From positions 248,001-312,000 of the forward strand of contig NW_017566995.1 of assembly GCF_001661265.1 (NCBI RefSeq): a stretch of DNA of 64,000 nt. Direction: 5' to 3'. The stretch is from Saitoella complicata NRRL Y-17804 (lineage: Eukaryota; Ascomycota; Saitoellomycetes; Saitoellales; Saitoellaceae). Under the pieces are notes generated by a model. It searched no databases and had not been told where the DNA came from. It saw nothing but the letters and a program-made list of their open reading frames with translations. The translations under genes and the position numbers were made by a program. Positions 1-64,000 of the stretch are shown piece by piece (within the stretch, counting starts at the first letter, position 1; each line of letters starts with the position of its first letter).

Positions 1-142
1 TGTTGCTTGGGTGGATATAAAGTTTGGACTTGCGCTGCCCGCGGCACGTCCCCTGTTCGGCGCGCTCATCGAAGAACGGCCGCCGACAGACTCCCCTCAG
101 AAAAAACCTTACAACCAAGTCCAGGATCTAGGTTCGCTCAGG

Positions 143-1096
143 ATGAACTCAATCCGCTCCATACAAAAGCTAAACGCTGCTCAAATTGACCTCCCGGAAT
201 CCGCCTCCTGGCATGCCGACTACAAAGACTCTGCGTACATCTACGTTGGCGGCCTCCCCTACGACCTCACCGAAGGAGACATCGTCACAATCTTCTCCCA
301 ATACGGTGAGCCCGTCGACATCAACCTCGTCCGCGACAAGAACACCGGAAAGTCAAAGGGTTTTGCGTTCATCAAGTATGAGGATCAGAGGAGTACCGTG
401 CTAACCGTGGATAATTTGACGGGAGCGAAGGTGCTAGGAAGAATGTTGAAGGTTGATCATGTTAGTCAGTATAAGCAGCCAAAGAAGGATGGAGAGGAAG
501 ACGATGATGATCCGAGACCAGTGGCAATGAATGTTGCGCCGGAGCACATCCGTGAGCAGGAGGGTGCGAGGAAATCGAGAACAATGAGCGAGGCACCTGG
601 TGGCATCAAGGAGGACGTGGACGACACTTGGGCTGGTGATCTTGATGTTGAGGACCCAATGAGACAATATCTCGTTGAAGAACGGCGGAAACAATTAGCA
701 GAAGCAGCAAAAGAGCGCGAACGGTCGGAACGGAAGGGAAGCTCCGGCAGACGTCACAAAGACGAAGATAAAACCGATAGGGATGGACGACGAAGAAGTC
801 ACCGCAGCAGGAGCAATGATACAACACGAAGACGAGATCGCGACAGGAGTGGTGAAAGGGAGAGGACATCTGATCGAGGTCGAGAGCGGAGGCACCGGAG
901 TAGAAGTCCACGAGATGAGCGTAGGAGTAGCAGAAGGGAGGATCATAAGAGCGAGAGGAGAGATCGTGATCGCAAGGAAGATGACAGACGGCGAGAGAGG
1001 TTCTTGAAAGACGATCGACGTCGCGATGAGGCCAAGAGTAGTTCAAGACGGCGAAGCAGAAGTCAAGAAGAGGAGCGCGCACGAACCAGGGAGTGA
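143..1096 (+). CDS. ist3: Ist3/RBMX2-type RRM splicing factor with arginine-rich tail
   Basis: Predicted U2 snRNP-associated component of the RES complex (family knowledge: Ist3/Snu17/Cwf29, RBMX2), which helps pre-mRNA retention and spliceosome activation in the nucleus. The 317-residue protein opens with MNSIRSIQKLN, the usual start of this family, followed by a single RRM at about residues 30-115 containing YIYVGGLPYDL (RNP2) and KGFAFIKYED (RNP1). From about residue 195 to the end it is an RS/RD/ER-rich low-complexity tail, longer than the short yeast protein and more like RBMX2. The frame is open upstream to position 11, but the family-typical start at 143 is preferred. It is a single exon. 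A divergent or shared promoter on the left cannot be judged because the window begins here. Confidence 0.9.
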   Translation: MNSIRSIQKLNAAQIDLPESASWHADYKDSAYIYVGGLPYDLTEGDIVTIFSQYGEPVDINLVRDKNTGKSKGFAFIKYEDQRSTVLTVDNLTGAKVLGRMLKVDHVSQYKQPKKDGEEDDDDPRPVAMNVAPEHIREQEGARKSRTMSEAPGGIKEDVDDTWAGDLDVEDPMRQYLVEERRKQLAEAAKERERSERKGSSGRRHKDEDKTDRDGRRRSHRSRSNDTTRRRDRDRSGERERTSDRGRERRHRSRSPRDERRSSRREDHKSERRDRDRKEDDRRRERFLKDDRRRDEAKSSSRRRSRSQEEERARTRE

Positions 1097-1292
1097 TATT
1101 TCAACAGTAATGATATTATATGGCAGGAAAGCAACGAGCGAGCGTATCCTACCACCTCTTTAACCTATATAGGTCCGGTTATCTAGAAGCATGCCCCATA
1201 CCGCATACACCTTCTCATAATGTCCCTCCAGAAAACAACAAATGACGCTAAACTCCGGCTCAAACCCAATAAATAATACAAAACACAACAAA

Positions 1293-2408
1293 TTAGAACC
1301 CACGGTTGTGTAACATTGTCGAGACAGCCCTGTACATCTCCAAAACCTCAAATTGAATCTCTTCCTTCCCCTTCTCACCCAGGCCCTTACCTCCAGGACG
1401 TCCTCTCAAGTCCCAATGATCGCACTCGAAAGTGTCGATGTATTCTCCCCACGTCGCACTCTTCACACTAACAAGTCCATCGTTGTCGCGGCCCTCGTTT
1501 TCGGTGACGACGTGATGCGGAAGGTACAGCGGATGCCAGAGAGTGATCTTGCGAGCTTCAGGTACGCGAGCACCAAAAGAAAAGTAGCTGACATTCGGGT
1601 TATCCGGAGTCCGAGGATTAAAGACCTCACGCATGAAGTTCGTGGTCAAGTTGGCATAGGCCGGCGTGTCCAGCAAGCGAGCAAGGTATGACGCCGTGAA
1701 GACCGTCGCACTTAACGGCGAATTAGACGGACTTGGCGATGGTTTTTGCTGTGGTATATCACTTCGCGAAATCCTTCCCAATCCCAGATAATCCCGACAC
1801 CAATCCATGAACGCAGAGCCTTGATGTGGTGTTGATAGGGTTGTCAAACTGACGGGTCGATAACTCGCTCCCTTCTCCTTCGTGATGATGTTCGCAAGTA
1901 AATGCCGAACATCCAGTCCACCCATACTGTGCGCCAAGAAGTTCAATTCGGTTCCCTTCTCTACCGTCTTCTCCAGAAACTCGTGCAAAGTTCGTGCCCG
2001 CTCCTCAATCGATCCGGTGGAAGGCACCTTTGTGACGATAACCGTGCAACCAAGCTTCGTCAAATCATCGTAAATGCCACCCCAATAATGATAGTTCAAA
2101 GCGGGAATTTGCGGGAACCCGATCTTGTCGAAACCGTATAGACCGTGGCACAGCACAATTGCTCTTCGCGCAGGCCTGTATGCCTCCATCACGGGCGGAA
2201 GGAATTTCCATTTGATGATTGGCTTTGGCGGCTCTGGCTTCTCGTTCTCCGACTTCTTGGGTAAGACGACTCCACCGTCTGGGTTTCCGTCCTTGTTGAG
2301 ATAGGGAATTGCGATGCGGGATGCCTTGCTTGCGACGACTTCCTTTACAGACGCCGCGACAGTGCCGACGACATGCTTGATATATGATGGTAGTAAGTAG
2401 GATGACAT
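1293..2408 (-). CDS. Alpha/beta-hydrolase lipase (triacylglycerol lipase-like)
   Basis: Intronless 371-residue predicted lipase or esterase. The oxyanion/HG segment VLCHGLYGFDKIG lies near residues 85-98, and the nucleophile elbow AHSMGG places Ser at about 161. The motif NDGLVS supplies the likely acid and CDHWDLRG the likely catalytic His, so the Ser-Asp-His triad looks complete. An N-terminal stretch of about 70 residues precedes the hydrolase fold and is not a clear signal peptide, so a cytoplasmic or lipid-droplet location is inferred rather than secretion. Its start lies 350 nt from the septin start on the other strand, giving a shared promoter region. Substrate is unknown; the family includes fungal triacylglycerol lipases. 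Confidence 0.85.
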   Translation of the reverse strand: MSSYLLPSYIKHVVGTVAASVKEVVASKASRIAIPYLNKDGNPDGGVVLPKKSENEKPEPPKPIIKWKFLPPVMEAYRPARRAIVLCHGLYGFDKIGFPQIPALNYHYWGGIYDDLTKLGCTVIVTKVPSTGSIEERARTLHEFLEKTVEKGTELNFLAHSMGGLDVRHLLANIITKEKGASYRPVSLTTLSTPHQGSAFMDWCRDYLGLGRISRSDIPQQKPSPSPSNSPLSATVFTASYLARLLDTPAYANLTTNFMREVFNPRTPDNPNVSYFSFGARVPEARKITLWHPLYLPHHVVTENEGRDNDGLVSVKSATWGEYIDTFECDHWDLRGRPGGKGLGEKGKEEIQFEVLEMYRAVSTMLHNRGF

Positions 2409-2758
2409 TGACGACCGTGATAGTTATCGCCGCCACCCCCGTTTGTGTTTGATTGACTGGATATATGCTGGGTTGACTGGGCGTTGCTTGGTGTTTACCC
2501 TCTTCCTTCGAACCGTGCACGGGCGCTCGTTCGAGGGAATTAAAGTGGTTGGGGATGGACGTTCGCCACTGCAACGTCATTGCAAGGGTCTGTCAGAAGG
2601 GTGCATTCACTCTGCCAATACTGTTTGATTTACGATTCAAATAAAGTGCTCGAGCGGAGTCTCCAACTCATGTACAACGCTCAGCACCGGAGCATTCACC
2701 CTGACAGTAGACGACGGTCGCCGAGGGACAAGTACACCGCCAGGCCGACTTAGTAGCA
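2409..2758. promoter_or_regulatory. Divergent promoter between lipase and septin
   Basis: This 350-nt stretch separates two start codons on opposite strands and holds no supported gene. It must contain both promoters. No clear TATA box or operator-like repeat was seen. Confidence 0.5.
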
Positions 2759-4025
2759 ATGCCAATGCCGCAGTCTTACTCGGTACGTTGAACCCTGAAC
2801 AGCATACAGTATATTGTCTAATGGACTTTCAGCGTGCTCCCCGGAGGGGAAAGAATGTCAAGAAAGGAGGTGCGTGATGACATTGCGGAACTCCCTCGAG
2901 ACGGACGGCGGCTAACGGCGCGTTACAGTTCAGTTCACCGTTATGGTGGTCGGCGCGTCCGGTACGGGTCGCACTACCTTTGTGAACACCCTTTGCAATA
3001 AGCACCTCCTCGACCATTACCGCGACGCGAACGACGCGGAGAACGCTCACACGGAGCACGATGTCAACATCCGCGCCATCAACACGGAGCTGGATGGGGA
3101 GAGCACCAGAATCAGCTTGACCGTCGTCGACACCCCCGGATTCGGTGACATGCTCGATAACGAGGAGTCATTTACGAAGATTCTCGGTTACCTCGAGCGC
3201 CAATATGACGAAGTCCTCTCCGAAGAGTCTCGTATTAAGCGTAACCCGCGCTTCCGGGATAACCGCGTCCACGCCGTTCTCTACTTCATTCTTCCTACCG
3301 GCCACGGTCTTCGCGAACTCGATATCGAACTCATGTGCCGTCTTGCACCCCGCGCAAACGTTATCCCGGTCATCGGAAAGTCCGACACGCTCACCCCTGA
3401 CGAGCTCGCGCTCAACAAGAGGTTGATCATGGAGGACATCGAGCACTACCGTATCCCCATCTACAACTTCCCATACGACATCGAGGAGGACGATGACGAG
3501 ACCGTGGAAGAGAATGCGGACCTACGTAGGAAGTTGCCATTTGCGCTCGTCGGCTCTGAAGAGGTCGAAACTTTTGATGATGGAAGCACAATCCGCGTTC
3601 GCACGTTTCCATGGGGAACCGTTGAGGTCGATAATCCCGATCATTGCGACTTTTCGGCTCTTCGTTCGGCATTGTTGGAGACGCATTTGGCCGATTTGAA
3701 GGACATCACCCATGACTTCCTCTACGAAAACTACCGTACTGAGAAGCTTTCCCGCTCCGTCAACTCCGGAAGCCATGCAGCCGACGTCTCCATCGATTCC
3801 ATCGATCCCTCCGACCTGGCCAACCAATCAGTCCGCATTAAGGAGGAGCAGCTTAGACGCGAGGAAGAGAAGTTAAGGGATATTGAGCTTAAGGTACAGC
3901 GCGAATTGAGCGAGAAGCGTCAGGAGTTGCTCGCGAGGGAGGAACAGTTGAGAAGCTTGGAGGCTAGGTTGGCGACCGGCGCGACGCCTAGTCAGCAGAG
4001 CTTGGTACCCTCGGAGACCCAGTAA
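2759..4025 (+). CDS. cdc11: Septin, Cdc11/AspA type
   Basis: Filament-forming GTPase-fold protein of the septin ring and of hyphal septa. Proposed exons are 2759-2782, 2833-2869 and 2929-4025, giving 385 residues; splicing yields the leader KNVKKGVQFTVMVVGASG, which is very typical of the group. The P-loop is GASGTGRTTF, with Arg-Thr in place of the usual Lys-Ser; yeast Cdc11 has the same kind of change. DTPGFGD, GKSD and IYNFPYD follow. The C-terminus (about residues 295-375) is a charged coiled coil, as expected for a Cdc11/Cdc12-type septin. The first two coding exons are only 24 and 37 nt. Assignment to Cdc11 rather than another septin subgroup rests on the P-loop and the overall pattern. 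Confidence 0.92.
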
Positions 4026-4246
4026 ATTATGTCTGGTACATACGTGTTTGTGAGTGGACCTATCTGGAGGAGTTATCTTCGTTATCATGTTTGATTTTGC
4101 TGCGATACCAGAAGGAGGTGATTTGGAAAGGTTTACAGGACTTAGGAGGGACATGCAATTGAATTGCTAGCTGGCTATGCTTCTTCCATCGTCCACTGTA
4201 TGCTATAATTTGGTATATCATGGGTATCTTGACTCGTCTCTGCAAC

Positions 4247-4761
4247 TCATGGAAATTGTTCCAGTCCTCTTACGAATGTTTCCAATCCTAACTCAAACAA
4301 CTCGACGGCAACACCCTTACCCCCTGTATGCTCCACTGGACTTAGCGGGTTCTTGACAACATATTCCACCCATAGGTTCACGAAGATCTGATGCAAAATC
4401 TGCCTCATGTTGGCTTCGTTTGGCGAGGTGATAAGAACGAACTTGAGTAGGGAAGGAGTCTCATAATAGTGTGTTTTGTATTTCGAGGTGCGATATGATA
4501 CGAAGGAGTTGTCGCTGTCAAGTGGTCAGCTTTCACCCCACAGAACGACGTGTTGGAGTGTACGTACGATTGTCCGGAAAGCTTCTTGGTCATGTTCCGT
4601 ATCGAGTAAATAACACCAAACAGAAGCTTCGCATTATCATGGTTTGCCAGGTTCCCATCCGCGCTCGGTTGCGGTGTTGATCGATCTGGTCGCCTGTTCC
4701 ATTCTTTGTAGTAGATACATTCGCAGTGTCTGTCGAAAACGTAGAACTCGTAGATAGTCAT
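4247..4761 (-). CDS. bet5: TRAPP complex subunit Bet5 (TRAPPC1)
   Basis: Small longin-fold subunit shared by TRAPP complexes, which activate Ypt1/Rab1 in ER-Golgi traffic. Two exons on the minus strand, 4761-4568 and 4514-4247, join in phase to a 153-residue protein, the usual size. It starts MTIYEFYVFDRHCECIYYKEW and contains LLFGVIYSIRNMTKKLS, then after the intron the block HYYETPSLLKFVLITSPNE and NMRQILHQIFVNLWVEYVV, which are family signatures. The C-terminal KNPLSPVEH stretch is also conserved. The 3' end faces the septin 3' end (222 nt apart), so the two genes converge. Confidence 0.95.
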
Positions 4762-5053
4762 TGCGGAAGGAACTGAAGGAGTTTTGGGTGTTCTTGGGTT
4801 CGGCGTGTACCGTCGACGGTCGTCCGCTTGTGTGCCGGCGAGGAAATCATCTCAAAGCCGCGACAAAATAAAGTTACTTAACATGATAAAATGATAAAGA
4901 GAGATTATTCAACAGGACCAGCCAATCCCACAACCTGGGCTTATCGTTGGTATCTAAAGTTGCTTCGCGGTGCAGCAGGCGGCACCCAAGTCCGGTATAT
5001 ATACGACAGCGGCCCCATGACATCGGCATCAACAAAAATTGGCAGTTACCATC

Positions 5054-6389
5054 ATGAGCCTTCAGCGCGGACAGAGTCGCCCGTCAGATGCCAAAGGACT
5101 CCTTTTTGCGGGCTTTAATCAGCCGAACGGCGACTGCTTTGCTGTAGGGCTTGATTCAGGCTTTCGGGTCTTCAGTACCGATCCACTGGAGGAAAGAGTA
5201 CGGAGAGGTATACGCTGCTGAAACAGGCCGAGGTTCCTGGTTGACAGTTTGAAAGACTTCGCAGATGGTGGTATTGGCGTCGTGGAGATGCTTGGGCGGA
5301 CAAATCTGCTTGCCCTGGTCGGAGGAGGACGTAATCCGAAGGTGAGCCGACACAGCAAGCACTCTATGGATATAGGCTTAGCTGACTTGTCACCTACAGT
5401 ATCCGCAAAACAAAGTGATCATATGGGATGACCAGAAGAGAAAGCCCATCTTTGAGATTGAGTTCAAGTCGGAAGTGAAAGCAGTCCGTCTGCGGCGGGA
5501 CAGGTATGGCTGAGGTCATATTGCTAAGTTCTGGATTGACCCGGCCTCACACAGGATTGTTGTAGTTTTGGAATCCCGTGTCCATGTGTACTCTTTTACC
5601 ACCCCACCGCAAAAGCTTCACGCCTTCGAAACAACCTCAAATCTGCGAGGGCTATGCGCGCTGTCGACCGCTTCCTCCGATATGGGTACCCTGGCATTCC
5701 CCGGTAGGTCCGCCGGACAACTCCAAATCGCATCCCTTCCCCCTTCTCCCGACTCGACGCCAAAGATCAATCTGATCCAAGCACATGCAAGTGGCCTAAG
5801 CTGCCTTGCCATGTCTGATGACGGGACACGATTAGCGACAGCCTCAGAGACCGGGACTCTCATCAGAGTCTGGAACACGGCGACTGGAAGTCTGATTACT
5901 GAGCTTCGACGAGGTCTTGACCGAGCAGAGATATACTCGATTGCGTTCTCACCCAGTGGCGGAGATTCGCAGAAGTTATGCGTCAGCTCCGACAAAGGCA
6001 CGATACACGTCTTCCACTTGCCTCCACTCACGTCCTCGGCAACCACCTCACCAATAAGCCCCGTCTCACCCTCTCTTCCATCCAACTTTGAGAATAAAAA
6101 GTCACTAATTAGCATGCCCATCCTCACGTCCTTCCTTCCAAGGTATTTTTCTTCAGAATGGTCTTTTGCACAGGCTTCCGCATCGGATAGCTCGAAAGTT
6201 GAAGAAGGAACGCGATGCATCGTATCGTGGACTGGATCTGATGTTATTGTGGCGGTTTGTGGGGATGGAGGTTGGCATAAATTCGTGGTAGAAGAACCGC
6301 AGCCTCATACTGGAGGGAAGGGTGGCAAAGATGGCGAGAGGGGATGCAGAAGAGAGGCCTTTCGGAGGTTTTTGGGTAGAGATGCCTGA
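5054..6389 (+). CDS. hsv2: PROPPIN beta-propeller, Hsv2/WIPI3-4-like
   Basis: Phosphoinositide-binding WD40 protein of the Atg18 family, acting at autophagic or endosomal membranes. Proposed exons are 5054-5207, 5265-5341, 5400-5503 and 5555-6389 (389 residues). Landmarks are [60 protein letters not shown] and, at about residues 228-231, the lipid-binding motif written LRRG. LRRG instead of FRRG points to the Hsv2/WIPI3-WIPI4 branch rather than Atg18 itself. The C-terminus has REAFRRFL, another family mark. The first splice is the least certain: an acceptor at 5264 is needed to keep phase and gives a slightly shortened loop before GGIG. Confidence 0.88.
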
Positions 6390-6893
6390 GCCGATGTTGA
6401 TGAATTCAAGCTTCTTTTTAGCGGAGCATGTCGGGCATCTCGTACAATTGCGATTGTACTGTAGCTGGCACAGCGTTCAAAACTCTGTAGCATTCGGACG
6501 GGCATCTACGGCGCACAAACTACTGCTGATCACAATATCGAATCTCCCGAGGTCCTTGTTTGACATTTTACCTTCTAGTAATTACTTCGTACGCGAATTG
6601 CCTCTTTGGAGTTCGCGCGCCTCAGCTGAACCACCGCTGCCGCTTTGCGCCGTGCTTCTTTGCGGCGGCAGCTGCTCGTCGTATACCTGGTAGTATACGT
6701 AAGTAACTTCAAGTACAGCAATTCCAACCCCAGTCGCTTGAGCATAACGCCTGTTCCAGTAGGGAGATCAACCAGCGGACTTTGCAAGTTCTAACCGATA
6801 CACACTCTCTACTTCGAACCCGAGGGCGCCTGCCGAGGTCGTCCTTGCCATTCCTGCTACCCAAAATAAGGTAAGTGATTGCAGTTCTGATCG
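6390..6893. other. Intergenic region, no supported gene
   Basis: About 500 nt between the PROPPIN stop and the proposed first exon of the zinc-knuckle gene. It may contain the 3' UTR of the former and the promoter or a 5' UTR intron (GTAAGT near 6871) of the latter. A minus-strand open frame (7116-6709) runs through it; it is discussed under findings. Confidence 0.5.
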
Positions 6894-9016
6894 ATGAACG
6901 TGTCGTATCTGCGTACCCTGAAGGCGCAAGAGGTCTCGCCGTCCTCTGGACGTGTTGATCACCAGGATGCCACTGGTGGCAAGGGAAACCCTGACCTGGG
7001 AGGTCTTGTGTTCGCTGAAGAAGACTCGCAGCCGCGACCATCCCACCTTTCATTAAACCCAGGCTTACGTTATACAGGTACTTTTCGAAATACCCTCTGC
7101 TAAGAGGCCATGTCATACCACAGATACGTCAAACTACCATAACCCGGGTCCCCAACAATGTGAGGGGCCAACATTCTACGGCTCTGCGCGGTTCAAAAGA
7201 AAACCTTCCTCCAGTCCATCCCTCTGCGAGCGACGGGAGTCATGACCACGACGAGCTGCGCTTTCCTGGATATTGTCCCAACTGTGGAGGAACCAATCAC
7301 AATCTTTTTCAGTGCACAAAGAAGTGTTTCTATTGTGGAGAAGCTGGTCATAATGCCATTCAGTGTAAGCTAGAGACGTTGAAAGCCGTCGAGCCACTTG
7401 AGGCGATCGCTGATAATGCACGCCGCAACCGGGACAAGACGACTTGTTTGATCTGTGGAGAGAAAGGTCACCTTGAAGTTGCCTGCTCGGTGAGGTGTTT
7501 CAATTGTGGACATGCTGGTCACAAAGCTGTTGATTGCTTGCAAACGTGTTACTATTGTGGAGGAGCTGCCCACAAAGCTACTGAGTGCAAAACAGAGCAC
7601 TGGTTGCCCATTCGCATACAAGGTGTTTATGACATTCAGAAAATCCTGAAGGAGAAGACACGCCTCAGTCTTGGAAATCTGTGTAGATGGTGCGGAGAAC
7701 CTCACAGCACCCGCGAGTGTAATCAAAAGATGTTCACGGTGAGTCACTTCAGCTGTGATACGCATGCTGGCCGGGTTCGCCTAAACCGACTGCAAACCCT
7801 TTGCCTTCACACGACCGCTTTTGGGTCTTGTGTTCGTCCGAGGACTTGCGTTCAGAATGTCGCGCCGAGCACATTCAGACGGAGCCTGTCTTGATACCAT
7901 GACATCGCTAACATGATGTTATTCTAGGTTTCCCCTCTCGTATCAGCAGTCCGCGCACCCAAACGCCGAGCGTCACAGGACAAGGTGTACACAGCGAGTC
8001 ATGCAAAGGCCGCGAAGCAGCGTCTCCGCGATGTGAGCTTTCCCCTTTCGTAATGTAGAAGTAACTGTACAGGCGCTAACTGTGGCATGGCAGGTCCAGG
8101 AGGTTCTGGATACTGTGAAACGCAGAGTATTGCAACGGACAAACGGCGCTGTCACTCTTCATCCGGATTCATCCAAAGGTACTGTCATGACTCTGCTGAA
8201 ATATGAGCAGTTAAGCCTGGTCTTGTACTGGAACGGCTACCTTAGCGATATGTTGAAACGGTCATTCATCAGTCGTCAGGTTCGCCTCAGCGAAAACAGG
8301 TAAGTCTTCCATTCGTAATACCTCTCCAGTTGTATGCTTAACACATCAACATAGAGAGCCTGTCAGCAAGGTCGCTGGAATTGAATATACGAGAACTGTG
8401 TCGCGCCGCGAAGGACACAAATGGGAGGAACTCTTTGGATATTCCATGTGGGTTGAGCTGATCGGTTCATTGCCAACGGATGATGAACTTTATCACAATG
8501 CCCGAATGTTAGGATATAAGTGGAGCGACTTATATGGAGAACTGTGCTTTCACAGAAGGCTGCGCAACGCAGTCGTTCATGAACATAAATTCTTGGACGA
8601 TGACGACCTGTGTAATCTGAGCAGCCGTGTGCTATGGATATCAATGTTACTCGGTATGTTCAAGAACCTGCAGTGTACGACGATTACTGAACACTTTCAC
8701 AGGTTATGGCATGCCGAAGGAGGCAGTAAGATTGAGAAATTTGCTAGGGGAGCTTGTCCATGCTAAGAGCAAGCCCCAACTCGCGAACGCTCGTTCTTCT
8801 AAACTCCAAAAAGCCTCGACGAACTCCGCAACCCTTTCCGATCTCTCAAGATCCAACAAGTGCTCGGATGAATCCACGAGCGTGGTGGGACAGGATATGG
8901 TTAAGATGAGGGATGCGGAATCGAATGCCATGGGGATTAATAAGCTTGATGCTAGAAGGAAATTGTTAAAGTGTTTTGAGCAGGTGCGTGAGGCCAGGGA
9001 TATGCGAGAATTGTAG
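6894..9016 (+). CDS. Six-CCHC zinc-knuckle protein
   Basis: Predicted nucleic-acid-binding protein of unknown role. Exons proposed: 6894-7077, 7124-7159, 7215-7738, 7928-8032, 8094-8299, 8355-8653 and 8703-9016 (555 residues, phase consistent). Residues about 94-198 hold five canonical C-x2-C-x4-H-x4-C knuckles (for example CFYCGEAGHNAIQC and CFNCGHAGHKAVDC), and a sixth near 230 is a variant with x3 before His (CRWCGEPHSTREC). The C-terminal 310 residues match no family I recognise and contain a basic helix-like stretch after the knuckles. The first two exons rest only on splice signals and phase. Array-type knuckles occur in Air1/Air2 and CNBP-like proteins, but nothing here fixes which. 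The intron 7739-7927 is 189 nt, long for this window. Confidence 0.75.
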
Positions 9017-9278
9017 GGGATGTCAAGAATATCCTCACGGGAGAAACATACTTTTCGCAATATGTTAGTGATCACTGGATACAGTCCTGAGCCACATGAA
9101 GAGTAACATAGTATTTTCCATATTACGAGTTGATTTCCTGTCTTCACCGCAAGCATTCGTAGAACAAGTGCAGGACAAAACTTGTATTTTGCGCAGTGAA
9201 ACAAGTTCAAACCCAATGATGATATAACGCCTAACGTCCTCCCCGGTGTGTCGCACACATCTACAGCCCCCAAACATT

Positions 9279-11996
9279 TCAGTAGTCAATGATCATGACC
9301 TCCGGCGGCGGCGGTCTTCCTGGACGATCCTGGCCTTGCTGCTGAGCAGCTTGCGGAGGTTGCTGCTGATTCTGCCCTCTCGGTTGTGCTGGTCGCCTCC
9401 TTTCTCGTATTTCTCGTCGACCTTGGCCTGGGTCATTAGCCCTTCTGGGAATTTCAGCAGCCCGCACTCTTCCTCCACCTTCCGGCAACCGAACTACATC
9501 GTGTTGCTGACCTCGTACAGCACCAACAGGAGGGTCTACGGCAATCCTGGGTGGAGGGTTCCTCAGCATTTGCTCAAGTCGCGCATCTCTCTCCACGGCA
9601 TAATTCCGCCTGGGCCGCAGATTGTTGTTCGCAAGAGGAGGTGGCAAAAAGCCTCGAGCCGGACGAAAATGTCCATCATGCCCGTAATACCCCAACGGAG
9701 GAACTTGAGGCGCAGCTTGTACGGGTCTTCGCGGAACATCTCGTCGGGGCGGTGCTTGTCGCAGGACAGGAACGTGCTGTCGTTGGGGGGCTCTGACCAC
9801 GCCTGGCGGAGGTGGTGCAGGGGGGCGAACAGGAAGGGGAGGAGGAGGAGCCAGTGCAACAACGGGAGCGGGCCGAGGAGGATGCGGAACATGCTGCTCA
9901 TGACGAATGTTATGCCGCGCATGGTAGTCCGCCGTCGCTTGTTTCCGCCTAGCTTCATCGGCCTCGACCTGTTTCGACACTGAGATTCTTAATTCCTCTT
10001 CAGTCATGTCTGGCCTCTGCACGCGTTGCTTTGCAATCGCAGCTTCAGACGCAGCCTTTACTTCTTGATCGTTTCGTGCATGCGTATCGTCATACAAGGG
10101 ACAAGGTGTCTTCTTCACAATTCTGCCTGATGCGTCTCTGACATCATGAAAATGGTCATAGTTCTTCACGCTCACACCGCAGATGTAGCACTGCTGGTGG
10201 CGACACTTCGTGCAAGTCATCTTATTGCAGCCTTCTTCCTTGAAGAAGGGCGTCTTGCAGCTGTTGCAGTTCCGAATTAACGCCTGTGACATGGCCTCCT
10301 CGACGGCATGTCGAACGTCAATCTTCTGATCTTGAGCGACTTCTTCACAACTTTTTGGTATATGCGATTTCAGCTGGCACAGCCGGCATGACACCTCCAA
10401 GCAACCCTCATTTTTGCAACGAAACTCCTTATCATCTGGATTCTCGATAACTTCCGCATAATCGCAAAACGGACAGCGGACCAGACCTTCAAGATCCGCC
10501 ATTCTCAACTCTTCCTCCTGCTGAATCCGGAGGAGAGCCTCCAAGTTCTTTTCAGGAAGAAAATGACGAACCTCAGACATCACGAACAGTGACTTGCAAC
10601 CAGACCCGTCCATGCACTTGAGCTGGTAGCGTCGCATACCAATCTCCGTCTCGGCGTTCCGTCGACAACATTCCAGACAGAAGAGATGTCCATCCTCACA
10701 CTGCGATACACGGTTGATAGGCACCTCTGCAAAACAACAACCACACTCAACCATTCCCCCAATTAACTCGTGGAACTCCTCATTCTCCCTCTCCGCACGT
10801 TCTCTTTCCTTTTCGCAAACCTCCTTGCTCATTCTCTCTGTTTGCTTTGCTTGCCAGTATTCAATCTCCTCTCTGATGGGCGCACATGCATCCGATGCCA
10901 AGATCATCCCAAACGCTGCATTGCGGCGACGAGCAATATTCATCGGCTTGTAGGGCAGAAGGTTGCCATTTTCAGCGCTCGTGTCGACCTTCTTGAGGGC
11001 CAAATAAGTAGGTAAGTAAAGATCGTTGTTCTGCTTCATGACATGACGAATGTATGCATCCGGGATAACCGGAAAGTCGATGCTTAGTACTTTTCGACAA
11101 TTGTGAAGGTAAACGTCTTCCGGGGGCGGAGGCTTGCGGTCCTTGGATTCGTAGTCGATTCTGGGTGCACGCATGCCTTCATCAGAAATTCGACGTTTCC
11201 TCTTGTTGTCCTTCGGCGTGGACTTTGGATAGCCAGGATTCTCAATAAACTGGGAAACAATATACGTGACGATATCAGGTTCCCGAGTCGCATGCTCTGT
11301 CCATAGAGCAGATATATGCTTCTCACAAACATCTGGAAAGAGCTCCAGTACTGCGACAACCGTCTCGTCTTGGGATCGCGGTCTGAATGTTTCTGGTTGT
11401 GCCTGCTCTTGTTGCTGCTGTTCCCGGCCAACGCCCGCGTTGGTAGGAAAGCTATCACTGTCATTGTCACCAAATAGATCATCCACTGTCGTTATTGTAG
11501 TCAGCTATAACGCCTCATGATCACAGGAGAATCACATACCTCCTGCCCTCGGATGTAGCGGATGAGGATAATCAATCGGCTCTCCCTCATCCATGAACCC
11601 AGGCAACGGAGCATCCTCCTCATCACCATCCTCCAAGAAGTCATCTCCGAACAGGGATGGCGCATACAACCCCTCATCCTGCTCAGCAGCACCTTCACCT
11701 TCACCATCACCCGCTCCAAAATCGTCTCCATCCCCAATCAAGAGCAGATCCGCAGCGGCCTCAACATCGTCGCCCGCCCTTTCCAGCGCTGCTGCCAGAG
11801 CAGCGAAAGGACGGTCCGGAAAGAGTTGAACCAATACATCCATCTCCGATGTTATAGCTGATGAGGAGTGGATGTATGCTCTGGTAGGTTGACGTTTTGG
11901 TCTGCTCTCAAGTGGGTTTAGCGGCGTCGTAGGTCGTTTTGCCTCATCGAGGAAAGTCATGAGCGGCATTGGAGGAGCTTGCAGCAAATTCTCCAT
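9279..11996 (-). CDS. RBR-type E3 ubiquitin ligase, RNF216/TRIAD3-like, with CUE-like N-terminus
   Basis: Predicted RING-between-RING ubiquitin ligase of 887 residues from two exons (11996-11540 and 11485-9279). Residues about 52-86 (MDVLVQLFPDRPFAALAAAL) resemble a CUE ubiquitin-binding helix bundle, and a second similar stretch (AVLELFPDVCEKHISALW) follows after the intron. RING1 begins VECGCCFAEVP with GHLFCLECC, then an IBR with CRLCQLKSHIPKSC, then RING2 with CNSCKTPFFKEEGCNKMTC, where MTC should hold the catalytic cysteine. CMDGSGC is characteristic of the RNF216 branch. The C-terminal 230 residues are proline- and arginine-rich and probably disordered. The 3' end is 262 nt from the stop of the convergent zinc-knuckle gene. 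Substrates are unknown. Confidence 0.9.
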
Positions 11997-12133
11997 AAAA
12001 CATAAGACGGTCTAGAATATGCCCAGTATGTTATTGTCTATCAACACCACTGTTTTGAGTTGAGTGTCAAGGTAAGCTATGCAATGTCGCTCCGGCGACC
12101 TCTATCCATTCCACCCACCTTTCACTCTCACAA

Positions 12134-13847
12134 TTACGCTTCAACTCCCGAATCCCCATCCCCTCCCATCTCACCCTCCTTCACCCTCCTCATCCTAACC
12201 GTCAACCCTCCAGCCGGCTTCGTCGTGATGCACGTCTCATTCCCAACATCCCTCCCGATACTCTCAACCTCGAATCTCCTCAAAAACACCGCCAAAAACG
12301 CCTTGAGCTCCAACATCGCGAACTTCCATCCAATACATTTCCTCGGGCCCTCCAAGAACGTCAACATGTTATAAGCCCCGACACCCTCAGGAAGTGCATC
12401 CCACCTATCCGGATCGAAAATCTCGGCATCACCTCCCCAGTATTCCTCCAACTTGTTAACCACAGCCGGTGCGATTTGGATGATTGTGTCTTTCGGCACC
12501 ACGTAATCCCCTAATCTCGAATGCTCCCTCGCAACACGCATCGTGACGGAGGCGGGTGGCCAAAACCGGATAACCTCGCGGACAAAGTTGTTGAGGTAGC
12601 GGCAGGATTCAAGGGAGTCGTACGTGATCTCATCCAGGTGAGAAAGCTCAGTGCGGAGGCGGGACTGAACATCGGAGTGGATGGAGAGGGCATGGAGCGT
12701 CCAGAGAACTGTCGTGGCGAGGGTCTCATGGCCTGCGGCACTGTATGATCTATGTTAGCACAGGCCTCACATTCTCGTGCGCATATGGCACATACAGAAA
12801 AGTCATGATCATCTGGACCATGTCATCATCCTCAATAACCTCCTCACCCGGCTTCGCCTGCATCTGCTTCCTCAGCATACAACTCAACAAATCCCTCCTC
12901 TCCCCCTCATATGAGTCTTTCTCGTTCTGGTTCATCTCCTCCCGTCTCTTGTCGATGAGCTTCATGGATTCATCTACAATCACCCTCTTCGCCTTCGTGA
13001 CTGCCGCAAAACGTCCGAAAGGCCAGTATTGCAACGGCCACGAAATTGCACTCATTCCATCAAATAACTTGTTAATCCCTGTCGCAAAGATAAGGGTATG
13101 ATACGACTTCGCGAGAGGGTGGTCGGAATTATGCAGTGTGTTGAACTCGAATCCGAAGCCTGCCAATCCGATCATGTCGAGCATCGTCCGATTTATCGGT
13201 TCCGTGACATTAACAGCCGCTCTATCCCCGCGTACATCGAGTTCTTTATCCCAGTACTCCACCAATGCCTCACAACTCTTCGCGAAATTGGGAACGACTT
13301 GCTTTAGGTTGCTCAATGCGAAAACTGGGAGGAGGACACGTCGTTGTCGTTTATGCTCGTCGCCTTCGAGAGCGATGACGGAGTTTCCGATGATGCGGAT
13401 GAGTGTTTTCTGGAAGTATGAAGGTTTGGGGAAGGTGTCGGGGTTGTTGAGGATCGTTGCTATCGCCTTAGGATCGGTAACGCTCACGCGCTCCAATCCC
13501 ATGATGGTCCGAAACTTGACGAATGATCCGTACTTCCTATGCCACTGTAGCTGTCGATTTCCATCGCACAACCACGCTGTTCGAACCGATTAGCCCCTGA
13601 ATGCTCAGCAGTACCACAAAACAACTCCGAACTCACCCTCAGCAAACGGGCCAAACCCAAACAAAAGGTTACTATCCGGCCCGGGCATACTCCTCAGCGG
13701 ACTCAACACATGCGGCCAAATCACGACAAACCACACCACTCGGCACAACACATACCCCGTCGCAAAAACAGGCGAAGTCGTAGGTGAGTGTATAATCAGC
13801 AATAGCGCAGTGACAGTCAACAAGAACAATTCCTGTCCGTAGTCCAT
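12134..13847 (-). CDS. Cytochrome P450 monooxygenase
   Basis: Microsomal P450 of 532 residues from three exons: 13847-13637, 13576-12796 and 12740-12134. A hydrophobic N-terminal anchor (TVTALLLII and following) precedes the proline hinge SMPGPDS. The I-helix motif AGHETLATT, the ExxR-containing EVIRFWPP region and the heme-binding loop FLEGPRKCIGWKF (axial Cys at about 466) are intact, so the enzyme looks functional. The HKRQRRVLLPVF block is typical of CYP4-like fungal P450s, though no family number can be given. It stands alone next to a ubiquitin ligase and a dead transposon, not in an obvious biosynthetic cluster. The substrate is unknown. Confidence 0.93.
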
Positions 13848-14001
13848 GATGATGGTGCTGGTCGGAGTGAATGCAGTAGCCGTCCAGCAGCTTCCTTACT
13901 TGACGATGAAGGGAAGACGAGCATTTTGTTTGTGAGTCGGAGTTCTCGATCTTCACGTCATACGGTACATGCGTTCTATAGATCGCGATTACCGTAGTAA
14001 T

Positions 14002-14033
14002 TACTACGGTGTGCAAAATTCTTGCCGTAACGT
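14002..14033 (+). repeat. Left terminal inverted repeat of the Tc1-like element
   Basis: Begins TACTACGGTGTGCAAAATTC and pairs imperfectly (26 of 32) with 17703-17734. It also resembles the ends of the nested copy at 17092. It is preceded by an inverted copy of its own first bases, so 13991-14010 reads as a perfect 20-bp palindrome. Confidence 0.8.
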
Positions 14034-14121
14034 TCACCTGTGCGCGAGAGGCACATTCACCACCCGTAAAACCAACAAAACCAGTCCGTTGTAGAACCTA
14101 GGAAGGCCTACAAGGGCTCAA

Positions 14122-15168
14122 ATGCTGGAGAAGATATGCCAAAATACCACCCGTGCCATAGTTATTGACAATTACATGGTGGGGTGCGATGTTTATGAAC
14201 TTGCTGCAATCATCAACCGATCCGTGCGCGCCATTTACCGCATTCTGAAGAGGTATGAAGAGACGGGTAGCCATGAGCATACGGGCAACTCTACTTGTGG
14301 CCCTAAACTGCAAATAGACGAGTTCTAAGGCAGGGTGAGTTTGGTACCTCTTTTCGAGCACTCCGCTGAAACTCGACAATGCTAGCAAATCAAGTGGCTG
14401 TATGATCAGAACCCCGTACTATATCAGGATGATTGCGCCGACTTCCTGAACCTAGAATTTGCTATGGCACTGTCTCGATACCACATCAACCGCTGCCCCA
14501 AGAAGATTAGATATACTCGAAAGGTGCTGACCTTAAGGGCGGCTGAACGAAACAGCATTTAACGAGCGCATCACGCCAGAGCTATGGCCGAGTACAGTCA
14601 AGAACAGCTAGTCTTCCTCAATGAATCTGCTGTCGACGAGAGGACCTCCACCCGCAAATTTGGTTACTCACCGATTGGTACGGGGGCGATCCAGGATAGG
14701 CCATTTGGACAAACCATACGCTGGAGTGTGTTGCCTGCACTCACCTCGGCAGGGTTGAAGGCCTTACACATCTTTCAGCGATCATTCAATGCTGATTGAT
14801 TCGTCGAGTTTGTCCAAGTGGAGCTTCTCCCGATCGTGGGGCCCTACCCTGGTCCAAACAGCGTCATATTGCTTGATAATCGTCAAATCCATCATGATGA
14901 AAGGGTGTTTCAACTGCTTGTCGAGTGAGCCGGCTGCCGAGTACATTTCCTACCACCTTACTCGCCAGACATGAATTCAATCGAGCTCTGTTTCAGCATG
15001 ATGAAGTCCCGGATGAAGCGCAATCATACCCACCCTGACGCTCGATCAGACCCTGAAGGCTTCATAGGCTGCGCAATCAACTTCGTCAACTCCCAGTCTG
15101 AAAAAATGGGAAACTTGTTCACAGCGTGCAGGTATGCATTGTCAGATGCAGAGTTGCGCCGTTGTTGA
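14122..15168 (+). pseudogene. Tc1/mariner-type transposase, inactivated
   Basis: One frame covers the whole region. An N-terminal helix-turn-helix (YELAAIINRSVRAIYRILKR) is followed by a probable 51-nt intron (14335-14385, GTGAGT to TAG), the block EQLVFLNESAVDERTS, the VILLDN..HH block and FLPPYSPDMNSIELCF. The last two give the second Asp and the Glu of a DDE triad 35 residues apart. The frame is interrupted by four in-frame stops outside the intron (TAA near 14326 and 14560, TGA near 14797 and 14928), at least two explainable as CAA or CGA changed by C-to-T. The first catalytic Asp is replaced by Asn (FLNES for the usual FLDES), a G-to-A type change. The protein is therefore dead. Confidence 0.85.
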
Positions 15169-15372
15169 GGTTAACAACCAGGCAACAATTAAGGCTATGG
15201 CAACCATGTAGGGACGTATCACTAGTTTTTTTTGGATAGTTTTCTGGATCGAAGCAAAATATTCGTTCATTTTCAGACACTTGCCATTCCCACAGACAGA
15301 TCCCCTCACAAAATGGCTGTATGGCTGTCCAAATGCCCTGCATCGAAATGTGGTCTGCAGTAGCTACCGACT

Positions 15373-17032
15373 CTAGTTGCAGCAATGTGCATGATACTCG
15401 TCACCCTGTACTTTTTTTATGGTGAGATTGGAGTAAGGTGTTGAACTTTGTAGGGGCAATGTGAAACGACTAAGCATGCTATCGAGAAAACGAGAAAAGA
15501 AAAATTTACCACAGTAATAAGGATAACCAAAGGCACTTTCTGCTTCATCAGGGACTTTGTAGACTTCGAAGGATGTCTCCCCTAAGCTCCGGTCTGAATG
15601 CACTCTCTCCCGCATAATAGCCTTCCAAACAGGCCAGACCCAGCCCTTCCTAGCAGGTGGGAGAGCATCATCGTCGATCTTTTTGAGGTCGTCGTGGCAA
15701 ATCCTGTGCTCAACAATTGCTTCCTGTGCAATGTTGACATCGTATTTGGTATAGACAGGACTGTGGTTAGCAACATAGGTTAAAACCCATCCAAACCATT
15801 GCTTGCTGGTCCATGAAGAGGACTTGAGCCTCTCATTGCTTGCGGTTCAACTGCTACCTGACTTGAGGGTGGTGCTTGGAAGTCGAGTCGACCGACTGTT
15901 ATGGGAGTAGGTAGGCCTTCATGACCGCTCGAAGATATGCTCTCTGGTATTGCTGAAGGTGCATCTGTCGATTTGAATGGTTCACGCAAGCTATTGAAGA
16001 CTGTATCAAAAAGTTGCGGTGCTCTGAGAGTTTCCACTGGTTCTTGGGCAGCAATATACTCGGCCCAGCGGTTGAGCTGCTGGTTGCTGATGTATCGATG
16101 GACCTTAGTCACCGGATGGACATAGCACAATGACTGGTGGCGATTCGCACATTTGTAAGTCTGCTGTAATGCCTGAACCGCAAGGACCTTGGTGTAGGCA
16201 GTAGGACCACCCTGTTAACCGAATTTGTGCGGTTGTAGGCAGCCGCTTAGGTCAGGGGTAAAGCAGGGGTATATCTAGGTCGCACGTAGCATTAGGAATC
16301 GACACCTCTTACCTACCCATCAAAATCGAGCTTCCACACCCTCGATGTTGATAGAGACATCCTGCAGGGCTCGAGTCAGTCTGCCTAGGGCGTGGCGCTC
16401 GAAGCTTGCGGGGCTCTGTCCTTGACTGAGAGGCTCTCAACAGGGTTTGCTGGTCTCCGGTCTGGTTGGGAATCCGAGGTTGCGGCACGAAATATATGTC
16501 GCTCTGGACGAAAGCTGACCACTCAATCTTAGGTGTCAAGCGCTGAGTGTTGACGGCTTCAATGAAGGTCTCTCAGTCGATATCATGACATTATCAACAC
16601 CACGGTACATCCCTGGATCTCCCTCGACAGACTTTAAACTGCAGGTGGTGTAAGGGAGTGAATGTTGAGTCCCTCTTTAATCACAGGGTCCTGACGCAAC
16701 TCATCTAGGACAATTTTGAGCAAAAGCGGTTGTACTTTGTTCCAATTTATTAGGGGATTCGCCTTGAATGGTGCTTGGGCATACCTATGCTTAGGTTCCC
16801 TAGTGACAATTACCTGAACCATGAAATCATCGTAAATTCACTCATGGTCAATGTTTTCGTCTTCGTCTGGGACCTCGATGATGGTCTTAGCTCTCTTTTC
16901 CCTCCAGACTGGATCTGCTGGTGTCCGTATGCGCCAATCATCGACGGGCCTAGCCGGCGCTTTGGAGGTACAGGAAGAAGTCCTGAGCTGAGCTGATGCT
17001 TTTTGTGCTCCTCTCAGCTTCCTAGGAGGCAT
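15373..17032 (-). pseudogene. Unidentified spliced gene remnant carried inside the Tc1-like element
   Basis: Reading the minus strand from 17032 gives MPPRKLRGAQKASAQL and DDWRIRTPADPVWREKRAK, then one in-frame TGA (16838, explainable as CGA changed by C-to-T), then VQVIVTREPKHRYAQAPF. After an unresolved junction the frame RLTPKIEWSAFVQSDIYF is joined across a GTAAGA-to-AACAG intron (about 16312-16215) to GGPTAYTKVLAVQALQQTY and CANRHQSLCYVHPVTKVH. A further exon near 15774-15510 reads YTKYDVNIAQEAIVEH and ends FGYPYYCG before a GTAAAT donor. I do not recognise the family. It could be a second gene of the transposon or a captured host gene; the basic N-terminus would suit a DNA-associated protein. 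Confidence 0.5.
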
Positions 17033-17091
17033 ACTGATGAAGTTATTAAGTGTTTGATGTTCAGTCGCGCTTCAGCTAGAGTAGGCGGTTT

Positions 17092-17701
17092 TACTGCTGT
17101 GTGCAAAATTCTTGACGTAACTTTCCCATGTGCGCGCGAATTGCAAACTCCATATGACAAAACCCATAAAACAACATAGATAAAGGCCTCGGAGGTCGAG
17201 TAAGGGTTAAAACTGATCATATCTATCCTTAGCAATCACGTCGTGCCACCGGTTTTGGACCACAAGGCCTCCCTCATTCGCTTCATGCTGAAAAGGTGGT
17301 TTCAGGTTTAAGAAAGAAACAGACCCTGGAAGCCTCTAGGGATGCAGCTCCGGGTTCCATGAGATAGAGGGAGCTTAGATGAACAAGTTCTACGTGTGGC
17401 TTCTTTGATTCTAACTGTTTTTGAGGTGTGTGGGTCCAGAGAGTGCTTTCGTTGCTTTCCTGCATGTTCATGCAACATCATGCACCTATGCCGAAACCTT
17501 TCTTAATGTCACAACTCTATGAGAGACTGTACTACACGCGTTTCGAGGACATCTATCGATTCCTAAGAGTCTAATCTATCAATGTCCCTCCTGAAATCGC
17601 CCTTCCAAGCCTTGTCTACGAAGATGGGGGGGTTCATGAAACTATCCTCGCGCAGATAGGGGGTAAAATGCGCCGCGTCAAGAATTTTGCACACAGCAGT
17701 A
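17092..17701. mobile_element. Nested 0.6-kb non-autonomous Tc1-like element (MITE-like)
   Basis: A perfect 26-bp inverted repeat occurs at 17092-17117 and 17676-17701, beginning TACTGCTGTGTGCAAAATTC; the outer TA on each side is the expected target duplication. The ends differ from the left end of the surrounding element at only a few positions, and the sub-terminal DNA is also similar, so the same transposase family probably moved it. It contains no transposase coding. It sits 33 bp from the outer element's right end, so it inserted into that element later. The perfect ends suggest it is younger than its host copy. Confidence 0.85.
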
Positions 17702-17734
17702 GACGCTACGACATGCATTCTGCACACCGCAGTA

Positions 17735-18275
17735 CGCAGTGCAAGCGTTCGCCAATCGATCGGGCCGTATGATTTAGATAACACTTGATTATTAACCCAT
17801 AAGATGTAAATTTCGAAATGTAGTAGAAGCGAACGGGATGAATGTGGTCCTCCTTGCTTACAAAGCTCCGCCGCAGCCGCCCGAGTCCTCCTCAGTCGCC
17901 TCGACGCTTTTTGGTCCCGAACGTTACATTGGATGATGTCTTGTAATGGGTCATGGAGAAGTGGGGTTTCGGTGAAAGGGTCCTGGGGAAAGCAGGTAGA
18001 GGTTAAGGAGAATCGGATAGAACAATCGAAAAACAACAGTCTCATTGCTTCTGATCAAATCCGCCGGAATCCCAATGTACGTGACGAGGGAGATTAGTAG
18101 AACACCCATCAATGAGCACCCCTCTTCCAATTCATATTCAGCTCTTCACGAATGCTGTTACATTTTATATTTTATGATATGAATGAAGGAACCCATTAGC
18201 TAACTGCGATCAGTTGCTGAACACTACAGCTGCTGTATACCTTATTCAATGCCCACGCAACCTTCACGAACGTTA
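17735..18275. other. Intergenic region right of the transposon
   Basis: About 540 nt between the transposon end and the stop codon of the Vms1 gene. It would hold the Vms1 3' UTR (read on the minus strand). A minus-strand open frame (18045-17563) crosses into the nested element and looks like chance. Nothing else was recognised. Confidence 0.4.
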
Positions 18276-20137
18276 TCATCCCTGCTGCATAGCCTTTATC
18301 CTCGCTTCCGCCGCCGCAGCCCGTCTCTCCCTCTCAATCTTCTTCTTCATCTCCTCACTCAACCCCTGTGTCCCCTGCTCCCTTTCACTAAGACTCGTCT
18401 TGACCCCCAACGTCTTCCCTACCCCCACCTTCTTCACCCGCTGCTCCATCCTCTTCGTTCTCTCGTCCTCCTCAAGTTGTTTCAAGTTCGCTTCTCGCGC
18501 AGCGCGGTCTTCTCGTTCCTTCAGCTCACGTTCTCGTGCGATTCGCTTCTCTGCGTCGGCCTTGGAGATTGCAGGGGGAATGCGGGCAGCGGACCAGTCC
18601 CAACGCTGCTCGCCGAGTTCACCGCGGGTGATTCGGAATGCATCGCGGACTTCCCTGGAGCAGGCAATTTCAAAGGCGGTTTTGCTTGTCGTGTTCTCAA
18701 TAGTTGGATCTGCTCCTTCTTTCAGTAATGCTGTGACGGTCGCTGGCGAGGACGATGCTGAGGCGAAATGCAATATATTGGGCGTGTGATGGTTTGCTGG
18801 ATGCAATTTGAAGTCCGGTGATAGCGAGTGCTGCTTTAGGTATGCAAGCAATGCTGATGCCTTCGACCGTTTGATCAACGATGTTATTTCGCCAGTGTGC
18901 TCCAGGAGCTTCGTCTCCTCCGCACTGGCCTTCGGTGGTCCACCAACAGCCGCTTTCGCCGTTGTCTTCTTTGAAAGGTCTTTCGCAGGCTTTTGTACTT
19001 CCTTCTCGACATGGGTCGACACCTTCACCCTCGTCAATTCCTGAAAACACCTAATCAACTCACTCTGCGTCGGTCTCCTCGTCGTGAACGGAAAGCCCCT
19101 TATCCTCGGGTCATTCGCCTTGACCACGGCCTCATCATACCCGAAGAGCGCCCTCCTGTTCTCCGTACCCGTGGCCCTGATGAACACGAGCTCACATTTA
19201 TCCATCATCCCCTTCCAACTAGCCAATAGATCCCGGATATCTTGTCGTAAAGCGGCTTCATTGTACCTACGAATTGAGGCACCAGCCGAATGAGCTGCAC
19301 CTTTTGCGGCGTCATTGGCGGATTGAGCGCCTCCCTGTTTTCTGCGGGTGGTGTAACGGTGGAAGGTTTTGTGTGCCAGGACGGCGACTTCACCACCTTG
19401 CTTGGGGGCGCAGGAGACGATCATGGCGGCGAAGTGGCCACCGCCGATCATGATCATTGCAACGGAACGCGCACTGTACTGGACTGCGGGTGTGGGTATT
19501 TGCTTCTTGCGGATAGAGTCAAGGGGTGCGTCGAGTTCGTCCTGGGTGAGAAGAGCACGGTAGATTCCTAGTCGGGCATCTGCGTCGAGCGCCGAAGAGG
19601 ATAGCCACATCAACGGCGATTTGTTCTGCTTCATGCTCCTGTCCTCCAAGCTCTCCAAGGGCGCTACGGTCGCATGCTTCCGTAGCAGCTGCGCAATCTC
19701 ATCCATGGCCGATTCTTCCTCATCCTCGCTGCCGGAGCTCTCCGATCCAGAGAGAGATTCATTCAGATCTGCAACTTCGATTAGACTTACAACAATACAG
19801 CTCCTGGAGGTAACTTACTTTCGAGCATCTTCTCAAACTCCTCCCCCTCCACAGTCTTCTCCCCTGCAACAGATCTCTTCACGTTGAACGTGTGCAGCAT
19901 ACTCTTGTAATGCGCTCTTCGATCCTGCACGATAGCAAATGACTCGACTCGACATAATGCGCAAGCCTTGCCGTTGTCGTCTGTGGGTGCCTCCGGTTCC
20001 TCGCTGGTCGGGGCGGCAATGGGAGTTGCGGATCCATCGGCGAGGGTGAGGGTATCGAGGATAGGCGCGGGAAGGGAGTAGACATAAAGTGGCTTCTGAA
20101 GCAAAGGATGTCGGGGTTTATCTTGTGCGGTCGCCAT
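18276..20137 (-). CDS. vms1: Vms1/ANKZF1-type peptidyl-tRNA hydrolase-like protein
   Basis: Orthologue of Vms1, which frees nascent chains from stalled 60S ribosomes (ribosome quality control) and links to Cdc48 and mitochondria. Two exons, 20137-19819 and 19768-18276, encode 603 residues. An N-terminal C2H2 finger (CALCRVESFAIVQDRRAHYKSMLH) is followed by the VLRF1 release-factor-like domain with AVMIGGGHFA-type sequence and HKTFHRYTTRRKQGGAQSAN, whose GGAQS corresponds to the GGSQ-like catalytic loop. Ankyrin repeats follow (HTGEITSLIK, LHFASASSSPATVTALLKEG), and a long charged C-terminal helix ends the protein, the region that carries the Cdc48-binding VIM motif in the family. An upstream in-frame ATG at 20164 is possible but MATAQDKP fits better. 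Confidence 0.93.
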
Positions 20138-20353
20138 TGTGAATGTTGCTAATAACCTTTTCACTTTTGCCTCAGGATTTGCGACGGTGTACGAGTCTTC
20201 GTTACAGCGCAGTGCGTGACATCACCGAAAATAGGCAAATTGGAAGATATAGAGGATATATAATGTAAGTAGAGACAGTGTCCTTCTGCTTTCACTAGCG
20301 TCCTTTCCATCCCATTTGCGACTGTACGGTAACAATATTCTCAACCCCCCCGT

Positions 20354-21413
20354 TCAGAGCTTCTCCATCTTCTCACCCGTGATTTCCACAACCTGTTGAT
20401 ATTCAAGTCAGCGACAACCGCATATGTGAAAGAACACGGTCGTCAACCAACCTGTTCAGCCCCCGGATACTCCGGCAGCACCAACCCAAACTTCTCCACG
20501 ATCCCCGGCGGTACGAATCTTCCACCCAAAAAGTGCCGTCCCTGAAACCACTCCACACACGGTTTCGGCGCGGTCAGTGAGATGAGTGCGTTGGGCATGA
20601 ACCCTTCGCCGGGGCCAGAGGTGGGGGGACCGTTGTCGATGGTCCAGGATGAGGGAGCGTCAACGGAGAGGACGGGGGTTTTGGTGGATTTTAGGGCGGA
20701 GATGATGTTTGGGAAGGGTTCTCGGATTTCGCCGGAGAATGAGAAGCCTGTACAAAGTTTAGTAGGAGTTGGGGAAGGAGGAGGGGAGTGGTGGCGAAGG
20801 CTGCTTACCGAAGATCGCGTCCACAATGTGATCCGTGTTATCAATTGCCGGGTACATATCGTCCACAAACGGGATCTTCAACTCATGTAACTGCACACAT
20901 AGCCTCTGTACCACGGATTAGTCTCCCAATATGACTGGGAATATCTGTCTTGGTACCTCATATAAATCACCCTTCGTGGGCTTAGGGTAAAACACCGTGG
21001 GTTCGTACCCGAAATGCCAAAGATGCCGACTTGCGACGAGGCCATCGCCTCCATTGTTACCCGGACCGGCGACCTGCGCACCATATTCATCAACCAACCA
21101 CTCGAGGGAACGTTTCCCTGAACTTTGGGACGCACCACCAAGATCCTCTTCCCCTTCTCTTTTGGCTGTAGTTTCATGACGGCTGCTGCGACACTCAACC
21201 CGGCGAGTTCCATAAGTTGGTCAATTGCTTTTGAAATAACATATGTCAACTATTGCCGTTTCCATTGCGGGGGAAATCACATACAGAACCCGCCGGTTGA
21301 CATGAGCTCCTTGTCCAATTGCTGGGCGGCTTTGGCGGCGAGGTACTATTTCACGGTTAGCACATGGGTCATAAGACACGTATCTAGAACCATAGAACCT
21401 TGATGGCTGGCAT
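20354..21413 (-). CDS. nnr1: NAD(P)H-hydrate epimerase
   Basis: Repairs damaged NAD(P)HX by epimerising the R form, working with the dehydratase; usually mitochondrial and cytosolic. Seven exons assemble in phase: 21413-21399, 21345-21285, 21227-21136, 21073-20957, 20905-20809, 20747-20452 and 20392-20354, giving 238 residues, the normal length. Splicing restores diagnostic blocks split in the raw sequence: [21 protein letters not shown], then [20 protein letters not shown] (nucleotide binding), [11 protein letters not shown], and [13 protein letters not shown] with SVDAPSSW. The first coding exon is only 15 nt. Nothing suggests loss of function. Its 3' end is tandem to that of Vms1's upstream side, with about 190 nt between the genes. 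Confidence 0.95.
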
Positions 21414-21693
21414 GTTCGGTAAGTGATCTTGATGATTCTGGCTTTTGGAGTTCTGCCCCGACATTGGAGTTGGCCGTGATGTCACACAACTATACACAAC
21501 AAGATATGAGAGATTGACGTATATAACCGTTTTTGAAATCGTTCAAAAAGAAAGAGTTGTGCTCCATCACACTCTCTCAGCCATCACGTGCCCGGGGGTG
21601 CATCGTACAGCTTACCGTAACCTGCATCTCCAAAATCAACCTCCAAAAAGTTCAGCCGACCTCGAACCAACAAACAACCATAACCCCGCCAAG

Positions 21694-22125
21694 ATGCAAG
21701 TAAGAATAAGATTAGCACGCTACGGCGTGAAAGGCAAACCCTTCTACCACATCGTCGTCGCAAACCGCAAAACCGGCCGCCAAACCAAACCCATCGAAAC
21801 CCTCGGAACCTATGACCCCATCGGCAGCCCCGAAGAAGCAGGCGGCCCGTTGATCAAAGAAATCAAATTCGACATGATGCGGGCTAAATACTGGCTCGGT
21901 GTCGGTGCTTCTCCCTCGGATCGTGTGGAGCATTTGTTTGTGAAAGCGGGGTTGTTGCCGGTGCCGGAGAAGACTTGGAAGTTCCAGCCGAAGGACGAGG
22001 AGCTTGCGTTGGAGGCACAGAAGAGGGCAGAGGAGGGGCTGGTGAAGGCGGAGGAGGCGAAGAAGGCGAAGAAGGCGTACGAGGCGGAGAAGGCAGCGCG
22101 GAAGGCGCAGAAGCAGCGGGCTTAG
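21694..22125 (+). CDS. mrps16: Mitochondrial small-subunit ribosomal protein bS16m
   Basis: Ribosomal protein S16 of the mitochondrial small subunit, 143 residues in one exon. The bacterial-type core fills residues 1-90: VRIRLARYGVKGKPFYHIV, then ETLGTYDPIGSPEEAGGP and AKYWLGVGASPSDRVEHLF. The remaining 50 residues are an Ala-Lys-Glu coiled tail. The frame is open upstream to 21445, but the start at 21694 (MQVRIRLARYG) is the family start. Codon choice switches about halfway from C-ending to G-ending codons. Downstream of the stop another frame keeps the same Ala-Glu-Lys composition for about 30 codons (see findings). Confidence 0.95.
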   Translation: MQVRIRLARYGVKGKPFYHIVVANRKTGRQTKPIETLGTYDPIGSPEEAGGPLIKEIKFDMMRAKYWLGVGASPSDRVEHLFVKAGLLPVPEKTWKFQPKDEELALEAQKRAEEGLVKAEEAKKAKKAYEAEKAARKAQKQRA

Positions 22126-22652
22126 AGGGAGCGAGAGCGGCAATGGAGGCGGAGAAGCTGAAGGAACAGGAAGCTGCGGAGAGCGCGGCCGTAGCACTGC
22201 AGGACTTGCCTTATTCAGCTACAAAGGTGAGTGAGATGTCCGGGGTGAGGGCGAGGTGCGCCGCAAAGGACAGGACCGGGACAAACAACGTGATGAACTC
22301 TCGGATGTATACCTTTCGATCTCCGAAGTGTCATATGTGGATAAACCCGACTGCCTTCCTTCTGATCTTTATGTTTGTTCTGGTTCTGTTCCGGCGCATC
22401 TTTGCCTACAATCCAAAACTTCGAGAACGAGAACACGAGTACTGATGGTTGACCGTAGAAACGAGAAAACCTAAGGTTTGAAGGGCAAGATCGAATCGCC
22501 GGAAGTCTGGAGGTGGCATAAAGAATCATTCATTTCGGATCATGCGAGGAATGCATTGGGTATAAAATAAGTTAGGTTGGGCCGGATGTGCCCACACTTA
22601 CAAATGACAAAAACATCCATCATAACTCCATTGTGTCCCTTAACCTGCTTCG

Positions 22653-23372
22653 TCATGCCTCCTCTTCATCATCACTTTCCTCAACCTCACTTCCCAATGC
22701 ACTATCCCTCGCCTCCAACTCCCCCGCTTCCTCAAGCATCATCCTCGTCGGAATCCTCGGCAATGCAATATCACAAACCCTCTCCTCCCTCAACAGTTCA
22801 TCCACAAACTGATCCATGGTGGTAAGTGACCACCCGCCCAGATGTCGCACCCTCAACTTGCGATAGTCAGCGTAAAAGGGCTCGAGAAGCTCGTAGACTT
22901 CTCGGGCAGGGAAAGTGAGACGGACGTAGAACGCAGCTACAGCTCTCAGGTATTTCCATTCCTCGCCTCCGTCGTCGCTCTTCAACATCTCCACGACGAT
23001 TTCCTTCTCGGGCTGTAACTGTAGCAACTTAAACACCAAACAGAGAAACTCCGTGGGTTTTTGTGCACCGTATTGACCACCAATGTATGTTAGCGCTACG
23101 ATCCGGTCGAGGATCGTGGAGGAGGTGAGGGCGAAGCAGGCGTCTTTGTAGTAGAGGGAGTCGAGGATTCGTTCGCGGATGATTTTTTCGATAAGTAACT
23201 ACTGTCCCATCAATTAGTCTCCAACTTCTTCGCAAAGCGCGACGAATAGGAAGAAAGGTGTACATACGGCGGGGTTGATTCCGTGGTAGTTTAGGCCTTC
23301 TACTTTTGCGTCCCGGGCGAGGCCTCGGTCAGAGTAGAAGCGGCTTCGGTCACCTTGGCTGTCGTCTGCCAT
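22653..23372 (-). CDS. prp38: Pre-mRNA-splicing factor Prp38
   Basis: U4/U6.U5 tri-snRNP-associated factor required for spliceosome activation. Two exons, 23372-23268 and 23198-22653, give 216 residues, near the usual core length. It contains GLNYHGINPA at the splice junction, then ILDSLYYKDACFALT, GGQYGAQKPTEFLCLVFKLL and EWKYLRAVAAFYVRLTF, all characteristic. The C-terminus is a short acidic tail rather than an RS domain. The acceptor used is TAG at 23199; the CAG three bases upstream would bring in a stop codon. It is head to head with ISY1, with 179 bp between start codons. Confidence 0.95.
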
Positions 23373-23551
23373 CCTATGTACTCTTTCAATGGCGAATGTC
23401 GCGATCGAGGCAGGATAATGGTGTTTTGGTTCTCCTCGGTATCTTCACCTGACGTTCAGCAGCTCGACGCGACTTCACGCAACTTGACGCACCGACTGAA
23501 CACCATACACCAAGAAACCTTATACGACCATTGCACAAGGGATAGAAGGAG
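23373..23551. promoter_or_regulatory. Divergent promoter of PRP38 and ISY1
   Basis: Only 179 bp separate the two start codons on opposite strands, so both promoters must lie here and may be shared. Both genes encode spliceosome proteins. No TATA box was seen. Confidence 0.7.
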
Positions 23552-24364
23552 ATGGCGAGAAATAGTGAGAAAGCACAATCTATGCTCTTCCGCTTCAGGG
23601 AGCAGCAACAAGCAGAACTCGGTACGCTCTTCCTATATACACTCTCTGCGGACATGTGCACTGACAAGGGCGTACAGGGATCATCGATTCATCTATGCGA
23701 AGACCAAAACGAATCACAGAAGGTGCGGTTGTGGCACTCAATCTCTGAACTGAGTACTGATGAGCGATATCGTACAGTCGAATCCATCCCAGCATGCGAG
23801 AAATGGCGATCCCAAGTCGTCAAAGAAATCTCCCGCAAAGTGACAAAAATCCAGGACCCTTCATTATCAGACCACCAAATTCGTGATTTGAATGACGAAA
23901 TCAACAAACTTATGCGTGAAAAACATATTTGGGAACTCCAGCTCCGTAATCTCGGTGGACCGAACTACATGCGTTTTGGATCTCGGATCTATGATTCCGA
24001 AGGGCGGGAAGTTGCCGGTAATAGGGGCTACAAATATTTCGGGCGGGCACGGGAGTTACCCGGGGTTAAGGAGCTGTTTGAGGCGTTGGAGGTACCGAAG
24101 GAGGAGGTGGGGAGGAAGAAGGTGCGGAGTGTAATGGGTGTAGGGAGTGGGTATTATGGGTATGGAGATGAAGACGACGGGGAACTGCTAAAATGGGAAG
24201 AGGAGAGAGAGGAGGACGCACGGAAAACGATTGAAGAACAGGACGGTGGGGAGCCGGAGAGGGGATGGGAGAGGATACAGAGGTTTGACGTACCGAGCCA
24301 GAAAGAGGTGGAGGGGTTCTTGCTGGAGAAACGGAAACAGAGGTTATTAGATCGGATAGGCTAA
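23552..24364 (+). CDS. isy1: Pre-mRNA-splicing factor Isy1 (NTC30)
   Basis: Component of the Prp19-associated complex that acts in the first catalytic step of splicing. Exons 23552-23621, 23678-23722 and 23778-24364 encode 233 residues. The start MARNSEKAQSMLFRFREQQ is the invariant N-terminus of the family. RRPKRITEVESIPACEKWR is restored by splicing and is followed by QVVKEISRKVTKIQDPSLSD, RDLNDEINKLMREKHIWE and GGPNYMRFG, all family marks. The C-terminus VEGFLLEKRKQRLLDRI is the usual end. Expression is probably tied to PRP38 by the shared 179-bp promoter. Confidence 0.96.
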   Translation: MARNSEKAQSMLFRFREQQQAELGTLFLYTLSADMCTDKGVQGSSIHLCEDQNESQKVRLWHSISELSTDERYRTVESIPACEKWRSQVVKEISRKVTKIQDPSLSDHQIRDLNDEINKLMREKHIWELQLRNLGGPNYMRFGSRIYDSEGREVAGNRGYKYFGRARELPGVKELFEALEVPKEEVGRKKVRSVMGVGSGYYGYGDEDDGELLKWEEEREEDARKTIEEQDGGEPERGWERIQRFDVPSQKEVEGFLLEKRKQRLLDRIG

Positions 24365-24425
24365 TCAAACCTCGTCTCCGGATGGTATCAAAGAAAACAA
24401 CACGAAATAACTCCGGCCAAATGTC

Positions 24426-26360
24426 CTAGTTGTCTAATACCCTTTCCATCGCCTGGATGCAATCATCCTTCTTGGTCGGCGCTTTCACGCCTTTCTCCAC
24501 CAAAAGAGACTTCATCTGCGCTACCGTCAACTTGCTCAACGCATCTTTCTCGTACAACATCGCCGCATATTCCCACGTCAGCTCCTCCTTGACCCTCTTC
24601 TTCGGCACACTCCCCTCGCCACCATCCTCCCCATGATCCGCTCCGCGTTTCCGTGCGGGAGGTGCTTTGACGGGAACAGAGGTCGTGACGAAGCTGACTT
24701 TCTCCAACTCCTTCGCCCATTCCGCGATATGATCACCCGCGCGCCTATCGATCCCCCGATACTTCGGAATCGTATCATCCTCCCCCTGTGTCGGAAGATC
24801 CTCATCCAGCGCAACAGCCTGCAAGATTCTATAATGCCACTGTAGTGCCGGATTACGGTATTTCTCCGGCTGGTAGCCACCGATAGATAGCGATGCGACA
24901 ATATCGTGCATTTTGTCGATAAGAGAGTCAGGAGCGCGTGTTGTCGTATTTTCCGGGAACAAGCGGATATCGTCCGCGTAAGGGAGTGGAAGCAAATGTA
25001 TCCCCGCAGGTTGTTTTTGGACTTTTGTTTCCGGATCAGTAACTTCCTGCGACGCGACCATGGCCACAAAAACTGGTGATGCGTTTCGGCGGGCGACGAG
25101 CCAGGCGAGCCCCATGCGAGAGGAGGTGAGCATTTGTTTGTGGAGGGCGGAAAAGGTGCGGATCGAGCCGGTTATGTCGGCGTCGGTTGGGTAGATGAAG
25201 TATGACGGGCGGGTGTTCCATTCGAATTTCAGATAATCCAATGGCTTGAATCCGAGGAGACGGAGAATTGGATCCTCGATCACGCGGAGGGATGTGAGTT
25301 CGTCTTTGTTGAACACGACAGGCTCACCCCCGAACTTGAACGCTTTCTTGACGTCGGTGGTTTGGAGGGTCCGTGTGGTGTCTTGACAGACCATCTCGGA
25401 TTTGGTTTCGACGAGTTTTGCGATTGAGCCGCGAGTCCAGACGTAGTTGCTCTTCGTTGCTTCCTGGCGTTTGAAAAAGATGTAGCCCTTGACGCCAATT
25501 TGGAAGCCGGGGCCGAGTTCGAATGGGACAGAGTATATAGCTCGTTTTGGGACGCTTTTGGCGGTGATAGCCGAGAGGAGATGTTTGTAACGCGTTTTTG
25601 CGTCCATCACCAGTTCGGGTTCATCTTCCTCCGTTTCCTCCACATCTGCCGGTAGCACGACTTGCTCCCAAAACTTGCTTACATCGAACTTCCCTTCGCC
25701 GCTCCTGATAAAGAACGGCTCGATTCTGATACCGAGATCGTTGAGATCTCGTGCTCGGGTGAATGCTGATTTACGTGCTTGTGGGTTGGAGGCGTGAGGA
25801 TCCTCGTTGTCGGTGATCAGGAATAGTCTCTTGGAATTGAAGTTGGGGGCTTTTGAGGTAAAGATTTGGTTCGCGCAAAAGAGCACGTTGGTGATTGACA
25901 CGGGACGCTCGGAGGGGGTGCAGAGTTCGTTGAACGCGTCCTCGTCTGTAAGATAACGTAAGCATTGATCCTTTTCTCATAAAAGGTGCGCATACACACC
26001 TTCAAGAATCGTCTTCAGTCCTTTGATACCCTGCGCGTCTGGCACGTCCAGAGCAAGGAGGATGTATATGTTCGAATATGTCTGCCCCTCGTTCACCTTC
26101 GTCTGCTCCGTCCCATACAAGACAATTCCAATCACATCCTTTGGATTACTAATGATCCTCTGTAATAGCACCTTATACGCGCACTCCAACGCAGTTCTGA
26201 CGGGATTTGACGTAGGATCCTCGTCGTCAGGGTTGAGCATAGATTTAGAGACATCAATCATGAATAGCGTCCCGTCCTTCTGGTTCTGGTATTGAATGTC
26301 GTCCAGTTGGTTGTCTTCGTCATCGTCGAAGTCTTCGGGAGGTTGCCATGGGGTCGACAT
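24426..26360 (-). CDS. ku70: Ku70, DNA end-binding subunit for non-homologous end joining
   Basis: Larger-subunit partner of Ku80 that binds double-strand ends and telomeres in the nucleus. Two exons, 26360-26000 and 25945-24426, encode 626 residues. The N-terminal von Willebrand A-like domain has DGTLFMIDVSKSM and KDVIGIVLYGTE. The Ku core follows with FELGPGFQIGVKGYIFFK, PTDADITGSIRTFSALHKQM and ARRNASPVFVAMVASQE. A C-terminal SAP domain ends the protein (LSKLTVAQMKSLLVEKGV), so the domain order is complete. It is head to head with DOA1, 255 bp between start codons. Confidence 0.96.
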
Positions 26361-26615
26361 CGTCTTGATCTCTTCTTGTGGTTGATATTATGTCCTGGGG
26401 GAGCGTCCTCCGCATTGAGCTTAATTGTGTCTACGTTACACCGTGTGCCCTTCCTGAAGGACTACATAGAGCCAAGGTCTTCTAAAATCCAACCAGTTGT
26501 TCTTTATTCCTCTCCAATTGTCCTGAAAATTCATGGGGTCGACTGTGCGCTGACGTAGGCTCATATACGAACGTCCCGAGGGAGGTAAACACACAAACTC
26601 CATATACCCTCAATT
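26361..26615. promoter_or_regulatory. Divergent promoter of KU70 and DOA1
   Basis: A 255-bp gap separates opposite start codons. No TATA box or repeated operator-like element was recognised. Confidence 0.6.
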
Positions 26616-29042
26616 ATGGCTCAATTCAAGCTGTCAGCGAGTTTGACAGGTCATGAGCAAGACGTATGCTCCTAAATCTTTGTCGTCGCATTGTCTACTG
26701 ACTGAGGGCAACATACAGGTCCGCGCCGTAACCTCCCCAAACGCATCCATCGTCCTCTCGGCATCCCGTGACGGCACCGTCCGCTCCTTCGTCCGGAAAG
26801 CGGAAAATGGTCCTTTTGAGGCACATGAAGTCTACACAGTGCACCGCGGTTTCGTCAATTCCTTGGCATACATTCCCCGGTCGGACAAGCACCCACAGGG
26901 ATTGATCGTAAGCGGTGGTCAAGACAAGTTAATTGCCGTTACGGAACCTGGACATACGCACGATAGCAACTATGTTCTCTTCGGGCATACGGAGAATGTG
27001 TGTACGCTTGACGTACTTCCCTCGGGCACGGTCGTCTCCGGTTCTTGGGATTCTACGGCGAAGGTGTGGAAGAATTGGGAGTGTCAGCATACGCTTACAG
27101 GACATGAAGCTACCGTGTGGGCTGTGTTGGCCGTTGGCGAGAATGAGGTCTTAACGGGTAGCGCGGATAAGACGATCAGATTCTGGAGAGACGGCAAGCA
27201 AGTGGCCGTATTCACCGGTCACGAGGATGTCGTGCGTGGGCTTTGCAGAGTCCCTGCCGTTGGCTTCGCGAGCTGCTCGAATGATGGAAGCGTACGAGTC
27301 TGGAGCGAGGACGGACATCTTTTGCAGACGATGTATGGACATACCAGTTTCGTGTATGCCGTTGCCGCGTTGCCCACGGGCGAGATCGTGAGTTGTGGTG
27401 AGGACCGCAGTTTGAGAGTTTGGAAAGATGGAGAGTGCATACAGACAATCATCCACCCTGCTATCAGTGTGTGGGACGTTGCGGTCGCTCCGAATGGAGA
27501 TGTGGTTACTGGAGCGAGTGATGGTGTGGTTCGCGTCTTTACCAGGGATCCAGCTCGTGTCGCGGATGAAGCTACGTTGAAGCAGTACAATGAGACAATC
27601 GCCGCACAAGCCATCCCATCTAACCAGGTCGGCGATGTGCAGAAGGACAAGTTACCCGGCCCCGAAGCTCTCACCCAACCCGGTACCAAAGAAGGCCAAG
27701 TCCTCATGGTCCGCGTCGGTGCCATGGTCGAAGCCCACCAATGGTCCTCCGGCCAATCCCAATGGCTAAAAATTGGCGAAGTCGTCGACGCCGTCGGCTC
27801 CTCCCGCAAACAGATCTACGAAGGCAAAGAATACGACTACGTCTTCGACGTGGACGTCCAAGAGGGTGCTCCACCCCTCAAACTCCCCTATAATGCGAGG
27901 GAGAACCCGTGGGATGCTGCGGGTAGGTTTATTGAGAGGAACGGGTTGCAACAGGAGTTTACGCAGCAGGTTGTTGATTTTATTATTCAGAATTCGAGCG
28001 GGGTTGCGATTCCTGCGCCTGGGGGTGGTGCGGATCCGTATAATGCTTCGAGGTATGTTCCGCAGGGTGGAGTGAGTTCGGCGCCAGCGCCGGCTACGTT
28101 CCAAGATCCGTATCATTCGAGAGCGGCGAGTACGGCTAGTCCGAAGGTCCCTAAGGTGTTGCCGCAGAAGATCTACCTCTCGACGACGCAGGCGAACCTT
28201 CCTGCGTTGAAGAAGAAGGTGCTCGACGTCAATGCGGAATTGCTGAAATCTGGCGAAAAGGGTATCTCGCTCAACCCTGAGGAAATCGTCGACTTGGAGG
28301 CTGTCATCACGTTCTTGGAGAGCCACACGTTAAGTGAGGGGAGCAGTGTCGTTGAGAATGGCTTGGCGGTTGCGGTCAAGATTGGTACGAGGTGGCCTGG
28401 GAATTTGAGATTCCCCGGTGTTGATTTGTTACGATTGCTGGTGGCTGCTACTCCTGCCGCTTCATCTGCCTCCTTTGAAGGCAAAGATATCGTGCAAATT
28501 TTACTTGAGGCCGGACAGTTGGATGGATCACCTATCACAAGTAAGGAGAGGGAGACGAATGGTATGCTCGCCATTCGCGGTCTGGGTAACTTGTTTGAGG
28601 CAGAACAGGGAAGGAAATTGGCTGTGCAGCATTTTGAGGATTTTTACGATGCGGTAAGGGCTGGAAGCGAAGTCGAGGCGAATAGGAATTTGAAGGTGGC
28701 GAGTGCGACTGTGTTCTTGAATTATGCGGTACTCTTTCACGGAGAGAAGGAGGGAGATCATTCACTGGGATTGTTGGAGCAGCTTGCGACGGTGAGTTTC
28801 TTTTGTTCTCGAGAACATTGAAGGATGCTGACGATCATGTACAGATCATTTCAAGCGAAACCGATTCTGAGACCTTGTTCCGGGCGCTCGTCGCGTTGGG
28901 AACGCTGACGCACAACTCTCCCGATATCGCCGAGGCAGCGGCCGTTTTCGACGCGAAGACTGCTGTTCAAGGAGCCGCTGGACGCGTAAAAGAACCTAGG
29001 ATCAAGCAGATTGCCGAGGAGATTATCTCTTCCCTTCCTTAG
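26616..29042 (+). CDS. doa1: Doa1/Ufd3/PLAA ubiquitin-binding Cdc48 cofactor
   Basis: WD40 protein that binds ubiquitin and Cdc48 and maintains free ubiquitin. Exons 26616-26663, 26719-28791 and 28845-29042 encode 772 residues. Residues 1-300 form a seven-blade propeller with GHTENVCTLDVLPSGTVVSG and repeated W(D/E)xT-type blade ends. The PFU domain (about 345-460) contains YDYVFDVDVQEGAPPLKLPY and NPWDAAGRFIERNGL. The C-terminal PUL armadillo-like domain (about 510-772) carries the segment ending IKQIAEEIISSLP. Length and order match yeast Doa1 (715) and fungal relatives. The last intron interrupts the PUL domain. Confidence 0.95.
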
Positions 29043-29210
29043 AAAATATATTTGAGTTGTGTCTTCGGAGGTTGGTTGTTCCGGGCATAAGGATCTTCCC
29101 CACGTTCCCCACAGTTCGGGATGCCTTAGATTCGCGGGCAGCCCAAGTACAAAAGACGAATCACTCCTCGAGGCCAACGTGAAAAATCATAGAATAGACA
29201 AGTCGACAAA

Positions 29211-30519
29211 ATGGTAGCTGCAAAGTTGAAGACAGAGAAGAGTCCCGTCAAGAGGAGGGATCCTCTGCCGCACGACACAAAGTGCTTGACTATCGGTACG
29301 TCATCGATGACCCTCCTCGGCTGATTGGGACGTCGAATAGCATATTGACGGATGGGAATAGATGAGCTTCAGAAGCTCGCTGCGGAGAATATGGACAAGC
29401 AAACCCGCGATTATTACAACGAAGGCGCGGACAAGGGCACCACCCTCCGCGAAAACCTCGACGCTTTCCAGAAGTACCGTATCCGCCCGCGCGTCCTCCG
29501 CGACGTCTCCCAATGCGATCCTTCGATCGAACTCTTCGGGAAGTCCATTCCCTTCCCGTGCGCGATAGCCCCGACAGCTATGCAGAAGCTTGCGCACCCC
29601 GAAGGTGAGGTCGCCACCTCGAAGGCGGCGGCAAAGTTTGGGACTGTGATGGGGTTGAGTAGTTTTTCGACTACGACATTGGAGGAGGTTGCTGAGCATC
29701 GTGGAGAGAACGACAATGTGCTTCAGTTGTACGTATTCGAGGAGAGGCACCACACGGAGAAGTTGTTGAAGAGAGCCAAGAAGGCGGGATACAAGGTAAG
29801 ATTCCCTCGTACCTAAGTCGTTTCACAAACAGAGTGCCGATAAAGTCATACAGGCCGTCTTCCTCACCGTCGACACCCCCGTCCTCGGCCGCAGAAATTG
29901 CGATATCCGGAACCAATTCACGCTCCCCCCACACCTCCAAATCGCCAACTTCCCCGACGAGAACGGGAACTCCTCCTCCGCCGACCCCCCAACCTCCAAG
30001 AAAGCCTCCGTCCGATTCCACACCCACGCCGCAAACCCAACCCTAAGCTGGGAAAAGGATATCGAGTGGCTAAAGGAACAATGTCATCCGGAGATGGAGG
30101 TATGGATCAAGGGTGTCGCGACAGCCGAAGACACCGAGCTCGCGATCAAACACGGCGTTGATGGCGTCGTAGTCTCCAACCACGGCGGCCGCCAACTCGA
30201 CGGCGCAATGGCAACCCTCGACGCCCTCCCCGACGTAGCCCGCGCCGCCCGCGGCAGAATCCCCGTCCACGTCGACGGCGGTATCCGTCACGGCACCGAT
30301 ATCTTCAAAGCCATCGCACTCGGTGCAGACTGTGTCTGGATTGGACGACCAGTGTTGTGGGGCCTGAGCTATAAGGGACAAGAAGGCGTGGAGCGGTGTT
30401 TGAGTTTGTTGTATGATGAGTTTTTGTTGTGTATGGGGTTGGCGGGGGTTAAGAGCGTGAAGGAGATTACGAAGGAGTATTTGGTGAGGATTGATGGGTT
30501 GAATTTGTCGAGATTGTAG
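29211..30519 (+). CDS. FMN-dependent 2-hydroxyacid oxidase/dehydrogenase
   Basis: Oxidises (S)-2-hydroxyacids such as lactate or glycolate using FMN. Exons 29211-29295, 29362-29795 and 29854-30519 encode 394 residues, normal for the glycolate/lactate oxidase family. FMN-site blocks PFPCAIAPTAMQKLAHPEGE and STTTLEEVAEH appear first, then QLYVFEE, the restored VFLTVDTPVLGRRNCDIRN, VSNHGGRQLDG with the catalytic His at about 282, and HVDGGIRHGTDIFKAIALGA. No cytochrome b2 domain is present, so this is not a flavocytochrome. It has no clear mitochondrial or peroxisomal signal (the C-terminus is LSRL, not an SKL type except loosely). Exact substrate is not determinable. Confidence 0.94.
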
Positions 30520-30628
30520 GTACGGAATGATTGAATGAGTGAACGAATAGAATAACATTGAGTATCACGATAATGAAGCGTAATGGTTCATATCGTTGTG
30601 AAGCGCAACTGCTTGGGTATACCTGATG

Positions 30629-32244
30629 TCAATACTCCCTTAACTCACTCGACCCTAACATACGTACTCGGAAAACTCCCCACCCCCCTTCCCCCCCCTC
30701 CACAACTCCCTCCCACCACCCCCCGTCCTCCCCCCTCTTCGTAACCCTCACCCTCTCGCCCTCCCTAAAACTCAAATCACCACTTTGCTGCGCTGAGAAG
30801 TCATACAACGCCGTTGCGTAGACCTCGTTGCCCGTTGCGCGTTTGAAGGGGGGCGGAGGCGGGGGTGGTCGGGGTTTAGGGGATGATCCACCGGAGATCG
30901 GGGAGGGAGAGGATGGGGAGGTGGTGGTGTATGATGGTTTCGGGGAGAGAGAGGGTTTTGGTTTTAGGGTTGGTGGCGATAACGAACCATTACTCACCCG
31001 ACGGCTCGTGGGACTGGTTCCGATGGTGGGACCCAACTTTCCCATCCCGGCCGTGATGGCTGCGACACCTAATCCACCCTTCTCGTCCTCGACGGAGGCA
31101 TAGGACGGTGGACGCGCCAAGGTAGGTTTTGAGGGAAGAGAGGGTTTGAGCCCAAGACTCGGTTTCCCGGGTACCTCCGGCCTCGCCTCTCCCTGCTCCC
31201 CAGACAAACTCCCCGTCCGGCCTTTCGGTGGATTCACCGGGGGCGGCGGCGGCGGTGCCTTCTTCTTCCCCAACCCCATCACGAGTTCCTTTCCAGTGGA
31301 AAGTCGGGACGTCAGGGAAGGCCGATCATTAGCGAGATATGTACTCGCCATATCCCTCCCCTCAAACTGTCGAATCAACCCCAACGTCTCCGCCTCCCTC
31401 CGAATAGGTTCGAAATTGCTCCTCCACCCCTCCTCATCCAACACCGTGTTCTTCCCCGGCGCATACTCATACAAACACCGATACAACCCCGTAAACAAGT
31501 CGAGTTGGACACACCACGTAATCTTGACCATCGGATCGAAGAACTCGGAACAGAGCGCGATGAGTTGGGGAAGAGTTTCTTGCAGTTTAGCGTCGTGGGT
31601 CCGGAAAGTCTCGGTTGCGAGGGCGAGGTCGGCGGTGAGGCGGTCGAGGGAGGATTGGTCTTTGGGGGAGAGGGAGGGTTTTGAGGAGAGTTTGTCGTGG
31701 GAGTTTGTGTAGCGGTCGTAGTCGAGCTATCACACATCTTCATTAGTCTTCTGATGATACAAGAAGCGGAGGAGTACACACCTTCTTGTGATCCCGCTTC
31801 TTGATGGCTTTCTCAGCGATCCCAAATATTTCCTTCAACCGCCTACAAGGATTAACGACCCCACTCTCAACCCTCTCCAGCTCCCTCCCAACCTCCACCT
31901 CAACCACCTTCATAACCTCCCTAAACGCCTTCACCTTCTCCACCTCCCCACCATCATCCCCCTTCGGATCACACTCCGCCAACCCGATCCATGCACTTGC
32001 CAAATCGGGAGAAAGCAACTTCCGCCATGCAGCGACGAGTTTGGTGGAGTCTGAGATGAGGATGTCGAGGGTATGTTGGGCGTGTTTGAGGGATGTTAGA
32101 GCGTCTTGGAAGATTGCGTCGTTGGATGATTTTTTGCCGTTGATGAGGTGGGGGGTGCGGGTTACTGCTTTCGTTAAGCTGTTGCGTTGATCAGTACATG
32201 CTCTTTCCCGGTAAAAGGAGGCAGACGAACCCTTTCCAGGACAT
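30629..32244 (-). CDS. BAR-SH3 protein (Rvs167/Hob1-like)
   Basis: Predicted membrane-curving protein of actin patches and endocytosis. Exons 32244-32231, 32178-31782 and 31726-30629 encode 502 residues. The first coding exon is just 14 nt; splicing gives MSWKGLTKAVTRTPHLI, the amphipathic start typical of N-BAR proteins. The BAR region runs to about residue 235 (KVKAFREVMKVVEVEVGREL, KIFGIAEKAIKKRDHKK-like helix). A proline- and serine-rich linker with PPPPPPVNPPKGR follows, and the C-terminal SH3 (about 435-495) has ALYDFSAQQSGDLSFREGE and GGWWEGV. The layout equals that of Rvs167. The last residues after GVFRVRML differ from the usual PSNYV ending. Confidence 0.88.
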
Positions 32245-32858
32245 TTTTGATTGTTGATTTGGGGATGTATGCTGATGAGCTGGCAGCTCCTGTTGGAAGG
32301 TTAGAGTGACGTGAGGCGCGGGTTGTATATTGGAGGCGCAGCAGCCCGAGAGCGGGAGCGGGATGTCTTTGTGATTGTTGAATATAAATCGCTCATACTT
32401 CTCGTCAAGTATTTTCTAGTTCTGCTAATTACGGCGATCCCAGTGACTGCCTAGTAGTCTGTCTGGTAGTTGAGCATTGGAATAATTGAGGGGTCTGATA
32501 CCGCTAGCAAGCCTAAGGTCTGAATGTCAAGGTGTGGCTGGAGCAGCGCGTCGAACTCACACGATGACCAATGCGTTCGCGGGTTGCTCACCTGATCTGA
32601 TGCTCCCCTCTTCCTGCGCTCAAGACGGCCCCGTGACTGCCTCGATGGTCTTGACGGTTGATCATTGCTTTGCCTGTTGCTGATGACAGCAGCCAAAGCG
32701 GCCGGGTAGCGACATGACCGTTCACGAGGACAGATCAGGGTGCGGATCCATGCATGCGGTATACAGTCGTCTCCTCATGACTTCTTCCCCTCAGCGATTC
32801 CCCAAGTTATAAAGATGGTTCGAACTCCTCCGACATCCTCTTGTCATCAACAATCACC
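32245..32858. other. Divergent intergenic region, no supported gene
   Basis: About 610 nt between the BAR-SH3 and monooxygenase start codons on opposite strands. The left part has a short AT-rich stretch and the right part a C/T-rich leader before 32859. No RNA gene or element was recognised. Confidence 0.5.
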
Positions 32859-34526
32859 ATGCCTAACATCAACGACCACGAAGAACTCGACGCCCTCATC
32901 ATCGGCGCAGGTTTCTTCGGCGTCTACCAACTCCACCACCTCCGCGACTCCATCGGCCTTCGCACAAAGATATTCGAAGCAGCCCCCGACTTTGCCGGCA
33001 TCTGGTACTGGAACCGGTACCCCGGTGCTCGCGTCGACTCTGACGTGCCCGTGTACGAATTTTCTGATCCCAAGATTTGGAAGGGGAAGAATGGGTGGAA
33101 GTGGAAGGAGAGGTATCCGGGGTGGGAAGAGTTGAGGAGTTATTTCAAGTTTGTGGATGAGAGGTGGGGGTTGAGGAGGGATGTAAGGTTTAATACCAGG
33201 GTTAAGGGGGCGCAGTTTGATGAGGATACTAAACTCTGGCGGGTCCAGACCGAGGATGGGATGACGGTGAAGACAAGGTTCTTGATCTTGTGTACGGGAT
33301 TTGGGAGTAAACCGTATGTCCCGTCCTACCCCGGTCTTGGCACGTTCGAAGGGAAGTGGTACCACACTGCGCGCTGGCCACAGGAAGGAGTTCGGTTGGA
33401 GGGGAAGAGAGTTGCGGTCTTTGGGACGGGTGCGACGGGTGTTCAGGTCATTCAGGAGATCGCGGCGAAGGTCGGGGAGTTGACTGTCTTTCAGCGGACC
33501 CCGAACATGGCTTTGCCGATGAAGCAATGTACCTTTACCGACAAGGAGTTGGATAAGATGAAGGAGGGGTACTATGAGGAGATATTTGAGAAGCGGAAGA
33601 CCACGTTTGCTGGGTTCCCCATCACGTTTGATCCGAAGGAGGGGGCGAGTGAGTCGCCGGAGCAGCAGACTGCGTTCTTTGAGAATATCTGGGAGAAGGG
33701 TGGATTCAACTTCTGGTTGTCTACGTACAGTGATATGTACGTGAGCGAGGAGGTCAATAACGAGGCGTACGCATTCTGGAGGAAGAAGGTGTTGCAGAGG
33801 ATTACGAAGCCGGAGTTGAGGGAGAAGTTGGCCCCGGAGAAGCCGCCGCATGCATTTGGGACCAAGAGGCCGAGTTTGGAGAGGACGTTCTATGAGAAGA
33901 TGTGTCAGGATAATGTTATGCTGGTTGATTTGAAGGAGACGCCGGTGGAGGAGATTACGCCGAAGGGTGTGAGGACGAGTGGTGGGAAGGAGTACGAGTT
34001 TGATGTCATCGTCTTCGCTACGGGATTCGACGCGATCACTGGTGGCATCACGAACATTGATATCAAGGGCACCCACGGCAAGTCCATCGAGGAAGTCTGG
34101 AAACCCGGAGCTCGCGCATATCTGGGCATGTCAACCGCCCACTTCCCCAACCTCTTCTTCCTCTACGGACCCCAAGCCCCAACCGCCTTCTGCAACGGCG
34201 CAACCTGCGCCGAACTCCAAGGCCAATGGATGATCGACTTCATGGCCCACGCTTTCCGCAACAACATCACGCGTATCGAAGCCACCGAGGAAGCGGAGGA
34301 GAAGTGGAAGGTCAAGGTTAATGAGAGTACGGGGAAGACCTTGTTTGCGAAAACGGATAGTTGGTATATGGGCGCAAATGTACCGGGGAAGGTTAAGGAG
34401 AGTTTGAATTGGACGAACGGGGTGCCGGAGTATGTTAAGGAAATTGAGGAGGTTGCGAGTAGGGGTTATGAGGGGTATGTCATGACGGGGGGAGCTGGAG
34501 CTGGGGCGACTGCGAGTCACTTGTGA
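32859..34526 (+). CDS. Flavin-binding Baeyer-Villiger-type monooxygenase
   Basis: Predicted FAD- and NADPH-dependent monooxygenase of 555 residues in one exon. The FAD Rossmann motif is GAGFFGVYQLHHL at residue 16 onward and the NADPH motif is GTGATGVQV. Between them lies the class fingerprint FEGKWYHTARWP (FxGxxxHxxxWP). GIWYWNRYPGARVDSD and VIVFATGFDAITGG are further family blocks. The class converts ketones to esters or lactones. It is not next to other secondary-metabolism genes in this window. The coding strand alternates between C-ending and G-ending codon blocks at least five times along the gene. Confidence 0.94.
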   Translation: MPNINDHEELDALIIGAGFFGVYQLHHLRDSIGLRTKIFEAAPDFAGIWYWNRYPGARVDSDVPVYEFSDPKIWKGKNGWKWKERYPGWEELRSYFKFVDERWGLRRDVRFNTRVKGAQFDEDTKLWRVQTEDGMTVKTRFLILCTGFGSKPYVPSYPGLGTFEGKWYHTARWPQEGVRLEGKRVAVFGTGATGVQVIQEIAAKVGELTVFQRTPNMALPMKQCTFTDKELDKMKEGYYEEIFEKRKTTFAGFPITFDPKEGASESPEQQTAFFENIWEKGGFNFWLSTYSDMYVSEEVNNEAYAFWRKKVLQRITKPELREKLAPEKPPHAFGTKRPSLERTFYEKMCQDNVMLVDLKETPVEEITPKGVRTSGGKEYEFDVIVFATGFDAITGGITNIDIKGTHGKSIEEVWKPGARAYLGMSTAHFPNLFFLYGPQAPTAFCNGATCAELQGQWMIDFMAHAFRNNITRIEATEEAEEKWKVKVNESTGKTLFAKTDSWYMGANVPGKVKESLNWTNGVPEYVKEIEEVASRGYEGYVMTGGAGAGATASHL

Positions 34527-34803
34527 GGAAGGCTAAGCACTACAGTAAATATTTCAAGTACGGTTCATATAACCAGATTATTCATGTATTTCGATATCCT
34601 TGCCGATACTTTCCTCCCCGTATGTACGCATCTCCCCCAGACTTGATTACGGGGGTCGAAGTGGTGTTTGCAACTCGAGAACACACCACAACACCAACAC
34701 CAACACCCAGCAACAGCCGTCTCTTATCGGATCTAGCATTCAGCCCGACAATTCTGCTTGGCCTTCTTGTTCTTTTCTCGTTCTCTTCTGCTTAACCTTC
34801 TAG

Positions 34804-36765
34804 ATGTCGCTTCCGACGATGATCCCGCTCCTTCCTCCGCCATCCTCGCCAGACTTTTCGCCGGCGTTAACCAAAGCATTGCAGACTATTTTCGACACGC
34901 TATATGCTATCGGTAACAATGCTGCAGAGGCTTCGAGATCTGCTGCGGTTGATGCTTACCGTGCTACTGTTGCCGTTCGTGACATGACGAGGGTTGTCCA
35001 GGAGTTGATTGCACGCATTGATCCCGGGAAAAAAGTAAAGAACAGCTCTACAGTTCCCGTGTTTGACCATGTCGAAGGACAGTCTGATACAATTGGAACG
35101 CAGTCTCACCCTGTTTCACGCAAGAACAAGGTCAAGGCCTGCTACTACGGAGAAAACCGCCGCCAAAGCAACGCGTTCACCTTCCCGCAGTGTACGTCTA
35201 CCGGTCCAAGTGAGACTACGGCAATGCCTACACCAGCGCCTATGTTCGTCCTCGATACGCCGGAGAATGTCAGAGTCATCGAGGAGTACCACCATACCCG
35301 TTCAGCCGACGACAGGATGCTCAGTGATGACCTTGAACTGAGCATGGAGTGCGACTGTGAGCAGTGTCAGGAGTTGTTGACGTCGTCTGCGGACCCAGTG
35401 GAAGAGCGAGTGGAGACGACCGAGGAACTGCGCACAGAAGGTGTTCGACCAACTTTTCTCGAGTTCACCGCCGACGACTTGGTTTCTGGCTTCTACAACC
35501 AACCTCAAGGCGTTGCATCGTCTGTTTACGACGCGTCACCTTCCTCGGATGTTCTTGTCGATGTCGGCACCCCCATTATTGGTACACCCCGTATGGCCTT
35601 CGTGAACCCTGCACCCTCTTCAACCATGTCAACACCTATGAAGCTCTCCGCCGGAGGGCTACTCGACGGGTTTGATGAGGTTGAGCTCAATCGCGCCTAT
35701 TGGAGCACCATTGACCTTACCAAGGAGGATGGGGAGATGGATGATGAAATTGTTGTCGAGATGCTCGAGAGGGTGTATCCCATCACTTGGCAAGACCGGA
35801 TGAAGGCCTATCAGGTGCTGGCTACTACTGGACAGATCGCCCTTCTTGGTAGGTTCCTTGATGTGTGGTTTTGTAGATACCTAGGCATGCTGATAATGGT
35901 TGCATAGGTCTGTGTGGTGAGCCTGACATTACGGAAGCAATTGTTGCGTTTTACAGAGCATGGATTGTTTACAACTTGCCGGAAGAGATGAAAGCTGTTC
36001 CCGCGTTGAAGGTTCCCAAGGTAAATCATGCCGTTTTACCTGTCCTGTTGCTGTCCCTGACCATTTTGACAGTACGTTGCGGAAGCCATCTTCCTCATGA
36101 ACCTCCATGACGAAGAAGGTCGTATTCCTCAGACATTCTTGAAGAAAGTTCCTGTTGCGAACGGATACCAAGCAGGATATGTCAACCTTCTACGCCCCTT
36201 TGACGCGGAAGCCTATGAAGACGAAGGAAGCTCCCCAATCGACGAAATCATGCAGCAGTCCACGTCGAGTGAGGATGTTGAAGAGTCCTGCGGCTCCACG
36301 AGTGCCCCCGTGCCAGGGCTGAACATGAGTATTGTTACAAGACATGGCGAGCTTGGAGGTGCAGTTACCGATATCTATGAGGATGGAGAGGCGTCACCAG
36401 TGAAGGAGACCGTTGTCGATTCAACTGTCCTTGGCGACAACAAGTCGCACAACATACGTCCTGACATGCGCATGTCGGATTCCATCACCCCTCCCAGAGC
36501 CGGTGATGATATCTTCGCGAAAGCTGCTGTCAGCAAGCGTTTCAACAAGGACTTCGCAAAGGTTAGACCTGTTACCAGCAAGGACGAGAATGCCGGCCCT
36601 TCAACATTGAGCCTCTTCACTTTCAAGTACGTGACGAAAGCTTGTTCGGACTCGGGTGAGAAGAGGGGAACGTTCGAGTACGAAGCTGTGCACAGTGCTA
36701 TGAGTGATTCTGATGAGGAGGAAGGAAAGAAAGGTGGTCGCATGGTGTTCAGGGCAAGGCCGTGA
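34804..36765 (+). CDS. Orphan protein of 616 residues
   Basis: Not recognised. Exons 34804-35848, 35908-36020 and 36073-36765 join in phase. The N-terminal 70 residues are helical (ALTKALQTIFDTLYAIGNN and AAVDAYRATVAVRDM) and may form a coiled coil. A small cysteine cluster CDCEQC occurs near residue 185. A helical middle block at the two splice sites (ITEAIVAFYRAWIVYNLPEE and KYVAEAIFLMNLHDEEGR) is the most protein-like region and could be a conserved core. The C-terminal 180 residues are acidic and low in complexity. There is no signal peptide or membrane span. It converges with the Ubl-RING gene, 182 nt between stops. Confidence 0.75.
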
Positions 36766-36947
36766 GCGTTTGTTGTCGTTTTGGTAAGTGAAACTATCAG
36801 TGTATGACTATGTATTCGAGGAGGAGCATTGTTTACGGATACCCAAGCATTGTTATATTGGGATCAGATGTAGTTGTTTCATTGAAGCCAGCGGTGAGCG
36901 ATACGAACTGTGTATTATGATAATAATAAAAATACGAGCAGAGTGCA

Positions 36948-39028
36948 TCAATGAATACCCTCGGCAACCGCCTGACATGTCCAGCAGTTCTTCTCTGGCG
37001 GACTGACAGTCAACACATCTGCGAGGCATTCGTGACAGCATGAATGTTGACAAGGACGAAGCCTTCATATGATGGGGTTAGCTCGCATTTCCATATGTAT
37101 TGCATAGGGTTCGTACCTGTACTCAGACCTTCGATGCTTACAGCGACTACAAGTCTCGTTCTCGGTACTCGCCTCACTCAACCTCCGCTCTCCACTCGAC
37201 CTGTCGGGAATTACAGACGCTCGTCCCTTGACCTTAACGCCCGTCAAGGCTTCAAACAAGGCCGGGTGGACAGGGTAGACCGTGACAGTGGTTGCAGCCG
37301 CCATGTCGTTTATCCTTGGGTCGTTCTTATCCTTCCAGATACGAAGGCGCGTATGGGAATCATCCAAGCTCTGCTTTCTTGTAGGCGGAAACACGGGGAA
37401 TCCGGGGCTTTGCGGGGTAGGGGGAAGAAGATCCGGATGAATATGAGGTTGCCGGTGGAGCTCGATGATGCTTTGCGGATTGAGCTCGTAGTCCATGAGA
37501 TACATGGCGTCAAGCAGTCTCCTTCCTTCTAGTATGAGTATCTGCTCATCCGCTGGGATGTAGTGAACTGCAAAGTCTGTCAGTACCATACAAAGAGTTC
37601 ACGAGACATTGCAAACCTGTTTCAATCAACTGCTTGAGCTTCGTGACAGTGTACGTGTAAGGAGTACGAACAGTCAATGCCTTCCCATTCATGTTTATCA
37701 AAGTAACTTTGAAATCACCACTCGGATAACTAGCACGGACATGTGCGATATTCTCGCGATACCCAGCCAATTCATCCCATGGATCACGAGGAGTGAAGAT
37801 CAGGTCGCTCAACAATGCCGGCCGCCCGCTGTGCTCCAAGGTCAGGCGTGTGTTATTCGTGAGTCCATAATCCATGGGGGACTTTCTAGCATCGAGGTTT
37901 TGGGGCGCTTGGCGAATTTTACCTGGGCTCCAGAGGTTGGTGGCGATGAAGGAGTACCCGGTGGTGCCGTGAGAAGGGATAAACTCAAGTTGTAGTTCAT
38001 GAGAAGTATTAGTTTCTTTGAGGTTGTCCAACGTGTCGAGACCTAACTTTAGGGGTATCTGCGTGAACTGTCTGTGAGTGTATGCGCATTAGCAAGCAAC
38101 CACGCTCGTAGACGATTCGTCCATCTTACCTGGCACTGTTGGACTTTGCGACGTATCCGTTGATAGACGGCTGCGTGGGTATCACGACATGATCTTGCGT
38201 ACCAGCCCGACTGAGCGATAACTCATTCTGCATCTTATTGCTAGCCTTCCCCGACATACCATTCACCCCCTCAACAAACAATCTCATCGCCGTTGGTTCG
38301 GACTCCGTGTCACTGAAGAAGTCCATCCTCATAGCCTCATGCTTGCCCAACGGGAAGATGACATGTTTGGTGGACCCACTATCCAGTTTATCAATGTCGA
38401 TGTACTGGGAAAGATCGTACGCCGGACAATTAAGCTCGAATTGCTGCTCTGGAGGCGTAGGTGATTCTGTAGAGCCCTTCGACATCCGGGTCATTCTCTG
38501 TTCCCATGGTTAGACACTAACCCCTTGAATACGGGCTTGAGCGATTAACCTTGAACTCAACAGCAACTGGACCATACTCCAACTTTCCATTGATGACCGT
38601 AGGCTTCACCTCCCTCCTCCCTCCATGTTCCTCCATCCACCGGGCATGCCACGACGCGAAGAGCTCCCTCTCACTGATCTGCAAATCTTTTCCACTGTAA
38701 ACCGACGGTGCATTCGTGACACGGAGATTGTCTTGGTAAATAGCTTCGCGGACATAACGGTCCTCATTCCAAATCGCATGTGGGCGTTTGATCCCTGTAG
38801 TTGCTTCGTCAATAATCCTAAACTTATAATGCAGGAAGACAACTACCTAGAGCTTCCAGGCCATCGAACAAGTCCTTCACCGTTGTCTTCAGTGATGGTA
38901 AAGACCGATACACAGCAGTTTGCTTCTCCGATCCCGGATGCGATTGAAGGCCAGTAGCGAAGACGACCACCGGCATTGTCAACAAGTGTGCTGCGAGTGG
39001 GGTGAAGCATAGCCAAAAATGCCGGCAT
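36948..39028 (-). CDS. Ubiquitin-like domain plus RING-finger protein
   Basis: Six exons fit in phase: 39028-38881, 38794-38550, 38497-38130, 38071-37617, 37567-37117 and 37062-36948 (593 residues). At about residues 374-442 FKVTLINMNGKALTVRTPYT, LKQLIETVHYIPADEQIL and ILEGRRLLDAMYLMDYEL follow the ubiquitin pattern (KTLTGKT, IPPDQQ, GKQLEDGRTLSDY). The last exon completes a C3HC4-like RING at about 544-587: C-x2-C, then CQHSCCHEC, then CWTC. The middle region, with MRLFVEGVNGMSGK, HVVIPTQPSINGYVAK and RQFTQIPL, resembles a fungal orphan family I recall having the same block order. Prediction: ubiquitin ligase of unknown substrate. The raw frames hide the RING because it is split by an intron. 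Confidence 0.78.
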
Positions 39029-39285
39029 GATCAAATCTTATACGTGGCCGTTTGGGCTGTGGTGAGGGGATCATATGAACAGGGCATGTAGGCGGTGAAC
39101 TCTATGCCGCGGTTAACAGCCGAGCCGCAACGGTACAGGTAGGGTGATATAAATAGCCCGTGCCAAGATCTGATACATTGTATCATAAACTCCAAATATT
39201 CGGTCCTTGAAGTTCCATATCATGGTCGTCTCTCCGTTCTGTCGCTCCCTTGCCTGTGCTGCGGACATGCGTTCTGGGGTCTCCC

Positions 39286-40875
39286 CTAATAGAACGAGAA
39301 CATCTTCTTCTCCCCGCCCTTATCCACATAAACCCTGACTTTCCCCTGATCATCCGGCAAATCCTTAAACGTCAACTCCCTCGTTCTGTGCAAACTCTCA
39401 ATCTCGTCAATCCTATCCTTCACATTCTCCAACATCTCCTCAAATCCCTCCTCCGAACAAATCTCCCTAAAAGCGTTCATCATCGGAACGCTGTCTGCGC
39501 GAACATTTGATTTCGTGTCGATGTGGAAGATATTTTCGGAGTCGAGGGATTGGATGAAGTCGGCGCGGGTCATGACTTGGCGGGCGCGGTAGAGGGGGAG
39601 ACTTGGGAGTTTGCTGGTTTCTAGCATGGGTCCTTCTGCATCTTCCGCTTCTTGCTCTGCCTTGACGAGTGCCAACGCCAAAGTAAACGCAGCAGACGCA
39701 TACTTCTGCTGATCCATAACATCATCATCATGATCCTCAATCATACTACACCGATTCCACAACCACGTCTTCTCCATCTCATTTATGTCCTTCGCAGCCT
39801 GTAGCATATCCTCCTCCTTCGCCACCCGATTCAGAAACTGCAATCTTCCACCGACGAGTTTCCAGACTTCGGTTAGTTCAGGTTCGGAGACGGTTTCGCC
39901 AAAGTAGCGGAGACGATATTTCTGGAGGGCAGAGGTAGCGTCGGTGTAGCAGAGGTCAGTGACGTTGATGAGAACCATACGGGCTGCGTGTTGTTTCATG
40001 CGTTCGTAGACCCAGTAATCGTCGCTGTTGAAGATCATGGTGAGGATTCCGCTCGCGGCCCAGGTCTCGGCCCGTTGTTGGAGGAGCTCTAGCAGTGCGT
40101 TTCCGTCATCGTTGTCTTGGAGGAAGTGGAGGCCGTTGATGACGAATACCAGGGGCTTGTTGTGTACTTTTCGGTGTTGTACGGCGACTTTTTCGAGTTT
40201 GTTGAAGGCGCGTTCGATGTCGAGGAGAGCAGTGGATTCTCGCTGTCCCTTGATACTGAAGAGACCACCGATAAAGTCCTCCGCGAATTCGAAATCAAGC
40301 GCCTTTCCTAATCTCGTCCTGAAGATCTCCGGATCTCGGTGTGCTTCCATAGCACTGATTCCATTCGCCTGGACCTCATGCATGACGTCCAGCACCATAG
40401 TAGTCTTTCCAACTCCCTTCTCTCCGATCATGAGATAGTAATGCCCGGTCTCCTCGCCTGTCATGACCTTCCGTATCCGATCATGCTCCGGTCTTTGAAT
40501 CAAATGATCCTTATCCAGCGTCGCCTTATCAACAGTGTACGCCAACAACGCCGGATCATCCGGTCCTGGCGTAAACGCATTCTTGATCTTTCCTAGAACG
40601 AGGTGTTTGTAATATTTGTGGTAGCCGTACCCTGCTAAGCCTAAACATGCCAGTGAGGCGACAGTGGTTGCGATTGTGCGGATGAGTTCGTTGGGAAGGC
40701 CGGATTTGTTGGGTTCGTCTTCTGGGCCGGGGGGGAGGAAGGGTGCGTTGGGACTGACGTCGGAGACGGAGATCAGGCGCTGCTGTTGGAGAGAGCCGTC
40801 GCTTGGTAGAGTAGCGTGAGGAAATGGCCTGCTAAGTCCTCTTACCAGCTGCCTCGATCCGGCTCTGAACATCAT
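39286..40875 (-). CDS. Mitochondrial membrane P-loop ATPase (fungal orphan AAA-like)
   Basis: Intronless protein, 529 residues from the preferred start MMFRAGSRQLVRGLSRPF, a convincing mitochondrial presequence rich in Arg and Ser without acidic residues. The frame stays open upstream to 40986. A single transmembrane stretch (LIRTIATTVASLACLGLAGY) lies near residues 64-84. Walker A GEKGVGKTT follows at about 151, and KPLVFVINGLHFL is a plausible Walker B-type strand. The C-terminal half has helical and winged-helix-like segments. It resembles fungal mitochondrial inner-membrane P-loop proteins of unknown role; I cannot give a gene name. The opposite end of the gene abuts a tRNA gene. Confidence 0.75.
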   Translation of the reverse strand: MMFRAGSRQLVRGLSRPFPHATLPSDGSLQQQRLISVSDVSPNAPFLPPGPEDEPNKSGLPNELIRTIATTVASLACLGLAGYGYHKYYKHLVLGKIKNAFTPGPDDPALLAYTVDKATLDKDHLIQRPEHDRIRKVMTGEETGHYYLMIGEKGVGKTTMVLDVMHEVQANGISAMEAHRDPEIFRTRLGKALDFEFAEDFIGGLFSIKGQRESTALLDIERAFNKLEKVAVQHRKVHNKPLVFVINGLHFLQDNDDGNALLELLQQRAETWAASGILTMIFNSDDYWVYERMKQHAARMVLINVTDLCYTDATSALQKYRLRYFGETVSEPELTEVWKLVGGRLQFLNRVAKEEDMLQAAKDINEMEKTWLWNRCSMIEDHDDDVMDQQKYASAAFTLALALVKAEQEAEDAEGPMLETSKLPSLPLYRARQVMTRADFIQSLDSENIFHIDTKSNVRADSVPMMNAFREICSEEGFEEMLENVKDRIDEIESLHRTRELTFKDLPDDQGKVRVYVDKGGEKKMFSFY

Positions 40876-41122
40876 CGTTCGTGTTGGTAGTGAGTTTGAG
40901 GTGTTTACGTGGCTGAGGCAAGGTTGCTGAAGCGAAGCCAACCGATATGGAATTAAGGTCTTCGGCAAGGCACCCCGATAAGTCAACCTTCTGAGAACGA
41001 CGATTCAGAGACCTTTTGATGTTCTCTATTGACGTGACTCTTCACAAAACGTGCTGCGTGTCGCAACAGATCCGGAGATCTAGAGTTGAGTATCAGTTTC
41101 TGTCCAAGAGAAAAAGAATTGA

Positions 41123-41204
41123 CGTCAGCGACAGGACTCGAACCTGCGCACGGAGACCGTAAGAGATTTCTAATCTCTCTCCTTAACCACTCGGACACGC
41201 TGAC
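41123..41204 (-). tRNA. tRNA-Ser (AGA), copy 1
   Basis: Eighty-two nt with a 7-bp acceptor stem GTCAGCG/CGCTGAC, anticodon stem AGAGA/TCTCT around the loop TTAGAAA (anticodon AGA), a long class II variable arm and a GTTCGAG T-loop. No intron. It is identical over its full length to copies 2 and 3. Confidence 0.97.
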
Positions 41205-41834
41205 TGAATTGATGACTGCTTTCATTGATTGTGTTACTATTGGGGGGTTGTTCTGAATGCCAGCTGTTCCCGGAGTCGTGGTTACCTTGTACGTTTATGG
41301 TCCACTGCCATTCATATGCATGTTCGAGGTCAATGCCTCTTGACCGATACCAATAGTTGTCATATGCATGCTGCGTAGCATGGGTAATGCACACGTAAAC
41401 ATAGCTTTTACATCTCTTGAAAAAAGGCTTGGTAAGCGTGAGTTTTGTCGTCAGGACTTCAGTGATATATCAAAAAACACCAGTACCAAAGCATTGCACG
41501 ACTAAGCCGGTCGGGGAATCGCGAGTGTGGAAGTGTTCACAAAGAATTGCCATCGCGAGCGTAGGAAAGAAAGTCTTGAATGGGGAAGCTAGGCAAGTAT
41601 CTCACAGACCATTACCCAATGAATTGGAAGTAACGAGCGTGGCCAAGAAGAAGAAGAGTGGAAATCGAAAATAGATAAATTATTAAGCATATATTCCTAC
41701 GTTTATATGCAACAGACAATGACAATATCCAATATGCCCACGTTTCTGCCACTGTATATAGTCCCTAAGGCGACGGTATCAGAAAGATGCAACCAAAGGT
41801 AACATAAACTTTGACCAGGTATACCACACTGCCC
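41205..41834. other. Intergenic region between tRNA-Ser copy 1 and secreted protein 1
   Basis: About 630 nt, partly AT-rich around 41660-41760, presumably the 3' UTR of the secreted-protein gene (minus strand). A short plus-strand frame (41417-41674) has no recognisable product. Nothing else seen. Confidence 0.4.
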
Positions 41835-43787
41835 TTAGCGAAAGACATAAACTGTCTGCGTTCTTGCCAATGAAGAGACAATGGTTGAGATGATCGAGTT
41901 TGTCTGCGTTGCGACAACTGTGGTCGCATAGAGCGTGATGGGGTCCAAGGTCTGAGTTTCCACCGCTGTTGTGGTGGTCCCGTCACTCTCGACACTTGTA
42001 ACTGTATTCGCAACGTACGTCAAAGCCGAGGGCACACTGAGAGTAGTCCTCGTAAGAACAATCGAAGAGTTCTGCTGAACGATAATCGCAGTTTCAGTGG
42101 TAACAACCTCAGTCGTTCTGGATGGAACGGAGACAACAGAAGTTACGGGTTCGATGACTGTACGATTGTTGCCCATGACAGTTTTGATGACGGAAACCTG
42201 CTTCGTGATCGTCGTCGTAGGGTGGCCGTAAATGCGTGCGCATTGAGCAGAGACAGACTCCGCATCCTCTGACACCAACGCGTCAAAGTCGTCTTTATCG
42301 GAAACGTCACGCTCGAGGAATATGTATGTAAACGAATTGTACACAGCCGTGGTAGTTGTCAGAAGCGTAAGTTCGGTAGTTATCGTCGAGGGCACAATAT
42401 CAGTAGTGGTTGGTTGCACCGTCACTGTACTGAGGATGGTGTCGACAGAAGTGGTTGTAGTGAGGGTAGTCGTCGTGCTGGGAACCGCAACAACGTAAGT
42501 CGAGCTGATCACCTCTGTTGAGGTAGACAAAGAAACCTGGTTAGACGTCGACACAGCATGCGCAGTCAAGTTAACGATGAGCGGATATGTAGTGCTGTGC
42601 AACAATGTCGAGGTCGCGTTGACGTTTGGCGAGATGAACGTAGTTGAGGTTACGTACTGCGTGAAATCTACGGTCACGGTGCCCAAGAAGGAGGCACAGA
42701 GAGAAGATGTCACAGAGCCCTGGTAAGTAGAAGGCGAAGTTGTATTCATCATGTTGCCAGGACCGGACGGAATGAGAGTCGGTGATGACGAGTTCGTGGA
42801 CGTAGAGGTGGACGGGAGAAGAGTGTAGCCGGAGTGCGTGACGGAAGTGGAGGTAGCCGCAGGAATGGTACCGTTCGAGTATTTTGGACCTGTCATCGTG
42901 ACAGTACCAGTCTTCGTAACCGTATGAGTCGAGGTCCGAAGTCCACCAGTCGGCGAAGCACTCTGGGTAATCGTGTCTGTCAATGTCCTCGTCACTGTCG
43001 TAAGCCTAGAATTCCACTTGTTCGAAACGGTTTCCACGACCGTCTGCGTAGAACACGATTCGATCACATAGACCGTGTTCGTGGCAACAGCCTTTCCACC
43101 GACATACTCCGTGAGGGTAACGTGTCTCGTGGGCTTCACCAACTCGGAGTAGGGAAGGACGCACTTCTCCGAAGAGGTCTGGACATAGTAGCTGGTAGTC
43201 GGAGTAGCACCGATGGCAAAGACGGTAGATGTAAGATAGTAAGTCGAGGAGGCGGAAGTGATGAGCTGGGCGGAGTCAGTGACGAGTTGGTTGAGGGTAA
43301 CGGTAGCGACAGGACAGGAGAGTTGAGCGGAAGAGGCGGCAAAGATGACAACCGGAATGACGGTATTGGAGGACATGCTCCCTTGGCCGTTGACGCCGTT
43401 CAAACCGCTGGAATCACCGGAAGTACCAGAACCGCTCATAGAATCAGAGTGGCCTTGATTTCCGTTGGACACAATCGCGAGCCCGGTAGCTTGACCCGCA
43501 TTACCGAAAGTAGCCGTGGAAGCCCCCAAGGCACCACCCCCATTGACATAGGCGTTGGTGACGGTGCCAGTCGAAGTCACGACAGCCTGACCACCGTTCC
43601 CACCCGAGCCTCCAGAACCCCCCATACCACCACCACCTCCACCGCCGTTGCTGGAATGAGAACCGTCCGTATGATGCGTAACATTCCCGGACGTCCCGTT
43701 CGTGAACTGGCGATGCTTAAAAGTAGGCGAAGCGGACACAACAGCCAGTATGGAAGCTGTGGCTGTCAATGCTGAAAGAAGATGCAT
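41835..43787 (-). CDS. Secreted Ser/Thr-rich stalk protein 1 (no C-terminal Cys module)
   Basis: Intronless, 650 residues. A signal peptide (MHLLSALTATASILAVVSAS) is followed by a glycine-rich linker (about residues 45-68), then a long Ser/Thr/Val-rich body with many TTTxT and N-glycosylation sites. Landmarks shared with the two paralogues at 58193 and 60157 are: a CPVATVTLNQLVTDSAQLI block; YYVQTSSEKCVLPYSELV followed by LTEYVGGKAVAT; LCASFLGTVTVDFTQYV; and AQCARIYGHPTTTITKQVS followed by MGNNRTVIEPVTSVVSVP. It ends TQTVYVFR with neither a Cys-rich module nor a hydrophobic GPI-type tail. It is inferred to be a heavily O-glycosylated cell-surface or matrix protein. A TATA box lies at 43868-43875. 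Confidence 0.85.
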   Translation of the reverse strand: MHLLSALTATASILAVVSASPTFKHRQFTNGTSGNVTHHTDGSHSSNGGGGGGGMGGSGGSGGNGGQAVVTSTGTVTNAYVNGGGALGASTATFGNAGQATGLAIVSNGNQGHSDSMSGSGTSGDSSGLNGVNGQGSMSSNTVIPVVIFAASSAQLSCPVATVTLNQLVTDSAQLITSASSTYYLTSTVFAIGATPTTSYYVQTSSEKCVLPYSELVKPTRHVTLTEYVGGKAVATNTVYVIESCSTQTVVETVSNKWNSRLTTVTRTLTDTITQSASPTGGLRTSTHTVTKTGTVTMTGPKYSNGTIPAATSTSVTHSGYTLLPSTSTSTNSSSPTLIPSGPGNMMNTTSPSTYQGSVTSSLCASFLGTVTVDFTQYVTSTTFISPNVNATSTLLHSTTYPLIVNLTAHAVSTSNQVSLSTSTEVISSTYVVAVPSTTTTLTTTTSVDTILSTVTVQPTTTDIVPSTITTELTLLTTTTAVYNSFTYIFLERDVSDKDDFDALVSEDAESVSAQCARIYGHPTTTITKQVSVIKTVMGNNRTVIEPVTSVVSVPSRTTEVVTTETAIIVQQNSSIVLTRTTLSVPSALTYVANTVTSVESDGTTTTAVETQTLDPITLYATTVVATQTNSIISTIVSSLARTQTVYVFR

Positions 43788-44761
43788 TTTGTTGCTGAAA
43801 GAGTGACTGAAGGAGCCGAAAGAGAGCGACCGGATTCCTTGAGTGATCCTGGTGTGTGAACGTCCGCATTATATAGGTAAGGATCTTGAAGCCTAGGCCT
43901 TGGTGGTCGGGGGTTGTCATGGCCGGGTAAATGCTGGTGTCAAACTGCGGCTGCAGCTGTGCCCAATAGTTTCCAGAGTAATTGCTCTCATTTGCTTTAC
44001 GTAGAGAGCATTCTTATGACATTTGCAGTTGTCATTTCATTGCGGCTCGGGTGGACGCTCGAACCTGCCAATCGTGTATCAGATGAACTACACCAACTTG
44101 CAGTGAGAATCGTGAAAGATCAGGCAAGGCTCTCTCCGGAGTCATTGCGAAGGGTCAGAAGAGCTTCAGAGCGTAAATCGTGCATCGTATCGACTGAATT
44201 CCCGGGTGAATGTCGACGAGTTTGTCTGTACTCAAGGTTCGTAGGTGCGTCGTACTCCGAAGGTTACAGCTGCTGCGTGAGGGAGCGCGATGCCGAAGAA
44301 TAACCCCCGCGTAATGACAGGGCTTTCAGCAGGGAATGAAGATTGCTACATGACACAATGCTATCATATTTGGGGTCGAAGAGTTCGTATTGAGCTGCTC
44401 TATCCAACGAGGCCACTGTTAAGGCCTCTCACAAGAGTTGACTGAGCACTGATCGACAGCACGAAAGCGAATACATAACTGCTGAAAACTTCTCCAAATC
44501 AACAAAAAGATCTCAGACAAACGGGAGGCAATTGAGTCGGGCCGGTTTTTTTTTCGCCTGTCTCTCCCTTACATGCCGCGCCTCCGCAGGCGAAATCGAT
44601 AAGGCAAAAAATTGGCTCGCCCCAGCGACGTCGTATAAGCAGCAGTCGCTCCCCGTCTCAACCACCACCCCCCTCCACTCAATCGCTCTCTACGAGCAAA
44701 TCAAGGTTCTTTCGCAGGCTCGAGGTTCCTTCAGGTGGTCTTATTTAATCAATCCTTTACA
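43788..44761. promoter_or_regulatory. Divergent promoter region of secreted protein 1 and eEF3
   Basis: Nearly 1 kb between opposite starts. On the eEF3 side there is a TATAAG at 44634-44639 and a long pyrimidine-rich leader from about 44640 to the start at 44762, typical of strongly expressed fungal translation genes. A plus-strand frame at 43914-44303 has no recognisable product and is treated as chance. Confidence 0.55.
43868..43875 (-). promoter_or_regulatory. TATA box of secreted protein 1
   Basis: TATATAAT on the minus strand, about 80 nt before the start codon at 43787. Clear TATA boxes are seen at few genes in this window, mainly the secreted-protein family. Confidence 0.6.
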
Positions 44762-47700
44762 ATGGTCGCTCCTACCGGCACAATCGAGGACCTCCTCGCC
44801 CAGCTCTACATCGCTGAGACCTCCGATGATTGTCTCCACGTCGCCGACCAGCTCGCTGAAGGGCTCTTGAACGCTGCACCCGCTGCTCCTGCCACTACGA
44901 TCAGAAATCTTATCGACTCCCGCGTCCTCGAGAACCTTCAACAGAACGCGCAGAACAAGAAAGACGGATTGAAGCGCGAGTCCGCATTGATTGGCTACTA
45001 CCGTCTTTTCGATGCGTTCTCCAAGCACCCCGAGGTCGCTGCTACCCCATTCTTCCTCCAATACCTTCCCGTCGTCCTCGATACCCACGCGGACAAGGGA
45101 CAAGTCGTCCGTGACGCAGCCGCGTACGCTCTCGAAGCCCTGTGCTCCAACTTCCGCCCCGAAGAACTCGGTGCAGCAGTTTGGCCCGCAGTCCGCGATT
45201 ACTTCAACACCGACCCCAAATGGCAATCTAAAATCGCCGCACTCAGCGTTCTTGCCAAATTTCCTAAAATCAGCAAGGAGCAGGTTTCGGAGCACTTGGT
45301 CGAGTTGATTCCGGCTGTGCAGTTGTGTATGCACGACACAAAGGCTGAGGCATCTGAGGCTGCGATTGCTTGTATGAAGGGTCTGTTGAGCACTGTGGAG
45401 AACCTGGATATCAAGCCGCATTTGTCGTTGATTGTGGAGTGTATGGCGAAGCCTACCCAGGTCCCTGCTTGTATCAAGGCTTTGTCCGCGCAGACTTTCG
45501 TTGCTGAGGTCAATGCTCCCGTCCTCGCTATTCTCGTTCCTATTTTGGTTCGTGCGTTGAACGAGCGCAGTCAGGAGGTTTTGCGTCAGACTGTCATCGT
45601 TGCCGATAACTTGTGTCGTTTAGTCAAGGACCCTCTTGATGCTGCCCGCTTCTTGCCGGAGTTGATGCCCCTCGTTCAGGAGCGTGTCGTTAAGGTCGCT
45701 TCTATGCCCGAGGTCCGTGCGCTCGCTACCAAGGCCTACAACACCATGGTTGCCGCCGGTGCTGAGGCTAAGGTTGCCGATGTCTCCCACGAGACTACTC
45801 CCCAGCAGGTCCGTACCCTCCTCGAAGGCCTCGTCGCCAAGAAGTTGGGATGGAAGCCCCCCGCCGACAACGTCTCCGGCACCCTCTACCACATCCTCTC
45901 CCTCATCTTGGCGCAGATGGTCAACAACGACCGTTTGTCTACCTCGACCTGGACTGAGGTCTACGTCGGCCCATACATGGCTCCGGTCTTGGGTACGCCC
46001 AAGATGTCCCTTGAGTTGGGTCAGGATATGGTTAACCACTACCTTGAGGAGTATAAGAAGGCTCACCCTAACGAGTTCGATGATGATGAGGCTGGTGAGA
46101 AGATCGTTGATGTTGACTTCTCTCTTGCGTATGGTGGTATGATGTTGCTTAACCACACTCACCTTCGTCTTTACCGTGGTCGTAGATACGGTATCGTTGC
46201 GCATAACGGTGCGGGTAAGTCTACGCTCATGCGTGCCATTGCTACGGGCAAGTTGGAGGGGTTCCCGTCTCCAGAGGAGGTTAGAACCTGTTTCGTCGAG
46301 CACAACTTGCAGGGATCTGAGTCTGTCTCCCCCATTCTCGACTTCGTTGCCGAGGATGAGGAGTTGGTGAAGCTCGGTATTACCAAGGAGCAGACTGCTG
46401 CTACCCTTCTCGAGGTCGGGTTCACCCCTGAGCGCCAGGCTGCTCCCGTCAGCAGTTTGTCTGGTGGTTGGAGGATGAAGCTTTCCCTCGCTCGTGCAAT
46501 GTTGATGAACGTCGATGTCTTGTTGTTGGACGAACCTACCAACCACTTGGATGTCACCAACATCGCATGGCTCGAGTCCTACCTTAACTCGCAACATCAC
46601 ATCACCTCCATGATCGTCTCCCACGACTCCAAGTTCTTGGATAACGTTTGTACTGACATCATCCACTACGAGCGCAAGAAGTTGGCGTACTACAGGGGTA
46701 ACCTCTCGGCTTTCGTTGATGTCCATCCCGCGGCGAAGAGTTATTACACCTTGGATGCGAGTAACGTCAAGTTCAAGTTCCCTCCTCCCGGAATCTTGAG
46801 TGGTATCAAGTCAAACACAAAAGCGATTATGCGTATGACGCACTGTCACTTCACTTACCCCGGCGCCGCGAAGAAGTCTTTGGATGATGTATCTGCTACC
46901 CTCACTCTCTCTTCTCGTGTCGCCGTGATCGGTGCCAACGGAGCTGGTAAGTCTACGCTCATCAAGGTCTTGACCGGTGAGGTTATTCCTCAGGAGGGAG
47001 CCGTCGACAAGCACCCCAACCTGCGTGTCGGATACGTTGCTCAGCACGCTTTCCACCACGTTGAGCAGCACATGGATCTTACTCCTAACCAGTACATCCA
47101 GTGGCGTTACGCTGGTGGTGAGGATCGTGAAGTTCTTGAGAAGGCTTCCCGTATCTTGACCGATGAGGAGAAGGCACAGTTGGACACTCCCTTCGTTGTC
47201 CAGACTCCCCACGGTGAGGAGACGCGTAAGGTCGAAATGATCATTGGTCGTCAGAAGTTGAAGAAGACGTTCCAGTATGAGGTTAAGTGGCAGAACATGG
47301 GACACAAGTTCAACTTGTCTGTTCCTAGGGACAGGTTGATCGAGAAGGGTTTCGCGAAGATGGTGCAGAGGTTCGACGATTATCTCGCTTCCAAGGAGGG
47401 TCTTGGATACCGTGAGTTGTCGCCTGCCGTTATCAGGAAGCACTTCGAGGAGATTGGGTTGGACGGTGATATCGCCGACCACAACGCTATTCGTGGTCTT
47501 TCTGGTGGCCAGAAGGTCAAGGTCGTTATTGCTGCTGCTATGTGGAACAACCCTCACTTGTTGGTTCTTGACGAGCCTACTAACTACTTGGACCGTGACT
47601 CCCTCGGTGGTCTCGCTGTTGCTATCCGTGACTGGGCTGGTGGTGTCGTCATCATTTCTCACTCTTCCGAGTTCGTTGGCGCGTTGTGTCCCGAGCAGTG

Positions 47701-47944
47701 GATCGTCGAAAACGGAAAGGTCATCTCCCGTACCAAGGACGGTATCGACGAGTCCAAGTTCTTGGACAAGACCGATGAAAAGGCTGCGGAGCCGGAGAGT
47801 GGTGCGATCGGTAAGGCGAGGAAGAAGAAGAAGATGACTAGGAATGAGAAGAAGGTTCAGGAGGAGCGCAGAAGGTTGAGGCACATAGCTTGGTTGTCGT
47901 CTGCGCCGGGTACGCCTAAGTATGAGGACACTGATGATGAGTAG
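44762..47944 (+). CDS. tef3: Translation elongation factor 3
   Basis: Fungal-specific ribosome-associated ABC ATPase that releases E-site tRNA. The 1060-residue intronless protein starts MVAPTGTIEDLLAQLYI. HEAT repeats fill about residues 1-320 and a four-helix region follows. ABC1 has HNGAGKST, LSGGWRMKLS and LLLDEPTNHLD. ABC2 has GANGAGKST, an inserted chromodomain-like segment (YEVKWQNMGHKFN), LSGGQKVKV and LVLDEPTNYLD. The Lys-rich tail (KARKKKKMTRNEKK) that binds the ribosome is present. Length matches yeast Yef3 (1044). All catalytic motifs look intact. The gene has a pyrimidine-rich leader, consistent with high expression. Confidence 0.98.
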   Translation: MVAPTGTIEDLLAQLYIAETSDDCLHVADQLAEGLLNAAPAAPATTIRNLIDSRVLENLQQNAQNKKDGLKRESALIGYYRLFDAFSKHPEVAATPFFLQYLPVVLDTHADKGQVVRDAAAYALEALCSNFRPEELGAAVWPAVRDYFNTDPKWQSKIAALSVLAKFPKISKEQVSEHLVELIPAVQLCMHDTKAEASEAAIACMKGLLSTVENLDIKPHLSLIVECMAKPTQVPACIKALSAQTFVAEVNAPVLAILVPILVRALNERSQEVLRQTVIVADNLCRLVKDPLDAARFLPELMPLVQERVVKVASMPEVRALATKAYNTMVAAGAEAKVADVSHETTPQQVRTLLEGLVAKKLGWKPPADNVSGTLYHILSLILAQMVNNDRLSTSTWTEVYVGPYMAPVLGTPKMSLELGQDMVNHYLEEYKKAHPNEFDDDEAGEKIVDVDFSLAYGGMMLLNHTHLRLYRGRRYGIVAHNGAGKSTLMRAIATGKLEGFPSPEEVRTCFVEHNLQGSESVSPILDFVAEDEELVKLGITKEQTAATLLEVGFTPERQAAPVSSLSGGWRMKLSLARAMLMNVDVLLLDEPTNHLDVTNIAWLESYLNSQHHITSMIVSHDSKFLDNVCTDIIHYERKKLAYYRGNLSAFVDVHPAAKSYYTLDASNVKFKFPPPGILSGIKSNTKAIMRMTHCHFTYPGAAKKSLDDVSATLTLSSRVAVIGANGAGKSTLIKVLTGEVIPQEGAVDKHPNLRVGYVAQHAFHHVEQHMDLTPNQYIQWRYAGGEDREVLEKASRILTDEEKAQLDTPFVVQTPHGEETRKVEMIIGRQKLKKTFQYEVKWQNMGHKFNLSVPRDRLIEKGFAKMVQRFDDYLASKEGLGYRELSPAVIRKHFEEIGLDGDIADHNAIRGLSGGQKVKVVIAAAMWNNPHLLVLDEPTNYLDRDSLGGLAVAIRDWAGGVVIISHSSEFVGALCPEQWIVENGKVISRTKDGIDESKFLDKTDEKAAEPESGAIGKARKKKKMTRNEKKVQEERRRLRHIAWLSSAPGTPKYEDTDDE

Positions 47945-48215
47945 ATGGGCAGAGTTCCAGATACAGTGTGAATGCCCCATATGGAGTTAAGAGCCTGGTT
48001 TTGCTTTCTACGGTTTTATTTTTTGTTTATGTTTTTCTCTTTTGCACCATAGAAGTTACTCTGTTCCGCTAATATCAATTGTAAGGGCTGGAGGTCCTAC
48101 ATTATACTGTTCTGTTCATTCTCCTTGTATTGATACGGGTATAAGAGATAACAAATACTCCCGTTATAAAAAACCCGCCGAACTGTCCGTCATGTCGTCC
48201 TTCTCATCAGCCGTC

Positions 48216-49457
48216 TCAGAAACCGTGCTCTTCAGCCCATGTGATCATGTGTTCGTAGGTATCAGGAGCAGTCAAGTGAGCGTTGAGCTGTAGCACCGAG
48301 TTAGATATCATATCATCATACTACAGTACGTATATGGGAGGAGCACTCACTGCATGTCCCGTTGACGGTGGAAGATACGTCTCGAAGCTATCCGTCACAG
48401 GGAATACCGATTGCACACCTGCCGGAATAGAACTGTACGGCGTCCCAGCAGAATCGGGGCAATACCCTCCACAGAAGATCCAGTCCAATTCCCCAGTCAC
48501 CACAAACACAGGCCCAGTGAAAGGTGTTGGTGGGAATGCAGTTGGCAGCGTGATCAACTCCCCAATCGTAAAAGTCTGTTTATGTGCTTCGGCGTAGGCG
48601 AGTACAGCCGGATCAAATTCCGGAGCCCTGAAAAAGCAGAGTTGGTTGTTGTATATGTTGTTCGTGAGGAGATACCCGTTCGGTAAGCCGGAGAAACGGT
48701 CGGGCTGGTCGAGGGTAGCCATGGTGGGGAGGAAGCCGGCGGTGGTCATGGGGAGCCAGGTTGCGTTGACGGAGTAGCCAGTGAGGATGATGCCGTCGCT
48801 AATGGTGGGATAGTAAGAGACGAGGCCGTTGGTGATGAGACTGCCGAAGGAGTGGCCGATGTGGATGATCTTGTCAAAGTTGAGATCGGGGAGGGTGGGG
48901 CCGGAGCACAGATCAGATGTCAGCTTGCCAGAGCGTAGCATGTTCGTGAGTTGGTGCACAGTCTCAATTTCGGCGAAGAGCTGGACATCTCTGATTGGGT
49001 CGGGCTTCGAACTCGCACCGACACCCAATCTGTCGATAGCGAACGTGGCATATCCAGCTGCGGTAGCAACGTCCACGTACGAATAATCCACCCCATCAAT
49101 CGTCGGTAAATCCCAATATGTCCTATCAAACAAGATCCCATGAATCAAGAACTGGAGCGTCCCACCTCCAGTCCACCCAGCCGGCAAACAAAGCGTAGCC
49201 CCAATTTCATACGTGGCTTCCAACTCAAACGTCCCTTCGATCTCGTCAGTGAGATTACTCGCGATCGAGGAGAGCTGGTTCGTCAAGTCAATGACGACCA
49301 ATTCGTTGGCGGGCTCGGGGATGAGAAGGTTAAGATTTGCGGCGGAGATGGTGACGGGGATCGTGAGGTTATAGCATACTGGGTCGACTGGGGCCTTGGG
49401 GAGTGCCGCAGCGAGGGTTGCAAGAGCGAATGTGAGAGTAAGTGAGGAGGCACGCAT
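48216..49457 (-). CDS. Secreted alpha/beta hydrolase
   Basis: Two exons, 49457-48351 and 48287-48216, encode 392 residues. A clear signal peptide (MRASSLTLTFALATLAAALP) is followed by several N-glycosylation sites. The hydrolase core has FLIHGILFDRTYWD (oxyanion region), AIDRLGVGASSKPDP and the nucleophile elbow HIGHSFGS. Near the end TGELDWIFC gives the likely acid and STGHALNAH, restored by splicing, the catalytic His. Without the last exon the His context would be cut. The family is common among fungal secreted AB-hydrolase-1 proteins; the substrate is unknown. The region to the right is a divergent promoter shared with the DUF3818 gene. Confidence 0.88.
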
Positions 49458-50160
49458 TGCTGGGGGGGTACATACAGGTGCACTATGTCGCGAAGAGAGG
49501 TTTGGGGGGATCGAGACTCTTATGTCAAGAGAGCATTTTGAGGCTTATCCAGGGGAGCGATCATGGGACGGGTCCAGAAGGTGCCCAATCTCCGTTGCAC
49601 GCACATGGATGGCTGATCGGGTCTATAAATCGCCCTGGGAAATGATAGACGAGTATTCAAGGTTACCTTCCATCGGAATGATCTTCCTTCAAGGATTGAT
49701 CGATGAGGACACGTCCATCGCCAAGAACACGGCAGGTATCACGGACGAACCAGCCGTACGGGTGCGAACCGGCGAACCGAAACTGCGGGATCAGGTTATA
49801 TATCTAAACTTCGCGCCAGCGGGCCGCTAGCGCCAGCGCAACTCTTAGGCAGTCGTCCGAACCTTCAACTGCACATACGGCTACATACCCATAAAATCAT
49901 GTAGGAAAACAATGGGGATTATTGGCTCCTCTGTCCTTGTTAATGACGAGAACGAGCTCGTCACCACGATGCATCCTACGGCGCGTCGACGTCAAGCTGC
50001 ACCGTGCGCCTCCACCGCCGCCAAGCACCGAATCCTCGGCATTTCTAAGAAAAGTAACACCAACGACAAATCCTCCAAGACTCGATCCAACCATATAGAA
50101 GAGCAATTCCCTTCCTCCTACACTTCTCTCAAAGCCGATACATATACCATTTCTTCCGCA
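49458..50160. promoter_or_regulatory. Divergent promoter of hydrolase and DUF3818 gene
   Basis: About 700 nt between opposite start codons. The frame of the right-hand gene stays open back to 49912, so a longer N-terminus is possible, but that extra sequence looks non-conserved. No RNA gene recognised. Confidence 0.45.
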
Positions 50161-51924
50161 ATGACGTCCCTCTCCCCCGCCGAGCAGAAATCCCTCCTCT
50201 CTGCACTCCTCCACTTCGAAACCTATCGCGAATTCACAGGTCTCAAAGTCCCGGGTACCGTATCCTCCTACGGGGCCCCATTTACCCAAACACCCTCTTT
50301 ACCAGCACAACCGCCTTCACCGGTGATCAAGTTATTGTGTGATCGCTTCTTGTTCACGAGCACGTTACCCGGAATCGGGTCCGCGCCCGAACAGTTCTGG
50401 AGTGAACTCGTGGAGGGTGTGTTGGAGGATATGGCGACACAGAATCTGAGTGATTCATACGACAAAGGCGTCATCGGAAAACGCAAGATCCTGGGTATGG
50501 CATGTGTTGCGTTCATGGAGACAGCCTCCCGCGGCGTGATCGGGAAAGTCTCCGCAGACCCAGCTGCGCCAGCAGAGGCTGTCCAAGGCCGCAATCTGAG
50601 TCCAGAGGCAGCACAGCATGAGCAGGCCTGGGAGACGTATAAACAGGCAATGGTACACACGAATCTCATCCGCGACCTCCTCGATGCTCTCTCCCTCTCC
50701 CCCACAAACGAACACTTCACACCCCTCCTCCTCGCCTCCGAAACGCACGTCCAGCTAACCTGCGCCTCTGTTCTGCATTACCTCCTCGCCCACACCGGAA
50801 CCGAAACGATCTCGCTGTTTGAGAGATTGGTGGGGATGGTGCCGTGGTTCCTGCTGAGGCAAACGGTCAAGGTTGCGAATGTGAGTACGATGATGAGTGG
50901 GTTGTTGAAGGTCTTGACAGGGAAGGGATGGCTACAGAGTAGGAATCTGATGCAGAAAATCATCGGTACGATCTTCGGACGGGATCTGGAGAACGTGAAG
51001 AAGAAGACACAGGCGTTGGTGGATGAAGGCGCCTGCGGGACCGTGGAACAGCAAAACGCCATTGATCACTACGTATACGACACGTCACGCGAAGAACAGG
51101 CAGCGTTGAGGGAACAGAGCGAAACCACCAACACCTCCATCGTCGTGACGATTTGTACAGCGTCCGGGGTACCACAACCAGCGTCCGGGGAGGAACACGC
51201 CAATTTATTGCTCTATCTCGCACATACCTTGACAGCCCGCGACCGCGAACGCCTCATCGAGATTTTCTGCGAGAAGGATACGCTCACCCACCTCATCCGC
51301 GACGCATTCCGGATCTTCGAGCCCGTTATCCGCGCGGGTCACCGCGCGCTGAATCTCGCCGATGGTCTCTCCGATCTCGAACGCTTCCTCAAAGATGCGG
51401 TGGAGACTGCGAAGGGTGCGGGGAGGGAGGATTTGAGATGTTGGGTTAGGGTTGTGAGGGAGCATGAAAGTTCTTTTTTGAAGTTTGCGAATCAGTTGTG
51501 TGTTAATGCGCCGGAGATGAGGGAGGAGTATACACGCTGGTACGAACACTGTCTGTCCGCATACCGGGCCCAGTCCTCCACCTCCATCGACCTCTCATCC
51601 CTCATCGAACCCTCCGAACTCGACGCCGTACGCGCCGAAATCGCAGAATGGACAGCATGGCAATCCGCACTCCAATCCCGCTCCGATCAACGACTCTCGA
51701 AGCTCCTGGCGGGTGAGGCACCGGATATCGGGCCAGGGGTGTGGTTGGCGACGTTGAAGGCGATGAGGGAGGAGGCGAGGGTTACGCCGGGGCCGCATGC
51801 AAAAGATCCGGAGGAGGGGTTGGTGGTGGGGCGAGAGTCGGCGGTGCCGGGGATGAGGGTTGTGAGGGAGAGGGTGGTGGGGAGGTTTAGGGAGGCGCTT
51901 GAAAGGGGCGGGGGTGGGGTTTAG
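50161..51924 (+). CDS. DUF3818/PX-associated (PXB-type) protein lacking a PX domain
   Basis: Intronless, 587 residues. The N-terminus MTSLSPAEQKSLLSALLHFE resembles the PX-associated helical domain found ahead of PX domains in large fungal proteins. The middle VGMVPWFLLRQTVKVANVST and LQSRNLMQKIIGTIFGRDLE match the DUF3818 pattern of those proteins. I see no PX domain itself in the predicted product. Such proteins are linked to endosomal lipid traffic in other fungi, but the role of this one is inference. The last 60 residues are Arg/Gly/Val-rich and encoded by a strongly G-rich block. A start at 49912 would add 83 residues. Confidence 0.7.
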   Translation: MTSLSPAEQKSLLSALLHFETYREFTGLKVPGTVSSYGAPFTQTPSLPAQPPSPVIKLLCDRFLFTSTLPGIGSAPEQFWSELVEGVLEDMATQNLSDSYDKGVIGKRKILGMACVAFMETASRGVIGKVSADPAAPAEAVQGRNLSPEAAQHEQAWETYKQAMVHTNLIRDLLDALSLSPTNEHFTPLLLASETHVQLTCASVLHYLLAHTGTETISLFERLVGMVPWFLLRQTVKVANVSTMMSGLLKVLTGKGWLQSRNLMQKIIGTIFGRDLENVKKKTQALVDEGACGTVEQQNAIDHYVYDTSREEQAALREQSETTNTSIVVTICTASGVPQPASGEEHANLLLYLAHTLTARDRERLIEIFCEKDTLTHLIRDAFRIFEPVIRAGHRALNLADGLSDLERFLKDAVETAKGAGREDLRCWVRVVREHESSFLKFANQLCVNAPEMREEYTRWYEHCLSAYRAQSSTSIDLSSLIEPSELDAVRAEIAEWTAWQSALQSRSDQRLSKLLAGEAPDIGPGVWLATLKAMREEARVTPGPHAKDPEEGLVVGRESAVPGMRVVRERVVGRFREALERGGGGV

Positions 51925-52324
51925 AGGGTGTATGATAGAATGATGGATTGGTTGCGTGGGATTGCAATTGGATCATGATGGGTTAAAGTATGTTGAATAC
52001 CGTGATGGCATTGATGGCATGAATACCTAAGGGCTTGATGCGCCCTCAATACGCCTAGAAGAATGTTTGTGTGTCTCTATTGAACACGTCTATCTGCTGC
52101 TCCCTTCGTAAGTGATGTTAGCAATCAGAGTCGTCGCAAAGTGAGCGTACTTACTTGAGTGTTGTCTCTGTTCCTCTTTCATGTCAACATTCGCAGCAAT
52201 TGCGACCGCAGACGGAACAAGGCGGAAGAGAGATAGCTGTTTGATCAATTAGCAAGCCTTGTCTCACAGAAAACTGCAGAACTCATCAAACCTTTACGAG
52301 CATTCATCCCCAACTTGGGGTCTA
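51925..52324. other. Intergenic region, possible 3' exons of a small minus-strand gene
   Basis: No complete gene recognised. On the minus strand, 52300-52060 contains a GTTTGATGAG-to-AACAG intron-like stretch between short coding-like pieces (KLGMNARK, then LFRLVPSAVAIAANVDMKEE). These may belong to the same gene as the frame at 52325-52696. Confidence 0.3.
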
Positions 52325-52696
52325 CTATAACCCCACCACCAACAGCCCCGCTCGTGCATCATCGACCTCTCCATCACGGTTCATTACAACCAATGCACTC
52401 TCTTCTAATGACACAGCGATACTCAGGTTCGTGATCTGCATATCTTTGCCCTTGGCGATCTTCGCGGGACGGGTTTGGGTTAGTGGTGTAGGGGGACAGA
52501 TGCCGTAACGGAGGTAGAAAAAGAGAATGATGAGGAGGATTGGGAGGGGTAGCATGGGCACTTCGTGTATGCCCAATGCCAGCCCCGGGGATGATATCGT
52601 CGTAGTGGGCGGTGGTGGAGGTTGAGCTTGCGACTGAGGCCCGGGCGGTGCGCGAGGGCGGGCCGACGAAGGACGACCGCAGTCAAACTTCAGCAC
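52325..52696 (-). CDS. Possible exon of a small single-span membrane protein
   Basis: A minus-strand open frame of about 120 residues begins without a good ATG, so it is probably an internal exon. It contains a proline-rich stretch (PPGPQSQAQPPPPP) then one hydrophobic span (MLPLPILLIILFFYLRYG) followed by QTRPAKIAKGKDMQITNLSI and a short acidic end. Coding-like pieces on both sides (see neighbouring entry) suggest a multi-exon gene that I could not join with confidence. Product unknown. Confidence 0.35.
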   Translation of the reverse strand: MLKFDCGRPSSARPRAPPGPQSQAQPPPPPTTTISSPGLALGIHEVPMLPLPILLIILFFYLRYGICPPTPLTQTRPAKIAKGKDMQITNLSIAVSLEESALVVMNRDGEVDDARAGLLVVGL

Positions 52697-53090
52697 CGTT
52701 GATATGTCTTCAAATCGATTGCAACGGTAGCTCGGATACCAACGGCCGCGGTTTGAGGAAGAATTGCGCTGGCTTGGCTATTGACAAGCTCGTTGGGCTC
52801 GAAGCCGGTACCAGAACCTGCGACCTCAATGTACATGTCGGGCCGTCGGGATGCTGGGCAACTTCAGCATTCTTCTTGACAAGAGATAAGGGGATGTGTC
52901 GATTGTGCGAAGAGGCTTCTATTTCAGGAAAGACCTGACTCGGTGTCGACTACAGTTGACCAAGTCAACACGCCGGAGTATGTGCCAGGTTTACGGCAGA
53001 CGACTTACGAACTGCGAACGCACAAGCGGGGATTGACAGCCAGCGCCAATATTATTACTCAACTACCTATCGTACAGTTTTCGACCTCGC

Positions 53091-53837
53091 CTACCACTCA
53101 ATGGTCGAGCCATCATACTTGTGCAACACGACCTCCGACTCCGGGGTAACCTTCTCCAGCACCTTAATCATACCAGCAACACTGTCCTTGGGAGTGACCT
53201 GAGCACCCTCACCACCCATGTCAGTCTGCACCCATCCGGGGTGAACCATGACAGTTGCGATTCCCTCCTCTTTCAACGCATGAGCCCAGTACTTGACGGT
53301 CATGTTCAACGCCGCCTTGCTGGTGTGGTAAACCATCATGGAGTTGTCACCGGAAGAGTTGGCGAGAGATCCGCAGACGGATGAGACGAAAAGAACCTTC
53401 TTTGCTTGACCCTTGCGGAGGAGAGGGAGGAAGGTCTTGGTGACGACGGAGGGAGCGATGGTGTTTGTTCTTAACTCCTCGGCGAACCCTTGGGTGTCAA
53501 TCTCCCATGGCTTGTCAGCCTTCACGTCATTACGGCCAGCATTGTTGATGAGAACGTCAATGCTATCAGTCATGGACTCGATCTCCTTTCCTGCGCGCTC
53601 GATAGACTCGTCGGAGGCGAGGTCGAGCTGGACGAGGGAGAGCTTGCCGGGAGTCCCGGCATCGACCTTCTCGAAAGTCTTGAGCACAGCAGAGAGCTTG
53701 TCGAAGGAGGACTTGGAAGTGGAGAGGGAGCGAGCGCATGCGATGACATGGAAGCCCTTCTCGAGGTATTGACGAGCGAATTCGAGTCCGATTCCGCGGT
53801 TGGCTCCGGTAATGACGGCGGTCTTGATTGGCGACAT
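53091..53837 (-). CDS. Short-chain dehydrogenase/reductase
   Basis: Intronless, 248-residue classical SDR. The cofactor motif is TGANRGIGLEF, followed by NNAG and the active-site YHTSK (Tyr at about 167) with SSVCGSL supplying Ser. HPGWVQTDMGG is the usual following block. It most resembles the C-factor/sniffer-like carbonyl reductases. The acidic residue for NAD versus NADP choice is replaced by ARS after the second strand, suggesting NADP, which is inference. A TATATAG box lies about 60 nt upstream at 53898-53904. Confidence 0.93.
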   Translation of the reverse strand: MSPIKTAVITGANRGIGLEFARQYLEKGFHVIACARSLSTSKSSFDKLSAVLKTFEKVDAGTPGKLSLVQLDLASDESIERAGKEIESMTDSIDVLINNAGRNDVKADKPWEIDTQGFAEELRTNTIAPSVVTKTFLPLLRKGQAKKVLFVSSVCGSLANSSGDNSMMVYHTSKAALNMTVKYWAHALKEEGIATVMVHPGWVQTDMGGEGAQVTPKDSVAGMIKVLEKVTPESEVVLHKYDGSTIEW

Positions 53838-55138
53838 TGTGATGAGGTTTGTTTTTATGCAAGAGGTTGAGTGATTGCTGAAGCGAGTACAGGGTCCCTA
53901 TATATTCGAGGCAAACGGAGATCAATCGTCCGTGGATAACTGCGGGGCCGTCGGCATCGCTGGGTGACGTCGTCCGCTACTTCGGTCCCGACCGGCAACG
54001 CCGACCACGTGCGCGCGGGAGAGCATCAACCCGACATTTGCACCGGAAAACCTTCTGCCGGGGAGAACCCTGAACTTTTCGAAATACATGTGCAGGTTAC
54101 CTTTTGGTTACCCGGAGGAAGTTGTGAGGGGGCTCAGCTATGTCTGTGCATGGGGTAAGGTCTACGGGGCCAATTGGGAGGCTTCGAAACGTGCCGGACT
54201 GTACCGTGGCCATTGAGGATGGTGAACCCGATATTTGTTTACCTTGATTGAGGTTCACGTTGGCGACGATTGAAAGTTCTAGGTCAAGCCGAGCGGCTTA
54301 ACACCTGAGGGCTTGGCCAAGCGTCTTGACATTATTGGTTACAATGCTATCAGGAAGGGCCATCGATATCCACATACCTGAGGTACTCTACGCATTGGGA
54401 AGTGTAAGAGCGTGTATGAGCACTGGACGTGTTCAATCGAGGACCGTCGCAGTACATCGTCTAGCGGATGTTCCGGGGAGCTTAAGCGAGCCTTGAACCA
54501 TAGCGGATCAACAGCGATCGCTCGCTCTACCGCAAGCTAACTAGATTGCAGGTAAATGAGTTTTTGCTGATCATTTCATCCATATCATAAGCTTATTCGA
54601 CGAACGGTCCCACGTTACGTTTCTTCTCGCTCATCTCGCCCTCACCATCACGAAGCATGATGACACTGTCGGCGTCAGCAAGGCCCCTGCAGATCCTGTT
54701 TACTGACGTATGTTTACGTCGTCATCTTGTCTCTCTTCCGCTTCTTTTCTGCTTTATTCGTTTCGCGCTCGGACTTTCTGTTCCCATCTCGCTCACCTTC
54801 CTTTGTCCTCAGCGCGCCTCGATGCGCAAAACTGCATTGACACATGGTCCGGCTCATGGTGCGACGGGTGTATAAGAAGGGCCGTCCCACCTGGAAGCTT
54901 TCCTCACGAAACACAACCGACAACCGCTAGGTTCGACACATTCACTTCGCCTCTCGGCATCCTTTCCTTTTTCGTTTATTTCTTCGCCTTCTTCGATAAG
55001 CGCTGGTCGCCTTCGAACTTTTTTTCTCACGCACATACACGTTTAATCACCTACACGGTTATTTTTTCGACGCTCAGGCCTGGTGCCCTTTTCGTTACAA
55101 CAAACACTCTTTATTTTATCAACAAATACATCGATATA
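53838..55138. other. 1.3-kb intergenic region, no supported gene
   Basis: The largest gene-poor gap outside the transposon. It contains the SDR promoter on the left and, from about 54710, a pyrimidine-rich leader whose frame stays open into the secreted protein at 55139. Short frames in the middle have no recognisable product. No terminal repeats, tRNA or transposon parts were seen. Confidence 0.45.
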
Positions 55139-55747
55139 ATGCTGTTCACTACGAAGCTCGTTGGAGCCTTGACGGCCCTCGCTACGGTTACCTTTGCCGC
55201 TCCCATTCCCTCCATCCCTTCCTCCGAGATCGCCGCGGCTACGGCTGCTGGAGCTACTTTCCAGCTCCAAATCAACGCTGCCTCGGACCCGTCGATCGAC
55301 GGAGCTTACCTCACCTCTTCCACTTTCACCCCCTGGAGGGGCTACTCTGTGCAGATCACCACCCCCTCCTTCGATCTCTCCTCCGCTACCGAGTTCTCCA
55401 TCCGTCCTAACGGCAACGTGGCTACTCCTTCCCAGGACCTCGTCTTCGTCGACCCCGATAACTGGGGAACCTCCCTCTCCTACCTCCTCACCGCCGGCGA
55501 ACGTCAACAAATGTCAGCAATCGAGGCCGCCAAACTCCCCGTTGCCATCCTCGACGACGAAGGGTTCTTGCAAGTTACCTGGCCCGAAAAGAACGAGACG
55601 GCCGTTATGAAGGTGTGTGATGGAAGACTCGTGATGGGTGTTGAGGGTGGAAGGTGGGATAATGCGTGTTCGGGGGATGTTACGGTTAGTTTGGTGCAGG
55701 ATAATCAGAGTTCGGATTGGTCTTTGATGCCGGATCTGGCGTGGTAG
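55139..55747 (+). CDS. Small secreted protein of unknown function
   Basis: Intronless, 202 residues, with signal peptide MLFTTKLVGALTALATVTFA and predicted cleavage near AAP. The mature part is Ser/Ala-rich with two cysteines near the end (KVCDGRLVMGV and NACSGDVTVSL), likely one disulfide. The spacing of the C-terminal block is weakly reminiscent of fungal PhiA-like cell-wall proteins, but that is only a suggestion. An in-frame ATG at 54710 would add 143 residues; that extension is Ser/Phe-rich, comes from a pyrimidine-rich leader and would bury the signal peptide, so 55139 is chosen. Confidence 0.75.
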   Translation: MLFTTKLVGALTALATVTFAAPIPSIPSSEIAAATAAGATFQLQINAASDPSIDGAYLTSSTFTPWRGYSVQITTPSFDLSSATEFSIRPNGNVATPSQDLVFVDPDNWGTSLSYLLTAGERQQMSAIEAAKLPVAILDDEGFLQVTWPEKNETAVMKVCDGRLVMGVEGGRWDNACSGDVTVSLVQDNQSSDWSLMPDLAW

Positions 55748-56164
55748 TCAGTTAGTCGACTGATTGCCACTCGTTTCGTCTCTGCTACGCTCCTGTCGTG
55801 ACCTATGGCGGTTCCACCACCACTCAAGTTTAACGTCAACTGCGGTGCTTGCGGGAACGTCTGTCTGGAGGGAGTAATCGTTTGCAGTCCATATAGTGAG
55901 AATTGTATAATTATTTGTCATGACGTCACGTCCATTTGTCCCCAATAGAACCAAGGCATGGCCAAACCGCAAAACACAACACCAAACAACAATTCAATTG
56001 GACTCGATTGATCCATCAACAAAACGGCATCATCTTCAACTGATCCATATTCCCGCTTCGAAGACACATTCTTCCTTCTCAATTCGCCCGTTTTACTCCA
56101 CCAATACCCATACCTCGACGGTCCTCCCGCACGACACCGTCAATCCACTACTTCAACAACAACA
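55748..56164. other. Intergenic region
   Basis: About 420 nt between two plus-strand genes. The right part (55970-56160) is a CA-rich leader of the DUF1295 gene. Nothing else recognised. Confidence 0.4.
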
Positions 56165-57313
56165 ATGCCGATCTTCTCTAAACCGCAAATGCCCGAGCCC
56201 TCAACCACAACCCAACTCGGCCTGCGCGTCCTCGACCCCCTCCTCTTCCAACCCCTCACCGCCTCAGCTCTCCTTTACGCAGGCAGCATGACGACCGCCT
56301 ACGCCCTCGCCCGCACCCAAGATAAAACAGACGTCATCGATATGTTTTGGGGCTCGGCTATGAGTGTCAACGCACTCTGGCACTCTGTCGGGAGGAGATT
56401 GTGGCAGGGCGAGGGAGGGGGTGATATCTGGACTGGGATGAGTTGGAGGGAGAAGGTGATCCTCGGAACCCTTGTTGCTTGGGGTGGGAGATTGACGTAT
56501 AGGATTGTCACGAGGAATGCGGGGAAGAGGGAGGATTCGAGGTATACGGACGTGAAGGAGGAGAGAAAGAAGGAGAGGAAGGGATACTGGAACTGGGCGT
56601 ACCCCGCTATCTTCCTCTCCCAAGCCGGTATGCAATGGCTCATCACCATCCCCTCCACCCTCGCTCTACACCTCTCTACACCGCAGGCCATCACCCCGCC
56701 TTTCTCATTCCTCGATTTCGTGGCGATTACGACCCTTACCACCGGCCTCGCGACCGAAATCGTCGCAGACTACCAACTCGACACATTCAAATCCAAATCC
56801 AACGCATCCAAGGGCAAGATCTGCAGAGAGGGCTTATGGGACGTCGTCCGTCACCCAAACTACCTCGGCGACATCCTCACCCACGCCGGAATCGGACTCC
56901 TCTCATACCTCACCGTCCCCTCCGCCGTATCCCCGTATCTATCCCCGATCTTTGCGATTGGACCTATTGCGAATTATGTCTTTTTGAGGTATATCGGTGG
57001 TGATGAAGTCACGGAACAAAACCAGCTCAAACGTTATCGGGAGGATGCGAATAGGACGTATCCGGGGATGAGTATCGAGAAAGCGGCGACGCATCCCGAG
57101 TTGCAGGAGGCTAAGACCAAGTTGGTCGAGTTTGAGTCGTATAGGAAGGAGAGGAATGCGGTTTGGCCGTCTCTTACAGGATTGCAGGGGGGAGGGAAGT
57201 GGTGGGTTGCGGGGGTTGTGGGGGGTGCGAGTGTTGTTGGGTTGGCCTGTGGGGAAGGGGTTGGGAGGTGGGTTAGGGGGGGTGGGGTTGAGGGGAGGTT
57301 TGCATTGCAGTGA
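56165..57313 (+). CDS. DUF1295 / steroid 5-alpha-reductase-like membrane protein
   Basis: Intronless, 382 residues with about six hydrophobic spans. Characteristic blocks are DVIDMFWGSAMSVNALWHS, then AWGGRLTYRIVTRN, NWAYPAIFLSQAGMQWLIT, ATEIVADYQLDTFKSK and the cofactor-side motif LWDVVRHPNYLGDILTHAGI, which resembles the C-terminal region of sterol reductases and isoprenylcysteine methyltransferases. The enzyme activity is unknown. The last 40 residues are Gly/Val-rich and come from a very G-rich codon block. It precedes tRNA-Ser copy 2 by about 330 nt. Confidence 0.88.
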   Translation: MPIFSKPQMPEPSTTTQLGLRVLDPLLFQPLTASALLYAGSMTTAYALARTQDKTDVIDMFWGSAMSVNALWHSVGRRLWQGEGGGDIWTGMSWREKVILGTLVAWGGRLTYRIVTRNAGKREDSRYTDVKEERKKERKGYWNWAYPAIFLSQAGMQWLITIPSTLALHLSTPQAITPPFSFLDFVAITTLTTGLATEIVADYQLDTFKSKSNASKGKICREGLWDVVRHPNYLGDILTHAGIGLLSYLTVPSAVSPYLSPIFAIGPIANYVFLRYIGGDEVTEQNQLKRYREDANRTYPGMSIEKAATHPELQEAKTKLVEFESYRKERNAVWPSLTGLQGGGKWWVAGVVGGASVVGLACGEGVGRWVRGGGVEGRFALQ

Positions 57314-57645
57314 GTTGTGAGTAGGCGGACCGAACGAGCGACTACGCGAAGTGAGTGAGGTGTGGGAGTGAAGGGAACGAAGCAATGCGTGGCGTGTTCT
57401 CCACTTAATGAGTTGATGGCTTTTGTAGGATACCTTGATATCGTTTATATACCGGTCATATCTTATCCTTTTCGTTCATGTCATGATTGTGGTCTGCCCC
57501 GCATTGTACATACGACGACCAAGGGTCGACCAGGCAAGGATGTCTGCTCAGAGGATATCAATGGAGTTGCAAATGAGCCTTTCTTGCCTTTCCCGCACTC
57601 TTCGTTTTCATTGCTTGCGAGAGGAGGAAAGAGAAAAAGAATTGA
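57314..57645. other. Intergenic region before tRNA-Ser copy 2
   Basis: No gene recognised. The last 45 nt share sequence (CATTGCTTGCGAGAGG and the GAGAAAAAGA stretch) with the 3' flank of tRNA-Ser copy 3. Confidence 0.4.
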
Positions 57646-57727
57646 CGTCAGCGACAGGACTCGAACCTGCGCACGGAGACCGTAAGAGATTTCTAATCTC
57701 TCTCCTTAACCACTCGGACACGCTGAC
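57646..57727 (-). tRNA. tRNA-Ser (AGA), copy 2
   Basis: Identical 82-nt sequence to copy 1, with the same AGA anticodon, long variable arm and matching acceptor stem. Its 5' flank (TGAATTGATGAC) is shared with copy 1 and its 3' flank with copy 3. Confidence 0.97.
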
Positions 57728-58192
57728 TGAATTGATGACGGGATTGGCCCCTTGCGTTCATTGCAATGACTGACAAAAAGGATGACACCTGGGGTTATTA
57801 AACTCAAGTTAGATGCTACAGTAGCTATCGACGTTGAGTCTTGATTTTCAAGCGAGTGCGATCTTTTAAAGTACCTAACAACCCTTAAAATCACCCCGGG
57901 TTCATCGGTGTCTCACGCTGTCTCAAATTCATTCAACGATCCCGTCGCCGGAGAAAGTAAACGAATGAGATGGCCGCGGTAATGAGCAGAGGTGGAGTTA
58001 TGTTTCACGTCGATATTCCAGTGTCAAACAACGTTATGAGGGTAAAGCAGGGGTGGTGAACGAAGCGAGAGATATAAATAGCCGTACAAGGTCCAGCTAC
58101 GGAGTGAAGGTTGGGATCGTTAGAAGCCCGTCACTCATTCTCTTGTTTTTCGACACTACTCTCTTCATCAACACTCTCTTGACGCAGTCATC
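57728..58192. promoter_or_regulatory. Promoter region of secreted protein 2
   Basis: 465 nt containing a TATA box at 58073-58080 and a short pyrimidine-rich leader before 58193. No other gene seen. Confidence 0.5.
58073..58080 (+). promoter_or_regulatory. TATA box of secreted protein 2
   Basis: TATAAATA about 113 nt upstream of the start codon. Confidence 0.6.
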
Positions 58193-59923
58193 ATGCGTTA
58201 CATCACGCTCTTTACCTCGGTGGCCGTCTCCTCGTTCACGGCTGGGACAGTTGTTGCGGCCTCCGTTCTCCATCCCGCGGCGCTCAACGTCACGGGCCCG
58301 TACCAGTTCGCCAACACGAGCGCTGCTCTCGTCGGTGCGGGAGATGTTGGGCAAGACATGGTCGCCTCCAGTCATGTTGCCGGTCCCGATGGTGGTTTTG
58401 CAATTGCTTCCGAGACACCAGTGCCCGTCGTCATCTACGAAGCAGAAGCCGAAGACTTCTATATAAGTGTTACGGACGTCTCGCCTGTCCAGCAAGCTAC
58501 GTCGGCGAATACTTGTCCAGCGCCTACCTTCACTTACGGCCAAGTCGTTACGAACCCCGCGCAAACGATCACTTCGGCCACTACAACTCACCTCCTCGCC
58601 TCCTCTACCTGTCTTGCCGGTACACTCACCTACTACATCCAGACCTCCTCCGCCGTCGCTGCACTCCCATACTCCGAGCTCACCGCCGCAACCCACACCC
58701 TCACAGTTACCGAGTTCATTGATGAACGCGTCGTCGCTACGGGGGTATGGGAGGTCAGTCCGAGTACGGTCACGGTCGTGAAGACAGTCGAGGGAACTGG
58801 TGTGTTTGAGATGGGCAAGGGAAAGACGTACACGATGAGCGAGAGTGGGGAAGTGGCGTATTGTAGTGAGAGCACGGTTGAAATCACCGAGACGGTGAAG
58901 CCAACGAAGACTGTGACGATTACGAGTTGGGTCACCATCTCCTCGTCTGTTCCGAGTCAGTCTTGGGCGTGGTTCGAGAGTGACGAGGTCGAGGCTTTGT
59001 GTGCATCTCTTGTTGGTACCGCGACGAGGGATGTGACGATGACCTCCACCTCCACCACATTCGTTCAAAACTTCGTTACGAGCACGTATGACTTGTTCAA
59101 TACGACCACCTACCCCGTCGCCCTCAACAAGACAGCTATCGCTTTCTTCACGTCCACGAATGTGGTGCCGGCGTACGCCACTGTCAACACATCCAGTGTC
59201 TACAACATCTCCGTCCCGAGCACCGCCCAAACGTCAACGACAAGCACCTTGATAGACGTGTCAGACGTGACCGAGACGCCGTATACCACAACGACCGAAG
59301 CAGTCCCTACCACGAGCACCACCGTCACGACTTCAGCCGTAACGTCGACTTCTACGACTTTTGTCTATCTGCCAAAGCGCGCAAACGGTGTTGTGGGTGC
59401 GTTCGATGCAGCCTTGGAGGAGAACGAGAATCGTGTCGTCGAGATGTGTCTCGCAAAGTTCGGCCGTTCCACGGTGACGCTTAGCCACGCTGCCACCGAA
59501 GTACAGAGTGTACTGGAGAAGAATGGCACAGTGATCAGCACCCGTACCTCCGTCATCTCCGCACCGGTCCTCGTACCCACCGTCATCACTACAACCACGC
59601 TCCCCATCACAGAACAAGTCACGTCGACATCCACGGTGACGGACGTCATTGCTGTTCCCTCCACAGTCACCTACATCGACGGGACCTCCACCCTCATCTC
59701 CGTCACCACCGTCTCCTCTACAATGACATTGACAGCACCCGCAATCGTCGTGACGGAGTCTACGCCTACTGTGGTTGGTACACAGACGCAAACGGTCACG
59801 ACGACGACAACGGTAGTGTTTGCGACGTGTGCCGCGCCTGGACAACCCTGCGATTTGTACAATCCAGGTGCCTGCTGTAATCTTATTTGTTTCCGCCAGG
59901 GACTGAACTCTTTCTGTGGTTAG
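58193..59923 (+). CDS. Secreted Ser/Thr-rich stalk protein 2 with C-terminal knottin-like module
   Basis: Intronless, 576 residues, paralogue of the proteins at 41835 and 60157. Signal peptide MRYITLFTSVAVSSFTAGTV. Shared landmarks: CPAPTFTYGQVVTNPAQTIT; YYIQTSSAVAALPYSELT and LTVTEFIDERVVATG; LCASLVGTATRDVTMTST; and FDAALEENENRVVEMCLAKF followed by LEKNGTVISTRTSVISAPV. A dibasic LPKR just before the last block is a candidate Kex2 site. The final 31 residues carry six cysteines spaced C-x6-C-x7-CC-x3-C-x8-C, fitting the inhibitor-cystine-knot spacing. No GPI tail. Function unknown; a glycosylated stalk bearing or releasing a small disulfide module is inferred. Confidence 0.85.
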   Translation: MRYITLFTSVAVSSFTAGTVVAASVLHPAALNVTGPYQFANTSAALVGAGDVGQDMVASSHVAGPDGGFAIASETPVPVVIYEAEAEDFYISVTDVSPVQQATSANTCPAPTFTYGQVVTNPAQTITSATTTHLLASSTCLAGTLTYYIQTSSAVAALPYSELTAATHTLTVTEFIDERVVATGVWEVSPSTVTVVKTVEGTGVFEMGKGKTYTMSESGEVAYCSESTVEITETVKPTKTVTITSWVTISSSVPSQSWAWFESDEVEALCASLVGTATRDVTMTSTSTTFVQNFVTSTYDLFNTTTYPVALNKTAIAFFTSTNVVPAYATVNTSSVYNISVPSTAQTSTTSTLIDVSDVTETPYTTTTEAVPTTSTTVTTSAVTSTSTTFVYLPKRANGVVGAFDAALEENENRVVEMCLAKFGRSTVTLSHAATEVQSVLEKNGTVISTRTSVISAPVLVPTVITTTTLPITEQVTSTSTVTDVIAVPSTVTYIDGTSTLISVTTVSSTMTLTAPAIVVTESTPTVVGTQTQTVTTTTTVVFATCAAPGQPCDLYNPGACCNLICFRQGLNSFCG

Positions 59924-60103
59924 CTATGTCTATAATAAAATTCTCTCTCTGTTGTTTCCCTTGCTTTCTCCGGCCGGCGGTGACTTTGACCGTACCCCGC
60001 CAACCCTTGCTTTCACTAGCGCGGGTCTGGCAGTTGGTCTGTGCGCTTCGGCCTAACCTTAATTTGCGAGAATTCAAAATATTATTGTTAGGCTTGGGGA
60101 GGA

Positions 60104-60109
60104 TATAAG
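60104..60109 (+). promoter_or_regulatory. TATA-like element of secreted protein 3
   Basis: TATAAG about 50 nt upstream of the start codon at 60157, in a 233-nt gap after secreted protein 2. Confidence 0.45.
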
Positions 60110-60156
60110 GAAGCCGTCCCGCCCCCGTCGAGGAGCGAGTACATACCTCGACAAAT

Positions 60157-62040
60157 ATGCGATTCGTGCCTCTTCTCGCCGCGGCTTCCCTGCTCAACTT
60201 GGCTTCGGCCTCCCCGGCGCTCCTCTGGCGCAGAAATGCCACCACCTTCTCAAACGCAACCGAGAACACGCACACCACGATCTCTACTTCGACTTTGACC
60301 CTCACTGAGCCTGCTGCTTCATTTGATGCTGCCGCGATCGCCGCTATCCAGGTCGGATCCGCTCCTTCGTTAGCCGGCGTTGCAGATGTCGACTCCAACA
60401 CAGCAACCACTACCCAGACTCACTTCGTTACCGTGGATTCTCCTATCACCAGCACTGAGATCGGCCAGTGCGCACAACCTACTGTTACCTTTGGACAGTT
60501 GATCACGGACTCAGCGCAATTGATCACCTCCGCTACTACAGACTACGCCATCGCTTCAACCTCTATCTCTGGAGCCCAAGACTATTCGTACTACGTCCAA
60601 ACCTCCTCAGCAGCTGCTGTCATCGCTTACTCAGACCTCTTCGCTTCTGTCCGGACGCTCACAATCACAGAGTACGTTGACGGTACTGCGATCGCGACTG
60701 GAACCTATGAGGTTGCTGCTACGGCCGTCGCCACTCCTGTGCTCACGACGCTCACCGAGCCAGAGGAGGTGGTTATTGGTGGCACTACCAGGACGCTTAC
60801 CGAGGGTGGAAGTGTCGCATATTTGACCACCACTACGACAACCGTGACGTCCACCATCCTCGCCGCTGGCTCTTCGAGCCCGACGAGTACTTCCGGGTGG
60901 AGCTGGAGTGGCGCTGAGGTTTTGGCACTCTGCCGCTCATTCGTCGGTACCCTTACGGAGGATGTCACCGGCACGGTGACCTCGACGGTATACCAACAAT
61001 CCAACACGACGAGTACTCTATCCGTGACTGCCAATAGCACGTATCCCGTCACTGTCCCTCGAACCGCTACCGAGCGCGCAACATCCACCTCCATCAACTA
61101 CGACCGTCGCAACGTTACCTCGAGCGTGTACTACAACGTATCAGTACCTAGCACGACAAGGACGGCGACTACGTCCACGTATGTCTCTCTATCCGAGCTC
61201 ACGGAGACTCCGGAGCCGGTTACGAGTACGTACCCCACCACCGAGGTTGAATCCACTGCTACCACGACGACTTCAACATCGTACAGCACATGGTCTTCTA
61301 CCACCCCTACTGCCCCTACTGTGACTGTTTACAAGAAACGTACGTTGAGTTTGGAAGATGAGTTCCAGGCTGCGGTTCGGGCTAACTCGCAGAGTGTGCG
61401 TAACGCATGTTTGGCAAACTTCGAGATGCCCACCGTCACGGTTTCGAAGGAGGTCCTCGCCGTGGAGACCATCGTCGAGAAGGACGGCACGGTGGTTGCC
61501 ACCCATGTCTCCGTAGCGTCTACTCCCGTCTTCGTCACTACTATTGTGGCTACGGCTACCTCCCAGGTTGTCGATATGTTGAACCAGACGATTACGTCTT
61601 CGTTTACGCAGAGCGTGCCGACGTCCGTTACGTACGTAGCGAGCACGGCTACTGATATCACAGTTCAGACGCTCAATTCTACCATTATTACCACGCTCCC
61701 CGCTGCTACGATCTCGGCGTACAGCACAACGACAGAGACTGCAGTTTCGACTTCCACGATCGTGTCCACCGTCCTGCGTTGTCCCATCCCCGACTCCCAA
61801 AGGCGATCAGCGGTAGGCACGATCGGTATTGATCGACCTAGTACCGGCCAACTTCTTGTCGTGAGCGCTGCGTCTGGTGAGGATTGTTGTGTAGTGTGTT
61901 ATACGACGGTGGGGTGTTCCGCCTTTGTGTATTGGGGTCCACAGTTCTGTGTCCTTGCTACATCGGGGACTGATACTTGTAGCGCGAGTAGCGTGTACTT
62001 GATTGAGAATGAAGGTGGTCCGGGTGGGTATTTGTGTTGA
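60157..62040 (+). CDS. Secreted Ser/Thr-rich stalk protein 3 with C-terminal apple/PAN-like module
   Basis: Intronless, 627 residues, tandem with protein 2. Signal peptide MRFVPLLAAASLLNLASASP. Landmarks: CAQPTVTFGQLITDSAQLIT; YYVQTSSAAAVIAYSDLF and LTITEYVDGTAIATGTYEV; LCRSFVGTLTEDVTGTVTS; and FQAAVRANSQSVRNACLANF followed by VEKDGTVVATHVSVASTPV. YKKR precedes the last block, the same place as LPKR in protein 2. After the stalk, about 90 residues form a Cys-rich module (DCCVVCYTTVGCSAFVYW then FCVLATSGTDTC) resembling fungal apple/PAN-like domains, which bind carbohydrate or protein in other contexts. Function is inferred to be cell-surface or matrix. Confidence 0.85.
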   Translation: MRFVPLLAAASLLNLASASPALLWRRNATTFSNATENTHTTISTSTLTLTEPAASFDAAAIAAIQVGSAPSLAGVADVDSNTATTTQTHFVTVDSPITSTEIGQCAQPTVTFGQLITDSAQLITSATTDYAIASTSISGAQDYSYYVQTSSAAAVIAYSDLFASVRTLTITEYVDGTAIATGTYEVAATAVATPVLTTLTEPEEVVIGGTTRTLTEGGSVAYLTTTTTTVTSTILAAGSSSPTSTSGWSWSGAEVLALCRSFVGTLTEDVTGTVTSTVYQQSNTTSTLSVTANSTYPVTVPRTATERATSTSINYDRRNVTSSVYYNVSVPSTTRTATTSTYVSLSELTETPEPVTSTYPTTEVESTATTTTSTSYSTWSSTTPTAPTVTVYKKRTLSLEDEFQAAVRANSQSVRNACLANFEMPTVTVSKEVLAVETIVEKDGTVVATHVSVASTPVFVTTIVATATSQVVDMLNQTITSSFTQSVPTSVTYVASTATDITVQTLNSTIITTLPAATISAYSTTTETAVSTSTIVSTVLRCPIPDSQRRSAVGTIGIDRPSTGQLLVVSAASGEDCCVVCYTTVGCSAFVYWGPQFCVLATSGTDTCSASSVYLIENEGGPGGYLC

Positions 62041-62333
62041 TGAGGTAGAAGGGAAGACGTGATGTGAGGAGTCCAGAATAATGTAATGTTTAACAGCAAA
62101 TATATGAAGGTCCGACAATTCCCTTGTTCAATCGTTAGCGAGCAACACATTCCGAGACGGTGCCCTAGTTTTGTACTCAGCCTGTCTGACTGTAGACATC
62201 GGTAACATGAAGATACGGCGGTCTTGTTTCCCTAACCATACCCGGCTCACACTTTGAATGTAGCCCGTGAGAAATGAGTCCCGCTCGCATCAATGGTATA
62301 TGGTTGTTTCCAATAAAACTCGTCATCTGTCCA

Positions 62334-62415
62334 GTCAGCGTGTCCGAGTGGTTAAGGAGAGAGATTAGAAATCTCTTACGGTCTCCGTGCGCAGGTTCGA
62401 GTCCTGTCGCTGACG
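62334..62415 (+). tRNA. tRNA-Ser (AGA), copy 3
   Basis: Same 82-nt sequence as copies 1 and 2, on the opposite strand. It follows secreted protein 3 by about 290 nt, in the same relative orientation as copy 1 follows secreted protein 1. Confidence 0.97.
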
Positions 62416-62571
62416 TCAATCTTTTTCTCTTTCCCCCCTCTCGCAAGCAATGACTTGGGATCAATGCACCATCGGCCGCCGCAGTAAGAATACCGTGTCC
62501 TCTATTGCCATTAGGCTAAATCAATACCAATACCACACCTATCCTATCCTCTCCTCCTCCTCCTTATCAGC

Positions 62572-64000
62572 TCACATCCCACCCAACCCCCTCCCCTCCT
62601 CAGCCCCCACCCTCTCCCTCGCCATCTCCGCAAACGTCTTCTCCCCACCTTTACCCCCTTTGTTCTCATCACCGGTACCCTCCCTCTCCTTAATCTCCTT
62701 CACAGTCTCAATACCCTTCGTATCACCCTCAACATCCTCCTCCTTTTTCGAACTCTTCCTGTTAGAGTTGGGGGCGTTGTAGGCGACAGCATTCATCTCC
62801 CGAATCCCCTTCACGACTTCCTCGTTTCGCGTCGTTGCGTCTCCCCAGGCTGGGGATGCGGCTGTGACGGGATCGGCGGATGCTGTGCCGCGTTCTTTGC
62901 CGCGTTCTTCGATGGTAGTTGTGGAGGCGATACCGGAGTCAGCATCGCCGGCGCGGGTTTCGTGGGAAGAGGCGAGGATCTTATCTCCCTCCTTTACGGC
63001 TTTCTCGTCCTTATTCCTCTCCGACTCGCCTTCGCGAACGGGTTTGGATTCTTCGAGGACTTTCTCGCCGGCTTTCGCTTGTTTACTCGCTGCCAAATCT
63101 TCCCAAACCCTGTCCCCACCCGGCCCCATCCGTCCCTCCTGAATCGCCCTCTCCTCTTTAAGGGGAATCTGATGCCCCCCCGGCACAACCCTCTTCCACG
63201 CCCCCCACACCCCCCTCATCTGCCGCGGATTAAAGATATCCGACACATAAAACCCCTTCTTCCACGGCTCTTGGGTTCGATTCTGCCCAGCGATCGTATA
63301 AAAGAGCGTCCCATCGTAGATTCGGCGCAGGTCTTCTTTCTCAATATACCCGTCACGCGCAATGAGCACGATCGTCGCATACCACTCGAAAATCGCTGCT
63401 CCCCAGCCGAAGGGGTCGAGGACTACGCGTTGACCTTTTAGCATGCTAAACACTTCGCGGATGGAGAGTTTGGTGGGGGTTGCGGGGTTGGCATATTTCG
63501 CGAAGATGTCTTCGAATTGTTGGGGGCGGAAACGGCCTTCGGGGTCGTAGGTGTTTGTGTCGGAGCCGTGTTTCGCCTTATGTATCCCATCCAGGTAGAC
63601 ACGGAAGAGAGGATCGGGAATATAGGAGTGGTGGAGACGAGTGGGGTAGGAGAAGCCGGAATGGATGATGACCACCGCGATCACACACAACAACAAATTA
63701 TACCCCAACGCACGGAATCCGATAAACGTATCCCACGGGTTCACGATCCCATCGTTATCTGGGTCCCAGAATGCGCAATGGAGCTGCATGACGGACATCT
63801 CGGACACATCGCGGCGGGGACGGTGTTGGGAGATGTGGTAGTTGAATTTCTCGGTGCCGTTGGGGGCGGAGGGAGTTGATGCCTTGTGGGCACGGGCGGT
63901 ACCGGGGTAGGGGAGGGAGGAGGGGGGGATGAGGGCTGGTTGGCGGGAGGCGGTGATGGGGGCGTGGTGGGCGATTACCTTTGGCTGGTCGCCTGTTGTG
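62572..64000 (-). CDS. Caleosin (lipid-droplet calcium-binding peroxygenase family), 5' end outside window
   Basis: Partial: the minus-strand frame is open to the window edge, so the N-terminus lies beyond 64000. The EF-hand reads FWDPDNDGIVNPWDTF, followed by the membrane segment YNLLLCVIAVVIIHSGFSYP with the proline-knot-like turn, then RVYLDGIHKAKHGSDTNTYD and FGWGAAIFEWYATIVLIARD. The conserved heme-ligand type His residues (LHCAFWD and IHKAKHG) are present. After about residue 290 comes a long charged Glu/Lys/Ala-rich tail of about 170 residues that ordinary caleosins lack. Family knowledge: caleosins bind lipid droplets and some act as peroxygenases. Confidence 0.9.
   Translation of the reverse strand, partial: TTGDQPKVIAHHAPITASRQPALIPPSSLPYPGTARAHKASTPSAPNGTEKFNYHISQHRPRRDVSEMSVMQLHCAFWDPDNDGIVNPWDTFIGFRALGYNLLLCVIAVVIIHSGFSYPTRLHHSYIPDPLFRVYLDGIHKAKHGSDTNTYDPEGRFRPQQFEDIFAKYANPATPTKLSIREVFSMLKGQRVVLDPFGWGAAIFEWYATIVLIARDGYIEKEDLRRIYDGTLFYTIAGQNRTQEPWKKGFYVSDIFNPRQMRGVWGAWKRVVPGGHQIPLKEERAIQEGRMGPGGDRVWEDLAASKQAKAGEKVLEESKPVREGESERNKDEKAVKEGDKILASSHETRAGDADSGIASTTTIEERGKERGTASADPVTAASPAWGDATTRNEEVVKGIREMNAVAYNAPNSNRKSSKKEEDVEGDTKGIETVKEIKEREGTGDENKGGKGGEKTFAEMARERVGAEEGRGLGGM

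What the first reader, a model, noticed from the sequence alone, without database searches (positions are those of the whole stretch)
58193..62040. Secreted stalk-protein family with interchangeable C-terminal cysteine modules
Three intronless secreted Ser/Thr/Val-rich proteins (also 41835-43787) align at four landmarks in the same order: a C-x-P-type QLVT block, a YYVQTSS...YSEL...LTEY block, an LC-S-F/L-GT block and a CLA-F...NGTV block. Yet each ends differently: nothing, a six-Cys knottin-like module, or an apple/PAN-like module. Stalk conservation with exchanged ends is what a modular display or release system would look like. I recognise no named family for the shared stalk.
Basis: partly seen in the sequence, partly recalled or inferred. 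Interest (0 to 1): 0.75.

Follow-up and report, generated by a model that had tools for sequence, protein, structure and literature searches.

The report
Yeast stalk proteins with different heads
A little-studied soil yeast carries a small family of secreted, sugar-coatable stalk proteins that share one stalk but end in different cysteine-rich heads, most likely a lineage-specific set of cell-surface adhesive proteins built on a plan already known from fission yeast.

Summary
Three Ser/Thr-rich ORFs share four ordered blocks far above shuffled controls. They end with nothing, a six-Cys knottin-like module, or an eight-Cys PAN-like module. The genome is most likely Saitoella complicata. Relatives were found only in Saitoella: a fourth paralogue with blocks 1-2 only (P0004) and two S. 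coloradoensis proteins. The searches were insensitive.

Ongoing exchange of ends is not supported. Across the two species, knottin ends stay on P2-type stalks (3 of 3) and PAN ends on P3-type stalks (2 of 2). Heads diverge faster than stalks, but so do the N-terminal spacers. The genome's one GLEYA (lectin-type) protein may share blocks 3-4 and a dibasic site; this is tentative, with mixed tests.

Best reading: secreted wall proteins without a GPI anchor, displaying C-terminal heads like fission-yeast adhesins, with a probable Kex2 site between two conserved cysteines. Secretion, cleavage, location and binding are inferred; both structure predictions failed. New variant of a known kind.

Separate oddity: five of seven identical tRNA-Ser(AGA) genes lie within 25 kb here.

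The parts
41835..43787 (-). P1: stalk protein without a C-terminal module, 650 aa
   Evidence: homology
43095..43316 (-). P1 blocks 1-2 (residues 158-231)
42573..42728 (-). P1 block 3 (LCASFLGT)
42309..42314 (-). P1 Glu-Arg at the place of the paralogues' dibasic site (no dibasic pair anywhere in P1)
42123..42305 (-). P1 block 4 (diverged)
58193..59923 (+). P2: stalk protein with knottin-like C-terminus, 576 aa
   Evidence: P2-type proteins P0006 and P0005
58514..58723 (+). P2 blocks 1-2
58964..59125 (+). P2 block 3
59375..59380 (+). P2 Lys-Arg, the only dibasic pair of the protein (candidate Kex2 site)
   Evidence: P_proprotein (kexin-type) frame in the genome
59402..59575 (+). P2 block 4
59828..59917 (+). 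P2 six-Cys knottin-like module (C-x6-C-x7-CC-x3-C-x8-C)
   Evidence: weak matches
60157..62040 (+). P3: stalk protein with PAN-like C-terminus, 627 aa
60469..60684 (+). P3 blocks 1-2
60898..61056 (+). P3 block 3
61333..61341 (+). P3 Lys-Lys-Arg (candidate Kex2 site) directly before block 4; P3 has three further dibasic pairs (residues 25, 317, 549)
61342..61536 (+). P3 block 4
61780..62037 (+). P3 eight-Cys PAN-like module
   Evidence: PAN_4 E 0.005-0.016, below cut-off; eight Cys kept in P0005, where PAN_1 E 6e-4, also below cut-off

Best explanation
These are secreted cell-wall or matrix glycoproteins that work like fission-yeast adhesins: a Ser/Thr-rich, heavily glycosylatable stalk without a GPI signal, carrying a disulphide-rich binding head at the C-terminus. 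SHOWN: the common stalk; two head types that stay with their stalk subtype in two species; no hydrophobic C-terminal tail; one cysteine each in blocks 1, 3 and 4 of P1, P2, P3, P0006 and P0005; a Lys-Arg between the block-3 and block-4 cysteines in the head-bearing stalks but not in P1; heads less conserved than the stalk. INFERRED: the signal peptide leads to secretion; Kex2 cuts at the Lys-Arg; the block-3 and block-4 cysteines form a disulphide that keeps the head-bearing C-chain on the N-chain; the block-1 cysteine (the only cysteine of P0004) links the protein to another chain or to the wall; the heads bind glycans or proteins on other cells or surfaces. P1 would be an uncut, headless version.
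For: Homology of stalks. Ends stable with stalk subtype: in the half after the dibasic site P3/P0005C 75%, P2/P0006 67%, P0005N/P0006 74%, against 34-38% between subtypes; IQ-TREE (LG+F+G4) groups P3+P0005C (SH-aLRT/bootstrap 91/91) and P2+P0005N+P0006 (93/94), just under the usual 95. Dibasic sites and cysteine layout (P0007). P_proprotein (kexin-type) frame in the genome (E 1.3e-27). The one GLEYA protein found in the genome has a C-terminal head on a Ser/Thr-rich stalk whose single dibasic pair lies between its second and third stalk cysteines; the blocks 3-4 profile whole score (84.6) lies above 1000 of 1000 shuffles of each of three kinds without null2 correction (maxima 80.7, 81.5, 83.7). 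Fission-yeast adhesins: Ser/Thr-rich repeats, no GPI signal, C-terminal GLEYA or DIPSY head (PMC6023273 section 12; PMC13147542 passage). Kex2-dependent shedding of the Ser/Thr-rich flocculin Flo11 (PMC8617999 passage). PAN-module wall protein Ss-Sl2 (PMC3338822 passages).
Against: No expression, location, cleavage or binding data. The P0007 link is mixed: only 3 of 8 block-3/4 tests reach 4 or fewer of 1000 shuffles (the others 25, 72, 77 out of place, 125, 282), blocks 1-2 are at or near chance (37 to 923 of 1000), and whole-stalk scores (162-198) do not clear the shuffle maxima (167-208); under HMMER's composition correction its scores are negative and an unrelated frame ranks above it; the reversed sequence gives a better best-domain score (38.8 against 34.4); single-sequence search does not see it. 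N-terminal spacers diverge as much as heads, so fast heads need not mean selection. Map4, a fission-yeast adhesin, is not released from walls by reducing disulphides (PMC6023273 section 12), so a disulphide wall link has no support there. AlphaFold2 models were uninformative. DIPSY was not found, though its control rang nowhere.
Confidence: 0.5

Rival explanations
1. Structural wall mannoproteins (mucin-like spacers): the stalk is the working part, giving hydration or cross-linking, and the cysteine-rich ends merely anchor or stabilise; no specific ligand.
For: The stalk is the best-conserved part and the heads among the least (stalk 66-75%, heads without Cys 16-48%); P1 has no head and P0004 has neither head type; 7-9 N-glycosylation sequons and S+T about a third in P1-P3.
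Against: All eight cysteines of the PAN-like end are kept over the species split, and five of six (six of six in P2 and P0006) in the knottin-like end, so a fold is maintained.
Confidence: 0.27
2. Precursors of secreted cysteine-rich peptides: Kex2 cuts and further proteolysis free the C-terminal part, so that the knottin or PAN piece acts at a distance (antimicrobial, inhibitor or signal) and the stalk is a carrier.
For: Dibasic site before block 4; six-Cys framework with weak matches to cystine-knot peptides (PDB E 0.015 for P0006, 0.61 for P2; Pfam PF06357, a spider cystine-knot peptide family, E 0.048 and 13.9 bits against a cut-off of 22 for P0006; these say nothing about a toxic function); low conservation of heads.
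Against: No dibasic pair lies directly before the heads: the nearest upstream one is about 150 residues away in P2 and P3, and P3 has one inside its PAN-like end, so a free small head would need another protease. No repeated cores as in Kex2-processed repeat proteins (definition in PMC6339444 passages).
Confidence: 0.15
3. No real family: the blocks align because all three are low-complexity Ser/Thr-rich sequences.
For: Composition is extreme, and one of three inter-block control stretches (P3 190-245) does not align above shuffles.
Against: Every block in P1, P2 and P0006 scores above 500 of 500 composition-preserving shuffles at the homologous place; P2-type proteins in a second species.
Confidence: 0.01

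Closest known systems
Fission-yeast C-terminal-head adhesins (Map4, Mam3 and other GLEYA/DIPSY proteins; Linder and Gustafsson 2008, seen only as cited in PMC6023273 section 12 and a passage of PMC13147542)
   Same: Secreted, Ser/Thr-rich, no GPI signal, head at the C-terminus rather than the N-terminus, same subphylum (Taphrinomycotina). A GLEYA protein exists in this genome and may share the stalk's second half.
   Different: P1-P3 carry no GLEYA or DIPSY but knottin-like, PAN-like or no heads; no direct repeats of 30 nt or more were found in their genes; homology to the fission-yeast proteins was not tested.
Flo11-type flocculins of Saccharomyces (PMC8617999 passages)
   Same: Ser/Thr-rich surface glycoprotein; Kex2-linked processing.
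   Different: Flo11 has an N-terminal head and a C-terminal GPI-derived wall link; here the head is C-terminal and no GPI tail is visible.
Ss-Sl2, PAN-module wall protein of Sclerotinia (PMC3338822 passages); CBEL of oomycetes (PMC3532174 passages)
   Same: Secreted, PAN-like modules, proposed carbohydrate or protein binding; wall location for Ss-Sl2 and CBEL as those passages state.
   Different: Two PAN modules (Ss-Sl2) or CBM1-PAN pairs (CBEL) in short proteins (352 and about 268 residues) instead of one PAN-like end on a stalk of about 540 residues.
Inhibitor cystine knot (knottin) peptides
   Same: Six cysteines in C-C-CC-C-C order.
   Different: Here a C-terminal module on a 500-residue stalk; disulphide pairing and fold untested; best PDB match only E 0.015.
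Kex2-processed repeat proteins (PMC6339444 passages)
   Same: Signal peptide and dibasic site.
   Different: No repeated peptide cores separated by such sites.

Membership tests
Fission-yeast type C-terminal-head adhesins | Secretion signal plus long Ser/Thr-rich region | tested here: met
   N-termini and S+T content, (signal peptide judged by hydropathy; no SignalP available)
Fission-yeast type C-terminal-head adhesins | No GPI addition signal | tested here: met
   C-terminal 25 residues mean hydropathy -0.07 to 0.35 in P1-P3, no hydrophobic tail; no GPI predictor available
Fission-yeast type C-terminal-head adhesins | C-terminal GLEYA or DIPSY domain | tested here: not met
   Neither in P1-P3 at E up to 10; GLEYA only on P0007 outside the window. 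Hence 'works like', not 'is a member'
Fission-yeast type C-terminal-head adhesins | Mediates cell adhesion | not testable with these tools
   needs experiment
PAN/Apple domain (P3 end) | Profile score over Pfam cut-off | tested here: not met
   PAN_4 15.7 and 17.3 bits against 27; counterpart in P0005 PAN_1 20.0 against 21.4
PAN/Apple domain (P3 end) | Core cysteines conserved | tested here: inconclusive
   eight Cys of P3 all kept in P0005; pairing not tested, no confident model
Knottin / inhibitor cystine knot (P2 end) | Six Cys in order C-C-CC-C-C | tested here: met
   P2 and P0006 six of six; P0005 five, the last lost where its gene model runs on
Knottin / inhibitor cystine knot (P2 end) | Profile score over Pfam cut-off of a cystine-knot family | tested here: not met
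   P2: no family; P0006: PF06357 13.9 bits against 22
Knottin / inhibitor cystine knot (P2 end) | Knotted disulphide fold | not tested
   no structure job was run on this end; PDB sequence matches weak
Kex2 substrates | KR/RR site in a secreted protein, and a kexin in the genome | tested here: met
   P2 and P3 yes, P1 no; P_proprotein domain frame (catalytic domain not searched)
Kex2 substrates | Cleavage at the site | not testable with these tools
   needs experiment
Named Pfam/NCBIfam family for the stalk | Significant profile match in the stalk | tested here: not met
   (only a sub-threshold EIID-AGA match, E 0.067, in the N-terminal spacer of P3)

The most novel reading that the evidence does not exclude
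The stalk is a two-chain display device. Kex2 nicks each head-bearing protein between two conserved cysteines, and a disulphide alone keeps the head-bearing chain on the wall-bound chain, so that reduction or disulphide exchange releases the head. A conserved stalk, itself made of two separable halves (blocks 1-2 in P0004, blocks 3-4 in the GLEYA protein), has been paired in one genus with at least three unrelated, fast-diverging heads (knottin, PAN, GLEYA), while the headless P1 lacks the cut site.
Probability: 0.2. Interest if true: 0.65.

Novelty: new variant of a known kind. Interest (0 to 1): 0.45.

Why it matters
Adhesive surface proteins outside Saccharomyces and Candida are only sparsely described (PMC6023273, abstract passage and section 12). 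A small set in an early-diverging ascomycete, with one stalk and several heads, offers a clean case for asking how C-terminal-head adhesins arise, whether heads evolve faster than stalks because of selection, and whether Kex2 plus a disulphide can act as a release catch.

Tried and rejected
Chance alignment of Ser/Thr-rich sequence: rejected. Hidden or decayed knottin after P1's stop: similar letters, not significant, dropped. Internal repeat between blocks 3 and 4: same register, but hhalign E 0.09 and probability 0.6%, dropped; the two strong rows are artefacts (b4-linkC is the second block 4 of P0005 lying in that slice; b12a-b12b are slices that overlap). tRNA-Ser genes as remnants of stalk-gene duplication: copies share only 95-134 bp, so the tRNA cassettes spread on their own. 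A Ser-codon reason for the tRNA cluster: TCY share of Ser codons in P1-P3 is 0.43-0.55 against 0.30-0.70 in seven other window ORFs, no signal. P0005 as proof of a real fusion gene: cannot be told from a gene model that joins two neighbours, because no S. coloradoensis DNA was at hand. Trees under the C20 mixture model were unresolved, with very long branches; the simpler LG+F+G4 trees are the ones used. Structure models: mean pLDDT 31.8 (P3) and 36.3 (P2 blocks 1-2), so no fold search was run. PAN_4 matches elsewhere in the genome lie in frames without a Ser/Thr stalk that look by eye like glycosyltransferases. The profiles were cut roughly (the P2 and P0006 rows run into the knottin-like end, the P0005 row further), which adds noise to the P0007 test.
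Full report
WHAT IS THERE. The window is a 64-kb piece of contig C4 of a 14.12-Mb, 34-contig genome. It is most likely Saitoella complicata: its closest protein hits are S. coloradoensis, and the published S. complicata assembly is 14.1 Mb (PMC4447899, whole text read). The name is an inference, since the genome is given without one. Three ORFs match the finding: P1 41835-43787(-), P2 58193-59923(+) and P3 60157-62040(+). P2 and P3 are tandem, 233 bp apart. Each ORF starts with a signal-peptide-like stretch and shows no hydrophobic C-terminal tail.

IS IT MORE THAN CHANCE. Yes. Smith-Waterman scores of 603, 609 and 770 stand against maxima of 278, 268 and 318 in 200 local-composition shuffles per pair. 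Taken one by one, all four P3 blocks hit the homologous place in P1, P2 and the S. coloradoensis protein P0006, with 0 of 500 shuffles as good in each of 12 tests. In the fourth paralogue P0004 only blocks 1-2 do so (0 of 500 each); blocks 3 and 4 do not (303 and 344 of 500). The stretches between blocks are not all neutral: 330-390 and 470-540 also align above shuffles in P1, P2 and P0006, 190-245 does not.

HOW MANY RELATIVES. In its own genome, P3 (E up to 0.001) and P2 (E up to 10) as queries find P1, P2, P3 and P0004 on contig C1, and nothing else. Against 5.8 billion proteins, the four-sequence profile gave 2 hits of 7992 scored candidates, P1 alone 1 of 7986, and block 1-2 of P2 3 of 175. 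Hits other than the window's own proteins are two S. coloradoensis proteins, P0005 and P0006. These searches are not sensitive for Ser/Thr-rich proteins: searches missed P0002 and P0006, which the database holds, and one search did not return its own query. 'Saitoella only' is what was found, not what was proved. No Pfam or NCBIfam family matches the stalk above threshold.

DO THE ENDS MOVE. Not between these two species. P0006 is a full P2-type protein with a complete six-Cys end (62% identity to P2 in BLASTP). P0005 is a P2-type stalk with a knottin-type end that lacks the last Cys, followed by the second half of a P3-type stalk and its PAN-like end. It is either a real fusion or a gene model that joins two neighbouring genes; no DNA was available to decide. 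Either way the same two types stand in the same order as in the window. In the half after the dibasic site, identities are 75% for P3/P0005C and 66-74% among the P2 types, against 34-38% across types; the tree groups them likewise (91/91 and 93/94; the order within the P2 group is unresolved, 24/43). The ends were thus acquired or exchanged before the species split and have stayed put since.

HEADS CHANGE FAST. Leaving out Cys, heads are 36, 48, 16 and 24% identical in the four pairs compared (P2/P0006, P0006/P0005N, P2/P0005N, P3/P0005C), where the stalks are 71, 75, 66 and 73%. In three of four pairs the head is less alike than every stalk window of the same length (0 of 412, 0 of 413, 0 of 69); in P0006/P0005N 26 of 405 windows are as low. 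The N-terminal spacers (35, 33 and 26% in the three pairs where they could be compared) are just as free, so this may be relaxed constraint rather than selection.

ANATOMY. P1, P2, P3, P0006 and P0005 each have one Cys in block 1, one in block 3 and one in block 4 (P0005 two block 4s); P1, P2, P0005 and P0006 have one to three more in the stalk. P0004's only Cys is that of block 1. A Lys-Arg stands between the block-3 and block-4 cysteines in P2, P3 and P0006 and before both block 4s of P0005; P1 has Glu-Arg there and no dibasic pair at all. It is not the only dibasic pair in P3 (also 25, 317, 549) or P0006 (also 414). The genome has a P_proprotein (kexin-type) frame (E 1.3e-27). From this I infer, without direct evidence, a Kex2 cut whose two products may be held together by a block 3-block 4 disulphide.

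A POSSIBLE LINK TO A KNOWN ADHESIN DOMAIN. Fission-yeast adhesins are described as Ser/Thr-rich, without GPI signal, with C-terminal GLEYA or DIPSY heads (PMC6023273 section 12 read; PMC13147542 passage). I therefore looked for these domains. DIPSY: no match, but the control rang nowhere. GLEYA: one protein, P0007, 774 aa on C25, GLEYA at 644-734 (E 1.4e-31). Its stalk has 'LCQSYLGNVTV', 'TYNVSVP', one Lys-Arg, then 'VSSMC', in the order of blocks 3 and 4. For: P3 block 3 beats 1000 of 1000 shuffles, P2 and P0006 block 4 beat 997 and 996. The blocks 3-4 profile whole score (84.6) beats 1000 of 1000 shuffles of each of three kinds without null2 correction, by small margins (maxima 80.7, 81.5, 83.7), and 998, 999 and 1000 of 1000 with it. 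Without correction P0007 is the best-scoring protein outside the family among 47 partly redundant Ser/Thr-rich frames (83.9; next protein P0004 64.2, then 18.5). Against: the other five block-3/4 tests give 25, 72, 77 (out of place), 125 and 282 of 1000, blocks 1-2 37 to 923 of 1000, and whole-stalk scores do not clear the shuffle maxima. With HMMER's composition correction the score is negative, and an unrelated frame ranks above P0007. By best single domain, 111-184 of 1000 shuffles and the reversed sequence do as well. P0007 as a query finds only itself.

MOST LIKELY FUNCTION. Secreted wall or matrix proteins that display a C-terminal head, working like fission-yeast adhesins, though not members of that set because neither defining domain is present in P1-P3. 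Shown: homology, head types, stability of ends, cysteine and dibasic layout. Inferred: secretion, glycosylation, cleavage, disulphide link, ligand binding. Two AlphaFold2 runs gave no usable model.

IN PRINT. Searches for Saitoella (76 papers, 30 listed), Saitoella with secreted and adhesin (1 paper, unrelated) and Saitoella with cell wall protein (2 papers, neither opened) listed nothing on this family by title or start of abstract; 46 of the 76 were not seen. In Taphrina, in the same subphylum, secreted effector candidates enriched in Cys, Ser, Thr, Val and Pro are described (PMC7036362 passages); no sequence link was tested.

A SEPARATE ODDITY. Seven identical tRNA-Ser(AGA) genes were found in the genome; five lie at C4:289123-313841, interspersed with P1-P3, and two on C17. 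The copies share 95-134 bp including short flanks.

Noticed in passing
41123-41204(-), 57646-57727(-), 62334-62415(+); and beyond the window at C4:312129-312210 and 313760-313841 (held in L016): Five of the seven identical tRNA-Ser(AGA) genes found in the genome lie within 25 kb around the three stalk genes; the other two lie 30 kb apart on C17. Copies share only the tRNA and short flanks (95-134 bp).
   Followed up: partly
57608-57745 and 62316-62453: The P2-P3 pair is bracketed by inverted copies of the tRNA-Ser cassette (138 nt, 91% complementary), a possible substrate for inversion.
   Followed up: no
L037:2638-4962(-) (G000:C25): The one GLEYA/PA14-type protein over cut-off found in the genome, 774 aa, C-terminal head on a Ser/Thr-rich stalk that may share blocks 3-4 with the window family.
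   Followed up: partly
L004:895-2526(-) (G000:C1): Fourth paralogue, P0004, with blocks 1-2 only and a second half without any Pfam match; it has a single Cys.
   Followed up: partly
P0005 (S. coloradoensis YB2330_004969): Deposited protein appears to join neighbouring counterparts of P2 and P3; probably a gene-model fusion, possibly a real one.
   Followed up: partly
41796-41834 (downstream of P1's stop, minus strand): In-frame letters resembling the start of the P2 knottin directly after P1's stop codon; not significant.
   Followed up: yes
L032, L033, L034 (C26, C3, C26): PAN_4 matches (two over cut-off, one just below) lie in frames that look, by eye, like a glycosyltransferase family with a C-terminal PAN.
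   Followed up: no
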